DNA of 64,000 bases from Streptomyces sp. Je 1-369 (lineage in GTDB: Bacteria; Actinomycetota; Actinomycetes; Streptomycetales; Streptomycetaceae). The stretch lies in NCBI RefSeq assembly GCF_026810505.1, contig NZ_CP101750.1, forward strand, positions 6,808,515 through 6,872,514, in the 5' to 3' direction. The translations under genes were made by a program, and so were the position numbers. Shown piece by piece: positions 1 through 64,000 of this stretch; position 1 is the stretch's first letter; each line of letters begins with the position of its first letter. The notes beneath the pieces are model-generated. The model searched no databases and had not been told where the DNA came from. It was given only the letters and a program-made list of their open reading frames with translations.

Positions 1-2267
1 TCGGGCCCGGTCTGGGGCGAGAAGGGGGAGGCGTACTTGTACGTGGGCTTGCCGCCCTTCTCCCCGACCTTCTCGAAGCCGGAGTTGGGGTACAGGTAGA
101 GGCGGTACAGGGAGGAGTAGAGGCTCGTGCGCTGGCCCTCGCTCGCGCCCTCGACCTCCACCTTGCCGAGGATGTCGTCCCACTGCTTCTGCGCGCGGTT
201 CCTGACGCGGTCGAAGGACGTGCCCGCCGGTATCTCGTCGGCGAGGTTCGCCTTCGCCTGGTCCAGGCTGATGAGGGACGTCGCGAGCCGCAGGTTGACC
301 GTGCGGTCCTTGCCGGGCTTGAAGCGCAGATAGCCCGTGACGTCGCCGCCACCACCGCCCTCCAGCTTGCCGCCGGCGGTGGCGGGGGCGTCGAAGGTGC
401 CGTAGACGAAGAGGCGGGTGGCACCGGCGGAGAGCCCGGACTTGACGTCCGAGAAGCCGGAGACGATGCCCTTCTCCTTGTCGAGGGTGAGACCGCCCTT
501 CTCCGAGACGTTGTCGAAGACGACGCTCGCGTCGTCACCGGGATAGGTGAACCGCATCATCGCCGCGTGGTCCGTCGGCGCCATCTCGGCCTTCAGGCCG
601 TTCTCGAACGTCACGCCGTAGTAGTGCGGGCGCGCCGTCTCCTTCTCGTGCCGGAAGGGCAGCGCGCGCTTGGTGCGGGACGCGCTCGGGGTGTCCTTGT
701 CGACGGACGGCATCATCTGGAACGTCTGCCGGTCGCCCATCCACGGGCTCGGCTCGTGGCTCGCGCTGAACGCCTGCATGGTCGGCAGGTTGTCGTCGTT
801 GTTGCCGCGTGCGTAGTCGTACAGCCAGCTCAGGGAGCCCGCGTTGGTCACCGGCGTCCAGAAGTTGAAGCCGTGCGGGACCGCGGTGGCGGGGAAGTTG
901 TTGCCGCGCGAGAAGCCGCCGCTGGAGTTGGTGCCGCGCCGCGTGTCGGCGTAGTCCGAGAGGTGCGCCTTCGGCTTCGCCGGGGCCTTCTCCTTCAGGG
1001 ACACGTCATCGACCCAGCCGCGGAACTTCGCGGGCCCCTTCGGGGAGTCGTACGCGACGAGCACGCGGTCGACGGTCTTGCCGCGCGCGACCTGCCCGAT
1101 GCGCGAGGCGACGTTGTTCCACTGATTGACGTAGAGGACCTTGGAGTTGCCCTGCCCCTGCGGAGTCAACGGGAACCCGTGCTGGTCGACGGCCTTGAGC
1201 TCGCTCAGATACGTCCCGTCCGTGAAGGCGAGGTCGACGGAGACGTTGGTGGCGGCGTAGTCGAGGTCGCCCTCGGCCATGGAGGGAAAGACGCGGTACC
1301 CGAGCTCGGTGTCGCGCTCGACCTTCACGTTGACGTCGAAGACCTTGTTGTACGAGTAGCCGCGGCCGTCCGCCTTGTGGCTGCCCGCGTAGCGCAGCGC
1401 GTGCTTTCCGGTGAATCCGGCGCGGGACTTGGCGGTGGGGGAGCCGCTGGGGCCGCGGTCCACCAGGCTCAGCATGTCCTCGGGGCCGGGCGACTGCGTA
1501 CCGCCGACGGACAGCTGCACGTCGGCGAGTTGCAGGGCGTCGGAGGCGCCGTTGTTGGCGGTGACGTCGAGGCGGAAGTGGGAGTAGGCCTTCGCGTCGT
1601 CGGGCTTGGCGAAGTCGTACTTCTTCGTCTTGTGCCGCCCGTCGAACGCCTCCCCCTTCCGCTCGTCGAGGACCGTCCACGTCCTGCCGTCGGTGGACCC
1701 CTTCAGGGTCCAGTCCTTGGGGTCGCGCTCGGCGTGGTCGTTGGCGGACGTCAGCGCGTACGTCACGACCTTCGCGGGCTCGTCCAGGTCGAACTCGGCC
1801 CAGCCGTCCTTCGCGAACGTCAGCCATTTGCTGGTCGCCTCGCCGTCGACGAGGTTCGCGGCGACCTCGCCGGACCCGGCGTTCTCGCCGCTGGCCCGCA
1901 CCTCGGTGACATGGTCGTTCACGCTGCCGGGCAGCCCGGAACTGAACTCGCCGTTCACCCCGGCGGACTTCTTCTTCCCGCCCGAATCCGTCTCGACGGT
2001 GCTCAGCCAGTCCGGCAGGGCCTGGCCCTCCTCGAAGGACGAGGAGAACTCCCGGTCGGTCCGGGGCGGCCGCTCGGGCTCGGCGACGGCGGCCCCCTGT
2101 GCCGCCACGACGAGCGCGATCGCGAGCGTGCCGGCGGCCACGGCCGAGCGGGGCCCTTGGCCGGGCGCGGTCGGACGGTGGTGTCTCAGGTGTCTGAGGT
2201 GCGTGACGTGTCTGAAACGAGGTCTGCGTGCCGAGTTGCTTGTCGTACTACGTGCCGAGTGCGGCAT
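1..2267 (-). CDS. Secreted GH92 alpha-mannosidase with F5/8-type (discoidin-like) domain, C-terminus beyond window
   Basis: Reverse-strand reading from ATG 2267 gives 755 codons with no stop before the window edge, so the C-terminal part is missing. A GGAGGGG ribosome site lies 7 bases upstream of the start. The N-terminus is an Arg-rich stretch and a hydrophobic segment (about residues 41-62) ending AVA-EPE, a long export signal. Residues about 110-245 read as a carbohydrate-binding F5/8 type C module (NLVDGEATSKW, then DWTLKGSTDGRTW). From about residue 437 the start of a GH92 catalytic domain is clear (YADTRRGTNSSGG, then FPATAVPHGFNFWTP). GH92 enzymes are Ca-dependent exo-alpha-mannosidases acting on alpha-1,2/1,3-mannans and N-glycans; the exact linkage cannot be read here. 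The product probably works outside the cell in glycan scavenging. It is transcribed away from the glycosyltransferase at 2385 across a palindromic operator. Confidence 0.9.
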   Translation of the reverse strand, partial: MPHSARSTTSNSARRPRFRHVTHLRHLRHHRPTAPGQGPRSAVAAGTLAIALVVAAQGAAVAEPERPPRTDREFSSSFEEGQALPDWLSTVETDSGGKKKSAGVNGEFSSGLPGSVNDHVTEVRASGENAGSGEVAANLVDGEATSKWLTFAKDGWAEFDLDEPAKVVTYALTSANDHAERDPKDWTLKGSTDGRTWTVLDERKGEAFDGRHKTKKYDFAKPDDAKAYSHFRLDVTANNGASDALQLADVQLSVGGTQSPGPEDMLSLVDRGPSGSPTAKSRAGFTGKHALRYAGSHKADGRGYSYNKVFDVNVKVERDTELGYRVFPSMAEGDLDYAATNVSVDLAFTDGTYLSELKAVDQHGFPLTPQGQGNSKVLYVNQWNNVASRIGQVARGKTVDRVLVAYDSPKGPAKFRGWVDDVSLKEKAPAKPKAHLSDYADTRRGTNSSGGFSRGNNFPATAVPHGFNFWTPVTNAGSLSWLYDYARGNNDDNLPTMQAFSASHEPSPWMGDRQTFQMMPSVDKDTPSASRTKRALPFRHEKETARPHYYGVTFENGLKAEMAPTDHAAMMRFTYPGDDASVVFDNVSEKGGLTLDKEKGIVSGFSDVKSGLSAGATRLFVYGTFDAPATAGGKLEGGGGGDVTGYLRFKPGKDRTVNLRLATSLISLDQAKANLADEIPAGTSFDRVRNRAQKQWDDILGKVEVEGASEGQRTSLYSSLYRLYLYPNSGFEKVGEKGGKPTYKYASPFSPQTGP

Positions 2268-2291
2268 CCCCGGGCCCCTCCTTGCGAGTTG

Positions 2292-2303
2292 GACAACGTT
2301 GTC
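2292..2303. promoter_or_regulatory. Perfect 12-bp palindrome GACAACGTTGTC, candidate LacI-family operator
   Basis: GACAACGTTGTC is its own reverse complement and has a central CG step, the layout typical of LacI/GalR-family operators. It sits 25 bp upstream of the GH92 start, just above its ribosome site, in the 117-bp region shared with the divergent gene at 2385. A repressor bound here could block the mannosidase gene and perhaps both directions. No LacI gene is visible in the window, so the cognate regulator is unknown. Confidence 0.6.
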
Positions 2304-2384
2304 ACGGTCGCTGCGCAAGGTCTAGTAGGGCGGCAAGTGGTTCGTGGTGTCAAGGCTGTTGGTGGGGACCCCGATGGTGTAGGG

Positions 2385-3524
2385 GTGAACGGTGTCGAGT
2401 TGAACGCGCGTCCGGCCGGTGGGCTGCTCGTGGCGACCACTGATTTCGGGTGGGGAAGTGTGGGGAAGCTGCGGCTGATCCTGGATGAACTCGACGGCGT
2501 CGACCTCGTGGTGGACGACGCGTCCGACACGGCCCGGCTCGCCGCGCAGGTCATCGGCGGGCGCCATCGGTTCGTTCACGGTGCGGGCGGTGCCTCGCCG
2601 GGCGCCGCGCTGGTCGTCAACGACCCCGCCTCCGCAGACAGGATCGCCCGCTCCGGCACGCCGGTGGTCTACGTCGACAGCCTGCCGTACCTGTGGACGG
2701 TTGACGCGGAGGTCCCCGTCGCGGCCACGGTGTACTGCGCCCAGCGCAGCCTCGCGCGGGAGTTGCCGCCGACCAGCCCGCTGCGGGGGAGGGCGGACGT
2801 GCGGTGGGTGGAGCCGATCGTGCCGCCACCCCGGCGCCGAACCGGCGGTGCCGGGGCAGTGATCAACGTAGGCGGACTGCACAGTCACCTGGTGGGTGGC
2901 GCGTCCGACGCCTACCTGCGCGCGGTCGTGGTGCCACTGGTCGGTGCGCTGCGGCGGGGCGGACGTCGGATCGCGGCGGTGTGCGGCAACCTGCCCCCGT
3001 GGGTGCGTACGGAACTGGCCGCCGTACTGCCGCGGGGGGTTCACGTCGGGCCTCTGCGTGCCTACGAGTTCGAGGCGGCGCTGCTGCGGGCGGACGCGCT
3101 GTTCACGTCACCCGGCAGTACGACGATCCTCCAGGCGGCCTCACTGGGGCTGCCGACGGTACTGCTGCCGCCGCAGAACCTCAGCCAGATCCTCAACGCG
3201 GAGATCTTCGGGGCGCCGGGACGCGGTGTCATTCCCTGGCCGGAGTCGGTGATCGACCGCGATCTGGTCGACGCGTTGCGGCCGGAGGGTGAGGACGCCG
3301 TACTGGGATACGTCTACCGGCGGATCGGCGAACGGTGCGGCGATCCGGCGGTGCGGGCCCTGCTGGTGGAGCGGTTCCGTGCCCTCGTGGAGCTCCCCAC
3401 CGCCGCCGTTCCGGACGGCCTCTCACCCCGACTCCGGGAACTCGGGCACGGAGGCGCGCGTCAGGTGGCCCGGATCATCCGGCGGACGCTCCGGTCGTGC
3501 GCCGCGCGAGGCCGTCGAGGATGA
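2385..3524 (+). CDS. GT-B fold glycosyltransferase, possibly cytosylglucuronate-synthase-like
   Basis: A 379-residue protein from GTG 2385; the frame stays open upstream, but coding character begins here (LLVATTDFGWGSVGKLRLI). Residues about 241-272 carry a UDP-sugar-binding motif like that of MurG/UGT enzymes: SPGSTTILQAASLGLP, then PPQNLSQILNAE. Length and N-terminus remind me of the family annotated as (hydroxymethyl)cytosylglucuronate synthase (BlsD/MilC of nucleoside antibiotic pathways), but no other nucleoside-antibiotic gene is nearby and this assignment is only a recollection. The 3' end overlaps by about 50 bp, convergently, with a TetR remnant. A glycosyltransferase acting on a small soluble acceptor is the safest reading. 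Confidence 0.55.
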   Translation: MNGVELNARPAGGLLVATTDFGWGSVGKLRLILDELDGVDLVVDDASDTARLAAQVIGGRHRFVHGAGGASPGAALVVNDPASADRIARSGTPVVYVDSLPYLWTVDAEVPVAATVYCAQRSLARELPPTSPLRGRADVRWVEPIVPPPRRRTGGAGAVINVGGLHSHLVGGASDAYLRAVVVPLVGALRRGGRRIAAVCGNLPPWVRTELAAVLPRGVHVGPLRAYEFEAALLRADALFTSPGSTTILQAASLGLPTVLLPPQNLSQILNAEIFGAPGRGVIPWPESVIDRDLVDALRPEGEDAVLGYVYRRIGERCGDPAVRALLVERFRALVELPTAAVPDGLSPRLRELGHGGARQVARIIRRTLRSCAARGRRG

Positions 3525-3750
3525 GGGCGAGGCCCGCCTCGAACGCCGCGTCGGGGTCGATGACGGGAACGCCGGGCGGCAGGTCTTCCCCCGGGCCGAG
3601 GCCCGGGGCCGCGTCCGCCTGTTCCTCCAGTACGCAGCCGACCGTGTACCGGCCGGCGGCCGGCATCGCCAGCCGCGCGTCCTGCTCGGCATCCCCGAAC
3701 TGGTCGCGCGGTTCGCCAAGGAGGACCGCGGGGGCGACTGGAAGCTGCCC
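3475..3750 (-). pseudogene. TetR-family regulator remnant (C-terminal ligand-binding fragment only)
   Basis: In one reverse frame about 88 residues match the end of a TetR C-terminal domain: GRYTVGCVLEEQAD, then DPDAAFEAGLALILDGL before a stop at 3475. No helix-turn-helix part is present: upstream in this frame the similarity ends where the membrane-protein gene at 3753 stops. It looks like a decayed or deleted regulator that may once have controlled the neighbouring glycosyltransferase. Alternative: chance similarity, unlikely given two family blocks in order. Confidence 0.55.
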
Positions 3751-3752
3751 GC

Positions 3753-4385
3753 TTACGCGGACGTGCTCGCGCCCGCGCCCGCCGCGTGATCCGTCGTGGT
3801 GCTGACGTGGCGTTCGGCGAGCAGCCGCCCGCGGTGGGCGCGGCGGCGGACCGCGGTGACGGCGGCGATGGCCGTGCCGATGAGGATGCCGAGGGCCGGG
3901 AGTGCGACGGCCGCGATCAGGCCGACCACCATCGTGACGTAGCCTCCGCGGTCCCCGATGGCGTACCGGGACGGCCCCTCGGACGAGCAGGTGATCTCGT
4001 AATCGCCCGGCTGCGACACCTCGATCGTGTGGAGCGGGTTCCACGTCTCGTGGCGGGTGAGGAACACGTCGATGTCCGGGTCGGTCAGACGGGGGTCGCC
4101 CGGACCGGAGATGCCGCACTTCTGGGCGGGGGACGGGCCCCGCTCCGCGATCCAGATCGCTTGGTCGCTGCCCGGGTCGAGCCGCAGCGTGACCGTGTCG
4201 CCGTCGGAGAACCGGCGGCCCTCGTCCACGGCGTCGAGCGCGCCGGTGAAGCGGTACACGCCGATGGCCACGCCCAGCATGATCAGCGCGACGGCCGTCG
4301 CGGCCGCGGTGACGTACCAGTGACGGCCGGGGCGGAGTTCGTTCGCCGGTATGAGGGGTGGTGGCGGGGGCGGGGCCTGTCGCAT
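3753..4385 (-). CDS. Hypothetical two-helix membrane protein
   Basis: 210 residues from ATG 4385. A Pro-rich cytoplasmic start (QAPPPPPPLI) leads into a membrane segment at about residues 25-46. A roughly 95-residue outer region contains one Cys pair (KCGISGPG and ITCSSEG), which could form a disulfide outside the membrane. A second membrane segment lies at about 146-175, followed by a basic tail. I do not recognise a named family. It lies 33 bp downstream of the flavin/F420-type oxidoreductase gene on the same strand, so the two may be co-transcribed. Confidence 0.65.
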   Translation of the reverse strand: MRQAPPPPPPLIPANELRPGRHWYVTAAATAVALIMLGVAIGVYRFTGALDAVDEGRRFSDGDTVTLRLDPGSDQAIWIAERGPSPAQKCGISGPGDPRLTDPDIDVFLTRHETWNPLHTIEVSQPGDYEITCSSEGPSRYAIGDRGGYVTMVVGLIAAVALPALGILIGTAIAAVTAVRRRAHRGRLLAERHVSTTTDHAAGAGASTSA

Positions 4386-4418
4386 CGGCCCACTGTAGAA
4401 CGCGTGTGCGGGTCGGCC

Positions 4419-4892
4419 TCACGGGATCTGCGTGAGCCACTTCCCCTCGCGCATGATGACCCTCCCGCGCAGCTCCGGCTCGCCGCGCCAGGCCCGTACG
4501 GTCCGCGGGGCCACACGTATGTAGAGGAAGGGGCCCTCCTCACCCCGCGGGTCCCACCCGAACTTGTCGGCGAACGCCTGCGCCGCGGCCTCGGGCACCC
4601 TCTGGTCGGGGAAGCACTCCGCCTCCCCCTGGAGGAGCACCACGTCGACGGTGTCCGGCAGCGACAGACGCACGCGCGGCTCCGCGCGGACGTTCCGTGC
4701 CGTCGCGGACGTGGAGCCGGTGCACATCCACACCGCCCGCCCGTCCCACAGGAACCACAGCGGCACTTGGTGCGGCCCGTGATCCGGGTGTGCCGTCGAC
4801 ACCCATACGTCCCGCTCGGCGGCGAGCCGGTCCAGCGTGTCGCGCGTACGCGCCGCCGTCGGGCGGCGGTCAGCGATCTCTGTGGTCTCCAT
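4419..4892 (-). CDS. Pyridoxamine 5'-phosphate oxidase-like FMN/F420-binding protein
   Basis: 157 residues from ATG 4892. The split beta-barrel signature is visible: DVWVSTAHPDHGPHQVPLWFLWDG, then the ARNVRAEPRVRLSL segment typical of the PPOX-like/F420-dependent group. Such proteins bind FMN or F420 and reduce or oxidise small molecules; the substrate cannot be inferred. In-frame sequence upstream of this ATG lacks family features, so the short start is preferred. It follows the helical small gene at 4903 by 10 bp on the same strand. Confidence 0.75.
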   Translation of the reverse strand: METTEIADRRPTAARTRDTLDRLAAERDVWVSTAHPDHGPHQVPLWFLWDGRAVWMCTGSTSATARNVRAEPRVRLSLPDTVDVVLLQGEAECFPDQRVPEAAAQAFADKFGWDPRGEEGPFLYIRVAPRTVRAWRGEPELRGRVIMREGKWLTQIP

Positions 4893-4902
4893 GACGTCGA
4901 CC

Positions 4903-5163
4903 CTAGTCAGGCGGCCCCGCGGCACGCCCGCGGCGCAGGACCTGTTCCACAGCGAGCTCGGCGACGAAGGCTTTTCTCCGGGCGGTGGCCGACGCAAGAT
5001 CGATGCGTGCCTGGACCGCCATGCGGTCGGCCCGGTCGCGCATGTCCTCGGCCAACTGCCGCATCTCCCGGGACCGGATGACCGCGGCGCGGGCCGACAG
5101 GCGAACGTCCTGCGCGTGCAGGGCCCTGCTCGCTTGGTTCTCGTGGCTGGGCCAACCGATCAT
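4903..5163 (-). CDS. Small helical hypothetical protein
   Basis: 86 residues from ATG 5163, preceded by GGAG with a 5-base gap, which decides this start over a longer open frame. Residues about 20-75 are charged and Ala-rich with helical periodicity (RSREMRQLAEDMRDRADRMA), suggesting a single coiled-coil or helical hairpin. No membrane segment and no recognised domain. Likely first gene of a reverse-strand unit with the PPOX-like gene 10 bp downstream. Confidence 0.5.
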   Translation of the reverse strand: MIGWPSHENQASRALHAQDVRLSARAAVIRSREMRQLAEDMRDRADRMAVQARIDLASATARRKAFVAELAVEQVLRRGRAAGPPD

Positions 5164-5479
5164 CGTCGCTCCAACGTCAAAGAGGCGGGCCGCGCAGGCG
5201 CCTGCGGTGCTCTGCGTCTCCCCGGGCCGCGGTGGTGCAAACGGGTCTGTGGGCCACCACGGTACGGTCACTGGCTGCGGCTTCTCCTCCCGGCCGCTCC
5301 TGTCACCCGTTCACCCGGACACGGGCGGACGACCGGCTCCCGGCCCACGCGGGCCCCCTCACCCCTGCCACTCGGGTGACCCGAGGGAAAGTCCATGGAA
5401 ACCGGCGCGAAAGTCCACGGGTTCCGGCGGTGATGTGCGAGAGGTTCGGACGGGGATCATCACCGGCCCCGACCCGGGG

Positions 5480-5519
5480 TCGTCACAGGTCCCAACCAGG
5501 GATCGTCGCAGGTCTCAAC
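5480..5519. repeat. Two 17-bp direct repeats upstream of ngcE
   Basis: TCGTCACAGGTCCCAAC (5480-5496) and TCGTCGCAGGTCTCAAC (5503-5519) match at 15 of 17 positions and start 23 bp apart, about two helical turns. This spacing suits two regulator molecules on the same DNA face. They lie 250-290 bp upstream of ngcE. The binding protein is unknown. Confidence 0.5.
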
Positions 5520-5571
5520 TCGGAAAAGGCTGCAGCCCAAAGACGTATTCGATCTTGCCCACCCGGCTGCG

Positions 5572-5587
5572 AGTGGACTATACCTGT
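5572..5587. promoter_or_regulatory. DasR-responsive-element-like site upstream of ngcE
   Basis: AGTGGACTATACCTGT matches 13 of 16 positions of the DasR consensus A(C/G)TGGTCTAGACCA(C/G)T. It shares its right-hand CCTGT with the better site at 9342. DasR is the GntR-family GlcNAc regulator of Streptomyces that responds to glucosamine-6-phosphate. The location, about 180 bp upstream of a GlcNAc/chitobiose importer, makes function plausible. Confidence 0.5.
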
Positions 5588-5768
5588 CCGCGTCTGCCCG
5601 GCCGTCCGACCCGGCCGCAGGCCCGGGGGTGTGGGGGCGGGGGCGCGTCGAACGTCAACTGCCTTTCCCCGTCCGAGAACCCGGCGCACGAGCCCAGCTT
5701 CACACCAACGCGGTGCCGGGGAGGGTCCGGTTCACCGCCTGAGTCCTGGAGAAGGCGAGGACTTGAGC

Positions 5769-7202
5769 ATGGGATCCACCAGCGTCAACCGTCGTGATGT
5801 CATGAAGAGGGCAGCGGCCGCCGGGCTGCTCGCGGTGCCGGCCGTGGGGGCGCTCAGCTCGTGCGCCAGCGGAGGCGGCGAGGAGAACAAGGCCGAAAAG
5901 GGCGACAAGAGCAAGAAGAACCCGCTCGGCGTGAAGGAGGACGCCGGACTCACCGTCTACGTCTTCAACGGGGGGTACGGGGACAAGTACGCCCAGTTCG
6001 TCACGGACATGTACGCCAAGAAGTACCCCGAGTCCGATCCGAACCAGAAGCCCACCGAGAAGATCGCCACCCAGGTCCAACCGAAGATCGTCCGCGGCAA
6101 GCCCACCGCCGACGTCGTCAACAACTCCGGCGCCGACCAGATGAACCCCGGCAAACTCGTCCACAACAAGCAGGTCGCCGACCTCAGCGAGGTGCTCGAC
6201 GCGCCGTCGTGGGACGACCCGGACGTCACCGTGCGCGAGACCCTCGTACCGGTCGTCGAGCAGATGGGCCGCTTCGGCGGCCGCGAGTGCTATCAGCTCA
6301 ACATCTCGCTGACCGTGTACGGCAACTGGTACTCGAAGAAGCTGTTGGAGGACGGGCTCGACTCCTCGTATCCCAAGACCTGGGACGAGATGCTCGCCGT
6401 CTGCAAGAAGGCCAAGGCCAAGGGCATCCACGGCTGGAGCTACCCGGGCGGCCACCCGCGCTACATGTTCTTCAGCATGTACGCCATGTTCGCCCAGCGC
6501 GGCGGCCGCGACGTCACCACGGCCATGGACTATCTGGAGCCGAACGCCTGGAAACACGAGGCGGTCAAGGAGGTCTTCGAGGCCTGGGAGGAGCTCGTCG
6601 CCAAGAAGTACGTGCTCACCGGCTTCGACGGCAACGAGGCCCACACCGAGATGCAGACCGCGTGGACGAAGGAAGGCAAGTGCGTCTTCGTGCCCAACGG
6701 CTCCTGGGTGGAGAACGAGGCCAGGGACACCACGCCGAAGGACTTCGCGATGACGGTCGGCGCGACCCCGTCGCTCGACTCCGGCGACAAGATGCCGTTC
6801 GGCACGCTCTACTCCCCGGCCGGTGAGCCGTACATCGTCCCGGCCAAGGCCAAGAACCGGCAGGGCGGCCTGGAGTGGCTGCGGATGATGTACAGCAAGG
6901 AAGCCGCGCTCAACCTCTTCAACGAGATCGGCTCCATGCCCGTCGTCAAGGGCGCCATCGACGGGCAGAAGCTGCCCTCGGGCACGGCGAGCGCCCAGGC
7001 GGCGATCAAGGCGGCCGGCGAGAACATCGTCATCCCCCAGTTCATGGACTGGTACAACGAGCTGTTCCGCGAGGACTTCAACAACATGATCCACAAGTTC
7101 ATGCAGGGCCAGATCGGGCCCAAGCAGGCGATGGACACCATGCAGAAGGCCTCCGACCGGATCATGCAGGACCCCGACATCACCAAGGTCAAGAAGGCCT
7201 GA
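5769..7202 (+). CDS. ngcE: GlcNAc/diacetylchitobiose ABC importer, solute-binding lipoprotein
   Basis: 477 residues from ATG 5769, with a GGAGAAGGCGAGGA ribosome-site region upstream. The signal combines a twin-arginine motif (NRRDVMKRAAA) with a lipobox ending LSSC at Cys32, so it is a Tat-exported lipoprotein. The mature part is a family-1 sugar-binding protein (YGNWYSKK, KTWDEMLAVCKKAKAKGI, GTLYSPAGEPYIVP) matching what I know of NgcE. It captures GlcNAc and chitobiose outside the membrane and delivers them to NgcF/NgcG. No ATPase gene is adjacent; in Streptomyces such importers use the shared ATPase MsiK encoded elsewhere. A strong hairpin follows at 7234, before ngcF. Confidence 0.9.
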   Translation: MGSTSVNRRDVMKRAAAAGLLAVPAVGALSSCASGGGEENKAEKGDKSKKNPLGVKEDAGLTVYVFNGGYGDKYAQFVTDMYAKKYPESDPNQKPTEKIATQVQPKIVRGKPTADVVNNSGADQMNPGKLVHNKQVADLSEVLDAPSWDDPDVTVRETLVPVVEQMGRFGGRECYQLNISLTVYGNWYSKKLLEDGLDSSYPKTWDEMLAVCKKAKAKGIHGWSYPGGHPRYMFFSMYAMFAQRGGRDVTTAMDYLEPNAWKHEAVKEVFEAWEELVAKKYVLTGFDGNEAHTEMQTAWTKEGKCVFVPNGSWVENEARDTTPKDFAMTVGATPSLDSGDKMPFGTLYSPAGEPYIVPAKAKNRQGGLEWLRMMYSKEAALNLFNEIGSMPVVKGAIDGQKLPSGTASAQAAIKAAGENIVIPQFMDWYNELFREDFNNMIHKFMQGQIGPKQAMDTMQKASDRIMQDPDITKVKKA

Positions 7203-7233
7203 GCCGTGGCCTGACGGACGTCGACGTCCAGAC

Positions 7234-7261
7234 GGCCCGGGGTCCTCGCCGGCCCCGGGCC
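7234..7261 (+). terminator. Intra-operon hairpin between ngcE and ngcF
   Basis: GGCCCGGGG (7234-7242) pairs perfectly with CCCCGGGCC (7253-7261) around a 10-base loop, with no T-run after it. In binding-protein-dependent operons such hairpins usually stabilise the upstream message or cause partial termination, giving more binding protein than permease. Confidence 0.6.
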
Positions 7262-7317
7262 CCGGCACGTAACCGAGCACGTGTAGGCATGGGAAAGAGC
7301 GGGCGGGGCTGATCAGC

Positions 7318-8367
7318 GTGAAGACCGATACCCGGGTGGACCAGACGCCACCTCCGAAGAAGCAGGCCGACCGCAAGCCCCCACCGGGCCCACCGAATCT
7401 GCTGCTGTTCGTCGTGGCGGCACTGCTGCCACCCCGCTTCACCCCCGAACGCGTCCGCTACGACCGGCGCTACCGCACCCTCGACAAGTACCGCTTCGTC
7501 GTGGGCTTCCTGGCCGTGCCACTCGCGTTCTACGCGCTGTTCGTGATCTCGCCGTTCCTCCAGGCGATCTACTACTCGTTCACCGACTGGTCCGGCGGGC
7601 CCGTCGCGCACTTCGTCGGGTTCGACAACTACGAGAAGATGTGGAACGACGAGCGGTTCTGGGACTCGCTGCAGGTGAGCGTCCTGCTGCTGGTCATCGC
7701 GCCCGTCGTGACCCTCGTCCTCGGCATGTTCTTCGCCTACATGATCACCTCGGGCGGGCGGCACCGCAGGGGACGGGCCATCGCGGGCGTCGCGGGCTCG
7801 TCGGTCTACAAGGTCGTCTACTTCTTCCCGCAGGTCCTGTCCGTCGCCATCATCGCCGTGGTGTGGGGGCGCGTCTTCAACACCAACAGCGGCCTGATCA
7901 ACGGCGGCCTCGACAAGGCCGGCGTCGACGGACCCGCCTGGCTCGGCGGCGACGAGACCCTCGGCCTGATCTCCCTGCTCACCGTGATCAGCTGGAGTTT
8001 CATCGGCTTCTACGTCGTGCTGTTCTCCGCGGCGATGGGCGCCATCCCCAAGGACGTCTACGAGGCCGCGCTCCTCGACGGCGCCGGCCGCGCCCGCACC
8101 TTCTTCAACGTCACGCTTCCGCTGATCCGGGACACGGTGCGCACCGGCTGGATCTACATGGGCATCCAGGCGCTCGACACCTTCGCGATCTGCCTGGTCA
8201 TGGTGCCGCCGCACGTCCTGAAGGTGACCCCGGTCTTCCTCTACGAACGGTTCAGGGACGGCCAGTACGGCTACGCCACCGCCATCGGCGTCGTCCTTCT
8301 CTTCCTCAGCATGGCGTTCTCCCTGATCGTCATGCGGGTCGGGAACCGCGACCGGATCGAATACTGA
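7318..8367 (+). CDS. ngcF: GlcNAc/chitobiose ABC importer permease, first subunit
   Basis: 349 residues from GTG 7318. A 60-residue Pro/Lys-rich cytoplasmic start precedes six membrane segments of the MalF-type permease fold. The EAA loop that docks on the ATPase reads YEAALLDGAGRARTFFNVTLPLI. Adjacent to ngcE upstream and ngcG 33 bp downstream, completing the importer. Confidence 0.88.
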   Translation: MKTDTRVDQTPPPKKQADRKPPPGPPNLLLFVVAALLPPRFTPERVRYDRRYRTLDKYRFVVGFLAVPLAFYALFVISPFLQAIYYSFTDWSGGPVAHFVGFDNYEKMWNDERFWDSLQVSVLLLVIAPVVTLVLGMFFAYMITSGGRHRRGRAIAGVAGSSVYKVVYFFPQVLSVAIIAVVWGRVFNTNSGLINGGLDKAGVDGPAWLGGDETLGLISLLTVISWSFIGFYVVLFSAAMGAIPKDVYEAALLDGAGRARTFFNVTLPLIRDTVRTGWIYMGIQALDTFAICLVMVPPHVLKVTPVFLYERFRDGQYGYATAIGVVLLFLSMAFSLIVMRVGNRDRIEY

Positions 8368-8400
8368 GACCGCCACTGAGACCGCGGGAGTCACTGCATC

Positions 8401-9306
8401 ATGACCACGACCACCACCACCGCCGCTCAGCCGCAGCCCCAGAAGGTGCCGTCCTCCGCGGTCCGCCGCGAGAAGGAGACGGGCGGCGCCCTCAACGTCT
8501 TCTCGCACGCCTTCCTGATCCTGTGGGTCGTCCTCGCCGCCGGACCGCTGATCTGGGTCGCCCTCACCGCGTTCCGGCCCTCCGCCGAGATCCTCAGCGA
8601 CCCGATGGGCTGGCCCGCCTCCTTCCACTGGGAGAACTTCTCCAACGCGTGGAGCAAGGCCAACATCGGGCAGTACACCATCAACTCGCTGATCATCCTC
8701 GCCGGTTCGCTGACCGGCACGATGCTCCTCGGCTCGATGGCGGCCTACGTCATCGCCCGCTTCACCTTCCCCGGCAACCGCGTCATCTTCATGCTGTTCG
8801 CGGGCGGCATGATGTTCCCGGTCATCCTCGCCCTGGTGCCGCTCTTCGCCGTGATGGAGAACTTCGGCCTCCTCGACACCCGGCCCGGGCTGATGATCGC
8901 GTACATCGCGTACTCGCTGCCCTTCACCATCTTCTTCCTGACCTCCTTCTTCCGTACGCTGCCCACCGGCGTGCAGGAGGCGGCGATGGTCGACGGGGCC
9001 TCCCACACCCGTACGTTCTTCCAGATCATGCTGCCCATGGCCAAGCCCGGCCTCGTCAGCATCGGGATCTTCAACTTCCTCGGCCAGTGGAACCAGTACC
9101 TGCTTCCGCTGCTGCTCAACAACGAGGACGAGCAGAGCTACGTACTGCCGCAGGGACTCGCCTCACTGGCCGTCTCGCAGGGCTACCGGGGCGACTGGGG
9201 CGCCCTCTTCGCGGGCCTGACCATCGCCATGGTCCCGGTGCTCGTCGTCTACGCCGTCTTCCAGCGACAGGTACAGGCCGGTCTGACCGCGGGGGCCATC
9301 AAGTGA
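8401..9306 (+). CDS. ngcG: GlcNAc/chitobiose ABC importer permease, second subunit
   Basis: 301 residues from ATG 8401, after a Thr-rich start (TTTTTTAAQ). A MalG-type permease with six membrane segments; the EAA loop reads QEAAMVDGASHTRTFFQIMLPMAKPG. With NgcF it forms the channel for GlcNAc/chitobiose. The next gene cluster starts 150 bp downstream behind its own DasR-like site, so ngcG is probably the last gene of this operon. Confidence 0.88.
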   Translation: MTTTTTTAAQPQPQKVPSSAVRREKETGGALNVFSHAFLILWVVLAAGPLIWVALTAFRPSAEILSDPMGWPASFHWENFSNAWSKANIGQYTINSLIILAGSLTGTMLLGSMAAYVIARFTFPGNRVIFMLFAGGMMFPVILALVPLFAVMENFGLLDTRPGLMIAYIAYSLPFTIFFLTSFFRTLPTGVQEAAMVDGASHTRTFFQIMLPMAKPGLVSIGIFNFLGQWNQYLLPLLLNNEDEQSYVLPQGLASLAVSQGYRGDWGALFAGLTIAMVPVLVVYAVFQRQVQAGLTAGAIK

Positions 9307-9341
9307 CCTGGTAGGGCGGGTGATTTCAGGTTGGCCACGAA

Positions 9342-9357
9342 AGTGGTCTAGGCCTGT
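9342..9357. promoter_or_regulatory. DasR-responsive element (dre) upstream of second sugar importer
   Basis: AGTGGTCTAGGCCTGT matches 14 of 16 positions of the DasR consensus, with the TGGTCTAG half intact. It lies 100 bp before the start codon of the binding-protein gene at 9457. By analogy with known dre sites it should repress that operon until amino-sugar phosphates accumulate. Confidence 0.7.
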
Positions 9358-9456
9358 CGAGGCGAATCCGAGCCTGAGTAGTGTCGGCGCGACGGCGCCG
9401 CGGGGGGCGACTGGACGCGCTCAAGTCGACACCGATGTCGAAGGGTTGAAAACAGC

Positions 9457-10719
9457 ATGAGGAACCGAATAGTCGCCACCGGTGCGGCAACGCTCGCCAT
9501 GGCTCTGGGACTTACCGCCTGCAGCGGTGACAGCGACAGTGGGGACAGCAAGACGATCAAGCTCGTCGCCGCCGACTACGGCGACAAGGCCTCCAACGCC
9601 TCCAAGGTGTACTGGGCCGAGGTCAAGAAGGAATTCGAGAAGGCCAACGACGGCTACAAGGTCGATGTCCAGGTCATCAACTGGAACGAGATCGACAAGA
9701 CCGTCAAGAACATGATCCAGGCGGGCGACGAGCCCGACCTGCTGCAGACCGGCGGTTACGCGGACAAGGTCGCCGACGACCTGCTCTACAAGGCGGACGA
9801 CGTCCTCTCGCGCGAGACCCGTGACAACCTCATCCCGTCCTTCGCCAAGGCCGGCGAGGTCGACGGCACCCAGTACGGCATCCCGTGGGTCTCCTCCAGC
9901 CGCGTGATGTTCTACAACAAGGCCGTCTTCAAGAAGGCCGGCGTCAAGAACCCGCCCAAGACGTGGGACGAACTCGCCGCCGCCGCAAAGAAGATCAAGG
10001 ACAAGAAGGCCGCCGACACCCCCTACGCCCTGCCGCTCGGCCCCGAGGAGACCCAGGGCGAGTCGATGATGTGGGAGCTCGGCAACGGCGGCGGCTACAC
10101 CGACGCCGACGGCAAGTACACCCTCGACAGCGCCAAGAACGTCGAGACCTTCGAGTGGCTCAAGACCAAGCTGGTCAAGCCCGGCCTGACCTACCCCAAC
10201 CCGGCCTCCACCGACCGCAAGACCGCCTTCGCGGACTTCGCGGCGGGCAAGGTCGGCATGCTCAACGGCCACCCGAGCCTGATCCAGATGGCCAAGGAGG
10301 GCAAGATCGACTACGGAGTCGTGCCCATCCCCGGCAAGACGGGACCGCTGAACGGCACCCTCGGCGTCGCCGACTGGATGATGGCGTTCAAGGACGGCGG
10401 CGCGGAGAAGGAGGGCGTGAAGAAGTTCCTGGACTTCACGTACTCCAAGAAGATGCTGGCGTTCGACGAGATGTACAACCTCATGCCGGTCACCAAGGAC
10501 GCCCTCAAGCAGATGACCGACAGCGGCAAGCACAAGGACCTGGAGCCCTTCTTCCAGGTGCTGCCGAACGCCAAGTTCTACCCGCTCGGCGACACCAGCT
10601 GGGACGTCGTCTCCGCCGAGATGAAGAAGACCGGCGGCAAGGCCGTCTCCGACGACCCGAAGCAGATCCTCAGCGACCTGCAGAAGAAGGCGGAGTCGGC
10701 GGCGGCCGACGCCAAGTAG
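9457..10719 (+). CDS. Carbohydrate ABC importer, solute-binding lipoprotein
   Basis: 420 residues from ATG 9457. Signal peptide with lipobox LTAC, Cys22. A family-1 extracellular binding protein: KTIKLVAADYGDKASN at the mature start, VQVINWNEIDKTVKNMIQAG, PDLLQTGGYAD, then GIPWVSSSRVMFYNKA and PKTWDEL. The ligand cannot be read from sequence. The dre site upstream and the position next to ngcEFG suggest an amino sugar or chitin-derived oligosaccharide. It begins a three-gene operon with the permeases at 10747 and 11694. No ATPase is encoded with it, so the shared MsiK is likely. Confidence 0.85.
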   Translation: MRNRIVATGAATLAMALGLTACSGDSDSGDSKTIKLVAADYGDKASNASKVYWAEVKKEFEKANDGYKVDVQVINWNEIDKTVKNMIQAGDEPDLLQTGGYADKVADDLLYKADDVLSRETRDNLIPSFAKAGEVDGTQYGIPWVSSSRVMFYNKAVFKKAGVKNPPKTWDELAAAAKKIKDKKAADTPYALPLGPEETQGESMMWELGNGGGYTDADGKYTLDSAKNVETFEWLKTKLVKPGLTYPNPASTDRKTAFADFAAGKVGMLNGHPSLIQMAKEGKIDYGVVPIPGKTGPLNGTLGVADWMMAFKDGGAEKEGVKKFLDFTYSKKMLAFDEMYNLMPVTKDALKQMTDSGKHKDLEPFFQVLPNAKFYPLGDTSWDVVSAEMKKTGGKAVSDDPKQILSDLQKKAESAAADAK

Positions 10720-10746
10720 CGGCCGACGCCGAGTAAAGGAGTTTCC

Positions 10747-11694
10747 GTGTCGCTCAAAGCCCCTTCGCCCCCGGCCGACACCGGCCGGGGGCGGGGCGGG
10801 CGCGCACCCAGGCCGGTGAGCCGCCGCAGCGGCCTGGCCCGGCTCGGTCCGCTGCCCTGGATAGCGCCCGTCATCCTGCTGATCCTCGCCGTGGTCGTCT
10901 GGCCCGTCGTCGAGCTGGTCCGCACCTCGTTCCTCAACATCTCCATCTCCGGCAAGGTGCGCGGCAGCGCCGGGACCGACAAGTTCAAGAAGCTCTTCGA
11001 GGAGAGCGACTTCAGTGCCGTCCTCCTCTGGACGGTGCTGTGGACGGTCGTCGTCGTCACCGTCACGATGCTGTTCTCGCTCGCCCTCGCCCAGCTGTTC
11101 AACCAGAAGTTCCCCGGCCGCCGCTATGCCCGCTGGGCCCTCATCGCCCCGTGGGCCGCGTCCGTCCTGATGACCGCCATCGGCTTCAAGTGGATGCTCA
11201 ACCAGACCGCGGGCGTCCTCAACACCCTCATGCTCGACCTGGGGCTCATCGACAGCTCCAAGGACTGGCTGGGCAGGCCGGAGACCGCCTGGCCGTGGAT
11301 GATGGGCGTCGCGGTCTTCGTGTCGCTGCCCTTCACCACGTACACGCTCCTGGCCGGACTGCAGACCATCCCGCAGGACGTCTACGAAGCGTCGCGCATC
11401 GACGGCGCGAGCCCCTGGCAGACCTACCGGCACATCACCCTGCCGATGCTGCGGCCCGCCTTCCTCGTCGGCGTCGTCATCAACCTCATCAACGTCTTCA
11501 ACTCCTTCCCGATCATCTGGGCCATGACCCAGGGCGGGCCGGGCTACGACACCTCCACGTCGATGGTGTTCATGTACAAGCTGAAGGAGACCGACATCGG
11601 TGAGTCCGCGGCCATGTCGGTCGTCAACTTCCTGATGGTCGTGGTGCTCGTGCTGATCTTCCTGAAGGTCAGCCGGTGGAACGAGGAGGACTGA
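10747..11694 (+). CDS. Sugar ABC importer permease, MalF type
   Basis: 315 residues from GTG 10747, with AAAGGAG 6 bases upstream. A Pro/Arg-rich start is followed by six membrane segments (first at about residues 38-60). The EAA loop reads YEASRIDGASPWQTYRHITLPML. Its stop overlaps by one base the start of the second permease, indicating translational coupling. Confidence 0.87.
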   Translation: MSLKAPSPPADTGRGRGGRAPRPVSRRSGLARLGPLPWIAPVILLILAVVVWPVVELVRTSFLNISISGKVRGSAGTDKFKKLFEESDFSAVLLWTVLWTVVVVTVTMLFSLALAQLFNQKFPGRRYARWALIAPWAASVLMTAIGFKWMLNQTAGVLNTLMLDLGLIDSSKDWLGRPETAWPWMMGVAVFVSLPFTTYTLLAGLQTIPQDVYEASRIDGASPWQTYRHITLPMLRPAFLVGVVINLINVFNSFPIIWAMTQGGPGYDTSTSMVFMYKLKETDIGESAAMSVVNFLMVVVLVLIFLKVSRWNEED

Positions 11695-12575
11695 TGGCCA
11701 CCGCGACGGCGACCCGCCCCGCGCCCCGGAAGGACGACGCGCCGAAGAAGGCGAAGCGCACCTTCCGGCCCCGCACCCTGGTCATCACGGCCTGCGCGTG
11801 GCTCCTGGCCGCGATCTTCCTCGCGCCGTACCTGGAGATGATCGTCACCGCGCTCCGCCCCAAGGACGAGCTGCGGGACCGCACGTACCTGCCCCAGGAC
11901 CTGGAGTGGGCCAACTTCATCGACGTCTGGAAGGAGTCCGAGCTCGGCCAGAACCTCCAGGTCACCCTGCTCGTCGCGGGCGGCGCCACCCTGCTCGTCC
12001 TGCTCGTCTCGCTGCCCGCCGCGTACTACACGGCCCGCATGCGCTACCGCGGCCGCAAGGTCTTCCTGCTCCTGGTCCTTGTCACCCAGATGTTCCAGCC
12101 CACGGCGCTCCTGGTCGGCCTGTACCGCGAGTTCCACCAGCTCGACATGCTCAACTCCGTCTGGACGCTGATCCTCACCAACGCGGCGTTCAACCTCGCC
12201 TTCGCGGTGTGGATCCTGACGGCCTACATCAGCTCCATCCCCGCGGAGCTCGAAGAGGCCGCCATGGTGGACGGCACCAGCCGCTTCGGCGCCATGATCA
12301 AGGTGACGCTGCCGCTGGCGCTGCCCGGCGTCGTGACGGCCGTGATCTTCACGTTCATCACGTCCTGGAACGAGTTCGTGATGGGCCTGACCCTCACCAC
12401 CGAGCCGGACAAGCAGCCCCTGACGGTCGGCATCAACAACTTCATCGGCAACTACACGGTGCAGTGGAACTACCTGTTCGCGGCGTCCGTGGTCGCCATC
12501 GTGCCGGTCATCGTGCTGTTCGCGATCATCGAACGGCATGTGGTGTCGGGGCTCACGGCGGGGTCCGTGAAGTAG
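11694..12575 (+). CDS. Sugar ABC importer permease, MalG type
   Basis: 293 residues from ATG 11694, whose A is the last base of the upstream stop codon. GAGGAGGA lies just before it, so this start is preferred to one 18 bases upstream. Six membrane segments; the EAA loop reads EEAAMVDGTSRFGAMIKVTLPLALPG. Last gene of the operon; a strong terminator follows at 12590. Confidence 0.87.
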   Translation: MATATATRPAPRKDDAPKKAKRTFRPRTLVITACAWLLAAIFLAPYLEMIVTALRPKDELRDRTYLPQDLEWANFIDVWKESELGQNLQVTLLVAGGATLLVLLVSLPAAYYTARMRYRGRKVFLLLVLVTQMFQPTALLVGLYREFHQLDMLNSVWTLILTNAAFNLAFAVWILTAYISSIPAELEEAAMVDGTSRFGAMIKVTLPLALPGVVTAVIFTFITSWNEFVMGLTLTTEPDKQPLTVGINNFIGNYTVQWNYLFAASVVAIVPVIVLFAIIERHVVSGLTAGSVK

Positions 12576-12894
12576 TCGAGGCATACGCGGAACGGCCGCC
12601 CAGCTGCTCCTGGACGGCCGTTCTTCGTTTGGCGCATCCGGGCGTGCTCCCGACGGCCCTCGCGTTCAGTACTTGGGCGTACGCCGTCTCCCACAGCACT
12701 GCGGGAAAGACGGGTTCGACCACGTATGGGCAAGCCCACACGCCAGGGTCCCGATTTCCGTCAACGACTTGACTGCGACAGCTCCTTCAGCGGAGTTTGG
12801 AGTTCACAACTTGTACATGGCCCGGTACCCGTTTCCGAGACCGGCGTCACGGGGGGCCACGTGCCGCCCGAATGAGGGCAAAGGGTGAGAGTCA
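12576..12894. other. 319-bp intergenic region before the ROK regulator
   Basis: Holds the terminator at 12590-12630 and no gene. Near 12792-12804 there is a short direct repeat (GGAGTT twice, 7 bp apart), a possible control site for the ROK gene. No clear -35/-10 pair could be fixed by eye. Confidence 0.5.
12590..12630 (+). terminator. Terminator after second sugar importer
   Basis: GAACGGCCG (12590-12598) pairs with CGGCCGTTC (12615-12623); an inner CCAG/CTGG pair extends the stem and TTCGTTT follows. A good intrinsic terminator 15 bp after the last permease stop. Confidence 0.8.
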
Positions 12895-14094
12895 ATGGAG
12901 ACTCCGGGGTCGCAGTCGTCTCTGCACCGGGCCAATCTGGAGCGGGTCGTGCGCGCCGTGCGCCTCGCCGGGTCGCTCACGCAGGCCGAGATCGCGAGGA
13001 CGACGGGTCTGTCGGCCGCGACGGTCTCCAACATCGTCCGCGAGCTCAAGGACGGCGGAACGGTCGAGGTCACGCCCACCTCGGCGGGGGGCAGGCGGGC
13101 CCGCAGCGTCTCGCTCAGCGGTGACGCGGGCATCGTCATCGGCGTCGACTTCGGCCACACGCACCTGCGCGTCGCGGTCGGCAACCTCGCCCACCAGGTC
13201 CTCGCCGAAGAGTCCGAGCCGCTGGACGTCGACGCGTCCGCCGCGCAGGGCTTCGACCGGGCCGAGCAGCTCGTCAGCAGGCTGATCGAGGCCACCGGAG
13301 TGGACCGTACGAAGATCGCGGGCGTCGGGCTCGGCGTGCCGGGACCCATCGACGTGGAGTCCGGCACCCTCGGCTCGACGTCGATCCTGCCGGGCTGGAC
13401 CGGCACCAAGCCCGCCGAGGAGCTGGGCGGCCGCCTCGGTGTGCCCGTGCACGTCGACAACGACGCCAACCTGGGCGCGCTCGGCGAGCTGGTCTGGGGC
13501 AGCGGCCGCGGCGTCAAGGACCTCGCGTACATCAAGGTCGCGAGCGGCGTCGGCGCGGGCCTCGTGATCAGCGGCCGCATCTACCGCGGCCCCGGCGGCA
13601 CCGCGGGGGAGATCGGGCACATCACGCTCGACGAGTCGGGCCCCGTCTGCCGCTGCGGCAACCGCGGCTGTCTGGAGACCTTCACCGCCGCCCGCTACGT
13701 CCTGCCGCTGCTCACCTCCAGCCACGGCACCGACCTGACCATGGAGCGCGTGGTCGGCCTGGCGCGCGAGGGCGACCCGGGGTGCCGGCGCGTGATCGCC
13801 GACGTCGGGCGGCACATCGGCAGCGGCGTCGCGAACCTCTGCAACCTCCTCAACCCCTCCCGTGTCGTGCTCGGCGGCGACCTCGCGGAGGCGGGCGAGC
13901 TGGTGCTCGGACCGATCAGGGAGTCGGTCGGACGGTATGCGATCCCGAGCGCCGCGCGTCAGCTGTCCGTGCTGCCCGGTGCGCTCGGCGGTCGCGCCGA
14001 AGTGCTCGGCGCGCTGGCCCTCGCACTCAGCGAGATGGGCGATTCAACCCTTTTGGACGGGTCGCTGTCCGCGGGTGCACCTGCCTTCACTTAG
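12895..14094 (+). CDS. rok7B7: ROK-family transcriptional regulator, Rok7B7-type
   Basis: 399 residues from ATG 12895. An N-terminal winged helix-turn-helix (about residues 8-60; TQAEIARTTGLSAATVSNIVREL) precedes a sugar-kinase-like ROK domain. The phosphate motif is VDFGHTH, the repeat region reads GVGLGVPGPID, and the zinc-binding loop is CRCGNRGCLE. The gene lies between ngc-type and xyl transporter genes, the context described for Rok7B7 of S. coelicolor, which affects xylose use, carbon repression and antibiotics. It probably controls xylFGH and the sugar importers here. The symbol rests on domain and context. Confidence 0.85.
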   Translation: METPGSQSSLHRANLERVVRAVRLAGSLTQAEIARTTGLSAATVSNIVRELKDGGTVEVTPTSAGGRRARSVSLSGDAGIVIGVDFGHTHLRVAVGNLAHQVLAEESEPLDVDASAAQGFDRAEQLVSRLIEATGVDRTKIAGVGLGVPGPIDVESGTLGSTSILPGWTGTKPAEELGGRLGVPVHVDNDANLGALGELVWGSGRGVKDLAYIKVASGVGAGLVISGRIYRGPGGTAGEIGHITLDESGPVCRCGNRGCLETFTAARYVLPLLTSSHGTDLTMERVVGLAREGDPGCRRVIADVGRHIGSGVANLCNLLNPSRVVLGGDLAEAGELVLGPIRESVGRYAIPSAARQLSVLPGALGGRAEVLGALALALSEMGDSTLLDGSLSAGAPAFT

Positions 14095-14123
14095 ATAACG
14101 CATGGCACCGTTGTCATCTCGTT

Positions 14124-14138
14124 AAGGATTTACTCCTT
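14124..14138. promoter_or_regulatory. Short inverted repeat upstream of xylF
   Basis: AAGGA-TTTAC-TCCTT, in an AT-richer stretch about 80 bp before xylF and 30 bp after the ROK stop. A candidate operator for the adjacent ROK regulator; it is short, so this is tentative. Confidence 0.3.
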
Positions 14139-14216
14139 GACGCTGGTGTGGCGGCCGAGTTGACTTCGAGCCACCTCGGCCGCAACGACGCGGCCTCGTC
14201 AGGGAGGCACCCCACC

Positions 14217-15311
14217 ATGAACGCAATGACGCGTCGCGTCGTCATAGGCACGGCCGCGGTTTCGATGGCACTCGCCATGACCGCGTGCGGCAAGGCAGGC
14301 GACGGCGACGACAAGGGCAGCGGCGACAACAAGACCATCGGTCTGCTGCTCCCCGAGAACAAGACCACGCGCTACGAGACCTTCGACCGTCCTTTCATGG
14401 AGGACAAGATCGAAGAGCTCTGCTCGGACTGCAAGGTCAAGTACAACAACGCGGCCCAGGACATCGAGACCCAGAAGAAGCAGTTCGACGCCCTCATCAC
14501 CCAGGGCGTCAAGGTCATCATCCTGGACGCGGTGGACTACAAGTCGACCAAGTCCTGGGTCAAGCAGGCCGACAAGCAGGGCGTGAAGGTCGTCGCGTAC
14601 GACCGCCTCGCCGAGGGTCCGCTCGCCGCCTACGTCTCGTACGACAACGAGAAGATCGGCCGCCTCCAGGGCGGGGCCATGGTCAAGGCGCTCGGCTCCG
14701 ACGCCAAGGACGCCAACGTCGTCATGATCAACGGCTCGCCGACCGACCCGAACGCCCCCTTCTTCAAGAAGGGCGCCCACTCGGTGCTCGACAAGAAGGT
14801 CAAGAAGATCGTCTACGAGCAGGACATCCCGGACTGGTCGCCGGACGAGGCGAACCGCAAGATGGCCTCCGCGATCGACAAGCTCGGCAAGGACGGCATC
14901 CAGGGCGTCTACGCCGCCAACGACGGCATGGCGGGCGGCGTGATCACCGCCCTCAAGCAGCGCGGCATCAAGGTCCCCGTCGGCGGCCAGGACGCCGAAC
15001 TCGCGGGCGTGCAGCGCATGCTGAGCGGCGACCAGGACTACACGATCTACAAGCAGATCAAGCCGGAGGCCGAGACCACCGCCGAGATCGCCGTCCGCCT
15101 GCTCCAGGGCAAGGACATCGACGCGATCACCGACCGCAAGGTCGACTCGCTCAGCGGTGACTTCAAGGGCATCCCGGCCAAGCTCTACGACGCGCAGGCG
15201 ATCACCAAGAACGAGGTCGCGGACACGATCGTCAAGGACAAGGTCTACAAGGTCAGCGAGATCTGCACCGCCCAGTACAAGAAGGCGTGCGACGCCGCGG
15301 GTATCAAGTAA
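14217..15311 (+). CDS. xylF: Xylose-type ABC importer, substrate-binding lipoprotein
   Basis: 364 residues from ATG 14217, with GGGAGG upstream. Signal peptide with lipobox MTAC, Cys24. A periplasmic-binding-protein type I fold of the ribose/xylose group: TIGLLLPENKTTRYE, FDALITQGVKVIILDAVD, then VYAANDGMAGGVITALKQRG and VPVGGQDAEL. A Cys pair (ICTAQYKKAC) lies near the C-terminus. Binds D-xylose or a related pentose for XylG/XylH. Directly downstream of the ROK regulator, with a strong hairpin between it and xylG. Confidence 0.85.
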   Translation: MNAMTRRVVIGTAAVSMALAMTACGKAGDGDDKGSGDNKTIGLLLPENKTTRYETFDRPFMEDKIEELCSDCKVKYNNAAQDIETQKKQFDALITQGVKVIILDAVDYKSTKSWVKQADKQGVKVVAYDRLAEGPLAAYVSYDNEKIGRLQGGAMVKALGSDAKDANVVMINGSPTDPNAPFFKKGAHSVLDKKVKKIVYEQDIPDWSPDEANRKMASAIDKLGKDGIQGVYAANDGMAGGVITALKQRGIKVPVGGQDAELAGVQRMLSGDQDYTIYKQIKPEAETTAEIAVRLLQGKDIDAITDRKVDSLSGDFKGIPAKLYDAQAITKNEVADTIVKDKVYKVSEICTAQYKKACDAAGIK

Positions 15312-15409
15312 CTCCCGCTTGCGGTAAATCCGTTCCTGCGAGACGAGGCCCACGGGCGGCGTGAGAGCGCTTCCCGGCCCCCGTACGGAACGGCTTCCAG
15401 TACCGGTCA

Positions 15410-15454
15410 GGTGCCCGCCCCATCACACCGCCCCGCAAACGGGGGGCGGGCACC
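15410..15454 (+). terminator. Strong intra-operon hairpin between xylF and xylG
   Basis: GGTGCCCGCCCC (15410-15421) pairs perfectly with GGGGCGGGCACC (15443-15454); inner bases CCCCG/CGGGG can pair too. No T-run. As at ngcE, it follows the binding-protein gene and probably raises its message level over the downstream genes. Confidence 0.65.
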
Positions 15455-15514
15455 CGACCTGCCCTTGCTGCACCACCATTCCCCGCCGGTCAGGCGGCGA
15501 AGGAGATGATTCAC

Positions 15515-16306
15515 GTGTCCGCTACGCCCGTGCTGGCGTTGCGCGGGGTCTCCAAGCGGTTCGGCGCCGTCCAGGCGCTCACGGACGTAGACCTCGAGAT
15601 CCACACCGGTGAGGTGGTCGCCCTCGTCGGCGACAACGGCGCCGGCAAGTCCACTCTCGTCAAGACGATCTCGGGCGTTCACCCGATCGACGACGGGACC
15701 ATCGAGTGGGAGGGCAGGGCGGTCCGCATCGGACGCCCGCACGACGCCCAGAACCTCGGCGTGGCCACCGTCTACCAGGACCTGGCCCTCTGCGACAACC
15801 TCGACGTCGTCGCCAACCTGTTCCTCGGCAGCGAACTGAAGACGGCCTCCGTCCTCGATGAGATCAAGATGGAGAAGCGGGCCAAGCAGCTCCTCGACAC
15901 CCTCTCCATCCGCATCCCCAGCGTCCGCATCCCGGTCGCGGCGCTCTCCGGCGGCCAGCGCCAGGTCGTCGCCATCGCCCGCGCGCTGGTCGGCGACCCC
16001 AAGGTCGTCATCCTCGACGAGCCGACCGCGGCGCTCGGCGTCGAGCAGACCGCCCAGGTCCTCGACCTGGTCGAGCGGCTGCGCGAGCGCGGCCACGGAG
16101 TCATCCTCATCAGCCACAACATGGCCGACGTGAAGGCCGTCGCCGACCGTGTCGCGGTGCTGCGGCTCGGCCGCAACAACGGCACCTTCACCGTCGCCGA
16201 CACCACCAACGAAGAGATCATCGCCGCCATCACCGGCGCCACGGACAACGCCGTGACCCGCCGCAGGGCGCGTACGGCCACGGCGACCAAGGAGGACGCA
16301 AAGTGA
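15515..16306 (+). CDS. xylG: Xylose-type ABC importer ATPase
   Basis: 263 residues from GTG 15515, chosen because AAGGAG ends 9 bases upstream; an in-frame ATG at 15506 directly abuts that site and is unlikely. Walker A GDNGAGKST, signature LSGGQRQ, Walker B VVILDEPTAAL and the ISHNM switch histidine are all present. It has one nucleotide-binding domain, unlike the doubled RbsA/XylG of enterobacteria, so it should act as a dimer. The stop overlaps the xylH start (GTGA). Confidence 0.87.
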   Translation: MSATPVLALRGVSKRFGAVQALTDVDLEIHTGEVVALVGDNGAGKSTLVKTISGVHPIDDGTIEWEGRAVRIGRPHDAQNLGVATVYQDLALCDNLDVVANLFLGSELKTASVLDEIKMEKRAKQLLDTLSIRIPSVRIPVAALSGGQRQVVAIARALVGDPKVVILDEPTAALGVEQTAQVLDLVERLRERGHGVILISHNMADVKAVADRVAVLRLGRNNGTFTVADTTNEEIIAAITGATDNAVTRRRARTATATKEDAK

Positions 16307-17604
16307 GCGACCTCGCCAAGACCCCCAAGGCCCCCGCCGACGCGCCGCCCGAGGCCCAGCCCTCGGCCGCGCCGTCCCCCGCGGTCGACCCGCGCCTCCT
16401 CGTCCGCGAGGAGGGCCTGGCAGGCTACTGGACCGAGTTCAAGCGCAAGATGCGCGGCGGCGAGCTCGGCTCGCTGCCCGTCGTCATCGGCCTGATCGTC
16501 ATCGCGATCATCTTCCAGCTGAAGAACGAGCACTTCCTGGACGCGAGCAGCCTCGCGAACATCGCCGTCTTCACCTCCGGCCTCGGCATCATGGCCGTCG
16601 GCATCGTCTTCGTCCTGCTGCTCGGCGAGATCGACCTGTCGGTCGGCTCGGTGGCCGGCATGGGCGCGGCCGTATGGGCCGTGCTGAGCGTCACGCACGA
16701 GCTGAACGACTGGCTCTCGGTCCTCATCGCCATTCTGTCCGGGCTGGTCATCGGCTGTCTGCACGGGTTCTTTTTCGCCAAGATCGGCGTGCCCGCCTTC
16801 GTGGTCACCCTCGCGGGCTTCCTCGGCTGGAGCGGTCTGCAGATCTGGCTGATGGGCGGCGAGGGCAGCATCAACACGCCCGAAGGCAGTGTCGTCGAGG
16901 ACCTGACCGGGCACTTCTTCGCCGAGAAGGGCGCGGCGTACGGTCTCGCGGCCGTCGCGATCATCGCGTACGCCGGTTCCCTGCTCCTCGACAGCAAGCG
17001 CCGCAAGACCGCCGGGCTCCCGTCCCGGCCGGTCAGCGAGATCGTCCTGCGCACGGTCGTCGTGGCCGTCCTCGCGGGCGGCGCGGCGTACGAGCTGAAC
17101 GAGCCGGAGGGCGCCCGCGGCCTGCCGCTGGCCCTGGTGCTCTTCCTCGCCGTCCTGGTGATCGCGGACTTCGTGGCCCGGCGCACCACCTTCGGCCGCC
17201 AGGTCTTCGCGGTCGGCGGCAACGCGGAGGCCGCGCGGCGCGCGGGCATCAACGTGGACCGCGTCCGGATCATCGTCTTCGGCATCTCCGGCATGCTCGC
17301 CGCCTTCGGCGGCCTCTTCATCGCCAGCCTCTCGGGCGGCGCCACGAAGAGCCTGGGCGGCGGCAACACGCTGATGATGGTGATCGCGGCGGCGGTCATC
17401 GGCGGCACGAGCCTCTTCGGCGGCCGCGGCAAGGTGTGGTCCGCGCTGCTCGGCATGCTGGTGATCCAGTCGATCCAGCAGGGCCTGAACATGCTCGGCA
17501 TGGCCAGCGAGATCCAGTACATGATCACCGGTGCGGTCCTCCTGGCCGCGGTGGTCATCGACTCCGTCTCGCGCCGCACGCAGAAGAGCGCGGGTCGCGC
17601 CTAG
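16303..17604 (+). CDS. xylH: Xylose-type ABC importer permease
   Basis: 433 residues from GTG 16303, overlapping xylG by 4 bases. A Pro/Ala-rich cytoplasmic start (about 45 residues) leads to a long hydrophobic permease of the branched-chain/ribose class with ten or so membrane segments. The conserved loop reads GEIDLSVGSVAGMGA and the C-terminal part reads AVIGGTSLFGGRGKVW. Ends the xylFGH operon; a perfect 16-bp stem terminator follows. Confidence 0.88.
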   Translation: MSDLAKTPKAPADAPPEAQPSAAPSPAVDPRLLVREEGLAGYWTEFKRKMRGGELGSLPVVIGLIVIAIIFQLKNEHFLDASSLANIAVFTSGLGIMAVGIVFVLLLGEIDLSVGSVAGMGAAVWAVLSVTHELNDWLSVLIAILSGLVIGCLHGFFFAKIGVPAFVVTLAGFLGWSGLQIWLMGGEGSINTPEGSVVEDLTGHFFAEKGAAYGLAAVAIIAYAGSLLLDSKRRKTAGLPSRPVSEIVLRTVVVAVLAGGAAYELNEPEGARGLPLALVLFLAVLVIADFVARRTTFGRQVFAVGGNAEAARRAGINVDRVRIIVFGISGMLAAFGGLFIASLSGGATKSLGGGNTLMMVIAAAVIGGTSLFGGRGKVWSALLGMLVIQSIQQGLNMLGMASEIQYMITGAVLLAAVVIDSVSRRTQKSAGRA

Positions 17605-17615
17605 TCACTCACCGG

Positions 17616-17661
17616 ACGCACCACTACGGGAACGTTTGTCCCGTAGTGGTGCGTCTGTTTG
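17616..17661 (+). terminator. Terminator after xylH
   Basis: ACGCACCACTACGGGA (17616-17631) and TCCCGTAGTGGTGCGT (17639-17654) form a perfect 16-bp stem with a 7-base loop, followed by CTGTTTG. Separates xylFGH from dxs. Confidence 0.85.
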
Positions 17662-17772
17662 TGTGACGGGTAAAACGCCTCCCGGACGCGTGCGCCAGCC
17701 GCGGAACATTAGACTCGACAGACCCGGCAACGCTCGAACAGCACATCTCAGCTCTACTGCAAGGAGGCACGG

Positions 17773-19713
17773 GTGCCGCTGCTGACCCGCATCACGGGAC
17801 CGCGCGATCTGGACCGTCTCAGCCCGGAGGAGCTGAACCAGCTGGCCGGAGAGATCCGCAGCTTCCTCGTCGATGCCGTCGCCAAGACCGGCGGCCACCT
17901 CGGGCCGAACCTCGGCGTGGTCGAGCTCACCATCGCCCTGCACCGCGTCTTCGAGTCCCCGCAGGACAAGGTCCTCTTCGACACCGGCCACCAGAGCTAC
18001 GTGCACAAGCTGCTCACCGGCCGCCAGGACTTCGCCAAGCTGCGCAGCAAGGGCGGCCTCTCCGGCTACCCCTCGCGCGCCGAGTCCGACCACGACGTGA
18101 TCGAGAACAGCCACGCCTCCACCGTCCTCGGCTGGGCCGACGGCCTCGCCAAGGCCAACGAGGTCCGCGGCAAGGACGACCACGTCGTCGCCGTCATCGG
18201 TGACGGCGCGCTGACCGGCGGCATGGCCTGGGAGGCGCTGAACAACATCGCCGCCGCCAAGGACCGCCCCCTGGTCATCGTCGTCAACGACAACGAGCGG
18301 TCCTACGCGCCGACGATCGGTGGCCTCGCCAACCATCTGGCGACGCTGCGCACCACCGACGGCTACGAGCGGTTCCTGGCCCGCGGCAAGGACTTCCTGG
18401 AGCGCACGCCCGTCGTCGGCAAGCCGCTCTACGAAACCCTGCACGGCGCCAAGAAGGGCCTGAAGGACTTCATCGCCCCGCAGGGCATGTTCGAGGACCT
18501 CGGCCTGAAGTACGTCGGCCCGATCGACGGCCACGACATCGAGGCCCTGGAGTCCGCCCTGCAGCGCGCCAAGCGCTTCGGCGGCCCGGTCATCGTGCAC
18601 TGCCTCACCGAGAAGGGCCGCGGCTACCAGCCCGCCGAGCAGGACGAGGCCGACCACTTCCACGGCATCGGCCCCATCCACCCCGACACGGGCCTGCCCA
18701 TCGCCGCCTCCGGCATGGACTGGACCTCCGTCTTCGGCGAGGAGATGGTCAAGCTCGGCCGGGAGCGCGAGGACATCGTCGCGATCACCGCGGCCATGCT
18801 GCAGCCGGTCGGCCTGAAGCGGTTCGCCGACGAGTTCCCCGACCGGGTCTACGACGTGGGCATCGCCGAGCAGCACGCCGCCGTCTCCGCCGCGGGCCTG
18901 GCCAGCGGCGGCCTGCACCCCGTCTTCGCGGTGTACGCGACCTTCCTCAACCGCGCCTTCGACCAGCTCCTCATGGACGTGGCGCTGCACAAGTGCGGCG
19001 TCACCTTCGTCCTGGACCGGGCCGGAGTCACCGGCACGGACGGCGCCTCGCACAACGGCATGTGGGACATGTCGATCCTCCAGTGCGTGCCGACGCTGCG
19101 GATCGCCGCGCCGCGCGACGCCGACCAGGTCCGCCTCCAGCTGCGCGAGGCCGTCGAGGTCGACGACGCCCCGACCGTCGTGCGGTACTCGAAGGGCGCC
19201 GTCGGCCCCGCGGTCAAGGCCGTCGACACGGTCGGCGGCATGGACGTACTGCGCAAGGCGGGCACGAAGAAGCCGGACGTCCTGCTCGTCTCCGTCGGCG
19301 CGCTCGCACCCATGTGCCTGGAGATCGCCGACCTCCTGAACAAGCAGGGCATCACCACGACCGTGGTCGACCCGCGCTGGGTCAAGCCGGTCGACGAGGC
19401 CATGGCGCCGCTCGCCGAGCAGCACCGCGTCGTCGTCACGGTCGAGGACAACTCCCGCGCGGGCGGTGTCGGCTCGGCCATCGCGCAGTCCCTGCGCGAC
19501 GCGGGCGTCGACGTGCCGCTGCGCGACTTCGGCATCCCGCCGCGCTTCCTCGACCACGCGTCCCGCAAGGAGATCATGGCGGAGATCGGCCTGACCGCCC
19601 CGGACATCTCCCGTCAGGTGACGGGCCTGGTCGCCAAGCTCGACGGACGGTACGAGCGGCACACCGCGGCCGCGGTGGACTCCGTGGATTCCGTGGAGCC
19701 CGCCCGCGACTGA
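17773..19713 (+). CDS. dxs: 1-deoxy-D-xylulose-5-phosphate synthase
   Basis: 646 residues from GTG 17773, with AAGGAGG upstream. Makes DXP from pyruvate and glyceraldehyde-3-phosphate using thiamine diphosphate, the first step of the MEP isoprenoid pathway. Seen: TPP/Mg motif [16 protein letters not shown], catalytic-His region [16 protein letters not shown] in the pyrimidine domain, [10 protein letters not shown], and a C-terminal transketolase domain ([10 protein letters not shown]). Full length for the family. Stands alone between terminators. Confidence 0.95.
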
Positions 19714-19734
19714 GTGTCGACACGCACCGCCGAA

Positions 19735-19792
19735 GGGCCGGTCACACCACCCTGTACGGGTGGTGGAACCGGCCCATTCGCGTGAATGGGCC
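19735..19792 (+). promoter_or_regulatory. Two overlapping, mutually exclusive hairpins between dxs and the permease
   Basis: Stem 1: GGGCCGGT (19735-19742) with ACCGGCCC (19768-19775), and an inner CCACCC/GGGTGG pair. Stem 2: GGCCCATTC (19771-19779) with GAATGGGCC (19784-19792), loop GCGT. The right arm of stem 1 shares bases with the left arm of stem 2, so only one can form at a time. It may simply be a double terminator for dxs, but the arrangement is that of an attenuator or leader switch for the amino-acid permease that starts 70 bp later. Confidence 0.55.
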
Positions 19793-19861
19793 CGTCCCGG
19801 CGCTTATGGGGTACCCGGCCTCTCGATCATGTCGGGGACGACAAGCGTGGGAGGTACGCCC

Positions 19862-21355
19862 GTGAGCAGCACCCTCTTCAGGACGAAGAGCGTCGAGCAG
19901 TCCATCAAGGACACCGAGGAACCGGAGCACGCGCTCAAGAAGTCGCTGTCCGCCCTCGACCTCACGGTCTTCGGCGTCGGCGTCATCATCGGCACCGGCA
20001 TCTTCGTACTGACCGGAAAGATCGCCAAGGAGACGGCGGGGCCCTCGGTCGCACTCGCCTTCGTCGTCGCCGGGCTCGTCTGCGCCCTCGCGGCGCTCTG
20101 CTACGCCGAGTTCGCGTCGACCGTGCCGGTCGCAGGATCCGCGTACACCTTCTCGTACGCCTCACTCGGCGAATTCCCGGCCTGGATCATCGGCTGGGAC
20201 CTGATCCTGGAGCTCGCGCTCGGCTGCGCGGTGGTCGCGGTCGGCTGGTCCGGATATCTGCGCTCGCTCCTCGACACCGCGGGCATGCACCTGCCGCAGG
20301 CACTGAGCGGGACACACGAGGGACAGTTCGGCTTCGACCTGCTCGCCGCCGTCCTCGTGCTCGTCCTCACGGGCATCCTGGTCGCCGGAATGAAGCTTTC
20401 CTCACGGGTCACCAACGTCATCGTCGCCGTCAAGGTCACCGTGGTGCTCCTGGTCATCGTCGTCGGCGCGTTCCTCGTCACGGGCGCCAACTACGACCCG
20501 TTCGTCCCGCCCACCGAGCACGTCGAGGGCGGCGGCGGCATCACCGCGCCGCTGGTCCAGCTGCTCTTCGGCTTCACGCCCTCGCACTTCGGCGTCATGG
20601 GCATCTTCACCGCGGCCGCCGTGGTCTTCTTCGCGTTCATCGGCTTCGACATCGTCGCGACCGCCGCCGAGGAGACCCGCAACCCGCAGCGCGACGTGCC
20701 CCGCGGCATCCTCGGCTCGCTGCTCATCTGCACGATCCTGTACGTCGCCGTCTCCGTCGTCGTCACCGGTATGCAGAAGTACACCGACCTCTCCACCGAC
20801 GCACCGCTCGCGGACGCCTTCAAGGCCGTCGGGCACCCCTTCTGGTCCGGCGTGATCAGCTTCGGCGCGGCCGTCGGACTCACCTCCGTCTGCATGATCC
20901 TGCTGCTCGGCCAGACCCGCGTGTTCTTCGCCATGAGCCGCGACGGCCTGCTCCCGCAGTCGTTCTCCAAGGTCCACCCGAAGTTCGGCACCCCCTACCG
21001 CTCGACGATCCTGCTCGGCGCGATCGTCGCCGTCGTCGCCGGGTTCACCTCCATCGACGAGCTCGCCGAACTGGTCAACATCGGCACCCTGTTCGCCTTC
21101 GTCGTGGTCGCCCTCGGCGTCATCCTGCTCCGCAAGCAGCGCCCCGACCTGCCGCGCGCCTTCCGCACCCCGCTGGTCCCGCTCGTGCCGATCCTGTCGG
21201 TCCTCGCGTCGTTCTGGCTGATGCTGAACCTGCCGGCGGAGACCTGGCTGCGGTTCGGCGTCTGGATGGTCCTCGGCGTCGTCGTCTACTTCGTGTACGG
21301 GCGCTCGCACAGCCGTCTCCACCAGCGTGACCCGCACGCGAACGACGCACGGTAG
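19862..21355 (+). CDS. APC-family (cationic) amino-acid permease
   Basis: 497 residues from GTG 19862, with GGGAGG 8 bases upstream; a longer start at ATG 19829 is possible but lacks a good ribosome site. About 12 membrane segments. The first carries the substrate motif GVGVIIGTGIFVLTG, and the family block GFDIVATAAEETRNPQRDVPRGI is intact. It resembles YfnA/CAT-type transporters, so arginine or lysine is a reasonable guess. Preceded by the paired hairpins at 19735. Confidence 0.88.
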   Translation: MSSTLFRTKSVEQSIKDTEEPEHALKKSLSALDLTVFGVGVIIGTGIFVLTGKIAKETAGPSVALAFVVAGLVCALAALCYAEFASTVPVAGSAYTFSYASLGEFPAWIIGWDLILELALGCAVVAVGWSGYLRSLLDTAGMHLPQALSGTHEGQFGFDLLAAVLVLVLTGILVAGMKLSSRVTNVIVAVKVTVVLLVIVVGAFLVTGANYDPFVPPTEHVEGGGGITAPLVQLLFGFTPSHFGVMGIFTAAAVVFFAFIGFDIVATAAEETRNPQRDVPRGILGSLLICTILYVAVSVVVTGMQKYTDLSTDAPLADAFKAVGHPFWSGVISFGAAVGLTSVCMILLLGQTRVFFAMSRDGLLPQSFSKVHPKFGTPYRSTILLGAIVAVVAGFTSIDELAELVNIGTLFAFVVVALGVILLRKQRPDLPRAFRTPLVPLVPILSVLASFWLMLNLPAETWLRFGVWMVLGVVVYFVYGRSHSRLHQRDPHANDAR

Positions 21356-21364
21356 ACACCCCGT

Positions 21365-22864
21365 ATGGTCGCGCCGCCCTCGGCGTCACCGCGCTCCGTA
21401 CGCCACCTCCGGGTGCCGGGCCCGCGAGAGGAGTACGTCGCCGAAGGCGGTGTCCGGCGCCCCGGCCCCTACTGGGCCCGCCTGCTGCCGCCGCTCGCCG
21501 CCCTCGCGTGCGTGACGCGGCTGCCCTCCTTCCGGTGGCCGCTGTGGAACCCCGACGAGGGGTACCTCGCCGTGCAGGCGCAGATACTGGCGCACGGCGG
21601 TGCGCTCTACGAAACCGTCGTCGACCGCAAGCCGCCGCTCGTCCCCTGGCTGTACGCGGGCGCCTTCGCGCTCTTCGGCGACGGCTCGCTCCTCCCGCTC
21701 AAGGTGCTCGCGGTCGCCGCGCAGCTCCTGACGGCGGTGCTTCTGGTCTCGTTGGCCAGGCGCCGCTGGGGGGACGGAGCGGGGCGCACGGCCGGCGTGC
21801 TGTACCTCCTGATCTCCATCGGCCTCAACCCCGAGGACACCCAGGCCGCCGCCTTCGAAGTCTTCATGCTGCCGTGCACGGCCGCCGCCATGTGGTGCGC
21901 CGACCGGCGCCGCTGGGGAGCCGCAGGCGCCGCGGTGGCCTGCGCGTTCCTCGCCAAGCAGACCGGGGGAGCGGTGCTGCTCCCGGTCTGCTGGCTGCTG
22001 TGGCGGGCCGGGGCGCACCGCCGCGACACGGTGCGCCTGACAGCCGGACTCGGCGTGCCCGTCCTCGCCGCGGCCCTCCTGACGACCCCCACGGGCTTCG
22101 TCTTCTGGACGGTGACGGGCTCGGGGGCCTACGCCTCCTTCACCGGCTCCGAACTCCACGTACTGGGGCGGGGATTGGTCAACGCGGCGATCCTCACGTC
22201 GGCCTGCGCGGGGATCGTCGCGCCCGTCGTACGCGTCCTGCGCATCGCCCGCACCGGCGCCCCCGAACTCTGGCTCTGGCTCGCCTCGTCCGTGGCCGCC
22301 GTACTGCTCGGCTTCCACTTCTTCGGCCACTACTACCTGCAACTCATGCCGCCGCTCGCCCTCTTGGGCACGGCAGCGCTGCAGATCCTGCCGCGCGAGC
22401 GCACGGTCCGCGCCATCGTCGTCTCCGCGTGCGCGTGCGCCGTGTTCCTGGGGTGGGGCCTGCTCGCGCCGCGCCCCGAACTGGCCCACGCCACACGTCT
22501 CGCGGAGACCGTCAGGGCGCACACCGCGCCGGACGACCGCGTGCTGTTCTGGGGCATACACCCCGAGGCGTACTGGCTCGCCGACCGCGCCCCCGCGAGC
22601 CGCTACCTCACGGCCGGACTGCTCACCAACTACAGCGGCGGCAGGAACGGGCCCCAGGTGGGCGAGAAGTACGCGGTCGACGGCGCCTGGCCGGTCTTCC
22701 GCGAGGAGCTGCGCAGCCACCCCCCGGCCGTCGTCGTCGACGACTCACAGGGCAAGCGGTTCTCCCCGGACCGCGTCCCGGCACTGCGCCGGTTCCTCGC
22801 GGTCGGGTACGAGCCGGTGCTGCGGACGGGGGGAGCGGTGGTGTACGTACGGGTGGCGGGCTAG
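21365..22864 (+). CDS. GT-C membrane glycosyltransferase (ArnT/PMT-like)
   Basis: 499 residues from ATG 21365, ten bases after the permease gene. After a roughly 40-residue start come many membrane segments. The first outer loop has the GT-C acidic motif (WNPDEGYLAVQAQIL) followed by GALYETVVDRKPPLVPW, typical of polyprenyl-phosphate-sugar-dependent glycosyltransferases. It ends in a globular C-terminal part. Probable role: moving a sugar onto a cell-surface acceptor; donor and acceptor unknown. Convergent with the NYN gene 14 bp away. Confidence 0.75.
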   Translation: MVAPPSASPRSVRHLRVPGPREEYVAEGGVRRPGPYWARLLPPLAALACVTRLPSFRWPLWNPDEGYLAVQAQILAHGGALYETVVDRKPPLVPWLYAGAFALFGDGSLLPLKVLAVAAQLLTAVLLVSLARRRWGDGAGRTAGVLYLLISIGLNPEDTQAAAFEVFMLPCTAAAMWCADRRRWGAAGAAVACAFLAKQTGGAVLLPVCWLLWRAGAHRRDTVRLTAGLGVPVLAAALLTTPTGFVFWTVTGSGAYASFTGSELHVLGRGLVNAAILTSACAGIVAPVVRVLRIARTGAPELWLWLASSVAAVLLGFHFFGHYYLQLMPPLALLGTAALQILPRERTVRAIVVSACACAVFLGWGLLAPRPELAHATRLAETVRAHTAPDDRVLFWGIHPEAYWLADRAPASRYLTAGLLTNYSGGRNGPQVGEKYAVDGAWPVFREELRSHPPAVVVDDSQGKRFSPDRVPALRRFLAVGYEPVLRTGGAVVYVRVAG

Positions 22865-22878
22865 TCGCCCGGCGGGGC

Positions 22879-23247
22879 TCAGGGGCGTACGGTCCGGGGG
22901 CCCGCGCACTCGGCGCCCGTCTCGCCCACCCTGCGGCGCAGCTCACGGTCGGCCGTGACGACCAGACACGGGCGGCCCGCGGCGCTCGCGGCCACCTCCA
23001 CGATCCGGTCGTCGCCGCTGCCGGACGCGCTCTCCACACGTACGCCCGGCACGGACTCCACGCCGCGCGCGGCGCCCTCCACGACCAGGACGACCTCCAG
23101 CGGCCCCGGATGCCCGGGCAGGCCCTCCTCAGCGTACCGGACGAGGGAGTCCCGCAGCCGCTCGGCGGCCCCCCGGCGGTCGTGCCACCACCCGTCGGGC
23201 ACGGATCCGACGACGTTCGCGGCATCGACGACGACGAGAGTATTCAT
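22879..23247 (-). CDS. NYN/PIN-like ribonuclease-fold protein
   Basis: 122 residues from ATG 23247. It opens with a PIN/NYN metal-site motif, LVVVDAANVVGS; a second acidic block (GSGDDRIVEV) and a third (CLVVTADRELRRRV) follow, the usual order of PIN-like nucleases. Proteins like this are often labelled NTP pyrophosphohydrolase in Streptomyces annotations, but the motif order favours RNA processing. Divergent from the gene at 23315. Confidence 0.65.
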   Translation of the reverse strand: MNTLVVVDAANVVGSVPDGWWHDRRGAAERLRDSLVRYAEEGLPGHPGPLEVVLVVEGAARGVESVPGVRVESASGSGDDRIVEVAASAAGRPCLVVTADRELRRRVGETGAECAGPRTVRP

Positions 23248-23314
23248 GCGGCAAACGTAAACTAATGGGCAGAACACCGTGCGTCCGTGAACGTGGAAGG
23301 GTTGGCGCCGAGTC

Positions 23315-24385
23315 ATGCCGTCGAGGTCAAGCAGCACCGGTGCGCCGGAGACCGCCCGCTGGCTGCTGCGCGGCCGTGACGGCCGTCTCACCGCCTACGC
23401 CCGCGCCGAGGGAGGCCTCCTGCGCTGGACGGAGGCCAGGCCCTGCGGACCCGACTGGGAGGGCCCCGACTTCTTCGAGGCGCCCGACCTGACGTACCTC
23501 ACGCTCGCCCAGGGCGCCGACGGATACGTGCACTTCGTCGGCCGCCGCGAGCGGCGCGACGCCGAGGGGAAGCCGCTCGTCGAGGTCGTGCACTCCATCC
23601 AGTACCAGTCGGGGCGGCCCCTCATGGACTGGCGCTCGCTCGGCAACCCGCACACCAAGCTCGTCGAGCGCGCCCCGCACCTCGGGGTGCCCGCCGCCGC
23701 GGTCGACGCCGCGGGCACCGTCCACGTCTTCGTGCGGGACGCGGTGGGCAGCGTCCGGATGCGCCGCGAGGGCAAGGGCGGCAAGTGGGAGGGGTGGAAG
23801 GACTTCAAGGTCCGCGACACCCTGGACGGCATGACCGCGGTCGCCACGTCGACGGGCCGCGTCGAGGTCCTCGCGCCCTCGGGCAAGGCCACGCTGCGCT
23901 GGGCCCAGGAGCAGCAGGGCGGTGAGCCGGTGCGTGTCGACGACATCCCGCTCGTCCCGGCCCCCGGCTCCGGTACGGCCCTGGAAACCGGCCCCGACCG
24001 CCTCACGTACTACGCGGCCGACTCCCTCGGCGACGGCGTCCTCGCCCACCGCCCGGCCGACGGCGGCCCCGCGCTGCCCCTCGGCGGCAACCCCGGCACC
24101 GGCCCCACGGCCGCCGTCCGCACGACCATAGACGGCTACGACTGCACGGTCATCGCCCACCGCGCGAGCACCGGCCGCCCCGCGCTCGCCGCGTTCCCCA
24201 CGGAGGACGAGGGGGCGGGCCTGTGGTGGGCGGAGACCGGCGAACCGTGCCTGGGTGCACCCGCGCTCGCGCTCGACGCGCGGGGCCGCGTGGTCATGGC
24301 GGCGATCGGGCTCGACGGGACGTTGCGGATCGCCCGGCAGAAGGCGGAGGCGGGTCTCGCGCTGGGGGCGTGGGGGCGGGTGTGA
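23315..24385 (+). CDS. Putative beta-propeller-like hypothetical protein
   Basis: 356 residues from ATG 23315. No signal peptide or membrane segment. Repeating blocks with Trp and Gly (GRDGRLTAYARAEGGLLRWTEARP, GADGYVHFVGRR, DAAGTVHVFVRDAVGSVRMRRE) at about 50-residue spacing suggest a beta-propeller like the PLL/fucolectin-like group. No catalytic motif seen. Ends just before a strong bidirectional terminator. Confidence 0.6.
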   Translation: MPSRSSSTGAPETARWLLRGRDGRLTAYARAEGGLLRWTEARPCGPDWEGPDFFEAPDLTYLTLAQGADGYVHFVGRRERRDAEGKPLVEVVHSIQYQSGRPLMDWRSLGNPHTKLVERAPHLGVPAAAVDAAGTVHVFVRDAVGSVRMRREGKGGKWEGWKDFKVRDTLDGMTAVATSTGRVEVLAPSGKATLRWAQEQQGGEPVRVDDIPLVPAPGSGTALETGPDRLTYYAADSLGDGVLAHRPADGGPALPLGGNPGTGPTAAVRTTIDGYDCTVIAHRASTGRPALAAFPTEDEGAGLWWAETGEPCLGAPALALDARGRVVMAAIGLDGTLRIARQKAEAGLALGAWGRV

Positions 24386-24406
24386 GCGGCGTAGGTGCGC
24401 AAACGG

Positions 24407-24444
24407 CAGTGGGCCGTACGGGAGTTGTCCCGTACGGCCCACTG
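24407..24444. terminator. Bidirectional terminator between convergent genes
   Basis: A perfect 17-bp stem (24407-24423 with 24428-24444; left arm starts CAGTGGGCCGTACGGGA) around a GTTG loop. Placed between the propeller-like gene (+) and the fatty-acid oxidation gene (-), so it serves both. Confidence 0.88.
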
Positions 24445-24460
24445 CCGTCGCTGTGCGGTG

Positions 24461-26593
24461 TTACGCCGGTACGCTCGCCACGCCCTGCGCCAGGAACCGC
24501 TTCCCGTTCACCCGCTCGCTGACGCCCTCACGGTCCAGGTACGGCGTGATGCCGCCCAGGTGGAAGGGCCAGCCCGCGCCGGTGATCAGGCAGAGGTCGA
24601 TGTCCTGGGCCTCGGCGACGACGCCCTCGTCGAGCATGAGCCCGATCTCCTGCGCCACCGCGTCGAGCACGCGGTCCCGCACCTGCTCCTCGGTCAGGAC
24701 GGAGTCGCCCTGCTTCAGGAGCGCGGCGACCTCGGGGTCGAGCTCCGGCCTACCGGAGTCGTACACGTAGAAGCCGCGCTTGCCCGCCTTGACGACGGCC
24801 GCGAGGTTCGGGGAGACCGTGAAGCGCTCCGGGAAGGCGCGGTTCAGGGTCTCGGACACGTGCAGACCGATGGCCGGACCGACGAGCTCCAGGAGCACCA
24901 GCGGCGACATCGGCAGACCGAGCGGCTCGACGCCCTTCTCGGCGACGGCGACCGGGGTGCCCTCGTCGATGACGTTCTGGATCTCGCCCATGAAGCGCGT
25001 GAGGATGCGGTTCACGACGAACGCCGGGGCGTCCTTCACGAGCACCGCGGTCTTCTTCAGCTTCTTGGCGACACCGAAGGCCGTGGCCAGCGACGCGTCG
25101 TCCGTCCGCTCGCCGCGCACGATCTCGAGGAGCGGCAGGATCGCGACCGGGTTGAAGAAGTGGAAGCCGACGACCCGCTCGGGGTGCTTCAGCTTCGACG
25201 CCATCTCGGAGACCGAGAGCGAGGAGGTGTTGGTGGCGAGGATGGCGTGCGCCGGAGCGACGGCCTCGACCTCGGCGAACACCTGCTGCTTGACGCCGAT
25301 CTCCTCGAAGACGGCCTCGATGACGAAGTCGGCGTCCGAGAAGCCCTCGGCCTTGTCCAGGACACCGGAGACGAGCGCCTTCAGGCGGTTGGCCTTGTCC
25401 TGGTTGATACGGCCCTTGAGGAGCAGCTTGTCGATCTCCTCGTGGACATAGCCCACGCCCTTGTCGATGCGCTCCTGGTCGATGTCGGTCAGCACGACCG
25501 GCACCTCGAGGCGGCGCAGGAAGAGCAGCGCGAGCTGCGAGGCCATCAGACCGGCGCCGACGACGCCGACCTTGGTGACCGGACGCGCGAGGTTCTTGTC
25601 CGGGGCGCCCGCAGGCCGCTTGCCGCGCTTCTGCACGAGGTTGAACGAGTAGATGCCCGCGCGCAGTTCACCGCCCATGATGAGGTCGGCGAGCGCGGTG
25701 TCCTCGGCGTCGAAGCCCGCCTGCAGGTCGCCGTTCTTGGCGGCCTCGATGATCTCCAGGGCGCGGTAGGCGGCCGGAGCGGCGCCGTGCACCTTGGAGT
25801 CGGCGATGGCACGGCCGCGCGCGACGGCGGCGTCCCAGCCCTCGCCGCGGTCGATCTCGGGGCGGACGACCTCGGTCTTGCCGTTGAGGACGGACGCCGT
25901 CCAGATCAGCGACTGCTCCAGGAAGTCCGCGCCCTCGAAGAGCGCGTCGGCGATGCCGAGCTCGAAGACCTGCTTGCCCTTGAGCTGACGGTTCTGGTTC
26001 AGCGAGTTCTCGATGATGACCGAGACGGCCTTGTCGGCGCCGATCAGGTTCGGGAGCAGCGCGCAGCCGCCCCAGCCCGGGACCAGGCCGAGGAAGACCT
26101 CGGGCAGCGAGAACGCGGGCAGCGCCTTGGAGACGGTGCGGTACGAGCAGTGCAGACCGACCTCGACGCCACCGCCCATCGCGGCACCGTTGTAGTACGC
26201 GAAGGTCGGCACGGCGAGCCCGGAGAGCCGCTTGAAGACCTCGTGCCCGCCCTTGCCGATGGCGAGCGCGTCGTCGTGCTTCTTCAGCAGCTCGACGCCC
26301 TTGAGGTCGGCGCCGACGGCGAAGATGAACGGCTTGCCGGTGATGCCGACGCCGACGATCGTGCCCTCGGAGGCCTCCTTCTCGACCTGGTCGATCGCCG
26401 TGTTCAGGTTGGCGAGGGACTGCGGCCCGAAGGTGGTCGGCTTGGTGTGGTCGAAGCCGTTGTCGAGGGTGATCAGCGCGAAGCGCCCGGCACCGTGGGG
26501 GAGGTCGAGGTGGCGTACGTGCGCCTGCGTGACGACCTCGTCGGGGAACAGCTCGGCCGCACCCTTCAGGAGCTCGGTGGTCGTGGTGCTCAT
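24461..26593 (-). CDS. fadB: Fatty-acid oxidation bifunctional enoyl-CoA hydratase / 3-hydroxyacyl-CoA dehydrogenase
   Basis: 710 residues from ATG 26593. The N-terminal crotonase domain (about 1-200) shows VGVGITGKPFIFAVGADL (oxyanion-hole region) and LPEVFLGLVPGWGG (catalytic Glu). The middle has a Rossmann NAD site (VGVVGAGLMASQ, near 350) and HFFNPV of the dehydrogenase, then paired C-terminal helical domains. It hydrates trans-2-enoyl-CoA and oxidises the 3-hydroxy product. Start overlaps the thiolase stop (ATGA), so the two subunits of the beta-oxidation complex are translationally coupled. Confidence 0.93.
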   Translation of the reverse strand: MSTTTTELLKGAAELFPDEVVTQAHVRHLDLPHGAGRFALITLDNGFDHTKPTTFGPQSLANLNTAIDQVEKEASEGTIVGVGITGKPFIFAVGADLKGVELLKKHDDALAIGKGGHEVFKRLSGLAVPTFAYYNGAAMGGGVEVGLHCSYRTVSKALPAFSLPEVFLGLVPGWGGCALLPNLIGADKAVSVIIENSLNQNRQLKGKQVFELGIADALFEGADFLEQSLIWTASVLNGKTEVVRPEIDRGEGWDAAVARGRAIADSKVHGAAPAAYRALEIIEAAKNGDLQAGFDAEDTALADLIMGGELRAGIYSFNLVQKRGKRPAGAPDKNLARPVTKVGVVGAGLMASQLALLFLRRLEVPVVLTDIDQERIDKGVGYVHEEIDKLLLKGRINQDKANRLKALVSGVLDKAEGFSDADFVIEAVFEEIGVKQQVFAEVEAVAPAHAILATNTSSLSVSEMASKLKHPERVVGFHFFNPVAILPLLEIVRGERTDDASLATAFGVAKKLKKTAVLVKDAPAFVVNRILTRFMGEIQNVIDEGTPVAVAEKGVEPLGLPMSPLVLLELVGPAIGLHVSETLNRAFPERFTVSPNLAAVVKAGKRGFYVYDSGRPELDPEVAALLKQGDSVLTEEQVRDRVLDAVAQEIGLMLDEGVVAEAQDIDLCLITGAGWPFHLGGITPYLDREGVSERVNGKRFLAQGVASVPA

Positions 26594-27816
26594 GCTTCGC
26601 CTCCGGCGTCCTTGTGGTGGGGGTTCTCCCAGATGACCGTCGCGCCCATGCCGAAGCCGACGCACATGGTCGTGAGGCCGTAGCGGACCTCCGGCTGCTC
26701 CTCGAACTGCCGCGCCAGCTGCGTCATCAGACGTACGCCGGAGGAGGCGAGGGGGTGGCCGAACGCGATGGCGCCGCCGTACTGGTTCACGCGCGCGTCG
26801 TCGTCCGCGATGCCGTAGTGCTCCAGGAAGGCGAGCACCTGCACGGCGAAGGCCTCGTTGACCTCGAAGAGACCGATGTCGCCGATCGTCAGCCCCGCCT
26901 GGGCGAGGGCCTTCTCGGTCGCCGGGATCGGGCCGTAGCCCATGACCTCGGGCTCGACGCCCGCGAAGGAGTACGAGACCAGCCGCATCTTGACCGGCAG
27001 GCCGTTCTCCCGAGCGAACTCCTCGGAGGCGATGAGGGAGGCGGTGGCACCGTCGTTGAGACCGGCGGCGTTGCCCGCGGTGACGCGTCCGTGCGTACGG
27101 AACGGCGTCTTGAGGCTCGCGAGGCTCTCCAGGGTCGTCCCCGGACGCATCGGCTCGTCGGCGGTGGCGAGGCCCCAGCCGGTCTCACCGGCCTCCTCGT
27201 TCGTGCGCCGTACGGAGATCGGCACGAGGTCGGCCTGGATCTTGCCGTCGGCGTACGCCTTGGCGGCCTTCTCCTGCGAGCGCACGGCGTATTCGTCGGC
27301 GCGCTGCTTGGTGATGCTCGGGTAGCGGTCGTGCAGGTTCTCGGCGGTCATGCCCATGAACAGGGCGGACTCGTCGACGAGCTTCTCGCTCACGAACCGC
27401 GGGTTGGGGTCGACGCCCTCGCCCATGGGGTGGCGGCCCATGTGCTCGACACCACCGGCGACGGCGATGTCGTACGCACCGAAGGCCACGCTGCCCGCGA
27501 CGGACGTCACGGCGGTCAGCGCGCCGGCGCACATGCGGTCGATGGAGTAACCGGGCACGGACTGCGGGAGCCCGGCGAGGATGCCGGCGGTGCGGCCGAT
27601 CGTCAGACCCTGGTCGCCGATCTGCGTGGTCGCGGCGATGGCGACCTCGTCGATCTTGGCGGGGTCGAGGTCCGGGTTGCGGCGCAGCAGCTCCCGGATG
27701 GCCTTCACGACGAGGTCATCGGCACGGGTCTCGTGGTAGATGCCCTTCGGGCCCGCCTTGCCGAACGGGGTGCGGACGCCGTCCACGAAGACGACGTCCC
27801 TGACGGTACGAGGCAC
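26590..27816 (-). CDS. fadA: Acetyl-CoA C-acyltransferase (3-ketoacyl-CoA thiolase)
   Basis: 408 residues from GTG 27816, with GGAGGAG 7 bases upstream; a longer frame exists but has no ribosome site. Catalytic Cys96 in SIDRMCAGAL, then NEAFA, GHPLASSG and the second Cys in CVGFGMG. It cleaves 3-ketoacyl-CoA to release acetyl-CoA. First gene of the pair with fadB. About 60 bp upstream lies CTACTTGTCGGTAA (27876-27889), which could be the operator of a TetR-type fatty-acid regulator; this is a guess. Confidence 0.93.
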   Translation of the reverse strand: MPRTVRDVVFVDGVRTPFGKAGPKGIYHETRADDLVVKAIRELLRRNPDLDPAKIDEVAIAATTQIGDQGLTIGRTAGILAGLPQSVPGYSIDRMCAGALTAVTSVAGSVAFGAYDIAVAGGVEHMGRHPMGEGVDPNPRFVSEKLVDESALFMGMTAENLHDRYPSITKQRADEYAVRSQEKAAKAYADGKIQADLVPISVRRTNEEAGETGWGLATADEPMRPGTTLESLASLKTPFRTHGRVTAGNAAGLNDGATASLIASEEFARENGLPVKMRLVSYSFAGVEPEVMGYGPIPATEKALAQAGLTIGDIGLFEVNEAFAVQVLAFLEHYGIADDDARVNQYGGAIAFGHPLASSGVRLMTQLARQFEEQPEVRYGLTTMCVGFGMGATVIWENPHHKDAGGEA

Positions 27817-28021
27817 GATGGCTCTCCTCCAGGGTGCGGTTGCGCCACACCTGCGGCGCGCTTCCTCCGTCCACCCTACTTGTCGGTAACTACGTGGCCA
27901 AGGGCGACCTCGGCGAGGCAAAGGTCACACTCGCGGCGGGGCTCCCCCGCACGCCCTCGCCGCCCGCTCGTGCGGGGGCGTACGTGCCGGAGGGCGGTGT
28001 GAGGCGGCGTCCGGCGTGGAG

Positions 28022-29287
28022 TCAGGAGAGGGCCGCCACCAGCGGTGGGGTCACCTGCGTGATCTGCCAGGCTCGCGCCCCGTGTGACGCGAGTGCCGCC
28101 GCAACCGACGTCTCGTCGACCTGCGTCGGCGGCTCCCAGCACACCCGCCGCACCGTGTCCGGGGTGATCAGGTTCTCCTGGGGCATGTTGAGTTGCTCGG
28201 CGAGGGAGGAGATCGCCGCGCGAGCGGCGGAGAGGCGCGCCGCCGCCGCCGGGTCGCGGTCCGCCCAGGAGCGGGGAGGCGGCGGGCCGCTCACCGTCTG
28301 GCCGGGCTGGGGGAGGTCCGCGTCGGGGAGCGCCTTCGCGCGGTCCACCGCCGCCTGCCACTGCTCCAGCTGCCGCCGCCCCATCCGGTGCCCGAACCCG
28401 GTCAGGCCCGCCAGCGCGTGCGCGTTCGGCGGCAGCCCGAGCGCCGCCTCCACGATCGCCCCGTCGCTGAGCACCTTGCCCGGCGACACGTCACGCCGCT
28501 GGGCCACCTTGTCGCGGGCGGTCCAGAGTTCCCGTACGACCGCCATCTGACGGCGTCGGCGGACCTTGTGCATGCCGGACGTACGGCGCCAGGGGTCCTT
28601 GCGGGGCGGCGCGGGCGGCGCGGACGCGATCGCGTCGAACTCCTCGCGGGCCCACTCCAGCTTGCCCTGTCGGTCGAGTTCCTTCTCCAGCGCGTCGCGC
28701 AGGTCGACGAGGAGCTCCACGTCGAGTGCCGCGTACCGCAGCCAGGGCTCGGGGAGCGGCCGGGTCGACCAGTCGACCGCGGAGTGCCCCTTCTCCAGGA
28801 CGTAGCCGAGCACGCTCTCCACCATCGCGCCGAGACCCACGCGCGGGAAACCGGCGAGGCGTCCCGCGAGCTCCGTGTCGAAGATGCGGGACGGGACCAT
28901 GCCTATTTCGCGCAGGCACGGCAGGTCCTGCGTGGCCGCGTGCAGGACCCACTCCGCGTCGCCGATGGCCTCGCCGAGCCCGGACAGGTCGGGGCAGGCG
29001 ACGGGGTCGATGAGCGCGGTGCCCGCGCCCTCGCGGCGGAGCTGGACGAGATAGGCCCGCTGTCCGTACCGGTAGCCGGACGCGCGCTCGGCGTCGACGG
29101 CGACGGGGCCGGTGCCACCGGCGTACGCGGCGATCATCTCCGCGAGGGCGTCCTCGTCGGCGATCACCGCCGGAATGCCGTCGCGGGGCTCGAGCAACGG
29201 GGTCGGCGCCGTTTCGACGTCGTCCGGAGGAGCGCCTCCGGTGGTTCGCAGTGAGTTGTCTGCTGCGGTCTCTTGGGCGTCGGTCAC
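28022..29287 (-). CDS. rnd: Ribonuclease D family 3'-5' exonuclease
   Basis: 421 residues from GTG 29287. DEDD exonuclease motifs: VAVDAERAS, then HAATQDLPCL, then YAALDVELLVDL (DEDDy tyrosine). An HRDC nucleic-acid-binding domain follows at about 245-325. The 40-residue acidic start and the C-terminal extension after HRDC are usual for actinobacterial RNase D. It trims the 3' ends of tRNA and other structured RNA. Confidence 0.9.
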   Translation of the reverse strand: MTDAQETAADNSLRTTGGAPPDDVETAPTPLLEPRDGIPAVIADEDALAEMIAAYAGGTGPVAVDAERASGYRYGQRAYLVQLRREGAGTALIDPVACPDLSGLGEAIGDAEWVLHAATQDLPCLREIGMVPSRIFDTELAGRLAGFPRVGLGAMVESVLGYVLEKGHSAVDWSTRPLPEPWLRYAALDVELLVDLRDALEKELDRQGKLEWAREEFDAIASAPPAPPRKDPWRRTSGMHKVRRRRQMAVVRELWTARDKVAQRRDVSPGKVLSDGAIVEAALGLPPNAHALAGLTGFGHRMGRRQLEQWQAAVDRAKALPDADLPQPGQTVSGPPPPRSWADRDPAAAARLSAARAAISSLAEQLNMPQENLITPDTVRRVCWEPPTQVDETSVAAALASHGARAWQITQVTPPLVAALS

Positions 29288-29312
29288 CTGTCAAGGGTAT
29301 CTGTGTATGGAC

Positions 29313-29348
29313 AGCGCCCGTCGACGGAACGTTCCGTCGACGGGCGCT
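29313..29348 (-). terminator. 36-bp perfect palindrome terminator
   Basis: AGCGCCCGTCGACGGAAC and its exact reverse complement are contiguous (29313-29330, 29331-29348). It lies just after the response-regulator stop (reverse strand) and 25 bp above the rnd start. The RNA would form a near loop-less stem. Mainly a terminator for the regulator gene. Confidence 0.8.
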
Positions 29349-29365
29349 CGGGGGGTGTAAATCAG

Positions 29366-30028
29366 TCAGTGGATGATGCCGGTGCGCAGCGCGACCGCCA
29401 CCATCCCGGCCCGGTCACCCGTGCCGAGCTTGCGCGCGATCCGGGCGAGGTGGCTCTTCACGGTCAGGGCGGACAGGCCCATCGAGACGCCGATGGCCTT
29501 GTTGGACTGGCCCTCCGCGACCAGGCGCAGCACCTCGACCTCACGGCCGGACAGCTCTCGGTAGCCGCCGGGGTGGCTCGGGGTGCCCGGAGGGCGACGG
29601 TGCATGCGGGCGGCGGCCGAACCGATGGGGGCCGCGCCGGGGCGGGTGGGGAGTCCGACGTTCGTACGGGTGCCGGTGACGACGTAGCCCTTGACGCCGC
29701 CCGCGAGGGCGTTGCGCACGGCACCGATGTCGTCGGCGGCGGAGAGGGCGAGGCCGTTGGGCCAGCCCGCGGCACGGGTTTCGGAGAGGAGCGTCAGGCC
29801 GGAGCCGTCGGGGAGGTGGACATCAGCGACGCAGATGTCCCGGGGGTTGCCGATGCGGGGACGAGCCTCCGCGATGGACGAGGCCTCGATGACGTCGCGT
29901 ACACCGAGTGCCCACAGGTGGCGGGTGACGGTGGAACGGACGCGGGGGTCGGCCACGACGACCATGGCGGTCGGCTTGTTCGGGCGGTAGGCGACCAGGC
30001 TTGCGGGCTGCTCGAGGAGAACGGACAC
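29366..30028 (-). CDS. LuxR-type response regulator
   Basis: 220 residues from GTG 30028, with AGGAGG upstream; a longer frame to 30121 has no matching site. The receiver domain has the phospho-acceptor Asp69 (VADVHLPDG) and the conserved Lys region GVKGYVV; the N-terminal acidic pocket reads VVVADP. A linker rich in Arg/Pro leads to a LuxR/NarL helix-turn-helix (LSGREVEVLRLVAEGQSNKAIG to TVKSHLARIARKLG). No sensor kinase gene is adjacent, so it is an orphan regulator in this window. Confidence 0.85.
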   Translation of the reverse strand: MSVLLEQPASLVAYRPNKPTAMVVVADPRVRSTVTRHLWALGVRDVIEASSIAEARPRIGNPRDICVADVHLPDGSGLTLLSETRAAGWPNGLALSAADDIGAVRNALAGGVKGYVVTGTRTNVGLPTRPGAAPIGSAAARMHRRPPGTPSHPGGYRELSGREVEVLRLVAEGQSNKAIGVSMGLSALTVKSHLARIARKLGTGDRAGMVAVALRTGIIH

Positions 30029-30327
30029 CAGGCCTCCTGGATGGGGGGACGGGAGGGGCCGGCTCGGGGATGAAGCCGGGACGAACCGTGCTTTCAAGGT
30101 CACAAACCTCTTCGGCAGCAATCCTTGTCGCCTTTAGGGAATGATCACGATTTGGTGAGCAATAATTCGGGCAATTCGGACACGCACTCGATCATCCGAA
30201 GATCAAACCGAACACGCCCACGTTCGAGTGACCCCTCGCGAGGCAAACCCCGGTACAAGACGAACCCCGCGGCGCGGGCCGCGGGGTAGGGGAGTGAATG
30301 TTCGAGGAAGGATCGAGCGGGTGTTCG
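30029..30327. other. 299-bp intergenic region between DUF3000 gene and response regulator
   Basis: Contains the DUF3000-gene terminator (30264-30287) and, near 30130-30200, an unusually AT-rich stretch for this genome (TTTGGTGAGCAATAATTCGG). That stretch probably holds the response-regulator promoter; two CGAATT copies 10 bp apart (reverse strand) might bind a regulator. No gene seen. Confidence 0.5.
30264..30287 (-). terminator. Terminator after the DUF3000 gene
   Basis: ACCCCGCGG (30264-30272) pairs with CCGCGGGGT (30279-30287) around a 6-base loop, 40 bp downstream of the stop at 30328. Confidence 0.65.
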
Positions 30328-31041
30328 TCAGCGAGGCAGGGGGCCCCGCCGTTGCGGCAGTGACACAACGGAGCCGTCGCCCGACCCGCCCGGACCGGAC
30401 GACCCGCCCGGCCCCGCCGATCCGCCGGACCCGTCCGCCCCCACCGGCGGCAGCCCCGCGACCTGGCAGAGCAGATCGCACCACGCCGCCAGATGCGCCC
30501 CCGTGTCCGGCACCCCGCCACCGCCCTCCCGCGGCGTCCACGACGCCCGGATCTCGATCTGCGAGGCGGGCGGCCGCTCCGAGAGCCCTCCGAAGTAGTG
30601 CGAGCCGGCGCGCGTCACCGTGCCGCTCGCCTCGCCCGCCGAGAGCCCCCGCGCACTCAGCGCCCCGGTCAGCCACGACCAGCAGACCTCCGGCAGCAGC
30701 GGATCCGCCGCCATCTCCGGTTCGAGCTCCGCCCGTACGAGCGTGACGAGCCGGAAAGTGCCCTGCCACGCGTCGTGCCCCGCCGGATCGTGGAGCAGTA
30801 CGAGTCTGCCGTCGGCGAGGTCCTCCTCACCGTCCACGACCGCCGCCTCCAGCGCGTACGCGTGCGGCGCGAGCCGTTGCGGCGGCCGCGTCGGATCGAT
30901 CTCGATCTCCGGCCGCAGCCGTGCCCCCCGCAGCGCGTCGACCGCCGCGCGGAAGGGCAACGGAGTCGAATCCGCCACCTTTCCCTCCGAACCGTCCATC
31001 TCGCCAGCGCCGTCCGACCGTTGTCCCTGAGCCGCAGCCAT
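30328..31041 (-). CDS. DUF3000 family protein
   Basis: 237 residues from ATG 31041; the ribosome site is weak, and an internal GTG or ATG about 15-25 codons later could be the true start. The central part (PFRAAVDALRGARLRPEIEI, then LAPHAYALEAAV, LVLLHDPAGHDAWQGTFRLV) fits the actinobacterial DUF3000 family of unknown function, always near hemE in my recollection. The C-terminus is Gly/Ser/Pro-rich. Divergent from hemE across 85 bp. Confidence 0.8.
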   Translation of the reverse strand: MAAAQGQRSDGAGEMDGSEGKVADSTPLPFRAAVDALRGARLRPEIEIDPTRPPQRLAPHAYALEAAVVDGEEDLADGRLVLLHDPAGHDAWQGTFRLVTLVRAELEPEMAADPLLPEVCWSWLTGALSARGLSAGEASGTVTRAGSHYFGGLSERPPASQIEIRASWTPREGGGGVPDTGAHLAAWCDLLCQVAGLPPVGADGSGGSAGPGGSSGPGGSGDGSVVSLPQRRGPLPR

Positions 31042-31126
31042 GCGGGGAAGGTTAAGGGGAACGGCGCCTTCGCGCAGGGAGAGACACCCGTCGGGGGGTT
31101 CCCGGTCAACGTGCGAGACTTTCCGC

Positions 31127-32200
31127 GTGAGTGCCAATGACAGCCGTGGCCCCGAGGGCCGGCAGAACACAGCGACGTACGACTCCCCCTTCATGAAGGC
31201 GTGCAGGCGCGAGGCAGTGCCGCACACGCCGGTCTGGTTCATGCGGCAGGCGGGGCGCTCACTTCCCGAGTACCGCAAGGTCCGCGAGGGCACGGCCATG
31301 CTGGAGTCCTGCATGCGCCCCGACCTCGTCACCGAGATCACGCTGCAGCCCGTGCGCCGCCACAACGTCGACGCCGCCATCTACTTCAGCGACATCGTCG
31401 TCCCGCTCAAGGCCATCGGCATCGACCTCGACATCAAGCCGGGCGTCGGTCCCGTCGTCGAGAAGCCGATCCGTACGCGCGCCGACCTCGCTCAGCTGCG
31501 GGACCTCACGCCCGACGACGTCCACTACGTCACCGAGGCGATGGGGATGCTGACGGCCGAGCTCGGCTCGACGCCGCTCATCGGGTTCGCCGGTGCGCCT
31601 TTCACTCTCGCGAGCTACCTCGTGGAGGGCGGTCCGAGCCGTAACCACGAGCACACCAAGGCGCTGATGTACGGCGACCCGCAGCTCTGGGCCGACCTGC
31701 TCGACCGCCTCGCGGAGATCACCGCCGCCTTCCTGAAGGTGCAGATCGAGGCGGGTGCGAGCGCCGTGCAGCTCTTCGACTCGTGGGTGGGCGCGCTGGC
31801 GCCCGCCGACTACCGCCGCTCGGTGATGCCCGCCTCGGCGAAGGTCTTCGACGCGGTCGCCTCGTACGGCGTGCCGCGCATCCACTTCGGTGTCGGCACC
31901 GGCGAGCTCCTCGGTCTCATGGGTGAGGCGGGCGCCGATGTCGTGGGCGCGGACTGGCGGGTGCCGGTGGACGAAGCCGCGCGCCGCGTCGGGCCCGGCA
32001 AGGCGATCCAGGGCAACCTGGACCCGGCCGTCCTCTTCTCCACGCGGGAGGCCGTCGAGCGGAAGGCGGACGAGGTCCTCGCCGCTGCGAGCGGTCTGGA
32101 GGGGCACATCTTCAACCTCGGGCACGGCGTCCTGCCCACGACCGACCCTGAGGCGCTGACCCGCCTCGTGGAGTACGTGCACACGCGCACGGCCGTCTGA
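31127..32200 (+). CDS. hemE: Uroporphyrinogen decarboxylase
   Basis: 357 residues from GTG 31127; there is no clear Shine-Dalgarno sequence, so it may be read from a leaderless or near-leaderless message. N-terminal signature PVWFMRQAGRSLPEYR with the substrate-binding Arg; IYFSDIVVPLKA; FAGAPFTLASYLVEGG; and HFGVGTGELLGLM. Removes four carboxyl groups from uroporphyrinogen III to give coproporphyrinogen III. Works with hemG and hemQ downstream in the coproporphyrin-dependent haem pathway. Confidence 0.95.
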   Translation: MSANDSRGPEGRQNTATYDSPFMKACRREAVPHTPVWFMRQAGRSLPEYRKVREGTAMLESCMRPDLVTEITLQPVRRHNVDAAIYFSDIVVPLKAIGIDLDIKPGVGPVVEKPIRTRADLAQLRDLTPDDVHYVTEAMGMLTAELGSTPLIGFAGAPFTLASYLVEGGPSRNHEHTKALMYGDPQLWADLLDRLAEITAAFLKVQIEAGASAVQLFDSWVGALAPADYRRSVMPASAKVFDAVASYGVPRIHFGVGTGELLGLMGEAGADVVGADWRVPVDEAARRVGPGKAIQGNLDPAVLFSTREAVERKADEVLAAASGLEGHIFNLGHGVLPTTDPEALTRLVEYVHTRTAV

Positions 32201-32227
32201 ACGGCGGACGTCTGAAAGATGTCTGAA

Positions 32228-32263
32228 AAGGGTCCCTGTCCGATCGGGCAGGGACCCTTCTCG
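32228..32263. terminator. Bidirectional terminator between hemE and the FAD oxidoreductase
   Basis: AAGGGTCCCTG (32228-32238) pairs perfectly with CAGGGACCCTT (32249-32259), with A-rich and T/C-rich flanks on the two sides. Serves the convergent genes hemE (+) and 32278 (-). Confidence 0.85.
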
Positions 32264-32277
32264 CGGTCCCGGGGGTC

Positions 32278-33669
32278 CTAACTCTCCGACCGCACCGCCG
32301 CCACCGCCTTGCGCGCCGCCACCAGGACCGGGTCCCACACCGGGGAGAACGGCGGCGCGTACCCGAGGTCGAGCGCCGTCATCTGCTCCACCGTCATCTG
32401 CGCCGTCAGCGCGACGGCCGCCACGTCGACGCGCTTGCCCGCGCCCTCGCGGCCGACGATCTGGACGCCGAGGAGCCGCCCCGTGCGCCGCTCGGCGATC
32501 ATCTTCACCTTCATCGGCGCGGCCCCCGGGTAGTAACCGGCCCGGCTCGTCGACTCGATGGTCACCGTCACGAAGCGGAAGCCCGCGGCCAGCGCGTCCT
32601 TCTCGCGCAGACCGGTACGGGCGATCTCCAGGTCGCAGACCTTGCTGACCGCCGTGCCGACGACGCCGGGGAACGTCGCGTAGCCCCCGCCCGCGTTGGA
32701 GCCGATGACCTGCCCGTGCTTGTTGGCGTGCGTGCCGAGCGCGATGTGCCGCTCGCGCCCCGACACCAGGTCGAGGACCTCCACGCAGTCGCCGCCCGCC
32801 CAGATGTCGTCATGGCCGCGCACCCGCATCGCCAGGTCGGTCAGGAGTCCGCCGTACGCGCCGAGCGGCAGACCCGCCTCACGCGCGAGCTTCGTCTCCG
32901 GACGTACGCCGATGCCGAGCACCACCACGTCCGCCGGGTACTCGGCGTCCGCCGTCACCACCGCCCCGGCCCGCCCGTCGTCGTCCGTCAGGATCTCGGT
33001 GACCTCGGCGCCGTTCACCATGGCGATGCCCATGCCCGTCATCGCGTCGTGCACGAGGCAGCCCATGTCCGGGTCGAGCGTCGCCATCGGCTCCTTGCCG
33101 CGGTTGACGACCGTCACCTCGTAGCCGCGGTTGACGAGGGCCTCCGCCATCTCGACGCCGATGTAGCCCGCGCCGATCACCACGGCGCGGCGGCCCGGCG
33201 TCCGGGCCAGCGTGTCGAGCAGGGCCTGGCCGTCGTCCAAGGTCTGCACACCGTGCACGTTGGGCGCGTCGATGCCGGGGAGCGCCGGGCGCAGGGGGCG
33301 CGCGCCGGTGGCGATGACGAGCTTGTCGTACGCCGTCCAGTACTCCTCGCCCGCCTCCGGATCCCGGGCCAGGACGCGGCGGCCCGGGACGTCGATCCGC
33401 ACCACCTCCGTGCGCATCCGCAGATCGATCTCCCGCTCACGGTGCTGCTCGGGCGTCCGCGCGATCAGATCGTCCCGCTCGCCGACGTCGCCGCCCACCC
33501 AGTAGGGGATGCCGCAGGCGGAGTACGACGTGAAGTGGCCGCGTTCGAACGCGACGATCTCCAGTTCGTCGGGGCCCTTGAGCCTGCGCGCCTGCGACGC
33601 GGCGGACATGCCCGCCGCGTCGCCCCCGATGATCACCAGTCGCTCTCGTGTACTGCTCGTGCCGCTCAT
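32278..33669 (-). CDS. FAD-dependent pyridine nucleotide-disulfide oxidoreductase (CoA-disulfide reductase/NADH oxidase-like)
   Basis: 463 residues from ATG 33669 (an in-frame GTG two codons earlier is equally possible; no clear ribosome site). N-terminal FAD site VIIGGDAAGMSAASQ, single redox Cys52 in SYSACGIPYWVGGD, NAD site VVIGAGYIGVEMAEAL, second FAD motif DDIWAGGDCVEV, and a C-terminal dimerisation domain. One active Cys instead of CxxxxC is typical of CoA-disulfide reductase and NADH oxidase. Streptomyces use mycothiol, so a thiol or NADH-oxidase role is open. Confidence 0.85.
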   Translation of the reverse strand: MSGTSSTRERLVIIGGDAAGMSAASQARRLKGPDELEIVAFERGHFTSYSACGIPYWVGGDVGERDDLIARTPEQHREREIDLRMRTEVVRIDVPGRRVLARDPEAGEEYWTAYDKLVIATGARPLRPALPGIDAPNVHGVQTLDDGQALLDTLARTPGRRAVVIGAGYIGVEMAEALVNRGYEVTVVNRGKEPMATLDPDMGCLVHDAMTGMGIAMVNGAEVTEILTDDDGRAGAVVTADAEYPADVVVLGIGVRPETKLAREAGLPLGAYGGLLTDLAMRVRGHDDIWAGGDCVEVLDLVSGRERHIALGTHANKHGQVIGSNAGGGYATFPGVVGTAVSKVCDLEIARTGLREKDALAAGFRFVTVTIESTSRAGYYPGAAPMKVKMIAERRTGRLLGVQIVGREGAGKRVDVAAVALTAQMTVEQMTALDLGYAPPFSPVWDPVLVAARKAVAAVRSES

Positions 33670-33700
33670 GGGCACACGCTACGGCGGGGTCGCCGCGCGC

Positions 33701-34612
33701 TCAGTCCTCGCCCTGTCCGTCGCCCGCGGCCCGGCGCATCCACCGGGGACGTACGACGCGCAGCCACAGCAGCGCGAGCAGCGCCACGACCGCCGCGAAC
33801 GGCAGGACCGCCGCGAGGACGATCGCGACCCAGCGCAGCGCGGTCACGAACGCGTCCCAGCCGCCCCCGAGCGCGTCCCCGAACGACGGGTCGTCGTCCT
33901 GCGCGTCCGCCGTCGCCCCGTTCTCGGTGAGCGAGAGGGTGATCGTGGCCAGGCTCGTCCGGTCCTTCAGCGACGCCTGCTGGGCGAGCAGCGCCTCCAG
34001 GTCGGCCTGGCGGGTGCTCAACTCCCCCTCCAGGGTGACCACATCGCTGAGCTTGGTCGCCCTGTCCATCAGCTCCCGCACGCGCGCCACGCTCGCCCGC
34101 TGCGACTTGACGCGGCTCTCCACGTCGACGACCTGATCGGTGACGTCCTGGGCCTTCGCGTCCTTGCCGAGGAGCTTGCCGGTGCCTTCGAGGGCGGTGA
34201 GGACGTCCTCGTACTTGTCCTGCGGCACGCGCAGCACGACACGGGAGCGCTCGCGTCCCTCGCCGTCGCGCGAGGTGCTCTCGTTCCCCACGATGCCCCC
34301 GGCGTCCTCGGCCGCCTCGCGGGCCTCGTCCAGCGCCTCGGGCACATCGTCGACGCGGACGGTGAGCTTCGCGGTGCGGATGATGTGGGTGTCGGTGAGC
34401 TTGGGCTGCTCGCGGTCGGCCTTGCTGCCCGCGGCGCCCTTCCCGTTGCCCTCGGCCTGGAGACCCGCGGCCTTGTCGCTGCCCCCGGCACCGGAGTCGC
34501 TGCTGTCGTCCCCCGCGTTCGTGCACCCCGTGAGCGCGAGCGCGATCGCCAGCAGGAGACCGGCGAAGACCTGGATCGTGCGGTGCTGAGCGGACTTGCT
34601 GGACGCGCGCAT
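33701..34612 (-). CDS. DUF4349 membrane-anchored lipoprotein
   Basis: 303 residues from ATG 34612, with GGGGGGT upstream. Lipobox LTGC, Cys30, then a Ser/Gly/Lys linker. The DUF4349 core starts near residue 75 (IIRTAKLTVRVDDVPEALDEAREAAEDAGG) and includes a coiled-coil (about 165-215). A single membrane segment (about 262-288) and a basic tail close the protein, so it is anchored at both ends. Function unknown. Confidence 0.8.
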   Translation of the reverse strand: MRASSKSAQHRTIQVFAGLLLAIALALTGCTNAGDDSSDSGAGGSDKAAGLQAEGNGKGAAGSKADREQPKLTDTHIIRTAKLTVRVDDVPEALDEAREAAEDAGGIVGNESTSRDGEGRERSRVVLRVPQDKYEDVLTALEGTGKLLGKDAKAQDVTDQVVDVESRVKSQRASVARVRELMDRATKLSDVVTLEGELSTRQADLEALLAQQASLKDRTSLATITLSLTENGATADAQDDDPSFGDALGGGWDAFVTALRWVAIVLAAVLPFAAVVALLALLWLRVVRPRWMRRAAGDGQGED

Positions 34613-34749
34613 CGGCGTACCCCCCGAGGAACGGTGACTGATGCTCCTACGACGGAGGAGCGGGGCACAACGATGGTTGCCGTGCGGTCCCGATGAGGTC
34701 ACGGTGGGGACTCGCCGGTCGCGAGGACGGGGTCTGAGAGAGTGGAGGC

Positions 34750-36213
34750 ATGCGCGCAACGGACACAGGTACGGGTAACGGTCACGCCGTCGTCATCGGA
34801 GGCGGGATCGCCGGACTGGCCGCCGCGCACCGGCTGCTCACCGCCGACCCGGACCGCAGGGTGACCGTCCTGGAGGCCTCCGACCGGCTCGGCGGCAAGC
34901 TCCACGCCGGGGAGATCGCCGGGGTCCGCGTCGACCTCGGCGCCGAGTCGCTGCTCGCCCGCCGCCCCGAGGCCGTCGCCCTCGCCCGCGAGGTGGGCCT
35001 CGCCGACCGCCTCCAGCCGCCCGCCACCGCGACCGCCGCGATCTGGACCCGCGGCGCCCTGCGCCCCATGCCCAAGGGCCACGTCATGGGCGTACCCGGC
35101 GACGCGTCCGCCCTCGCGGGTGTCCTCTCCGAAGAGGGCCTGCGCCGCATCGCACGGGACGGCGAACTGCCGCCCACCGAAGTCGGCGACGACGTCGCCG
35201 TCGGCGAGTACGTCGCCGCGCGCCTCGGCAGGGAAGTCGTCGACCGGCTCGTGGAACCGCTGCTCGGCGGGGTCTACGCGGGCGACGCGTACCGCATCTC
35301 GATGCGCTCGGCCGTCCCCCAGCTCTTCGAGGCCGCCCGCACGCACACCTCCCTCACGGAGGGCGTCCGCGCCATCCAGGCGCGCGCGGCGAAGAACCAG
35401 CAGACAGGGCCCGTCTTCATGGGCATCGAGGGCGGCGTCGGACAGCTGCCGCTCGCCGTCGCCGACGCGGTGCGCGCGCGGGGCGGCGAGATCCGCACGG
35501 GCACACCGGTCACCGAGCTGCGGCGCACCCCGACGGGCTGGCAGGTCGGCACCGAGGAGCAGGTCATCGACGCGGACGCCGTGGTCGTCGCCGTGCCCGC
35601 GCACTCCGCCGCCGCGCTCCTCGGCGTCGAGGCCCCCGCCGCCGCTGCCGAGCTCGCCACGGTCGAGTACGCCTCCATGGCGCTGATGACCCTCGCGTAC
35701 CGGCGCAGCGAAACCGACCTCCCTGAAGGGAGCGGTTTTCTCGTCCCGCCGGTCGACGGGCACACCATCAAGGCGTCCACGTTCGCGTCGCGCAAGTGGG
35801 GCTGGATCGACGACGAGGACCCCGACCTGCTCGTCCTTCGGACGTCGGTGGGGCGGTACGGCGAGACGGAGATCCTGCGGCGCGACGACGCCGAGCTCAT
35901 CGAACTCTCCCGGCGTGACCTGCGCGCCGCCACCGGCCTGGACGCCGAGCCCGTCGCCACTCGCGTCACCCGCTGGCACGACGGCCTGCCGCAGTATCCC
36001 GTCGGGCACCACGCGCGCGTGGCCCGTATCCGCGAGCACGTGGCCAAGCTGCCGGGACTCGCCGTGTGCGGAGCGGCGTACGACGGCGTCGGCATCCCCG
36101 CCTGCATCGCGAGCGCCCATGCCGCCGTCGACCAGCTGGGCGGCGACCGGGCCGGTGTGGAGGAGCTCACCCGCAACCCGGTGCAGAGTCTGCACGGCGG
36201 CGGAGGAGAATAG
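34750..36213 (+). CDS. hemG: Coproporphyrinogen III oxidase (HemG/CgoX), FAD-dependent
   Basis: 487 residues from ATG 34750; GGAGG lies close upstream. FAD Rossmann motif [16 protein letters not shown] at about residues 14-29, then SDRLGGKL, and the C-terminal FAD contact [17 protein letters not shown]. In Gram-positive bacteria this HemY-type enzyme oxidises coproporphyrinogen III to coproporphyrin III. It is followed 4 bp later by hemQ, which finishes the same pathway. Confidence 0.92.
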
Positions 36214-36217
36214 GGTC

Positions 36218-36937
36218 ATGAGTGACGACGCCCCCGCCAAGACGCCCAACGCGGGCAAGAAGGCCAAGGACCTCAACGAGGTCATCCGCTACACCCTGTG
36301 GTCCGTCTTCAAGCTGCGCGACGTGCTGCCCGAGCAGCGCGCGGGCTACGCCGAAGAGGTCCAGGACCTGTTCGACCAGCTCGCCGCCAAGGACGTCACC
36401 GTCCGCGGCACCTACGACGTCTCCGGTCTGCGCGCCGACGCCGACCTGATGATCTGGTGGCACGCCGAGACCGCCGACGAGCTGCAGGAGGCCTACAACC
36501 TCTTCCGCCGCACCAAGCTCGGCCGCGCCCTCGAACCGGTCTGGTCGAACATGGCGCTGCACCGCCCCGCCGAGTTCAACAAGTCGCACATCCCGGCCTT
36601 CCTCGCCGACGAGACGCCGCGCAACTACATCAGCGTCTACCCCTTCGTGCGCTCCTACGACTGGTACCTGCTGCCCGACGAGGACCGTCGCCGCATGCTC
36701 AAGGACCACGGCATGATGGCCCGCGGCTACCCCGACGTGCGCGCCAACACGGTCGCCTCGTTCTCCCTGGGCGACTACGAGTGGCTCCTCGCCTTCGAGG
36801 CCGACGAGCTGTACCGCATCGTCGACCTCATGCGTCACCTGCGCGCCTCCGAGGCCCGCATGCACGTACGCGAAGAGGTCCCGTTCTACACGGGCCGCCG
36901 CAAGTCGGTGGCGGAGCTCGTGGCGGGTCTCGCCTAG
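36218..36937 (+). CDS. hemQ: Coproheme decarboxylase (chlorite-dismutase-like)
   Basis: 239 residues from ATG 36218, with GGAGGAG upstream inside the end of hemG. Family signatures: [39 protein letters not shown] with the active-site Tyr, and the C-terminal [22 protein letters not shown] block around the haem-binding His. Converts coproheme to protohaem with hydrogen peroxide. Translationally linked to hemG. Confidence 0.93.
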
Positions 36938-37080
36938 GTAATTCGGTTGCCGCGCCTGTCCGGTGCGGGTTTCATCGAGAGGTCGAAGCCACGGACAGAA
37001 AGACGGTGAGTGTATGCCCAGGGCCCTGCGGAACAGCTCGGAGTCATCCCCTTCCGCAACGCTCAGGAGTCATCCTCACC

Positions 37081-37455
37081 ATGTCCCGCAACACCTCTCG
37101 GCGGGCCCGCACTGAAGCGCGCGCCCAGTCCTTCCGCTGCCTTCAGTGCGGTCTCGACGTCCCGATGACCGCACCGGGCACCGACCACCGCAATCACTGC
37201 CCGAACTGCCTGTGGAGCCGTCACCTCGACGACACCCCGGGCGACCGGGCCGCCGACTGCGGTGCCCGGATGGAACCCCTCGCCATCTCCGTCCGCGGAG
37301 ACGGCGAATGGGTCCTCGTCCACCGCTGCACCCACTGCGGCGTCCTGCACGCCAACCGCACGGCCGGTGACGACAACGCGCTGCCGCTGACGCGGCTCGC
37401 GGTGCGTCCGCTCGCCCAGCCGCCGTTCCCGTTGGAGCGCCTGGCCGCGCTGTGA
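37081..37455 (+). CDS. RNHCP domain zinc-ribbon-like protein
   Basis: 124 residues from ATG 37081. Two Cys pairs frame the name-giving RNHCP motif: FRCLQCGLDV, then DHRNHCPNCLWSRHLDD; a third pair (CTHCGVLH) follows. This is a short predicted zinc-binding protein of unknown function. GGAGTCATCC occurs twice in the 50 bp upstream, giving two possible ribosome sites. A 33-codon frame (ATG 37014 to TGA 37115) overlaps the start and could act as a leader reading frame. Confidence 0.8.
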   Translation: MSRNTSRRARTEARAQSFRCLQCGLDVPMTAPGTDHRNHCPNCLWSRHLDDTPGDRAADCGARMEPLAISVRGDGEWVLVHRCTHCGVLHANRTAGDDNALPLTRLAVRPLAQPPFPLERLAAL

Positions 37456-37471
37456 ACGGCTGGGGCAGGCC

Positions 37472-39076
37472 CTAGCGTTCCCTGGGAAGTTCCGCCGCCC
37501 GCACAGCGGTCGACGGACGGGGCTCCTTGTGCGGTGCGCACGACGCCGCGCGCCGTACGGGGAGCCTGCCCTCCAGGAGGTAGGCGTTCAGGTGGTCGTT
37601 GACGCACTTGTTGGGGCCGCCCGCGATGCCGTGCGTGCCGGCGGCGCGTTCGGTGACCAGGGCCGAGCCCGACAGTCTGCGGTTCAGCTCCTGGGCGCCC
37701 TCGTACGGCGTCGCCGCGTCGCGTTCGGCGGCCAGGATCAGCGTCGGCGGCAGCGCGCCCGCGGGCGTGCCCACGTCGAGGGGCTGCTGCCGGGGCGCCT
37801 CCCAGTAGGCGCACGGCAGGTTCATCCACGCGTTGTCCCACGTCTCGAAGGGCGCCACGCGCGCGAGCTCCGAGTTGTCGCGGTCCCAGGTCGCGAAGTC
37901 CGTGGGCCAGGGCGCGTCGTTGCACTCGACAGCCGTATAGACCGCGTTGCCGTTCTCGCTCTGGGCGGCGCCGCGAGGCTCGGGCGCGGCCTGCTCGATG
38001 AGCGGCTTCGGGTCGCCCTTCAGGTACGCGGAGAGGGCCGCCGCACGCATCGGCCAGTAGTCGTCGTAGTACCCGGCCTGGAGGAACGCGGATTGCAGCT
38101 GCCCGGGGCCGACCTTGCCGCCCGCGGGCTTGCGGGCCAGCGCGGCGTCCGCCTTCTCGTAGCTGCGCAGGACGTCGTCGGCCGTCCTGCCCAGGTGGTA
38201 CGTCTTGTCGTGCTTGGCCACCCAGGTGCGGAAGTCCGCCCACCGCCGCTCGAACGCCAGCGACTGGTCGAGGTTGTTGCGGTACCAGACCTGCTCGGGG
38301 TCGGGGTTGACCGCCGAGTCGAAGACCATGCGGCGCACGTGCGACGGGTACAGCGTCGCGTAGACCGCCCCGAAGTACGTGCCGTACGACGCCCCCATGA
38401 ACGTCAGCTTCTTCTCGCCGAGCGCCGCCCGCAGCACGTCCAGGTCGCGTGCGTTGTTCAGCGTGGTGAAGTGGCGTACGCCGGGGTTGCGTTGCACACA
38501 CCCCCGCGCGTACGCCTTGGCGCGCGCGATCCGCTCCTGCTTGTACGCGTGGTCGGGGTGCGTGGGCGCCTGGGAGGGCGCGTGCGAGAAGTCCTTCGGG
38601 TCCTGGCAGGAGAGGGGCGCGGACCTGTCGACCCCGCGCGGCGCGTAGCCGACCAGGTCGTACGCCGCCGCGATGCGCTTCCACTCGGGCATGACGCCCA
38701 CCAGCGGGAAGTACGTGCCCGACGCGCCGGGGCCGCCCGGGTTGTAGACCAGCGCGCCCTGGCGTGCGACCGCCTTGCCCGCTCTCTTCTTCGTGGCCTT
38801 CGTGCGGCTGACGGTCAGCTTGATGCGCTTGCCGTCGGGGTGGGCGTAGTCGAGCGGCACGGTGACGGTGCCGCACCGGACGGACGGGGGGAGGCCCTCA
38901 GCCTTGGCACAGGTGCCCCAGTGGATCCCGGCGGCCTCGGCGCGCTGGGCGGCGACGGCGACGCCGTGCGCCTCGGGGGAGGGAGGGGTGCCGGTCGCGC
39001 TGCCCGCGGGGGCGGCGACGAGGGCGGTCAGGACCAGGGACCCGGCGGTTCCGTACCGGGCGGCGGCTGCTCTCAT
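37472..39076 (-). CDS. Secreted tripeptidyl aminopeptidase (S33 alpha/beta hydrolase, Tap/Slp family)
   Basis: 534 residues from ATG 39076. Signal peptide about 1-26 (SLVLTALVAAPAGSA). Alpha/beta-hydrolase fold with oxyanion region YNPGGPGASG, nucleophile Ser230 in MGASYGTYFG, acid Asp in LAAERDAATPYEGA, and His in GTHGIAGG near the end; the TAP-like C-terminal domain is complete. Removes tripeptides from the N-termini of extracellular proteins, supporting secretion of mature proteases and growth on protein. Upstream is AT-rich and likely holds its promoter. Confidence 0.88.
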   Translation of the reverse strand: MRAAAARYGTAGSLVLTALVAAPAGSATGTPPSPEAHGVAVAAQRAEAAGIHWGTCAKAEGLPPSVRCGTVTVPLDYAHPDGKRIKLTVSRTKATKKRAGKAVARQGALVYNPGGPGASGTYFPLVGVMPEWKRIAAAYDLVGYAPRGVDRSAPLSCQDPKDFSHAPSQAPTHPDHAYKQERIARAKAYARGCVQRNPGVRHFTTLNNARDLDVLRAALGEKKLTFMGASYGTYFGAVYATLYPSHVRRMVFDSAVNPDPEQVWYRNNLDQSLAFERRWADFRTWVAKHDKTYHLGRTADDVLRSYEKADAALARKPAGGKVGPGQLQSAFLQAGYYDDYWPMRAAALSAYLKGDPKPLIEQAAPEPRGAAQSENGNAVYTAVECNDAPWPTDFATWDRDNSELARVAPFETWDNAWMNLPCAYWEAPRQQPLDVGTPAGALPPTLILAAERDAATPYEGAQELNRRLSGSALVTERAAGTHGIAGGPNKCVNDHLNAYLLEGRLPVRRAASCAPHKEPRPSTAVRAAELPRER

Positions 39077-39162
39077 CGCGCTTGTCTATCTTGTGGTATT
39101 TGGCTATGTAAAGCACCTGTGCGCAGGTGTCGTGGCAATGGCCCCTGTTGGGCCCGGACCGC

Positions 39163-39939
39163 TCACTTGCGCGGCCGGTGCGGCCGGTGCGAGAACGCCG
39201 CCCGCAGCCCCGGGTCCCCCGTGGCGCGGACCCCGCGCACGGCGACGGCCGTGAGCTCCTCGCCGCCCGCGGGCACCGCCCCGAGGAGCCGCTGGCCCGC
39301 GGGGGACGCCCACCGCGTGTACGGATGCACCTCGACGCGCGCGATGACCAGGCAGGCCGTGCAGAGCAGCAGCGGCAGCGCGAACCAGACCGCGACCGGC
39401 ACCTGACCGTTCGACGCCGGACCGGACGGCACCGGGCCCTGCGCGGGCATCAGCACCGCCACGGTGCCCAGGGCGAGTACGACGCCCGTCGCCGCCCACA
39501 CCTGCCGCACGGCCGCCGCGACCCCCGCCCCCAGGCCGTCCGGGACGGCCAGCCCCGCCGCGACGAGCCGGTCCGCGAGCGCCCGCACCGGGTGGGCGGC
39601 CGCGGCACCAAGCCGTATCGGCGCTATCGGCGACTGCCCGGCAGGACCGATCGCGCCGAGCACCGAACGCTCCATGTCGTCGCGGCCGACAGGGTCGACG
39701 ACGGTCGCCCAGCCGGTGTGCGCGATCAGCAGCCGACGCGCCCTGGCCATCGCGACGAGCGTCACGTCGGCGACGCGGGACGGGCCTCCGGAGAGGAACG
39801 CCGTCTCGTACAGGGTGAGTTCGTGCCCGCGGCTCGCGGACCGCTCCTGGGCGGCGGCGCGGCTCGTGGCGAGACAGAGCCGACCACAGGACAGACCGGC
39901 CGCGGCGCAGGCGAGGAGGAGCAGAGGGACCCAGAACAT
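39163..39939 (-). CDS. TIGR04222-type membrane protein, copy A (no Cys tail)
   Basis: 258 residues from ATG 39939. N-terminal membrane segment (about 1-20), then the TIGR04222 core: LTLYETAFLSGGPSRVADVTLVAMARARRLLI and a helical block ending near 140. Two more membrane segments lie at about 147-165 and 181-203, with a short basic C-terminus (HRPHRPRK). It is a paralogue of the protein at 40986 but lacks its Cys/Gly-rich tail. Last gene of the five-gene reverse-strand block with two DUF4142 genes and a DUF692 enzyme. Confidence 0.75.
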   Translation of the reverse strand: MFWVPLLLLACAAAGLSCGRLCLATSRAAAQERSASRGHELTLYETAFLSGGPSRVADVTLVAMARARRLLIAHTGWATVVDPVGRDDMERSVLGAIGPAGQSPIAPIRLGAAAAHPVRALADRLVAAGLAVPDGLGAGVAAAVRQVWAATGVVLALGTVAVLMPAQGPVPSGPASNGQVPVAVWFALPLLLCTACLVIARVEVHPYTRWASPAGQRLLGAVPAGGEELTAVAVRGVRATGDPGLRAAFSHRPHRPRK

Positions 39940-40032
39940 GGCGGTTTTCTATGCGAAGGCGCCGCGATACGCCATGGCGTTTCCAGTATGTGGACACGGG
40001 GTGACGGGTGGGTAACGTTCCGTTTCCGTCGG

Positions 40033-40788
40033 TCAGTCGGTCCCGGGCTTGGGCCGGGACGCCGCGGGCGGCAGTGGGAACGTGGGCGACGGGGTGACCG
40101 GATTCGCGGAGCCGGGGGCGTCCGTGGGGCCCGGCGGGGCCGGTGAGCGGGTCGCGGGGGCGTCGGGGCCGGTGCTCGCCGCGTCCCGGGCGAGGCCCTC
40201 GAAGTCGACGAGGCCGGTCTCCTCCAGGACCGTGATGTGGTCGAGGACGGTCGTGTTCGTGTCGTCGGCCAGCGTGCGCACCAGCGAGTTGCGGGTGTTC
40301 GCGCGCACGTCGGCGACGACGGAGAACACCTTGCCGTGCGCGCGGCGCAGGATGTTCGCGAACTCCTCGTTGTACGTCTCCCCGCGGGCACCGCTCAACT
40401 CCGCCAGCCAGTCGCGCTGTTGCGCGTTCGGCTGGCTCGGCAGTTCCAGGTCGAGCCGGGTGGCGACCTCGCGTACGCGCGCGTCGAGGAACGTGTGGCC
40501 GTCCACGAGGTGCTTGCCCGCGGTCCGCACGGCCTTCGTGGTGCCGCGCTCCTCGGCCTGCTGCCCGGCGGGCAGCTCCCACAGGCCCGCGAGGCGGACT
40601 TTGGTGATGAAGTCCCGGTCCAGGGCGGAGAGCGGCCCGAAGTCGGTGGACACGGTGTCGGTGTCGAGCAGGTCGAGCGGGGTGCCCGAGCGGTCCTCGT
40701 AGGACCAGAGGGGGAAGAGCAGGGCGGCCACGGTCGCGACGAGTCCCGCGACGATGAGGCCGGTGCCGTTGATGGTTCGTAATCGCAT
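40033..40788 (-). CDS. DUF4142 protein, copy A
   Basis: 251 residues from ATG 40788, with AGGAGG 4 bases upstream. One membrane segment near the N-terminus (about 8-29) serves as signal or anchor. A DUF4142 helical bundle follows (DRDFITKVRLAGLWELPAGQQAEER, then HGKVFSVVADVRANTRNSLVRTLAD) and a Pro/Thr/Ala-rich tail. It closely resembles copy B at 43426. DUF4142 proteins are exported ferritin-like bundles of unknown function. Lies between the two TIGR04222 genes. Confidence 0.8.
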   Translation of the reverse strand: MRLRTINGTGLIVAGLVATVAALLFPLWSYEDRSGTPLDLLDTDTVSTDFGPLSALDRDFITKVRLAGLWELPAGQQAEERGTTKAVRTAGKHLVDGHTFLDARVREVATRLDLELPSQPNAQQRDWLAELSGARGETYNEEFANILRRAHGKVFSVVADVRANTRNSLVRTLADDTNTTVLDHITVLEETGLVDFEGLARDAASTGPDAPATRSPAPPGPTDAPGSANPVTPSPTFPLPPAASRPKPGTD

Positions 40789-40985
40789 GGTGCCTCCTGG
40801 TGCGGCACCGCACGTTAGTGCGCCGGGGGAGGGGCGCGGCCCGATACGGCCGGGAGTACGTCACCTGCCGTACCGGCCCCATGAGCCGTTGAGCGCGGCG
40901 TGCGCCCCCGGAAGGAGTCAGGACTGGGCGGACGGTGGTGAGGCGGGCGGTGCTGACATGGAGGGTGGTCACGCGGGCGGCCCGT

Positions 40986-42035
40986 TCAGGACGACCCGCC
41001 TCCGCCGCCCCCGCAGGACGAGCCCCCACCGCCCCCGCCGCAGGAGGATCCACCGCCCCCGCCCCCGCCGCACGACGAGCCGCCGCCCGAGCAGGAGGGG
41101 CCGCCACTGCCCGAGCAGGCGAAGCCACCGCTGTCGTCGCCCGCGTCCAAACCGCACCAGGCCGGTGTGCCGCCACCCTGTGCGTTCCACGCGGGCGCGT
41201 TCCGGTGCCCGGACCTGCCGGGGTCGGCGGGGACGGCGGGCGGGACGGGGAGCCGGGCCGCCGCGATCAGCTGGGAGCGGATGTCCGGGTGGGCCCGCGA
41301 GAGGCCGCGCGTCGCCACCTGGTGCGCGGCGCCGGGCAGATGGCGCGTCGAGGCGACGTACTGCCGCAGCGCGTACCGTCCCGCCACCGTGAGCTGCTTC
41401 GAAGTGACCCCGCGACAGATCACGCCGCTCACGATGCCGAACAGGGCGCCGGGCAGCAGGACCAGGATGTCGACGAGGGGTGACCCCGAACCGCCCGGCA
41501 GCGCGAGGCTGTCGGCGGACAACAGCAGAGCCGCGACAGCGCAACCCACGAACCCGAAGAAGGTCAGGACGATCTGCCTCCCGGCCCGGACGCGCCACTT
41601 CCGCCGGCGTCCCGGCCGCACCAGAAGACCCCGGCGGGCCAGCCCCTCACCCGTCTCCTGCACCGGCAGGCTGCGCATCACGGCCATCCGCAGCCGGTGC
41701 AGCGCACCGCTCGGCGCCGCGGCGTGGGCGTCGATGACCGCCTGCTCGGCGGCGTTCCTGCCGACGGACCCGGTGATCCCGACGACGCCGGGGCCCGCGA
41801 CGACCAGGCGGCCGTCCTCGTGCAGACCCGCGATCAGCGCGTCCGCGGCGCGGGCGGGACCGCCGGCGAGGAAGGCGGCCTCCAGCGTTCCGCGTACGTG
41901 GACACCGTGCTCGGCGTCGAGCGGCCGCCTCCCCCGGTACGGGGAACCGGTGCGGCGGGCCGCCGCCACACCCCGGATCAGCTCGACGGCGGCGAGCGAG
42001 ACCACGACCGTGTACACCATCGCCACGATGGTCAT
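40986..42035 (-). CDS. TIGR04222-type membrane protein, copy B, with Cys/Gly-rich C-terminal tail
   Basis: 349 residues from ATG 42035. Membrane segment 1-20, TIGR04222 core (GTLEAAFLAGGPARAADALIAGL), then two membrane segments (about 155-174 and 187-207). After residue 290 the sequence changes to Gly/Ser with six cysteines at 294, 307, 315, 322, 332 and 341. The last three start near-identical units SSC followed by six or seven Gly. No cysteine lies in such a context elsewhere. The start is 4 bp after the DUF692 gene, so they are translationally coupled. DUF692 enzymes modify cysteines in peptides, so this tail is a strong candidate substrate; that is inference. Confidence 0.8.
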   Translation of the reverse strand: MTIVAMVYTVVVSLAAVELIRGVAAARRTGSPYRGRRPLDAEHGVHVRGTLEAAFLAGGPARAADALIAGLHEDGRLVVAGPGVVGITGSVGRNAAEQAVIDAHAAAPSGALHRLRMAVMRSLPVQETGEGLARRGLLVRPGRRRKWRVRAGRQIVLTFFGFVGCAVAALLLSADSLALPGGSGSPLVDILVLLPGALFGIVSGVICRGVTSKQLTVAGRYALRQYVASTRHLPGAAHQVATRGLSRAHPDIRSQLIAAARLPVPPAVPADPGRSGHRNAPAWNAQGGGTPAWCGLDAGDDSGGFACSGSGGPSCSGGGSSCGGGGGGGSSCGGGGGGSSCGGGGGGSS

Positions 42036-42039
42036 GGCG

Positions 42040-43344
42040 TCACCGCCTCAACAGGGCCCGGCGGGTGGCCCGCAGCAGTCGCGCCGCGGGGCGCCGCGAC
42101 AGCGGGGCGGGCCCCGAACGCTCCAGCCACCAGTCGCGCAACCTCCGCCGGGCGTCCGCGTCCTCGGGGCGTCCCGCGAGCATCAGGTGCCAGGCGAAGT
42201 CCAGCGCGTCGTGCCGGTAGCCGCCGGTCATGGGCCGCGTCCTCGCGTACGCGAGGAACTCGCCGCGGTACGCCGCGCCGAGGATCTCCGGCAGCTCCGG
42301 CGCGACCTTCGCGACGACGTCGGCCCGCTTGGCGGCCAGGGCGTGGCTCTGCACCTTCAGCCGCGCGTGGTCGAAGCCCTCGGGCGCCGGGGTGCCCGCG
42401 ACGAGCGCGGAGAGGAGGGCGGCCTCGGCGACGGCGGTGCGCTGACGGGCGGCGTCGGAGGCGGCAGGAACGTCACGGCGCTCGCCGAGGACGTCCACGA
42501 CGGCATCGCCGGACGTCTTCACCGTCGTACGAATGGCATCCAACTCCCGCTCCAGCCCGCCCGGTTCAGGAAAGTTCTCATCCCGTTCCAGCAGGACCCC
42601 GGGCGGGGAAACACGCGACGCGAGGTCGGCGAGGACCGCGAGCACCGGCTCCGGCACGGGGTGCGCGTGACTGTCGTGCCAGACGCCGTCCCGCTCGAAA
42701 CCGCCCGCCACATGGACGTACGCGATGGCCTCGACCGGCAGTTCATCGAGTGCCTTGCCCGGGTCCTCACCGCGGTTGACGTGATTGGTGTGGAGGTTGG
42801 CGACATCGATGAGGAGCCGTACGCCGGTGCGCTCGACCAGCTCGTACAGGAACTGCCCCTCCGTCATCTCCTCGCCCGGCCAGGAGACCAGCGCCGCGAT
42901 GTTCTCCACGGCGAGCGGCACGGGCAGCGCGTCCTGCGCGATCCGAACGTTCTCGCAGAGGACATCCAGCGCGTCGCGCGTGCGCGGCACCGGCAGCAGG
43001 TGCCCGGCTTCGAGCGGTTGCGTCGCGGTGAGGGCGCCGCCCGCCCGTACGTACGCGATGTGCTCGGTCACCAGCGGCGCCCCGAGAGCCTCGACCCGCT
43101 CGGCCAGCGCCGTGAGCCGCCCCTCGTCGGGACGTTCCGCGCCACCGAGACCCAGCGAGACACCGTGCGGCACGACGGTCACACCGCGCTCGCGCAGCCG
43201 CAGCAGAGAGTCGGGCAGATGCCCGGGACACACGTTCTCCGCGACGACCTCGACCCAGTCGATGCCGGGCATGTCCTCCACGGCGCCCGCGATCTCGGGC
43301 CGCCAGCCGATCCCCGTTCCCAGCCGCTTCCCCAGCTGCCCCAT
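42040..43344 (-). CDS. DUF692 multinuclear non-haem iron oxygenase (MNIO) with C-terminal extension
   Basis: 434 residues from ATG 43344, with GGGGGAG upstream; an ATG 36 bases earlier is weaker. TIM-barrel motifs of DUF692 in order: [10 protein letters not shown] (9-18), WVEVVAENV (30-38), [14 protein letters not shown] (57-70), LVTEHIAYV (91-99), LAVENIA (144-150), [14 protein letters not shown] (177-190), [21 protein letters not shown] (209-229), [10 protein letters not shown] (251-260). Probable iron ligands include H60, E94, H95, E147, N148, D180, H185, D224, H226 and E253. Known members (MbnB, TglH, ChrH) oxidise cysteines of RiPP precursors. Residues about 295-434 form an extra helical domain resembling the DUF2063-type partner proteins of other MNIOs. 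Confidence 0.88.
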
Positions 43345-43425
43345 ATCAGCTCCCCCTTCGTCCCCCGTTGCCAGGACCATGGCCCCGGCCGGGTGGATCG
43401 AACCCTCGGGAGGAGACGTTCAGAG

Positions 43426-44193
43426 CTACATTTGAGGTTCCGGCCGACCGGTGTCGACCTCCCCGGGCGGCCCCGGCGAGGGCCTCGACGTGGTGGAGAC
43501 ATCGCCGCTCGGCCCGGCGGGCGCGGGCGCCGGGGGAACGGCTCCGGAGGGTGGGGGAGGGCCGGTGGGGCTGGCGGTCGCGGTCGCCGCGGCACCGTTC
43601 GCGATCCCGTCGAAGTCGACGAGCCCGGTGGCCTCCAGCATCGTGATGTGGTCGAGGACGGTCTGGTTGGAGTCCGTGGCGAGCTGCCGGATCAGGGAGT
43701 TGCGGGTGCTGTCGCGGACCTGCGCGATGACGCTGAAGACCTTCCCGTGCGAGACGCGCAGCAGGTTGGCGAACTTCCGCTGGTACGTTTCGCCGCTCGC
43801 CGCCGACAGTTCGTCCAGCCACCCCTGCTGCTGATCGGTGGGCTGGTTGGGCAGCTCGACGCTCAGCTGCGCGGCCACGGCGCGCGTCCGCTTGTCGAGG
43901 TCGGTGTGCCCGACGATGAGGTGGTCGCCCGCCTCCTTGACGGCCTCGGTCGGCGCACGCTCGACGGCCTGCTGCCCCGCGGGTATCTCCCACAGCCCGG
44001 CGAGCCGCACCTTCACGAGCAGGTCCCGGTCGGCCGCGGAGAGCGGCCCCCACTGCGTGGCCACGGACCCGGCGGCCAGATTGGCGGGCCCGGTGCCGGA
44101 CCGGTCGGCGTAGGACCACACGGGGAACGCGATGGCCCCCAGTGTGGCGACGAGTGCCGCGATGATCAGAGCCGTGCCGTTGACGCGCCGCAA
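43426..44193 (-). CDS. DUF4142 protein, copy B
   Basis: 255 residues from the first in-frame ATG, 44193. N-terminal membrane/signal segment (about 7-27), DUF4142 helical bundle (DRDLLVKVRLAGLWEIPAGQQAVER, then HGKVFSVIAQVRDSTRNSLIRQL), and a Pro-rich tail. Shares long blocks with copy A, so the two arose by duplication. First gene of the block, 81 bp upstream of the DUF692 enzyme. Confidence 0.8.
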   Translation of the reverse strand: MRRVNGTALIIAALVATLGAIAFPVWSYADRSGTGPANLAAGSVATQWGPLSAADRDLLVKVRLAGLWEIPAGQQAVERAPTEAVKEAGDHLIVGHTDLDKRTRAVAAQLSVELPNQPTDQQQGWLDELSAASGETYQRKFANLLRVSHGKVFSVIAQVRDSTRNSLIRQLATDSNQTVLDHITMLEATGLVDFDGIANGAAATATASPTGPPPPSGAVPPAPAPAGPSGDVSTTSRPSPGPPGEVDTGRPEPQM

Positions 44194-44280
44194 GGTGCCT
44201 CCCGTGGTGCTCCCGTGTCGCCGGTGGTACCGGGGAGTACGGAAGATACGGGTGGGGTGTTCAATCGCGCGAGATGTCGG

Positions 44281-44997
44281 TCAGGACTGGTGCCCGCGAC
44301 GCAGGGCCGGGTGGTCGGCCACCACCGTGCATGAACCCGGGGTGATCTCGGTGAAGCCCGCGTCGCGGACCACCGGGAGGCCGCTCGTCGTGAGGGCGCG
44401 CCAGCGGGACGCGTCGGCGGTGCGGACCGAGAGGGGGAAGCCCGCGTCGCGCCAGGCCGCGCGGTCCTCGGGGGACAGTTCCCACCAGGCCAGCTGCGCG
44501 CCGTGCCCGGCCTGCGCCATGGACTTGCCCGCCGACATGTCGACCTCGGGGCTCATCCACAGGACGGGGTACGCCGGATCGGCCCCGGCCGGGGGCTCCG
44601 GGTCGTCGAGCTCCGTGCCCGACACCTGGAGGCGTGCCAGGTCCTTGGGCCAGCCGTCGAGGGGCACCGGCGGGTAGACCCGCACCTCCGCCGACTTGCC
44701 GGTGACCGTGATGCCCGGCAGCGCCTCGGCCCTGCGCCACTCCGCGCCGCGCGCCCTGCGCACCACCTTGCGGATCCGGGCGTCCTGCCAGTCGTGCATC
44801 GCCTGCGCCCACGGGCCTTCACCGAGGGACCGCTCGTCGCTCAGGATGGTCAGGACGGCGCGGGCCGCGGTCTCCAGGGCGTCCGTGCGGGCCGGGGGAG
44901 CGGCGCGCTCGATGTGGGCGACCAGCGGCAGCACGAACTGCGGGGCCTCGTCGCGGGCGTCCTGTGGTGCGGGGGTCGTCGGTTCTTCGCTGCTCAC
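44281..44997 (-). CDS. Peptidyl-tRNA hydrolase type II-like protein
   Basis: 238 residues. Residues about 1-140 are an actinobacterial N-terminal part with a basic block (RKVVRRARGAEWRRAEAL). The Pth2-like signature follows: MSAGKSMAQAGHGAQLAWW, with the conserved Lys/Gln/His surface, then WRALTTSGLPVVRDAGFTEI and GSCTVVADHP. Pth2 enzymes free tRNA from stalled peptidyl-tRNA; the long N-terminal part makes a modified role possible. Divergent from an ABC exporter gene 51 bp away. Confidence 0.75.
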   Translation of the reverse strand: MSSEEPTTPAPQDARDEAPQFVLPLVAHIERAAPPARTDALETAARAVLTILSDERSLGEGPWAQAMHDWQDARIRKVVRRARGAEWRRAEALPGITVTGKSAEVRVYPPVPLDGWPKDLARLQVSGTELDDPEPPAGADPAYPVLWMSPEVDMSAGKSMAQAGHGAQLAWWELSPEDRAAWRDAGFPLSVRTADASRWRALTTSGLPVVRDAGFTEITPGSCTVVADHPALRRGHQS

Positions 44998-45048
44998 GTC
45001 CGCCAGTCTGCCAGCCGGGTGCCGCGGCCCGTGCGCGAGGATGACCCC

Positions 45049-45981
45049 ATGGAACGTGATCTTGCGGTGCGGCTCGACGGGGTGGGCCGCCGCTACGGCG
45101 TGGGCGGCACGTGGGTGCTGCGCGGTGTCGACCTCGGCATACGGACGGGCTCCCTGATACGCGTCGATGGGGCCAACGGCACGGGGAAGTCAACCCTGTT
45201 GCGGCTGCTCGCCGGCATCGACGCGCCCTCCGAGGGGCGGGTGTCCGGGCGCCCGCGCACGGCGTTCGTCCCCGAGAGATTCCCCGCCGCCCTGCCGTTC
45301 ACCGCCCTCGGCTACCTCACGCACATGGGCCGCGTGCACGGCCTCGGGGCCGGGGCGGCGCGGCGGCGCGCGACCGAGTGGCTGGAGCTGTTCGGCGCCG
45401 CCGCATACGGGCGTACGCCGTTGTCGGAGCTCTCCAAGGGCAGCAGCCAGAAGGTCGCCGTGGCGCAGGCGCTGCTGGCCGAGCCCGATCTGCTGGTCCT
45501 CGACGAGGCGTGGACGGGCCTGGACGCGCCCGCCCGCTCCGCCCTCGACCGCGCGGTGGCCGACCGTACGGCGGCGGGCGGTTCCGTGGTCTTCGTCGAC
45601 CACGACCCGCGCCGGCTCCGGGGGGTGGCGGACGAGACGTACGCGGTGGTCGGCACGGCGCTGGATCGCCGTACGGCGGAGGACACTTCCGCTTCGGACC
45701 CGGATGACTGGGACGGGCCTCTCGTTCTGGTCGAGGTTCAAGGGCCGCCCGGTGCGGAGCTGCCGGAGTCGGTGGGGGCCGCGGCTGTGCAGACCCTCGC
45801 TGATACGGCCGACGGCACGTTGCGGTTGCGTGTGGCCCAGCCGCACTCGGATCGTGTCCTGCGGGAGCTGCTGGTGGCGCGGCCGCCCTGGCATGTGGTG
45901 GCGGTGAGCGCGGTGTCCGAAGTGGGCCAGGGGGAAGCGCGGGGCGCAGGTCGTGGCGAAGGGCGCGGTGAGGAGCTGTGA
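45049..45981 (+). CDS. ABC exporter ATPase subunit
   Basis: 310 residues from ATG 45049. One ATPase domain: Walker A DGANGTGKST, a slightly altered signature LSKGSSQKV, Walker B LLVLDEAWTGLD and switch His in VFVDHDP. About 90 residues after the ATPase core, ending in a Gly/Arg/Glu-rich tail, are not assigned. Stop overlaps the start of the permease at 45978 (GTGA). The pair looks like a small exporter; cargo unknown. Confidence 0.8.
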   Translation: MERDLAVRLDGVGRRYGVGGTWVLRGVDLGIRTGSLIRVDGANGTGKSTLLRLLAGIDAPSEGRVSGRPRTAFVPERFPAALPFTALGYLTHMGRVHGLGAGAARRRATEWLELFGAAAYGRTPLSELSKGSSQKVAVAQALLAEPDLLVLDEAWTGLDAPARSALDRAVADRTAAGGSVVFVDHDPRRLRGVADETYAVVGTALDRRTAEDTSASDPDDWDGPLVLVEVQGPPGAELPESVGAAAVQTLADTADGTLRLRVAQPHSDRVLRELLVARPPWHVVAVSAVSEVGQGEARGAGRGEGRGEEL

Positions 45982-46721
45982 CGACTGCGATGCCCTCTCG
46001 GTCCCCTCGGTCCCCTCGGTCCCCTCGGTCCCCTCTGTCCTCCCTCTCCCCTCTGCCTGCTCTGCTGCGGTACCAGACCGCCCTGCTCGTCCGCTCCCAG
46101 CGCTGGCTTCCCCCGGTGATCCTCTACGCCGTCTTCCTCGGCATCGGCGTACAGGGCGGCCAGCCGATCCTGGACTCGCTCGCGTACGCCGCCGGGGCCC
46201 TGTTGCCCGTGGCCGCCTGGCTGGTGCGGATCTGCGTGTCCAACGAGCCGCCCGCCGCCCGGAGTTGTTCCGCCGCGGCCGCGGGGCCCGGGCGCGCGCA
46301 TCTCGCCTCGCTGCTCGCCGGGTTCCTCGCGTCGTCCGCGCTCGGCGGTGCGGCGGCACTCGTCGTGACGGTCATCAGTGACGCGGCGAGCACGAACTCG
46401 CGGGTGCCGGTGCCGCGGCTCTCCGCCGGGGTGACGGGGCTGCTGGCGATGCTGGTCAGCGCGTCGCTCGGCACGGCGCTCGGGGCGCTGGCCAACTGGC
46501 CGCTGCTGCGTTCCGCGGGGCGGGCCGTGCCCGCGATGCTGCTCGGCGCGCTGCTCCTGCTCGTCACCACGGGTTCCCCGGCGAAGTCGGTCCTCACCGA
46601 CCTGACCACGGGTTCGCGGGAGGGCACGGTGCCGCTGCCACTGGGTGCGCTCGCGGGGGCGCTCGCCGTCGCGGCGGCCGCGATGTGGGGGGCGTGCGCG
46701 CTCAGTTCGCGGCGGGGGTGA
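45978..46721 (+). CDS. ABC exporter membrane subunit
   Basis: 247 residues from GTG 45978, overlapping the ATPase gene. The start is a repetitive Ser/Pro/Arg stretch (RSP repeated) encoded by a 9-bp tandem DNA repeat, followed by six hydrophobic segments (about 45-65, 68-85, 107-130, 145-165, 180-196, 218-240). No sequence motif reveals the cargo. ATG 45990, just before the repeat, is an alternative start. Ends 15 bp from the convergent small zinc-protein gene. Confidence 0.7.
   Translation: MTTAMPSRSPRSPRSPRSPLSSLSPLPALLRYQTALLVRSQRWLPPVILYAVFLGIGVQGGQPILDSLAYAAGALLPVAAWLVRICVSNEPPAARSCSAAAAGPGRAHLASLLAGFLASSALGGAAALVVTVISDAASTNSRVPVPRLSAGVTGLLAMLVSASLGTALGALANWPLLRSAGRAVPAMLLGALLLLVTTGSPAKSVLTDLTTGSREGTVPLPLGALAGALAVAAAAMWGACALSSRRG
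45997..46032. repeat. Tandem repeat, 4 copies of CTCGGTCCC
   Basis: Four identical 9-bp units in a row inside the 5' end of the ABC membrane-subunit gene. The unit length is a multiple of three, so gain or loss of units keeps the frame and changes the number of Arg-Ser-Pro repeats. Such repeats are prone to slippage. Confidence 0.85.
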
Positions 46722-46736
46722 GTCGGGGTGGTGCCG

Positions 46737-46970
46737 TCACCCCGAGCAGGCCGCCCGCTCCGCCTCCCGCCACTCGCACACGGGGCAGAGGGTGATGCCC
46801 TTGTGGGACTCGGGGTACTCCGTCGGCGCCCGGCACAACACGCATTCAGCGAGGGCTTCCGCCGTGCCGGTCGCGGGCGTACCGGTCTCGGGCGTGCTGG
46901 TCTCGGGCCTCCCGGTCTCGGGCCTCCCGGTCTCCGTGCCGCTGTCCTCGCTCTCGGCCTCATCCGTCAT
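46737..46970 (-). CDS. Small acidic protein with two Cys pairs (zinc-ribbon-like)
   Basis: 77 residues from ATG 46970. The first half is acidic and repetitive (ETGRPETGRPETSTPETGTP), probably disordered. The second half has CVLCRAP and CPVCEW, a spacing that suits one zinc ion. No named family recognised. Lies 9 bp upstream of no other same-strand gene; the deacetylase gene at 46980 ends just before it in the direction of transcription, so the two may form one unit. Confidence 0.6.
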   Translation of the reverse strand: MTDEAESEDSGTETGRPETGRPETSTPETGTPATGTAEALAECVLCRAPTEYPESHKGITLCPVCEWREAERAACSG

Positions 46971-46979
46971 GCCGCCACC

Positions 46980-47858
46980 CTAGCCACGCGTCCCAGCACC
47001 TCCCGCCGCCCTGATCTGCTCCGACACCCGGACGAAGCGGTAGCCGCGTTCCCGTAGCTTCGGGATGACCGTGCGCAGGGCGCGTTCCGTCGCGGGGGCC
47101 GCGCTGCGGGTGCAGTGCATGACGACGACCGAGCCGGGCCGCACCCCGTCCAGCACCTGCCGCGCCACCGCCGAGGGGTCCGTCGCGAAGGCGTCGCCGC
47201 TGACCACGTCCCACTGGACGGCGGTGACGCCGCCGGGGGCGAGGGCGCGCAGGGCCCGCCGGTCGTAGCAGCCGCCGGGGAAGCGGAAGTACGGGACGGG
47301 GTGCTCGACCCCCGCCGCGCGGAACGCGGTGAACGCGCGCTCCATGTCGGCACGCATGCGGGCCGCTGGAACGGTCGGCAGTCCGTAGCAGCGGCCGGTG
47401 AAGGCATGGTGGCTGTACGAGTGGTTGGCGACCTCGAAGAGCGGGTCGCGTCCGATGGCCTTGGCCTGCGCCGGGTACTCCTCGGCCCACCGCCCCGTCA
47501 TGAAGAACGTCGCGGGCACCTTGAGCCGCCGCAACGTGGCGACCAGCGCGGGGTTGTCGAACCGTTCACCGGCCGCCGCGCGCGGCCCCTGGTCCGCGGT
47601 CATGTCGGCGTCGAAGGTGAGGGCGACGGTGCGGCCGCGGGCCCGGGGCCCGTTCTCGAACACGGGCGTCAGGCCGGACGGGCCGGGCGCCAGCGTGGGC
47701 GGGGCGGACGGCAGGGGGGCGGCGGCGCTCGCCGGGGGGCGGGCGGGACGGTCCGCGTCACCGGGCGACGTGGCGGTGTCACCGGCGCATCCGGCGAGGG
47801 CGGCGGTCAGGGTGCCGAGGGCGCAGAGCGCGGCGCATCTCCGTACGAGAGTGATCAC
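46980..47858 (-). CDS. Polysaccharide deacetylase (CE4) lipoprotein
   Basis: 292 residues from ATG 47858. Lipobox LAGC, Cys24, then a Pro/Ala-rich linker to about residue 65. The NodB domain has motif 1 TFDADMT (from residue 81; the second Asp is the metal site), motif 2 NHSYSHH, and later FRFPGGCYD and VVMHCT. Removes acetyl groups from a cell-wall or surface polysaccharide such as peptidoglycan or chitin oligomers, outside the membrane. An AT-rich palindrome lies in its promoter region. Confidence 0.85.
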   Translation of the reverse strand: MITLVRRCAALCALGTLTAALAGCAGDTATSPGDADRPARPPASAAAPLPSAPPTLAPGPSGLTPVFENGPRARGRTVALTFDADMTADQGPRAAAGERFDNPALVATLRRLKVPATFFMTGRWAEEYPAQAKAIGRDPLFEVANHSYSHHAFTGRCYGLPTVPAARMRADMERAFTAFRAAGVEHPVPYFRFPGGCYDRRALRALAPGGVTAVQWDVVSGDAFATDPSAVARQVLDGVRPGSVVVMHCTRSAAPATERALRTVIPKLRERGYRFVRVSEQIRAAGGAGTRG

Positions 47859-47865
47859 CCGTTGA

Positions 47866-47875
47866 ACATATATGT
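47866..47875. promoter_or_regulatory. AT-rich palindrome ACATATATGT upstream of deacetylase
   Basis: A 10-bp self-complementary sequence in a rare AT-rich patch (47866-47895), 8 bp upstream of the deacetylase start. May be part of an operator or -10 region; unusual in such GC-rich DNA. Confidence 0.35.
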
Positions 47876-47991
47876 ATGAATGTAGTAAATCGGACTAAGG
47901 GGTGGCCCGGGGGCGGGTATCGCCACCCGTCCGGGCTCGTCGCACGTCCCGGCACGTCCCGGCCGCACGTCCCCGCCGTCGTGCGTGGCGT

Positions 47992-48684
47992 TTACAGCCA
48001 GCCGTCCAGCGATCCCATGAACCCCTCGAAGTCGTCCCGGTGAATCGTGTGCCCCGCCCCCCGCACCGTGCGCACCTCGAACCCGCGCCGCGCCAGCTCC
48101 TCCTTGAGTGCGTCGGAGACGACGGCGCTCGGGTCCGCCACCTGTACGAGCGAGGGCACGGCCGGCGCGGCCGGGGTGTGGTCGACCGCGCCCGCGCCGG
48201 ATATCGAGAGCGCGGTGTCCGGGTCCCAGACGGCCAGCGTGGCCATCTCGACGTCCACGTCGGCCGCCCCCCAGCGCGGGTTGAACTTCGCGAGGACGTC
48301 GCGCGGTATGTGCCGGAACTCCACGAACAGCGCGGGGTCGATCACGCCCTCGCCGCCGAGCGCCCACGCCGGATCGGAGTACACGGTCCGCGCGGGCGCG
48401 AGCCGCTCCGCCGCGAGGGACAGGGCGAGCCCGCCGAGCGAGTGCCCGATCGCCAGCTCCGCGCCGACAGGCAGCGTGTCGACGAGGTCGTCCGCGAAGA
48501 TCTCCGCCCCGTACTCGCCGCGTCCGCTCGCGCCGTGACCGCGCAGGTCGACGCCGATCACCCGGTACCCCTTGTCGGCGAGGGCGGGACCCACGCGCCG
48601 CCAGGTGCGGTGGTCCGACATGATCCCGTGGACCAGGACGGCGACGCGGTCGCCGGATCCCCACTCGTGGGTGTGCAGCTTCAT
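47992..48684 (-). CDS. Alpha/beta hydrolase
   Basis: 230 residues from ATG 48684. Oxyanion motif VLVHGIMSDHRTW, nucleophile Ser in IGHSLGG, an Asp in the middle region and a C-terminal His in GAGHTIHRDDF complete a likely catalytic triad. Cytoplasmic, no signal. Substrate unknown. Divergent from the MFS pump gene at 48877. Confidence 0.8.
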   Translation of the reverse strand: MKLHTHEWGSGDRVAVLVHGIMSDHRTWRRVGPALADKGYRVIGVDLRGHGASGRGEYGAEIFADDLVDTLPVGAELAIGHSLGGLALSLAAERLAPARTVYSDPAWALGGEGVIDPALFVEFRHIPRDVLAKFNPRWGAADVDVEMATLAVWDPDTALSISGAGAVDHTPAAPAVPSLVQVADPSAVVSDALKEELARRGFEVRTVRGAGHTIHRDDFEGFMGSLDGWL

Positions 48685-48789
48685 GGTGGCGGTGCCTCTC
48701 TCGTGCGCGGCCGGGCAGTTGTTCCCGGATCCTCTACAGATCTTGTACGTGGGCTGTTCCGCTCCCGTGTCCGGCCCCCGCGACGGATG

Positions 48790-48861
48790 TTTTGAAGCGA
48801 CTGATTCAGAATGTGCTAGCGTCCGGCCTTGTTCGTTCGTTCTGGAGCACTTGCTTCAAAA
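48790..48861 (+). promoter_or_regulatory. Candidate promoter and inverted repeat upstream of the MFS gene
   Basis: TTGAAG (48792-48797) and TAGCGT (48817-48822), 19 bp apart, form a possible -35/-10 pair. TTTTGAAGC (48790-48798) is repeated as its complement GCTTCAAAA (48853-48861), so the promoter region is flanked by inverted copies, possibly two operator halves or a looped site. Confidence 0.4.
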
Positions 48862-48876
48862 AAGGGGGCCGCCTCC

Positions 48877-50127
48877 ATGCCGCTCGCGGTGTACATAATC
48901 GGGCTGGGCATCTTCACCCAAGGAACCTCGGAGTTCATGCTGTCCGGCCTCCTGCCGGGCATGGCCGACGACCTGGGGGTCTCCATCCCCGACGCCGGGC
49001 TGCTCATCTCGGCGTTCGCGATCGGCATGGTCGTCGGCGCCCCGCTGCTCGCCGTAGCCACCCTCCGGTGGCCGCGGCGCACGGCGCTCGTCTCGTTGCA
49101 GGCGGCCTTCGTCGCGGCGCACGTCGTCGGCGCGCTCGCGCCCGGCTACGCCGTCCTGTTCGTGACCCGCGTGATCGGCGCCCTCGCGTACGCCGGGTAC
49201 TGGGGCGTCGCCGTCGCCACCGCGGTGGCGCTCGTCCCCGCGGACGCCAAGGCACGGGCGGTCGCCGTGGTCGCGGGCGGGCTGACGCTCGCCACCATCG
49301 TCGGCGTCCCCGCGGGCACGCTGCTCAGCCAGGTCTCCGACTGGCGCGCCGCGTTCTGGGCGGTGGCGGCGGCCACGGCGGTCAGCGCCGTCTGCACGCT
49401 GCTCTTCGTCCCGGGCGGCAGGGGCGGCAGAGTCAGCAGGGGGGACCGGGACGGCCGGGGTGCGGGCGAGCAGCCCTCCGTCGGGGCCGAGCTGCGCGCC
49501 ATGGCGCGACCGCAACTGTGGCTCTCGTACGCTGTGACCGCCTTCGCCTTCGGCGCCGTCATCGTCACCTTCAGCTATCTGGCGGCCCTGCTCACCGAGG
49601 TGACCGGGGTCCCCGAAGGGTGGGTGCCCGCCGTCCTCGCGCTGTTCGGCGTCGGCGGGATGGCGGGCATCGTGATCGGTGGACGCACCGGCCAGACGCG
49701 GCCCCTCGGCACGCTCGGCGCGGGGCTCGGCGCCCTCGCCGTCTTCTCCGCGCTGCTCGCGCTGACGGCACACGTCACGGCCGTGGTGATCGCCCTGGTC
49801 CTCCTGCTCGGCTTCGTCGGCTACGTCACCAACCCCGCCCTGCAGTCACGGGTGTTCGCCCTCGCGCCGGGCGCGCCCACGCTGGTCGGCGCGACCAACA
49901 CGGCCGCGTTCAACGTCGGCAACACGGTCGCCCCGCTCCTCGGCGGCCTGGCCATCGACGCCGGGCACGGTTACGCCTCCGTGGCCTGGGTCGGTGCGGT
50001 GCTGGCCGCCGTGGGTGCGGCGGGCGTGCTGTGGGCGGCGACTCTGCAGCGGGCGGAGCGGGAACGGGTGGAGCGGGAGCAGGCGGAGGACCCGTTTTGT
50101 ATGTGTGTTCCAAAACGTCTACCGTAG
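48877..50127 (+). CDS. MFS efflux transporter (Cmx/CmrA-type drug exporter)
   Basis: 416 residues from ATG 48877, with AAGGGGG upstream; an ATG 48 bases earlier lacks family features. Twelve membrane segments. Signatures of the chloramphenicol/drug-efflux group: GLGIFTQGTSEFMLSGLLP in the first segment, GAPLLAVATLRWPRRTAL, and GVPAGTLLSQVSDWRAAFW (motif C region). Exports a small hydrophobic compound. The last codons contain the inverted repeat before the TetR gene, and the atropopeptide genes follow, so it could export their product. Confidence 0.85.
   Translation: MPLAVYIIGLGIFTQGTSEFMLSGLLPGMADDLGVSIPDAGLLISAFAIGMVVGAPLLAVATLRWPRRTALVSLQAAFVAAHVVGALAPGYAVLFVTRVIGALAYAGYWGVAVATAVALVPADAKARAVAVVAGGLTLATIVGVPAGTLLSQVSDWRAAFWAVAAATAVSAVCTLLFVPGGRGGRVSRGDRDGRGAGEQPSVGAELRAMARPQLWLSYAVTAFAFGAVIVTFSYLAALLTEVTGVPEGWVPAVLALFGVGGMAGIVIGGRTGQTRPLGTLGAGLGALAVFSALLALTAHVTAVVIALVLLLGFVGYVTNPALQSRVFALAPGAPTLVGATNTAAFNVGNTVAPLLGGLAIDAGHGYASVAWVGAVLAAVGAAGVLWAATLQRAERERVEREQAEDPFCMCVPKRLP
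50093..50117. promoter_or_regulatory. Inverted repeat CGTTTTG-N11-CAAAACG, candidate TetR operator
   Basis: A perfect 7-bp inverted repeat with an 11-bp spacer, spanning the end of the MFS gene and ending 14 bp before the TetR start. Position and symmetry suit autoregulation by the downstream TetR protein. Confidence 0.6.
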
Positions 50128-50131
50128 GCCC

Positions 50132-50710
50132 ATGGCGAGACCCCGAGAGTTCGATGAGGACCGCGTCGTCACCGCGGCCATGGAGACGTTCTGGCGCCAC
50201 GGGTACGAAGCGACCTCGACGCGCGATCTGTGCGACAGCACGGGGCTCGGCCCCTCCAGCCTCTACAACACCTTCGGTGGGAAGCGGCAGCTCTACCTCC
50301 GTGCCCTGCGGCGCTACCACGACACCGCCACCGCGGAACAGGTCGAGATCCTGCGCGGCGACGGGCCCGCCAAGGAGCGGCTGCGCGCCATGATGATGCA
50401 CGCCGTCGACGCCGACCTCGACGAGACGGGGACGCGCGGCTGCTTCGCCGTCAACGCCGCCATGGAGGCCGCCGGGTTCGACCCGGAGGTCAGGGAAGCG
50501 GTGCGGCGCAGCTTCGACCGGGTCGAGGACGAGCTGTGCGCGGTCGTCGAGGCGGGGCGCGGCGCGGGGGAGATCCGCGCCACGGGTGACGCCAGGGTCG
50601 TGGCCCGCCGGGTCCAGAGCACGTACTACGGCCTCCGTGTCCTCAGCCGCGTACAGGACGACCGCGAGGTGCTCCTCGCCACGGTGGACGGCGCGCTCGC
50701 CGACCTGTGA
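50132..50710 (+). CDS. TetR/AcrR-family transcriptional regulator
   Basis: 192 residues from ATG 50132. N-terminal helix-turn-helix (about 8-50): VVTAAMETFWRHGYEATSTRDLCDSTGLGPSSLYNTFGGKRQLY, split by the typical GxxxTS turn. The C-terminal ligand-binding part includes GCFAVNAAMEAA. Follows the MFS gene by 4 bp and probably represses it; ends 146 bp before the atropopeptide precursor gene, so a role in that locus is possible. Confidence 0.88.
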   Translation: MARPREFDEDRVVTAAMETFWRHGYEATSTRDLCDSTGLGPSSLYNTFGGKRQLYLRALRRYHDTATAEQVEILRGDGPAKERLRAMMMHAVDADLDETGTRGCFAVNAAMEAAGFDPEVREAVRRSFDRVEDELCAVVEAGRGAGEIRATGDARVVARRVQSTYYGLRVLSRVQDDREVLLATVDGALADL

Positions 50711-50856
50711 CTGCGTGCGTGCGCGCGCATGCGGCCCGCTGACGCTCCGCTCACGCGCTTCGCGTTGCCGTTTATCGGACGTTGATCGGGCGGGTCGATG
50801 CTTCTTCGCAGGTTCATGTCCGGCATGGACCGACGGAAACGACCGGAGGTATGCAC

Positions 50857-50937
50857 ATGAAGGTTGTCCGCTCCCTCAAGAAGAAGATCACCGGCGAGAA
50901 GAGCCTCAAGGCGTACGCCTGGTACCACTGGTACTAG
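50857..50937 (+). CDS. Atropopeptide (tryptorubin-type) RiPP precursor peptide
   Basis: 26 residues from ATG 50857, with GGAGGT 6 bases upstream (an ATG at 50851 abuts that site and is less likely). The peptide starts MKVVRSLKKK, continues KSLKAY and ends AWYHWY directly at the stop. Tryptorubin A is the hexapeptide AWYIWY cut from the C-terminus of such a precursor and cross-linked between aromatic side chains by one cytochrome P450. Here His replaces Ile, and a P450 gene starts 107 bp later. The match of core, basic leader and partner enzyme makes this assignment firm even at this length. The exact leader cleavage site is inferred. Confidence 0.88.
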   Translation: MKVVRSLKKKITGEKSLKAYAWYHWY

Positions 50938-51044
50938 GCCGACCCTGCTCTCGACCGTAGGGACGTAATGCGCCGTTGAGGTCCGCGCCCGGCGTGCCGC
51001 GAACCGGCCGCCGGGCCCGGGCCTCCCGCTCTGGGAGACCCCCG

Positions 51045-52100
51045 ATGTCCATTTCCGGCACCGACCGGCTCGCGCGGACCACCGTCTTCACGCCGCGACT
51101 CGACGCCCTGCTGCGCGACCACCGCGGCCAGGACGTGTTCCGCCTGGACGACGACACCGTCGGCGTCGCCGGGCCCGCGATCACCGACCAGATCCTCGCC
51201 GCACGGCCCGCCACCGAGCGTGAACGCCCCACCTTCAAGCCGCTGCACGGGCGTTCCATCCCGCGCACCGAGGCCGCCACGGTCATGCAGGCCATCGGCC
51301 GTGACGTGCGGGCGGCGCTGAAGAAACCCGTGCCCGGCCGGCTCGACCTCTCCGGGGAGTGGCCGCACGTCGGCCACGTGTACCTGCGCGATCTGATCCT
51401 CGGCGCCGACCCGTACCGGCTGCGCATCCTCATGGACCGCACGCTGGAGCTGACGCCCAAGCTGACGTGGACGGTCATCGCGACCGGCGCCGCCCTGCCC
51501 GGCAGGCTCCGCCCCGGCGCGCCCGTCACCAGCATCGCGAGCCTCACCGCGAACGCCACGACCTACAGCGACCGCCGCTACGCCATGGGCCTGTACCGGC
51601 GCGCGGCCGCCCCCGTCTGCTTCACGGTCTCCACGCTCGTCGCCAACGCGTACTGGCTCGGGGCGCCCTTCGACGACGCGACACCCAACGAGCACATCCT
51701 GTACGAGTCCATGCGGCTGCTCCCGCCGTCCTGGAACATCCTGCGCAACGCGTCCCCCGAGTACACCGCCCTCGACGACCGCATCGGCACCGGCGACGAC
51801 GTCCTGCTCCTGCCCCTGCTCAGCCACCGCGATCCGGAACTCTGGGACGATCCCGACGTGTTCCGCGCCGACCGGTGGGCCACCCTGGACCCCGACGACC
51901 ACCCCGGCTACCTCCCGTTCGGCCACGTCTCCGAACGCTGCTGGGGCCGTCACATGGTGATGCCCCTGGCCGGCATGCTCCTCGACGTCCTGCGCGCCGA
52001 GGGCGCGACGGTCGACCCCCGCCAGACCACGGCGAAGGTTCCGCTCGCGGGTCTGCTCGGTGTCGACAAGGTGCGGCTCGTGCGGGCGGGCCGAGCGTAG
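51045..52100 (+). CDS. Cytochrome P450, predicted atropopeptide cross-linking enzyme
   Basis: 351 residues from ATG 51045 (GGGAG upstream), short for a P450 (usually about 400). ExxR is E221-SMR-224, followed by PPSWNILR. The meander has FRADRW (273-278), and the haem loop is PFGHVSERCWG with ligand Cys299. The usual I-helix acid/alcohol pair is not evident; FTVSTLVANAYW lies where it would be expected. The protein presumably forms carbon-carbon and carbon-nitrogen bonds between Trp/Tyr side chains of the precursor core. It needs a ferredoxin and reductase, none of which is encoded here. Followed by a terminator at 52125. Confidence 0.88.
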   Translation: MSISGTDRLARTTVFTPRLDALLRDHRGQDVFRLDDDTVGVAGPAITDQILAARPATERERPTFKPLHGRSIPRTEAATVMQAIGRDVRAALKKPVPGRLDLSGEWPHVGHVYLRDLILGADPYRLRILMDRTLELTPKLTWTVIATGAALPGRLRPGAPVTSIASLTANATTYSDRRYAMGLYRRAAAPVCFTVSTLVANAYWLGAPFDDATPNEHILYESMRLLPPSWNILRNASPEYTALDDRIGTGDDVLLLPLLSHRDPELWDDPDVFRADRWATLDPDDHPGYLPFGHVSERCWGRHMVMPLAGMLLDVLRAEGATVDPRQTTAKVPLAGLLGVDKVRLVRAGRA

Positions 52101-52403
52101 GAGTGTGAGCAACACCGCACTCCGGGGCGCCAGTTGTGCACTGGCGCCCGACCGGCGTGACAGGGCATGGTGGGAGTTCGGACGCAGGGAGTGATGAGCA
52201 TGGCTGCGAACTACCGGCGCATGAGCGCCCGTTCTCACGGGAAGTGACCCCGGTCGCCGGGGCCGGCCCCGGACGCAGCCCTGCCACTGACCCACGTCGG
52301 ACGCGTCTCCGTCGGCCACTCGGCATCCCGGATCCCGGATCCCCTGACCGGATCATCGGATCCCGACCTTCACCCGCTCCGGCCTGCCGACGGAGGAACC
52401 GCC
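52101..52403. other. 303-bp intergenic region after the P450 gene
   Basis: Contains the terminator at 52125-52149. A 17-codon frame at 52194-52247 with GGGAG just upstream is too short to trust. The rest, up to the small membrane-protein gene, shows no recognisable feature. Confidence 0.5.
52125..52149 (+). terminator. Terminator after the P450 gene
   Basis: GGGCGCCAGT (52125-52134) pairs perfectly with ACTGGCGCCC (52140-52149) around a TGTGC loop, 24 bp after the P450 stop. Defines the end of the precursor-P450 transcript. Confidence 0.75.
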
Positions 52404-52583
52404 ATGACCACCATCCTCATCGAACTCGCCGCGGGAACCCCTGAGTTCCTGCTCGCCGCTGTCGTCGTGATCGCCGTGACGTTCCTGGCCGCCCTCGCCA
52501 TCGCGGTCCGGGGCACGGCCCCCGAGGAACGCGAGGCCGTCCTGCGTGCCTTCGCCCAGATCCTGCCGATACGACGAAGATAG
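52404..52583 (+). CDS. Small single-helix membrane protein
   Basis: 59 residues from ATG 52404, with GGAGG 7 bases upstream. Residues about 13-36 form one strongly hydrophobic segment (PEFLLAAVVVIAVTFLAALAIAV), followed by a charged tail ending PIRRR. No family recognised. It follows the atropopeptide genes in the same direction but beyond their terminator, so it is probably a separate unit. Confidence 0.6.
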   Translation: MTTILIELAAGTPEFLLAAVVVIAVTFLAALAIAVRGTAPEEREAVLRAFAQILPIRRR

Positions 52584-52706
52584 GGGCCGGGTGAACGTGC
52601 GGGCCGGCCGACGAGAACTGCGTTCACGCGACGTATCCCCAGGCGTAATCGCAGCTGCTTGGATGTGCGGGCCCGCAGCAATCATCCCCGCCCCCAAGGA
52701 GTCTCC

Positions 52707-53693
52707 GTGTCGTACGCAGTGCTGCGCAGGACCCGTGCCGCCGCCATCGCCTCCGTGCTCGCCGGCGCCACGCTCGTCGGCGTCGCCCCCGCCGCGAGCG
52801 CGTCCGCCGCGTCCGCCGCTCCGGCCCCGCTCAAGGTGCTCACGTACAACACCTTCCTGTTCAGCAAGACGCTCTACCCGAACTGGGGCCAGGACCACCG
52901 GGCGAAGGCGATACCGGCTGCGGACTTCTTCCAAGGGCAGGATGTCGTCGTGCTCCAGGAGGCGTTCGACAACACGTCGTCCGACGCGCTGAAGGCGAAC
53001 GCGGTGGGCCGCTATCCGCACCAGACCCCCGTGATGGGGCGCGGGAAGAGCGGGTGGGACGCCACCGGCGGCGCGTACTCCTCCGTGACGCCGGAGGACG
53101 GGGGCGTGACGGTGCTGAGCAAGTGGCCGATCGTGCGCAAGGAGCAGTACGTCTACAAGGACGCCTGCGGGTCCGACGCGTACTCCAACAAGGGCTTCGT
53201 CTACGCCGTGCTGGACGTGGACGGCACGAAGACGCATGTCGTCGGCACCCACGCCCAGTCCACCGACCCCGGCTGCGGCAGCGGGGAGGCCGCGGCGACC
53301 CGCGCGAAGCAGTTCAAGGAGATGGACGCCTTCTTGGACGCCAAGAACATCCCCGCCGCCGAACAGGTCATCGTGGCGGGCGACTTCAACGTCGACTCGC
53401 GCAGCGCCGAGTACACCTCGATGCTCACCGACGCGGCCCTCGCCCCCGCCGAGAGCCGCACCGGCCACCCGTACTCCTTCGACACCCGGGACAACTCGAT
53501 CGCCGCCGAGCGCTACCCGGACGACCCCCGCGAGGACCTGGACCACATCCTGCACCGCAAGGGCCACGCCCGCCCCGCCACGTGGCACAACCACGTGATC
53601 AAGGAGCAGAGCACGCCCTGGACGGTTTCCAGCTGGGGCAAGAAGTACACGTACACGAACCTGTCGGACCACTACCCCGTGATTGGTTCCTAG
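52707..53693 (+). CDS. Secreted sphingomyelinase C-like phosphodiesterase (EEP superfamily)
   Basis: 328 residues from GTG 52707, with AAGGAG 6 bases upstream. Signal peptide about 1-37, ending in an Ala-rich region. Exonuclease-endonuclease-phosphatase fold: KVLTYNTFLF, VVLQEAF (metal-binding Glu), THAQSTDPGC, VAGDFNVDS, EDLDHIL, and the catalytic SDHYPV at the C-terminus. Bacterial neutral sphingomyelinases of this layout cleave sphingomyelin and related phospholipids outside the cell; a nuclease role is less likely. Confidence 0.85.
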   Translation: MSYAVLRRTRAAAIASVLAGATLVGVAPAASASAASAAPAPLKVLTYNTFLFSKTLYPNWGQDHRAKAIPAADFFQGQDVVVLQEAFDNTSSDALKANAVGRYPHQTPVMGRGKSGWDATGGAYSSVTPEDGGVTVLSKWPIVRKEQYVYKDACGSDAYSNKGFVYAVLDVDGTKTHVVGTHAQSTDPGCGSGEAAATRAKQFKEMDAFLDAKNIPAAEQVIVAGDFNVDSRSAEYTSMLTDAALAPAESRTGHPYSFDTRDNSIAAERYPDDPREDLDHILHRKGHARPATWHNHVIKEQSTPWTVSSWGKKYTYTNLSDHYPVIGS

Positions 53694-53767
53694 GGGCCGT
53701 CTCCAGAGGTGATCAAGGGTGGAGGACGTGACCAGGCTGCGCGGCCTGAGGTCGCAAGCGCATGCAC

Positions 53768-53799
53768 GCTGATCCGCTGATCCGCTGATCTGCTGATCC
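53768..53799. repeat. Tandem repeat, 4 copies of GCTGATCC
   Basis: GCTGATCC twice, GCTGATCT, then GCTGATCC, in the 201-bp gap before the gene at 53895. Eight-bp units outside coding sequence; possibly a slippage product or a trace of insertion. Confidence 0.8.
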
Positions 53800-53894
53800 G
53801 CGAGCTTCCGACGAGCATCGAGCGCGAGGCAATTTCCGTGGCCGCGGCCTGTTCGGGACTCCTGCAGTGGCGTGCCCGGGGGTCACGATGAGCC

Positions 53895-54536
53895 ATGGAA
53901 GAAGCCCGATTAGTTCTTGCCTACTGCAAGGCACTCGCTTGGCCTGTGGCTTTCCTGGTGGTGACGTACATCTTCCGCCGCGAAGTGAAGGGGCTGCTAC
54001 GTCGCCTGAAGACCCTCAGTGCTGTCGGAGTTGATGCAGAGTTCTCAGAGGCCGTTGAGCAAGCCAGCGCGGCAGCAGAGGCTGTGGTGCGTCAGAGTGC
54101 CCCCGCGGTTGAGGGGCCCGCGGTGTCGGACGCGGACGCGCCGCCGGATGCGACCATCAGTCAATTTGCCTGGGTAACTGGCATGGCTTACGAAAACCCG
54201 GACGCCGCAGTGTTGGCGGCCTGGCGCCTGGTGGAGCGCAAACTCTCCGAGATGATGCCCGAACACGGAGATCTTGATCAGCGTGAGAGTCTCTTCGCTC
54301 TGCTGACCACGGGAAATCATTTGCTCCCCGGCGACATCGCCACAGCACTGCTCCGGTTGAAGAGCGTGCGTAATAAGGTGAGCCATACCACCGACCAACG
54401 CCGCCTGCCCAGTCCTGAAGCCGCGGCCAGCTACGTCGACAGCTGCCGAGCAATGGTGCGGTGGCTCAATCACTACCAACAGAGCCCGGCCTGGAAAGCC
54501 TTGCGTGAAACGTCTTCGCCTCCTGCCGACCGATAG
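53895..54536 (+). CDS. Hypothetical membrane-anchored protein with TTA codon (foreign-looking)
   Basis: 213 residues from ATG 53895. One N-terminal membrane segment (about 9-26), a basic RREVKGLLRRLK stretch, then a soluble helical region. The last third (AAWRLVERKL, then LKSVRNKVSHTT) recalls DUF4145/HEPN-like domains with the RxxxxH-type R-N-K-V-S-H motif. Codon 6 is TTA (53910-53912), so translation may depend on the bldA tRNA. Codon use (GTT, CTT, GCA) is less GC-biased than its neighbours, suggesting transfer. Confidence 0.6.
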   Translation: MEEARLVLAYCKALAWPVAFLVVTYIFRREVKGLLRRLKTLSAVGVDAEFSEAVEQASAAAEAVVRQSAPAVEGPAVSDADAPPDATISQFAWVTGMAYENPDAAVLAAWRLVERKLSEMMPEHGDLDQRESLFALLTTGNHLLPGDIATALLRLKSVRNKVSHTTDQRRLPSPEAAASYVDSCRAMVRWLNHYQQSPAWKALRETSSPPADR

Positions 54537-54664
54537 CCTGTCAGGGCTCACGAGTTGCGCCCATGCCACGGTAGGTGGTGGCCCGGCTCCATCGCGCGGG
54601 GCGATCATGTTTCCATGGCCGCCCGTACGGAGCCGGGGCCGTCGGTGATGTGTCGCCGTGCGCG

Positions 54665-56038
54665 TTACCTGTGCCAGGGGCCCGTCACCGCGAACGTCGT
54701 GCCGGGTGTGTAGCAGTTCACGTACATCGTGTCGTGGTCGGGGGAGAACGTGACGCCCGCGAACTCGCCCCACTCGGGCTCCTCCGGGGTGCCAGTGTTC
54801 TGGCGGTTGCGGGCCATCGCGTAGACCTCGCCGCCGCGGGTGAGGCCGTACACGTGCTGGGCGCCGTTGCCGTCCTCGCACACCATCAGGCCGCCGCTCG
54901 GCGCGAGGCAGATGTTGTCGGGGGACTCGCCGGGCAGCTGGATGTCGGTGCTCGGGCCGAAGACGATGACGAGGGTGAGGCGGCGCCGCGACGGGTCGTA
55001 CCGCCAGATCTGGCCGAAGTGGTCGCCCGCCGAGCCCTCCGCGCTGTGGGCGAACGACGAGACGAAGTAGACGGACGAGCCGCCCCAGTAGCAGCCCTCC
55101 AGCTTCTGGGCATGGGTGATGCCCTTCTTGCCGAAGTCCTGGAGGCGGATGGGGGTTTCGGTGGCCAGCGGGTCAGGGACGTCGACCCACTCGACCCCGT
55201 CGAAGCGGGCGCCCGTCTCCTGGACGGCGGACAGGTCGGGCACACCGGGCACCCGCATGGCCTGGAGTCTGCCGCCCGCGCGCAGCGAACCGCGGCCGCC
55301 CTCGGGCTTCTTGGGCAGGAAGCGGTAGAACAGGCCGAAGGGCTTCTGGAAGGCGTCCTCGGTCTCGTAGACGACGCCGCGCTTCGGGTCGACGGCGATG
55401 GCCTCGTGCTGGAAACGGCCCATCGCGGTCAGCGGCACCGCGCCGGTGCGGTGCGGATCCACCGGGTCGACCTCGAAGATGTAACCGTGGTCCTTGGTGT
55501 AGCCGTTCGTGCCGGCCCTGTCCTCGGTCTCCTCGCAGGTCAGCCAGGTGCCCCACGGGGTCGGCCCGCCCGCGCAGTTGACGGCCGTCCCGGCGATCGC
55601 GACACGCTCGCCGAGGACGTTGTTCCCGCGGTCGAGCGAGAGCGTCGTACAGCCGCCCTTGGCCATCGGGTCGTAGGTCAGGCCTTTGACGGTCGGCACG
55701 CCGATCTTGCCGGTGACGCGGTTCTCGTGGTTGCGCACGAGATGGACCCCGCCGTTCTTGCCCCGAGAACCCCGGGCAAAAGCGGCCATGCCGTCGTGGT
55801 TGCTGGGCACCTTGCCCTCGCCGGACCGCAGTTCGTCGCCCTCGCGGGAGAGAACCTTGTAGCGGAAACCTCTGGGCAGGTCGAGCAGACCCTTGGGATC
55901 GGGGACGAGAGGGCCGTAACCGGCCTTCCCGTGTGCGGCGGCGGTGCCCGCGAAGAGTTCGGAGAGCGCGCCGGTGAAGGCGATTCCGGCACCCACGGCA
56001 CCGGAACGGGCGAGCACCTGACGTCGAGTGGCAGACAT
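54665..56038 (-). CDS. PhoX-family (DUF839) secreted phosphatase-like protein
   Basis: 457 residues from ATG 56038, with AGGAGG 9 bases upstream. A Tat signal (TRRQVLARSGAVGAG) ends near residue 35. Family blocks: LVRNHENRVTGK, GGCTTLSLDRGNN, CAGGPTPWGTWLTCEETED, GRFQHEAIAVDP, and SPDNICLAPSGGLMVCEDG. PhoX enzymes are Ca/Fe-dependent phosphatases exported folded by Tat; whether this one is a phosphatase is not proven. A clear PHO box was not found upstream. Confidence 0.85.
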   Translation of the reverse strand: MSATRRQVLARSGAVGAGIAFTGALSELFAGTAAAHGKAGYGPLVPDPKGLLDLPRGFRYKVLSREGDELRSGEGKVPSNHDGMAAFARGSRGKNGGVHLVRNHENRVTGKIGVPTVKGLTYDPMAKGGCTTLSLDRGNNVLGERVAIAGTAVNCAGGPTPWGTWLTCEETEDRAGTNGYTKDHGYIFEVDPVDPHRTGAVPLTAMGRFQHEAIAVDPKRGVVYETEDAFQKPFGLFYRFLPKKPEGGRGSLRAGGRLQAMRVPGVPDLSAVQETGARFDGVEWVDVPDPLATETPIRLQDFGKKGITHAQKLEGCYWGGSSVYFVSSFAHSAEGSAGDHFGQIWRYDPSRRRLTLVIVFGPSTDIQLPGESPDNICLAPSGGLMVCEDGNGAQHVYGLTRGGEVYAMARNRQNTGTPEEPEWGEFAGVTFSPDHDTMYVNCYTPGTTFAVTGPWHR

Positions 56039-56192
56039 GATGGGCAACCTCCTGCTGGCGGACAGGAATGTGACCGGATGTGTGTACCACGCGCTCTGGT
56101 GCACGGGAACCACGCGCGTAGCTTCCGTTTCGCGTGCCGTCCCGTGTCCCCGTGAAAACGGGGACTGCCCGTGGGGGGCTACGCGTAGGGAG

Positions 56193-57284
56193 CTACGCGT
56201 CCACGAGTCCCTTGGCGTCCCGAGCGAGCGCCGTGAGCCGCGAGATGGCACGGAAGTACTTCTTCCGGTACCCGCCGTTGAGCATGTCCTCGCTGAAGAG
56301 CCGGTCGAAGGGCACACCGGAGGCGAGCACCGGCACCTCTCGGTCGTACAGCCGGTCGGCGAGCACCACAAGGCGCAGAGCGGTCGACTGGTCCGGCACC
56401 GGCGTCACGTCGGTCAGGCAGACGGCGCCCAGCTCGTCGGTCAGCGCGCCGTACCGGCTCGGGTGGACCTTGGAGAGGTGTTCGAGCAGGTGCGGGAAGT
56501 CGTCGAGCGAGGCGCGGTCGGTCGCGTACGCCGCCTTGGTGACCTGCTCCTCCGAGTACGGTGAGGGCGCTTCCGGAAGCCCCCGGTGGCGGTAGTCCTC
56601 GCCGTCGATCCGCAACGCCTTGAAGTGGGACGACAGGCCCTGGATCTCGCGCATGAAGTCCGTCGCCGCGAACCGGCCCTCGCCGAGCTTGCCCGGCAGC
56701 GTGTTCGAGGTCGCGGCGAGCGCCACGCCCTCCCCGACGAGCTTGGAGAGCAGCGAGGAGACCAGGACCGTGTCGCCCGGGTCGTCGAGCTCGAATTCGT
56801 CGATGCAGAGCAGCCGGTGCCCGCCGAGGGTGCGCACGGTCTGCTGGAAGCCGAGCGCGCCGACCAGGTTCGTGAGCTCGACGAACGTGCCGAACGCCTT
56901 CTGCTCGGGCGCCGCGGGCGTCGCGTGCCAGAGGGAGGCGAGGAGGTGGGTCTTGCCGACGCCGTAGCCACCGTCGAGGTAGACGCCGCGGGGGCCCGCG
57001 GGGGCGGCCGCCTTCTTCTGGAACCAGCGGCGCTTGCCCGCCCCGCTCGCGTGCGCCCCGCCGAGTCCCGCCGCGAAGCCGCTCAGGACGCGGACCGCCT
57101 CGGTCTGGCTCGGCTGGTTCGGGTCCGGGATGTACGTGTCGAAGCGGGCGGCTTCGAAGCGCGGCGGCGGCACCATCTCGGCGACCAGACGGTCGGCGGG
57201 GACGTGCGGCTCGCGGGCGCACAGCGACAGCGGAGCCACTTCGGCTATGGGGTGGCGCCCGGAGGCGGCGGTGGAGGACGACAC
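56193..57284 (-). CDS. zapE: ZapE/AFG1-family ATPase
   Basis: 363 residues from GTG 57284. P-loop ATPase with Walker A DGGYGVGKTHLLASLWH, Walker B RLLCIDEFELDDPGDT, sensor TSNTLPGKLGEGRF and the C-terminal helical part PFDRLFSEDMLNGGYRKKYFRAISRL. ZapE acts on the divisome in Gram-negatives; in actinobacteria the role is less clear. Reverse strand, divergent from the RibD-like gene 36 bp away. Confidence 0.9.
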   Translation of the reverse strand: MSSSTAASGRHPIAEVAPLSLCAREPHVPADRLVAEMVPPPRFEAARFDTYIPDPNQPSQTEAVRVLSGFAAGLGGAHASGAGKRRWFQKKAAAPAGPRGVYLDGGYGVGKTHLLASLWHATPAAPEQKAFGTFVELTNLVGALGFQQTVRTLGGHRLLCIDEFELDDPGDTVLVSSLLSKLVGEGVALAATSNTLPGKLGEGRFAATDFMREIQGLSSHFKALRIDGEDYRHRGLPEAPSPYSEEQVTKAAYATDRASLDDFPHLLEHLSKVHPSRYGALTDELGAVCLTDVTPVPDQSTALRLVVLADRLYDREVPVLASGVPFDRLFSEDMLNGGYRKKYFRAISRLTALARDAKGLVDA

Positions 57285-57320
57285 GGTTATTCAGTTTAGG
57301 GGGCGTGCAAGACTGCGGAC

Positions 57321-58190
57321 ATGCGACGCCTGTTCCCTGTGACCGACCAGACAGCCGACGTGACCGACCAGAAAGCCGAGCGGCAAGCCGACGAGCAGGC
57401 CGACGAGAAGGCCGACCAGCAGGCCGACCGGACACACGACCGGACGCCCCATCGCACGGGTGACACGGCCGACCGGGAGTGGAGCCTCGACGAGCTGGCC
57501 GAGGCCTACGCCTACCCGGCGGGGGAGGCGACCTGGCTGCGCGCCAACATGGTGTCCACCCTCGACGGCGCGGCCCACCACGACGGCCGCTCCCACCCGA
57601 TCTCCGGCGACACCGACATGCGGATCTTCGGCACCTTGCGCGGCCTCGCGGACGCCGTGATCGTCGGCGCCGAGACCGTCCGCAAGGAGGGCTACCGCCC
57701 GGCGAAGGCGCGTGAGGTCTTCGCGCGGCACCGGGCCGCCGCCGGACAGACGGAGGCGCCCGCCATCGCGGTGGTCAGCGCGTCGCTCGACCTGGACTTC
57801 TCGGTTCCGCTCTTCACCTCGCCCGTGACGCCCACGCTCCTCGTGACCGGGGCCTCCGCACCGGCCGACCGCGTCGCGGCGGCGGAGCGTGCGGGCGCCG
57901 TCGTGGTGGTCGCCGGTGAGGGCGCGTCCGTGGAGCCGGAGCGGGTGGCGCCCGCCCTGGCCGAGCGCGGCCTCACCCGGCTGCTCACGGAGGGCGGGCC
58001 CCGGCTGCTCGGCCAGTTCGTGGCCGCGGAGGCGCTGGACGAGCTCTGTCTGACGGTGTCGCCGATGCTCACCGCGGGGGACGCGCAGCGGATCGCGGGC
58101 GGGTCCGCCCTGACGGTCCCCGACCGATTCGTACTGACGTCCGTATTGGAGGAGGCCGGGTTCCTCTTCACCCGATACCGTCGAAGCTGA
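57321..58190 (+). CDS. Pyrimidine reductase family protein (RibD C-terminal domain)
   Basis: 289 residues from ATG 57321. Residues about 8-48 are a repetitive acidic/Gln stretch (TDQKAERQADEQADEKADQQ), likely disordered or coiled-coil. The reductase domain follows: RANMVSTLDGAAHHDGRSH, ADAVIVGAETVRKEGYRP, and LLTEGGPRLLGQFVAA. Free-standing RibD-C proteins reduce pyrimidines or pterins with NADPH. A riboflavin role is uncertain because no other rib gene is near. Confidence 0.8.
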   Translation: MRRLFPVTDQTADVTDQKAERQADEQADEKADQQADRTHDRTPHRTGDTADREWSLDELAEAYAYPAGEATWLRANMVSTLDGAAHHDGRSHPISGDTDMRIFGTLRGLADAVIVGAETVRKEGYRPAKAREVFARHRAAAGQTEAPAIAVVSASLDLDFSVPLFTSPVTPTLLVTGASAPADRVAAAERAGAVVVVAGEGASVEPERVAPALAERGLTRLLTEGGPRLLGQFVAAEALDELCLTVSPMLTAGDAQRIAGGSALTVPDRFVLTSVLEEAGFLFTRYRRS

Positions 58191-58306
58191 CAATCAGCGG
58201 AATCAGCCGTTCCGTTTGGCTTCGGCTGGGCACACTAGATCTCGCAGACCCCGTGCGGCCACGGGGCAGGATGGTTTCCGCAAGGGCCTCTCAGGAGGGC
58301 CCACGG

Positions 58307-58807
58307 ATGAGAAGGGCGCCTGGCGTGTTCACAAGCGTATTGATGATCGAGAAGGCCCTGACGTCCGCCGACGTGGAGTTCGTCACCACGCTGCACGGGG
58401 ACGAGCCCATCACCTTCCACGTGCTGCTCCAGCCCCGGGGCGACCAGGCGGACCGGCTGCTGCGCGCCATCGACGACGTCGCCCTCGGCGAACTCGACGA
58501 GGCGGCGCGCGAGGGCGACACCCCGGAGGGGCAGGAGGCGGCGGGCTTCGGCGAGCGGGCGTTGCAGGTCTCGCTGACGGCACTGCGGGCGGCGGGCTGC
58601 GCGGCACAGGGGCAGCTCATCGAGAACCATCCGCTGGACGCACTCAAGGCACTGGTCGCCGAGGCCGGGGCCGACGAGGTGATCGTCCTGACCGACCCGC
58701 ACTACGTGGAGGAGTTCTTCCACCGCGACTGGGCCTCCCGGGCCCGCCACAAGGTGGGCGTCCCCGTCCTGAAGCTGTTCTCGCACAGCCTGGCGGACGA
58801 CAACTAG
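58307..58807 (+). CDS. Conserved hypothetical protein of the murC region
   Basis: 166 residues from ATG 58307, chosen for GGAGG 7 bases upstream; shorter starts at 58325 or 58343 are possible. No signal or membrane segment. LIENHPLDALKALVAEAGADEVIVLTDPHYVEEFFHRDW followed by ARHKVGVPVLKLFSHS recalls universal-stress-type alpha/beta proteins. Some Streptomyces annotations label the equivalent as indole-3-glycerol phosphate synthase, which the sequence does not support. Immediately upstream of murC. Confidence 0.6.
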   Translation: MRRAPGVFTSVLMIEKALTSADVEFVTTLHGDEPITFHVLLQPRGDQADRLLRAIDDVALGELDEAAREGDTPEGQEAAGFGERALQVSLTALRAAGCAAQGQLIENHPLDALKALVAEAGADEVIVLTDPHYVEEFFHRDWASRARHKVGVPVLKLFSHSLADDN

Positions 58808-58909
58808 CGCGAGACCGGCGAGGGGCCCGGGTGCCTCGGGCGTCGTGTGTCACGGGAGGCAATAGGCTGGGGCCTTCTCAGTCGTCGTACCACCAGGGGA
58901 GACACACGC

Positions 58910-60313
58910 ATGGCACCCGGCCTGCCCCAGTCCATGGCCGACATGGACCGACCGCACTTCATCGGCATCGGCGGCGCCGGGATGTCGGGCATCGCGAAGA
59001 TCCTCGCCCAGCGCGGCTCCCGGGTCGCGGGCAGTGACGCCCGGGAGTCCGCCACCGCCGAGGCGCTGCGCGCGCTCGGCGCCACGGTCCACATCGGCCA
59101 CGACGCCGCGCACCTCGCACCCGACGCGACCTGCGTCGTCGTCTCCTCCGCCATCCGTGAGGACAACCCCGAGCTGGCCCGCGCCGCCGAGCTCGGCATC
59201 CCCGTCGTGCACCGCTCGGACGCCCTGGCCGGCCTCATGGAGGGCCTGCGCCCCATCGCCGTCGCGGGCACCCACGGCAAGACCACGACGACGTCGATGC
59301 TCGCCGTCACCCTCGCCACCCTCGGCCTCGACCCGTCGTACGCGATCGGCGGCGACCTCGACGTGCCGGGCTCCAACGCGCTGCACGGCAAGGGCGACAT
59401 CTTCGTCGCCGAGGCGGATGAAAGCGACCGCAGCTTCCACAAGTACGCCCCCGAGGTCGCCATCGTCCTCAACGTGGAGCTCGACCACCACGCCAACTAC
59501 GCGTCGATGGACGAGATCTACGAATCCTTCGAGATCTTCGCGGGCAAGGTCGTCCCCGGCGGCACCCTCGTCATCTCGGCGGACCAGCAGGGCGCCGTCG
59601 AGCTGACCCAGCGCGTCCGCGACCTCGGCGAGCTCAAGGTCGTCACGTACGGCGAGTCCGAAGACGCCGACCTGCGCATCCACAAGATCACGGCCCGCGG
59701 TCTGACCAGCGAGGTCACCGTCCTCCTGGACGGCAAGCTGCTGACCTTCACGGTCTCCGTGCCCGGCCGCCACTACGCGAACAACGCCGTCGCGGCCCTC
59801 GCCGCGGGCATCGCCCTCGGCATCCCGTCCCGCAACTTGGCCGGCGCCCTGAAGTCGTACACCGGCGTCAAGCGCCGCCTCCAGCTCAAGGGCGAGGCCG
59901 CGGGCGTCCAGGTCATCGACTCCTACGCCCACCACCCCACCGAGATGACGGCCGACCTGGAGGCGATGCGCTCCGCCGCTGACGACTCCCGCATCCTCGT
60001 CCTCTTCCAGCCCCACCTCTTCTCGCGCACCCAGGAACTGGGCACCGAGATGGGCCAGGCCCTCGCCCTCGCCGACTCCTCCGTGGTCCTCGACATCTAC
60101 CCGGCCCGCGAGGACCCGATCCCCGGCATCACCAGCGCCCTGATCGTCGACGCCGCGCGTGAGGCGGGCGCCGAGGTCGCGGCCGTCCACGACAAGGCGG
60201 AGGCCGTCCGCGCGATCGCGGGAATGGCGAAGCCCGGCGATCTCGTTCTCACCATGGGAGCGGGCGACGTCACGGACCTCGGCCCGCAGATCCTGGCCGA
60301 GCTGTCGAAGTAA
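58910..60313 (+). CDS. murC: UDP-N-acetylmuramate--L-alanine ligase
   Basis: 467 residues from ATG 58910, with GGGGAG upstream. Mur ligase with N-terminal Rossmann start HFIGIGGAGMSGIAK, ATP loop AGTHGKTTTTS (near 119-129), DESDRSF and NVELDHH of the central domain, and YAHHPTE in the C-terminal domain. Adds L-Ala to UDP-MurNAc in peptidoglycan synthesis. Lies outside the dcw cluster, which Streptomyces murC does normally. msrB follows 24 bp downstream. Confidence 0.95.
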   Translation: MAPGLPQSMADMDRPHFIGIGGAGMSGIAKILAQRGSRVAGSDARESATAEALRALGATVHIGHDAAHLAPDATCVVVSSAIREDNPELARAAELGIPVVHRSDALAGLMEGLRPIAVAGTHGKTTTTSMLAVTLATLGLDPSYAIGGDLDVPGSNALHGKGDIFVAEADESDRSFHKYAPEVAIVLNVELDHHANYASMDEIYESFEIFAGKVVPGGTLVISADQQGAVELTQRVRDLGELKVVTYGESEDADLRIHKITARGLTSEVTVLLDGKLLTFTVSVPGRHYANNAVAALAAGIALGIPSRNLAGALKSYTGVKRRLQLKGEAAGVQVIDSYAHHPTEMTADLEAMRSAADDSRILVLFQPHLFSRTQELGTEMGQALALADSSVVLDIYPAREDPIPGITSALIVDAAREAGAEVAAVHDKAEAVRAIAGMAKPGDLVLTMGAGDVTDLGPQILAELSK

Positions 60314-60337
60314 GTCGAAGTTGAGGGGAAGGCACCC

Positions 60338-60745
60338 ATGTCGTACGACGTCGAGAAGCCCGACGAGCAGTGGCGGGCGGAGCTGACCCCTTCGGAGTAC
60401 GCGGTACTGCGCCGGGCCGGCACGGAACCCGCCTTCGTCGGTGAGTACACGGACACCAAGACCGAGGGCGTCTACTCCTGCCGTGCCTGCGGCGCGGAGC
60501 TGTTCACCTCGACGGAGAAGTTCGAGTCGCACTGCGGCTGGCCGAGCTTCTTCGACCCCAAGGACACCGACGCGGTCGAGCTGCTCCAGGACACCTCGCA
60601 CGGAATGGTCCGCACCGAGGTCCGCTGCGCCCGCTGCGGCTCGCACCTGGGCCACGTCTTCGAGGGCGAGGGCTACGCCACCCCGACGGACCAGCGGTAC
60701 TGCATCAACAGCATCTCGCTGCGGCTGACGCCGAGCGAGGGCTGA
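60338..60745 (+). CDS. msrB: Peptide methionine (R)-S-oxide reductase
   Basis: 135 residues from ATG 60338. Zinc sites Cys48/Cys51 (SCRAC) and Cys97/Cys100 (RCARC), catalytic Cys122 in RYCINS, and the family block FESHCGWPSFFDP. Repairs methionine-R-sulfoxide in proteins. Likely co-transcribed with murC; a strong terminator follows. Confidence 0.95.
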   Translation: MSYDVEKPDEQWRAELTPSEYAVLRRAGTEPAFVGEYTDTKTEGVYSCRACGAELFTSTEKFESHCGWPSFFDPKDTDAVELLQDTSHGMVRTEVRCARCGSHLGHVFEGEGYATPTDQRYCINSISLRLTPSEG

Positions 60746-60773
60746 GGCGGGGAGAGGGCTGAGGAAGGGCGAA

Positions 60774-60806
60774 GGGGGCGGCGCGCTCCAGGGGCGCGCC
60801 GCCCCC
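60774..60806. terminator. Bidirectional terminator between msrB and the M28 aminopeptidase
   Basis: GGGGGCGGCGCGC (60774-60786) pairs perfectly with GCGCGCCGCCCCC (60794-60806), loop of 7. Serves convergent genes msrB (+) and 60815 (-). Confidence 0.85.
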
Positions 60807-60814
60807 TCGGCGTC

Positions 60815-62287
<1,473 letters not shown>

Positions 62288-62343
62288 TCAGCCACGTCCG
62301 TATACCGGACGACTCTCCGGCGGCGCGGCTCCGTCGACAGCCG

Positions 62344-62733
62344 TCAGAAGAAGACGCCGCACCTCAGCAGCACGTTCGCGTACGGCCGCGCCTCACCGGT
62401 CCTGACCACCAGACGGGCGCCCGCCGAGAGCCCCTTGAGCTCCTCGTGCGGGACGAGGGCGAGGGACGGGAGGCTCTCGCGCAGGAGTCGAGCGGTCGGC
62501 GCATTCGCCTCGCGTACTTCCAGCGCCGCCGTCCCGCCCTCCACCACCAGCTCGTCGAGGAGCCCGTCGAGTACCTCCGCGAAGGACGGGACCCCGGCGC
62601 GGAACGCCAGGTCCACCACGCGCGGGCCCGCCGGGACCGGCATGCCCGCGTCGCAGACGAGCACGGTGTCACCATGGCCCAACTCGGCCAGCGCGCCCGC
62701 GAGATGACGGTTCAGGATGCCCGACCTCTTCAC
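62344..62733 (-). CDS. rbsD: D-ribose pyranase
   Basis: 129 residues from GTG 62733, whose GTGA overlaps the rbsK stop. KRSGILNRHLAGALAELGHGD at the start contains the catalytic His; LPSLALVPHEELK and TGEARPYANVLLRCGV complete the family pattern. Interconverts pyranose and furanose forms of ribose for RbsK. Last gene of the ribose operon. Confidence 0.9.
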   Translation of the reverse strand: MKRSGILNRHLAGALAELGHGDTVLVCDAGMPVPAGPRVVDLAFRAGVPSFAEVLDGLLDELVVEGGTAALEVREANAPTARLLRESLPSLALVPHEELKGLSAGARLVVRTGEARPYANVLLRCGVFF

Positions 62734-63665
62734 CGGGACGGGCCCTCCTCCTCCGGAACGGCCTCGGCGAGCTCCGCCGCGGTCGGGTAGGAGTCCTGCG
62801 CGCCCTTGCGGGTGACCGCGGCCGAACCCACCCGCACCGCGTACGCGGCCGCCGTCGGCAGGTCCTCGCCGAGGCCGAGACGCCAGCCGAGCGCGGCGGT
62901 GAAGGCGTCGCCCGCGCCGGTCGTGTCCACCGCGTCGACCTTCGGGCTCGGGACCCGTACGGCGCTCTCCGCCGAGCCCTCCGCAGTGAGCGCACCCTCG
63001 GCGCCCAGCGTGATCACGACCGAGCGCGGGCCAAGGGCGAGCAGCCCGCGCGCCCACTCCTCGGGGGAGTCACCCGCGTCGTCGCCGAGGATGACGCGGG
63101 CCTCGTGCTCGTTCACCACCAGCGGGTCGCACGCCGCGAGGACCTCGTCGGGCAGCGGGGCGGGCGGCGACGGGTTGAGGACGAAACGGGAGCCGGGGCG
63201 CAGGGTGCGTACCACCTCGGCGACCGTCTCCAGCGGGATCTCCAGCTGGCTGGAGACCACCCGCGACGCGGCGAGGAGGCTGCCCGCCGCGCGGATGTCC
63301 TCGGGGGTGAGGCGCCCGTTGGCGCCGGGGGAGACCACGATGCTGTTGTCGCCCGACGGGTCGACCGTGATCAGCGCGACACCGGTGGGCGCGCCGCCCA
63401 CCAGGACGCCGACGGTGTCCACGCCTGCCGCCCGCTGCGCGTCCAGCAGAAGCCTGCCGTGGGCGTCGTCGCCGACCCGGGCGAGCAGCGCGGTGCGGGC
63501 GCCGAGGCGGGCCGCGGCGACCGCCTGGTTGCCGCCCTTGCCGCCGGGGTGGACGGCCAGGTCGGAACCGAGGACCGTCTCGCCGGGCGCGGGGCGGCGC
63601 TCCACGCCGACCACCAGATCGGCGTTGGCGGAGCCCACGACCAGCAGCTCGTAGTCGTCGTTCAT
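62730..63665 (-). CDS. rbsK: Ribokinase
   Basis: 311 residues from ATG 63665. PfkB-family sugar kinase: VVGSANADLVVGV, PGGKGGNQAVAAARLGA, and the anion-hole motif VDTTGAGDAFTAAL. Phosphorylates ribose to ribose-5-phosphate. Coupled to rbsD by a 4-base overlap and 84 bp downstream of rbsB. Confidence 0.92.
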   Translation of the reverse strand: MNDDYELLVVGSANADLVVGVERRPAPGETVLGSDLAVHPGGKGGNQAVAAARLGARTALLARVGDDAHGRLLLDAQRAAGVDTVGVLVGGAPTGVALITVDPSGDNSIVVSPGANGRLTPEDIRAAGSLLAASRVVSSQLEIPLETVAEVVRTLRPGSRFVLNPSPPAPLPDEVLAACDPLVVNEHEARVILGDDAGDSPEEWARGLLALGPRSVVITLGAEGALTAEGSAESAVRVPSPKVDAVDTTGAGDAFTAALGWRLGLGEDLPTAAAYAVRVGSAAVTRKGAQDSYPTAAELAEAVPEEEGPSR

Positions 63666-63749
63666 GGGTGCTTGTTCCTGCTTTCGTACGATGAGGTGCC
63701 GATGTGACGGTACTCGGATTGTCGCCGGTCGTTGGTCAGCGGCCGTCCG

Positions 63750-64000
63750 TCAGGAGAAGTCCTTCACGTTCTTCGACGTGACGACCTTCACCGGCACCTT
63801 CACCGTCCCCTGGACCTTCTTGCCCTGCGAGGCCCGCACCGCGTTGCGCACGGCGATCTTCCCGAGCTCCCTGGGCTGCTGCGCCACGGACGCGTACAGC
63901 GTGCCCGCCTCGACCGCCTTCAGCCCGTCCGGGGTGCCGTCGAAGCCGACGACGGGGACGGACTTGCCCGCCTTGTCGCCGAGTGCCTTGACCGCGCCGA
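63750..64000 (-). CDS. rbsB: Ribose ABC importer substrate-binding protein, C-terminal fragment
   Basis: The last 83 residues of a periplasmic-binding-protein type I (VPVVGFDGTPDGLKAVEAG, then ASVAQQPRELGKIAV) end at a stop at 63750. The rest lies beyond the right edge of the window. Order rbsB-rbsK-rbsD on the reverse strand fits a ribose uptake operon. Confidence 0.85.
   Translation of the reverse strand, partial: GAVKALGDKAGKSVPVVGFDGTPDGLKAVEAGTLYASVAQQPRELGKIAVRNAVRASQGKKVQGTVKVPVKVVTSKNVKDFS

Follow-up and report, generated by a model that had tools for sequence, protein, structure and literature searches.

Streptomyces sp. Je 1-369 carries what we read as a complete two-gene atropopeptide locus, in which one P450 is predicted to cross-link the core AWYHWY into a tryptorubin analogue whose histidine at core position 4 (His4) is likely an unbridged passenger; we put the probability of this reading at about 86%. 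The locus lies in a 64,000-nucleotide stretch of DNA (contig NZ_CP101750.1), hereafter the window, and its features are collected in Table 1. As a minimal RiPP pathway it is clean and complete, and it belongs to a known class, that of tryptorubin A, whose core we take to be AWYIWY.

Table 1. Features of the locus, in window coordinates
Feature	Position	Strand	Basis
Cassette of about 1.9 kb that two relatives lack, with 55-58 bp in its place	50711..52600	.	G123 (L153), G280 (L155)
Shine-Dalgarno site GGAGG, 7 nt 5' of precursor ATG	50845..50849	+	Read from sequence; conserved in three aligned sister loci
Precursor gene, 26 aa, MKVVRSLKKKITGEKSLKAYAWYHWY	50857..50937	+	ORF reading; NCBIfam NF038372 match; single match in own genome
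KSLK leader motif, residues 15-18	50899..50910	+	Sequence; motif defined in PMC11450843
Core AWYHWY, residues 21-26; His codon 50926-50928	50917..50934	+	Sequence; cores vary at position 4
P450 gene, 351 aa; ExxR residues 221-224, haem Cys 299	51045..52100	+	Pfam p450; relatives; invariant residues; P450 fold
Two hairpins after P450 without a T run; possible transcript end	52100..52149	+	Folding; no consensus terminator

The precursor and P450 genes

The first-pass annotation described an 81-bp gene with a ribosome site and a product ending in AWYHWY, and this description holds: the frame runs for 26 codons to a stop at 50935-50937. An alternative in-frame ATG at 50851 (MHMK...) sits only 1 nt 3' of GGAGG and is missing from two of the three aligned sister loci (absent in G081 and S. 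silaceus, present in WAC 01529), and for these reasons ATG 50857, giving 26 residues, appears the better start. Counting both strands, the window contains a single WYxWY-stop string, compared to approximately 8.6e-5 occurrences expected from base composition. NCBIfam model NF038372 ("tryptorubin family RiPP precursor") matches the peptide across profile positions 1-26 of 26 at 56.2 bits (curated cut-off 33; E = 3e-15), and its own genome has this one match to the family. The existence of that model, together with the "tryptorubin family RiPP precursor CDS" records mentioned in PMC11450843, weakens the earlier expectation that so short a gene would probably be unannotated.

The P450 gene follows after 107 bp, as first noted. 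Its Pfam p450 match covers residues 218-304 only; among the best 120 of 427 protein matches, relatives reach 92% identity, and the ten nearest are 348-354 residues long. Glu221, Arg224 and Cys299 are invariant in all 34 aligned sequences. A structure model computed from 34 sequences (mean pLDDT 77.2, pTM 0.79; pLDDT below 50 at residues 1-8 and 61-70) matches whole P450 structures, with an EryK mutant (3zkp) on top at TM 0.62, and comparison of the sequence with solved structures gave weak matches only (best 36.6 bits). The model is usable for assigning a P450 fold, not for docking; judged by alignment and model, the predicted P450 is complete.

Membership in the atropopeptide family

According to PMC11450843, atropopeptides are recognized by a family-type P450, KSLK or a close variant in the leader, and Trp at core position 2, and members of the bitryptide subfamily by an xWxxWx core. 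All of these features are found here: the P450 is adjacent, KSLK is present (at residues 15-18, compared to 17-20 in the precursors of that paper), and Trp occupies positions 2 and 5 of AWYHWY. Biarylitides are similar in that P450s link aromatic side chains to one another, including that of His (PMC12352619), but they derive from a five-residue precursor encoded by an 18-bp gene (PMC13417212) rather than one of 26 residues, and the P450Blt structure (8u2m_B) is only a distant P450-fold match to our model (rank 29, TM 0.49).

Samples of the genus and family and a DNA-pattern scan supplied 93 precursor rows, and removal of 9 repeats left 84 distinct loci. Loci were picked by precursor alone, so their P450 neighborhood is not circular; the motif used demanded Trp2 and a KSLK-like string, and the invariance of both is therefore partly built in. 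The same motif missed one locus (L022) that reads KNLK and has the core AWYIWY. Matches of the NF038372 type (E <= 0.001) were found in 44 of 392 genus genomes (42 of them over the cut-off), 41 of 297 family genomes and 2 of 396 phylum genomes, the last two both in the window's own genus; the three samples overlap. Wider genome sampling yielded no precursor loci beyond those collected.

In every one of the 93 rows a homologous P450 follows the precursor, on the same strand and at a distance of 49-218 bp, 57.9-93.1% identical to the window P450 (its own row excluded; in four rows the P450 is truncated by the end of the extracted stretch). The window P450 is placed within the tree of these precursor-adjacent P450s (82 rows; L060, with core AWYHWY, and L118 were omitted as too short, and L055 is identical to L010), and not with unrelated P450s, a grouping that the first-pass annotation had held would count against its proposal. 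These comparisons strongly indicate that the window locus is a member of the known tryptorubin (atropopeptide) family.

Predicted product and number of bridges

The closest known systems are tryptorubins A and B (try and lau), which share with the window a KSLK leader, an xWYxWY core and a precursor followed by one P450, and in the case of tryptorubin A a two-gene layout (PMC11450843). They differ in having Ile at core position 4, where the window precursor has His, and lau possesses a second P450, where the two-gene unit of the window has one. The lau mass given in PMC11450843 is consistent with an AWYIWY core.

We propose that the leader would dock on the P450 through KSLK, that the P450 would then install the same bonds as in tryptorubin, joining Trp to Trp, Trp to Tyr and Trp to the backbone, and that a general host protease would release the hexapeptide, perhaps also trimming Ala1. 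The product is likely a rigid cross-linked peptide carrying histidine, with a predicted [M+H]+ at minus 4 H of 921.3678 for AWYHWY or 850.3307 for WYHWY. Our computed mass for WYQWL minus 4 H, 791.3511, is the same as the calculated value in PMC11450843. The earlier advice to look for the hexapeptide mass less hydrogens for each cross-link needs care as a rule: varsorubin B1 contains three new bonds, yet four protons are reported lost (PMC11450843).

According to PMC11450843, one P450 can yield two bridging patterns from one core, and the position of a P450 in the tree may poorly predict structural novelty. The window P450 could install fewer bridges than are found in tryptorubin, for instance a single Trp-Trp bridge as in scabrirubin, followed by trimming to a tetra- or pentapeptide; both scabrirubin and varsorubin B2a are single-bridged, and scabrirubin also loses residues from both termini (PMC11450843). 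We consider this outcome unlikely. The window core equals AWYIWY except at position 4, and AWYIWY with LauB1 gives the three-bond product tryptorubin B (PMC11450843); a P450 of S. laurentii, which need not be LauB1 itself, is 71% identical to the window P450. Scabrirubin (sca; core TWFIWYS) belongs to the same family, and the P450 adjoining a TWFIWYS core in our collection (L117) is 63% identical to that of the window. ScaB differs in forming a single Trp-Trp C-N bridge, and since it is a single-bridge and different enzyme, its bridging is not directly transferable to the window P450.

Cassette borders and possible control elements

Two relatives, G123 and G280, have an empty site. In these genomes the end of the TetR gene (window 50710/50711) is followed by 58 and 55 bp, respectively, and then by sequence matching the window at 52604 and 52593; the stretches taken from them contain no P450, and neither genome has a precursor match. 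To judge from this alignment, the cassette comes and goes as one unit between conserved genes, and it contains the two genes, flanking non-coding DNA and one small ORF. This ORF (52404-52583, +) would encode 59 residues with a hydrophobic stretch (MTTILIELAAGTPEFLLAAVVVIAVTF...); it has no Pfam match and, among the loci compared, a relative only in S. silaceus (L062, 78% identical).

The MFS transporter (48829-50127) and TetR regulator (50132-50710) genes upstream were considered as cluster members and rejected: both are kept in G123 and G280 without the cassette, and the ADI95-17, huiliensis, A0642 and G023 loci show no flank match of >=120 bp. The two genes, both on the + strand, persist with or without the cassette and likely form an efflux pair. 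The Exo_endo_phos gene (Pfam) that follows the cassette is likewise outside the unit.

Absence from G123 and G280 could also indicate that the locus is silent or decaying, and a consensus sigma-70 scan, which covers Streptomyces poorly, found no promoter at the locus. Either state is nonetheless improbable, as both frames are intact, the haem and K-helix residues are retained, and the six core codons are invariant across six sister loci, codon 24 of G081 excepted. Over the full 26 codons of these six precursors, 9 positions differ; 4 show synonymous changes alone, and the other 5 change the amino acid, at residues 3, 4, 10, 19 and 24.

The terminator annotated after the P450 stands in part. 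Two strong hairpins are present at 52100-52123 and 52125-52149, with a folding energy of -38.7 kcal/mol (z = -3.1) over 52098-52170, but they lack a run of T, and no terminator at the locus fitted the consensus in the scan. Upstream of the precursor, the string TTTATCGG-N2-GTTGATC (50771-50787, +) starts 83-86 bp before the ATG in five of the six own-clade loci. The sixth, G44, has the GTTGATC half only, and the full string occurs in none of the 78 other upstream stretches (of 84). It was rejected as a family-wide promoter motif, being confined to the window's own clade, where it could reflect shared ancestry; a clade-specific control site is possible.

Histidine at core position 4

Core statistics were drawn from Streptomycetaceae only. 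Over the 84 loci, position 4 is Ile in 26, Leu in 16, Gly in 15, His in 13, Phe in 11, and Ala, Arg and Val in 1 each. Among the 80 six-residue cores its entropy is 2.41 bits, with Tyr3 and Trp5 constant (Trp2 also, though the motif required it). The codon at this position is NNC in 82 of 84 loci, Leu being CTC in 14 of 16, and the choices Ile, Leu, Phe and His are separated by one or two base changes.

The core AWYHWY accounts for the 13 His loci, behind several different leaders, and for 6 of the 45 matches in the genus sample (L022 counted). A scan for its coding pattern in one genome per species (84,980 species) gave 40 matches in 36 stretches, of which 8 end KSLK-like precursors, all in Streptomyces (WAC 01529, G44, silaceus, sk2.1, ADI95-17, A0642, huiliensis and RPT161), and 32 do not. 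By eye, the leaders before AWYHWY fall into four or five types (MK-x-x-RSLKK..., MKFLF..., VKLLFALKDKLTP..., MKVLFAIRDAVRG... and MAKKIREAIFGA...). On the P450 tree, 7 changes are required to explain the 12 His4 rows, well-supported branches force at least 5 of these, and a single His4 clade is rejected (AU p = 9e-29). His is not exceptional in this respect: Ile requires 13 changes, Leu 8, Phe 7 and Gly 2. Position 4 is thus, on the evidence of cores and tree, a freely changing slot with no His-specific story. The earlier proposal of a tryptorubin-analogue locus survives in its pairing of a family precursor with a family P450; His4 as its distinguishing feature does not, given 13 of 84 loci, several origins and the ScaB precedent described below. 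Because AWYHWY is shared by several Streptomyces, the window locus is an addition to a known kind and not a new system. The strings "AWYHWY" and "WYHWY" are absent from the main texts of both PMC11450843 and PMC12352619; the 685 precursors listed for PMC11450843 may well include AWYHWY.

The ScaB precedent concerns the same position. ScaB accepts the mutant ScaA-I25H as well as a native precursor giving WPHWY, MS/MS of the native set assigns the bridge to residues 1 and 4, which are the two Trp, and ScaA-W26H gave no product (PMC12352619). Since position 4 is variable and ScaB tolerates His there, with the bridge assigned to the two Trp, His4 is by analogy most likely a passenger.

The window's own clade provides a closer comparison. 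Six P450s sit on one starred branch, five with His4 and one, G081, with Ile4; the leader of G081 is the same as that of the window except for A19S, and its P450 is 93% identical. Its nesting among His4 rows suggests a His-to-Ile change in G081, although one inner fork is unstarred (100/77). Flanks are collinear, with gaps, over window kb 45.0-60.0 in G081, 48.8-57.4 in WAC 01529, 40.2-57.9 in G44, 48.9-53.7 in silaceus and 48.8-59.8 in G247. The window locus and G081 therefore form a natural matched His/Ile pair, offering a direct test of whether core residue 4 changes the bridges. With the same His core found behind other leaders elsewhere, the value of the locus is comparative.

P450 residues were also screened for columns that track core residue 4. 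Within a clade of 55 rows, Ile195 is restricted to rows with Ile4 (7 of 15 compared to 0 of 40), as is a residue other than His at position 68 (6 of 15 compared to 0 of 40). These candidates were rejected: when labels were evolved at random on the tree, a column as good as the best one arose in 38.5% of 400 Ile4 runs and 13% of 300 His4 runs.

It is very improbable, in our estimate, that in this recurrently evolved core the imidazole joins the cage, whether bonded by the P450 to a neighboring Tyr or Trp in the manner of biarylitides or holding a metal. The window product, unlike that of its Ile4 sister, would in that case be a tryptorubin that is bridged through histidine or binds metal, and an atropopeptide of a new kind. 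Other RiPP-family P450s do bridge His and Tyr (PMC12352619) and the core recurs on several branches, but other residues change about as freely at position 4, G081 has Ile4 with a leader that differs only by A19S and a 93% identical P450, ScaB bridged Trp-Trp with His in place and failed when a bridging Trp became His, and no P450 column tracks His4 beyond phylogeny. The altered cross-linking or metal binding first suggested for the imidazole finds no support in these sequences.

Two further sets of sequences were met during the scans. Precursors L053 (Streptomyces sp. RPT161, - strand), L080 and L081 form a divergent group with RSFK or PSLK as leader motif, two of the three scoring under the NF038372 cut-off; the RPT161 precursor, found by DNA pattern only, has the core AWYHWY and reads MAKKIREAIFGARSFKRVAWYHWY. 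In Shouchella (L033, L034, L045, L051, L065), the AWYHWY coding pattern is multi-copy, as (I)AW(V/I)RSWAWYHWY close to the beginning of ORFs 77-338 residues long, and represents repeated sequence unrelated to the precursor locus.
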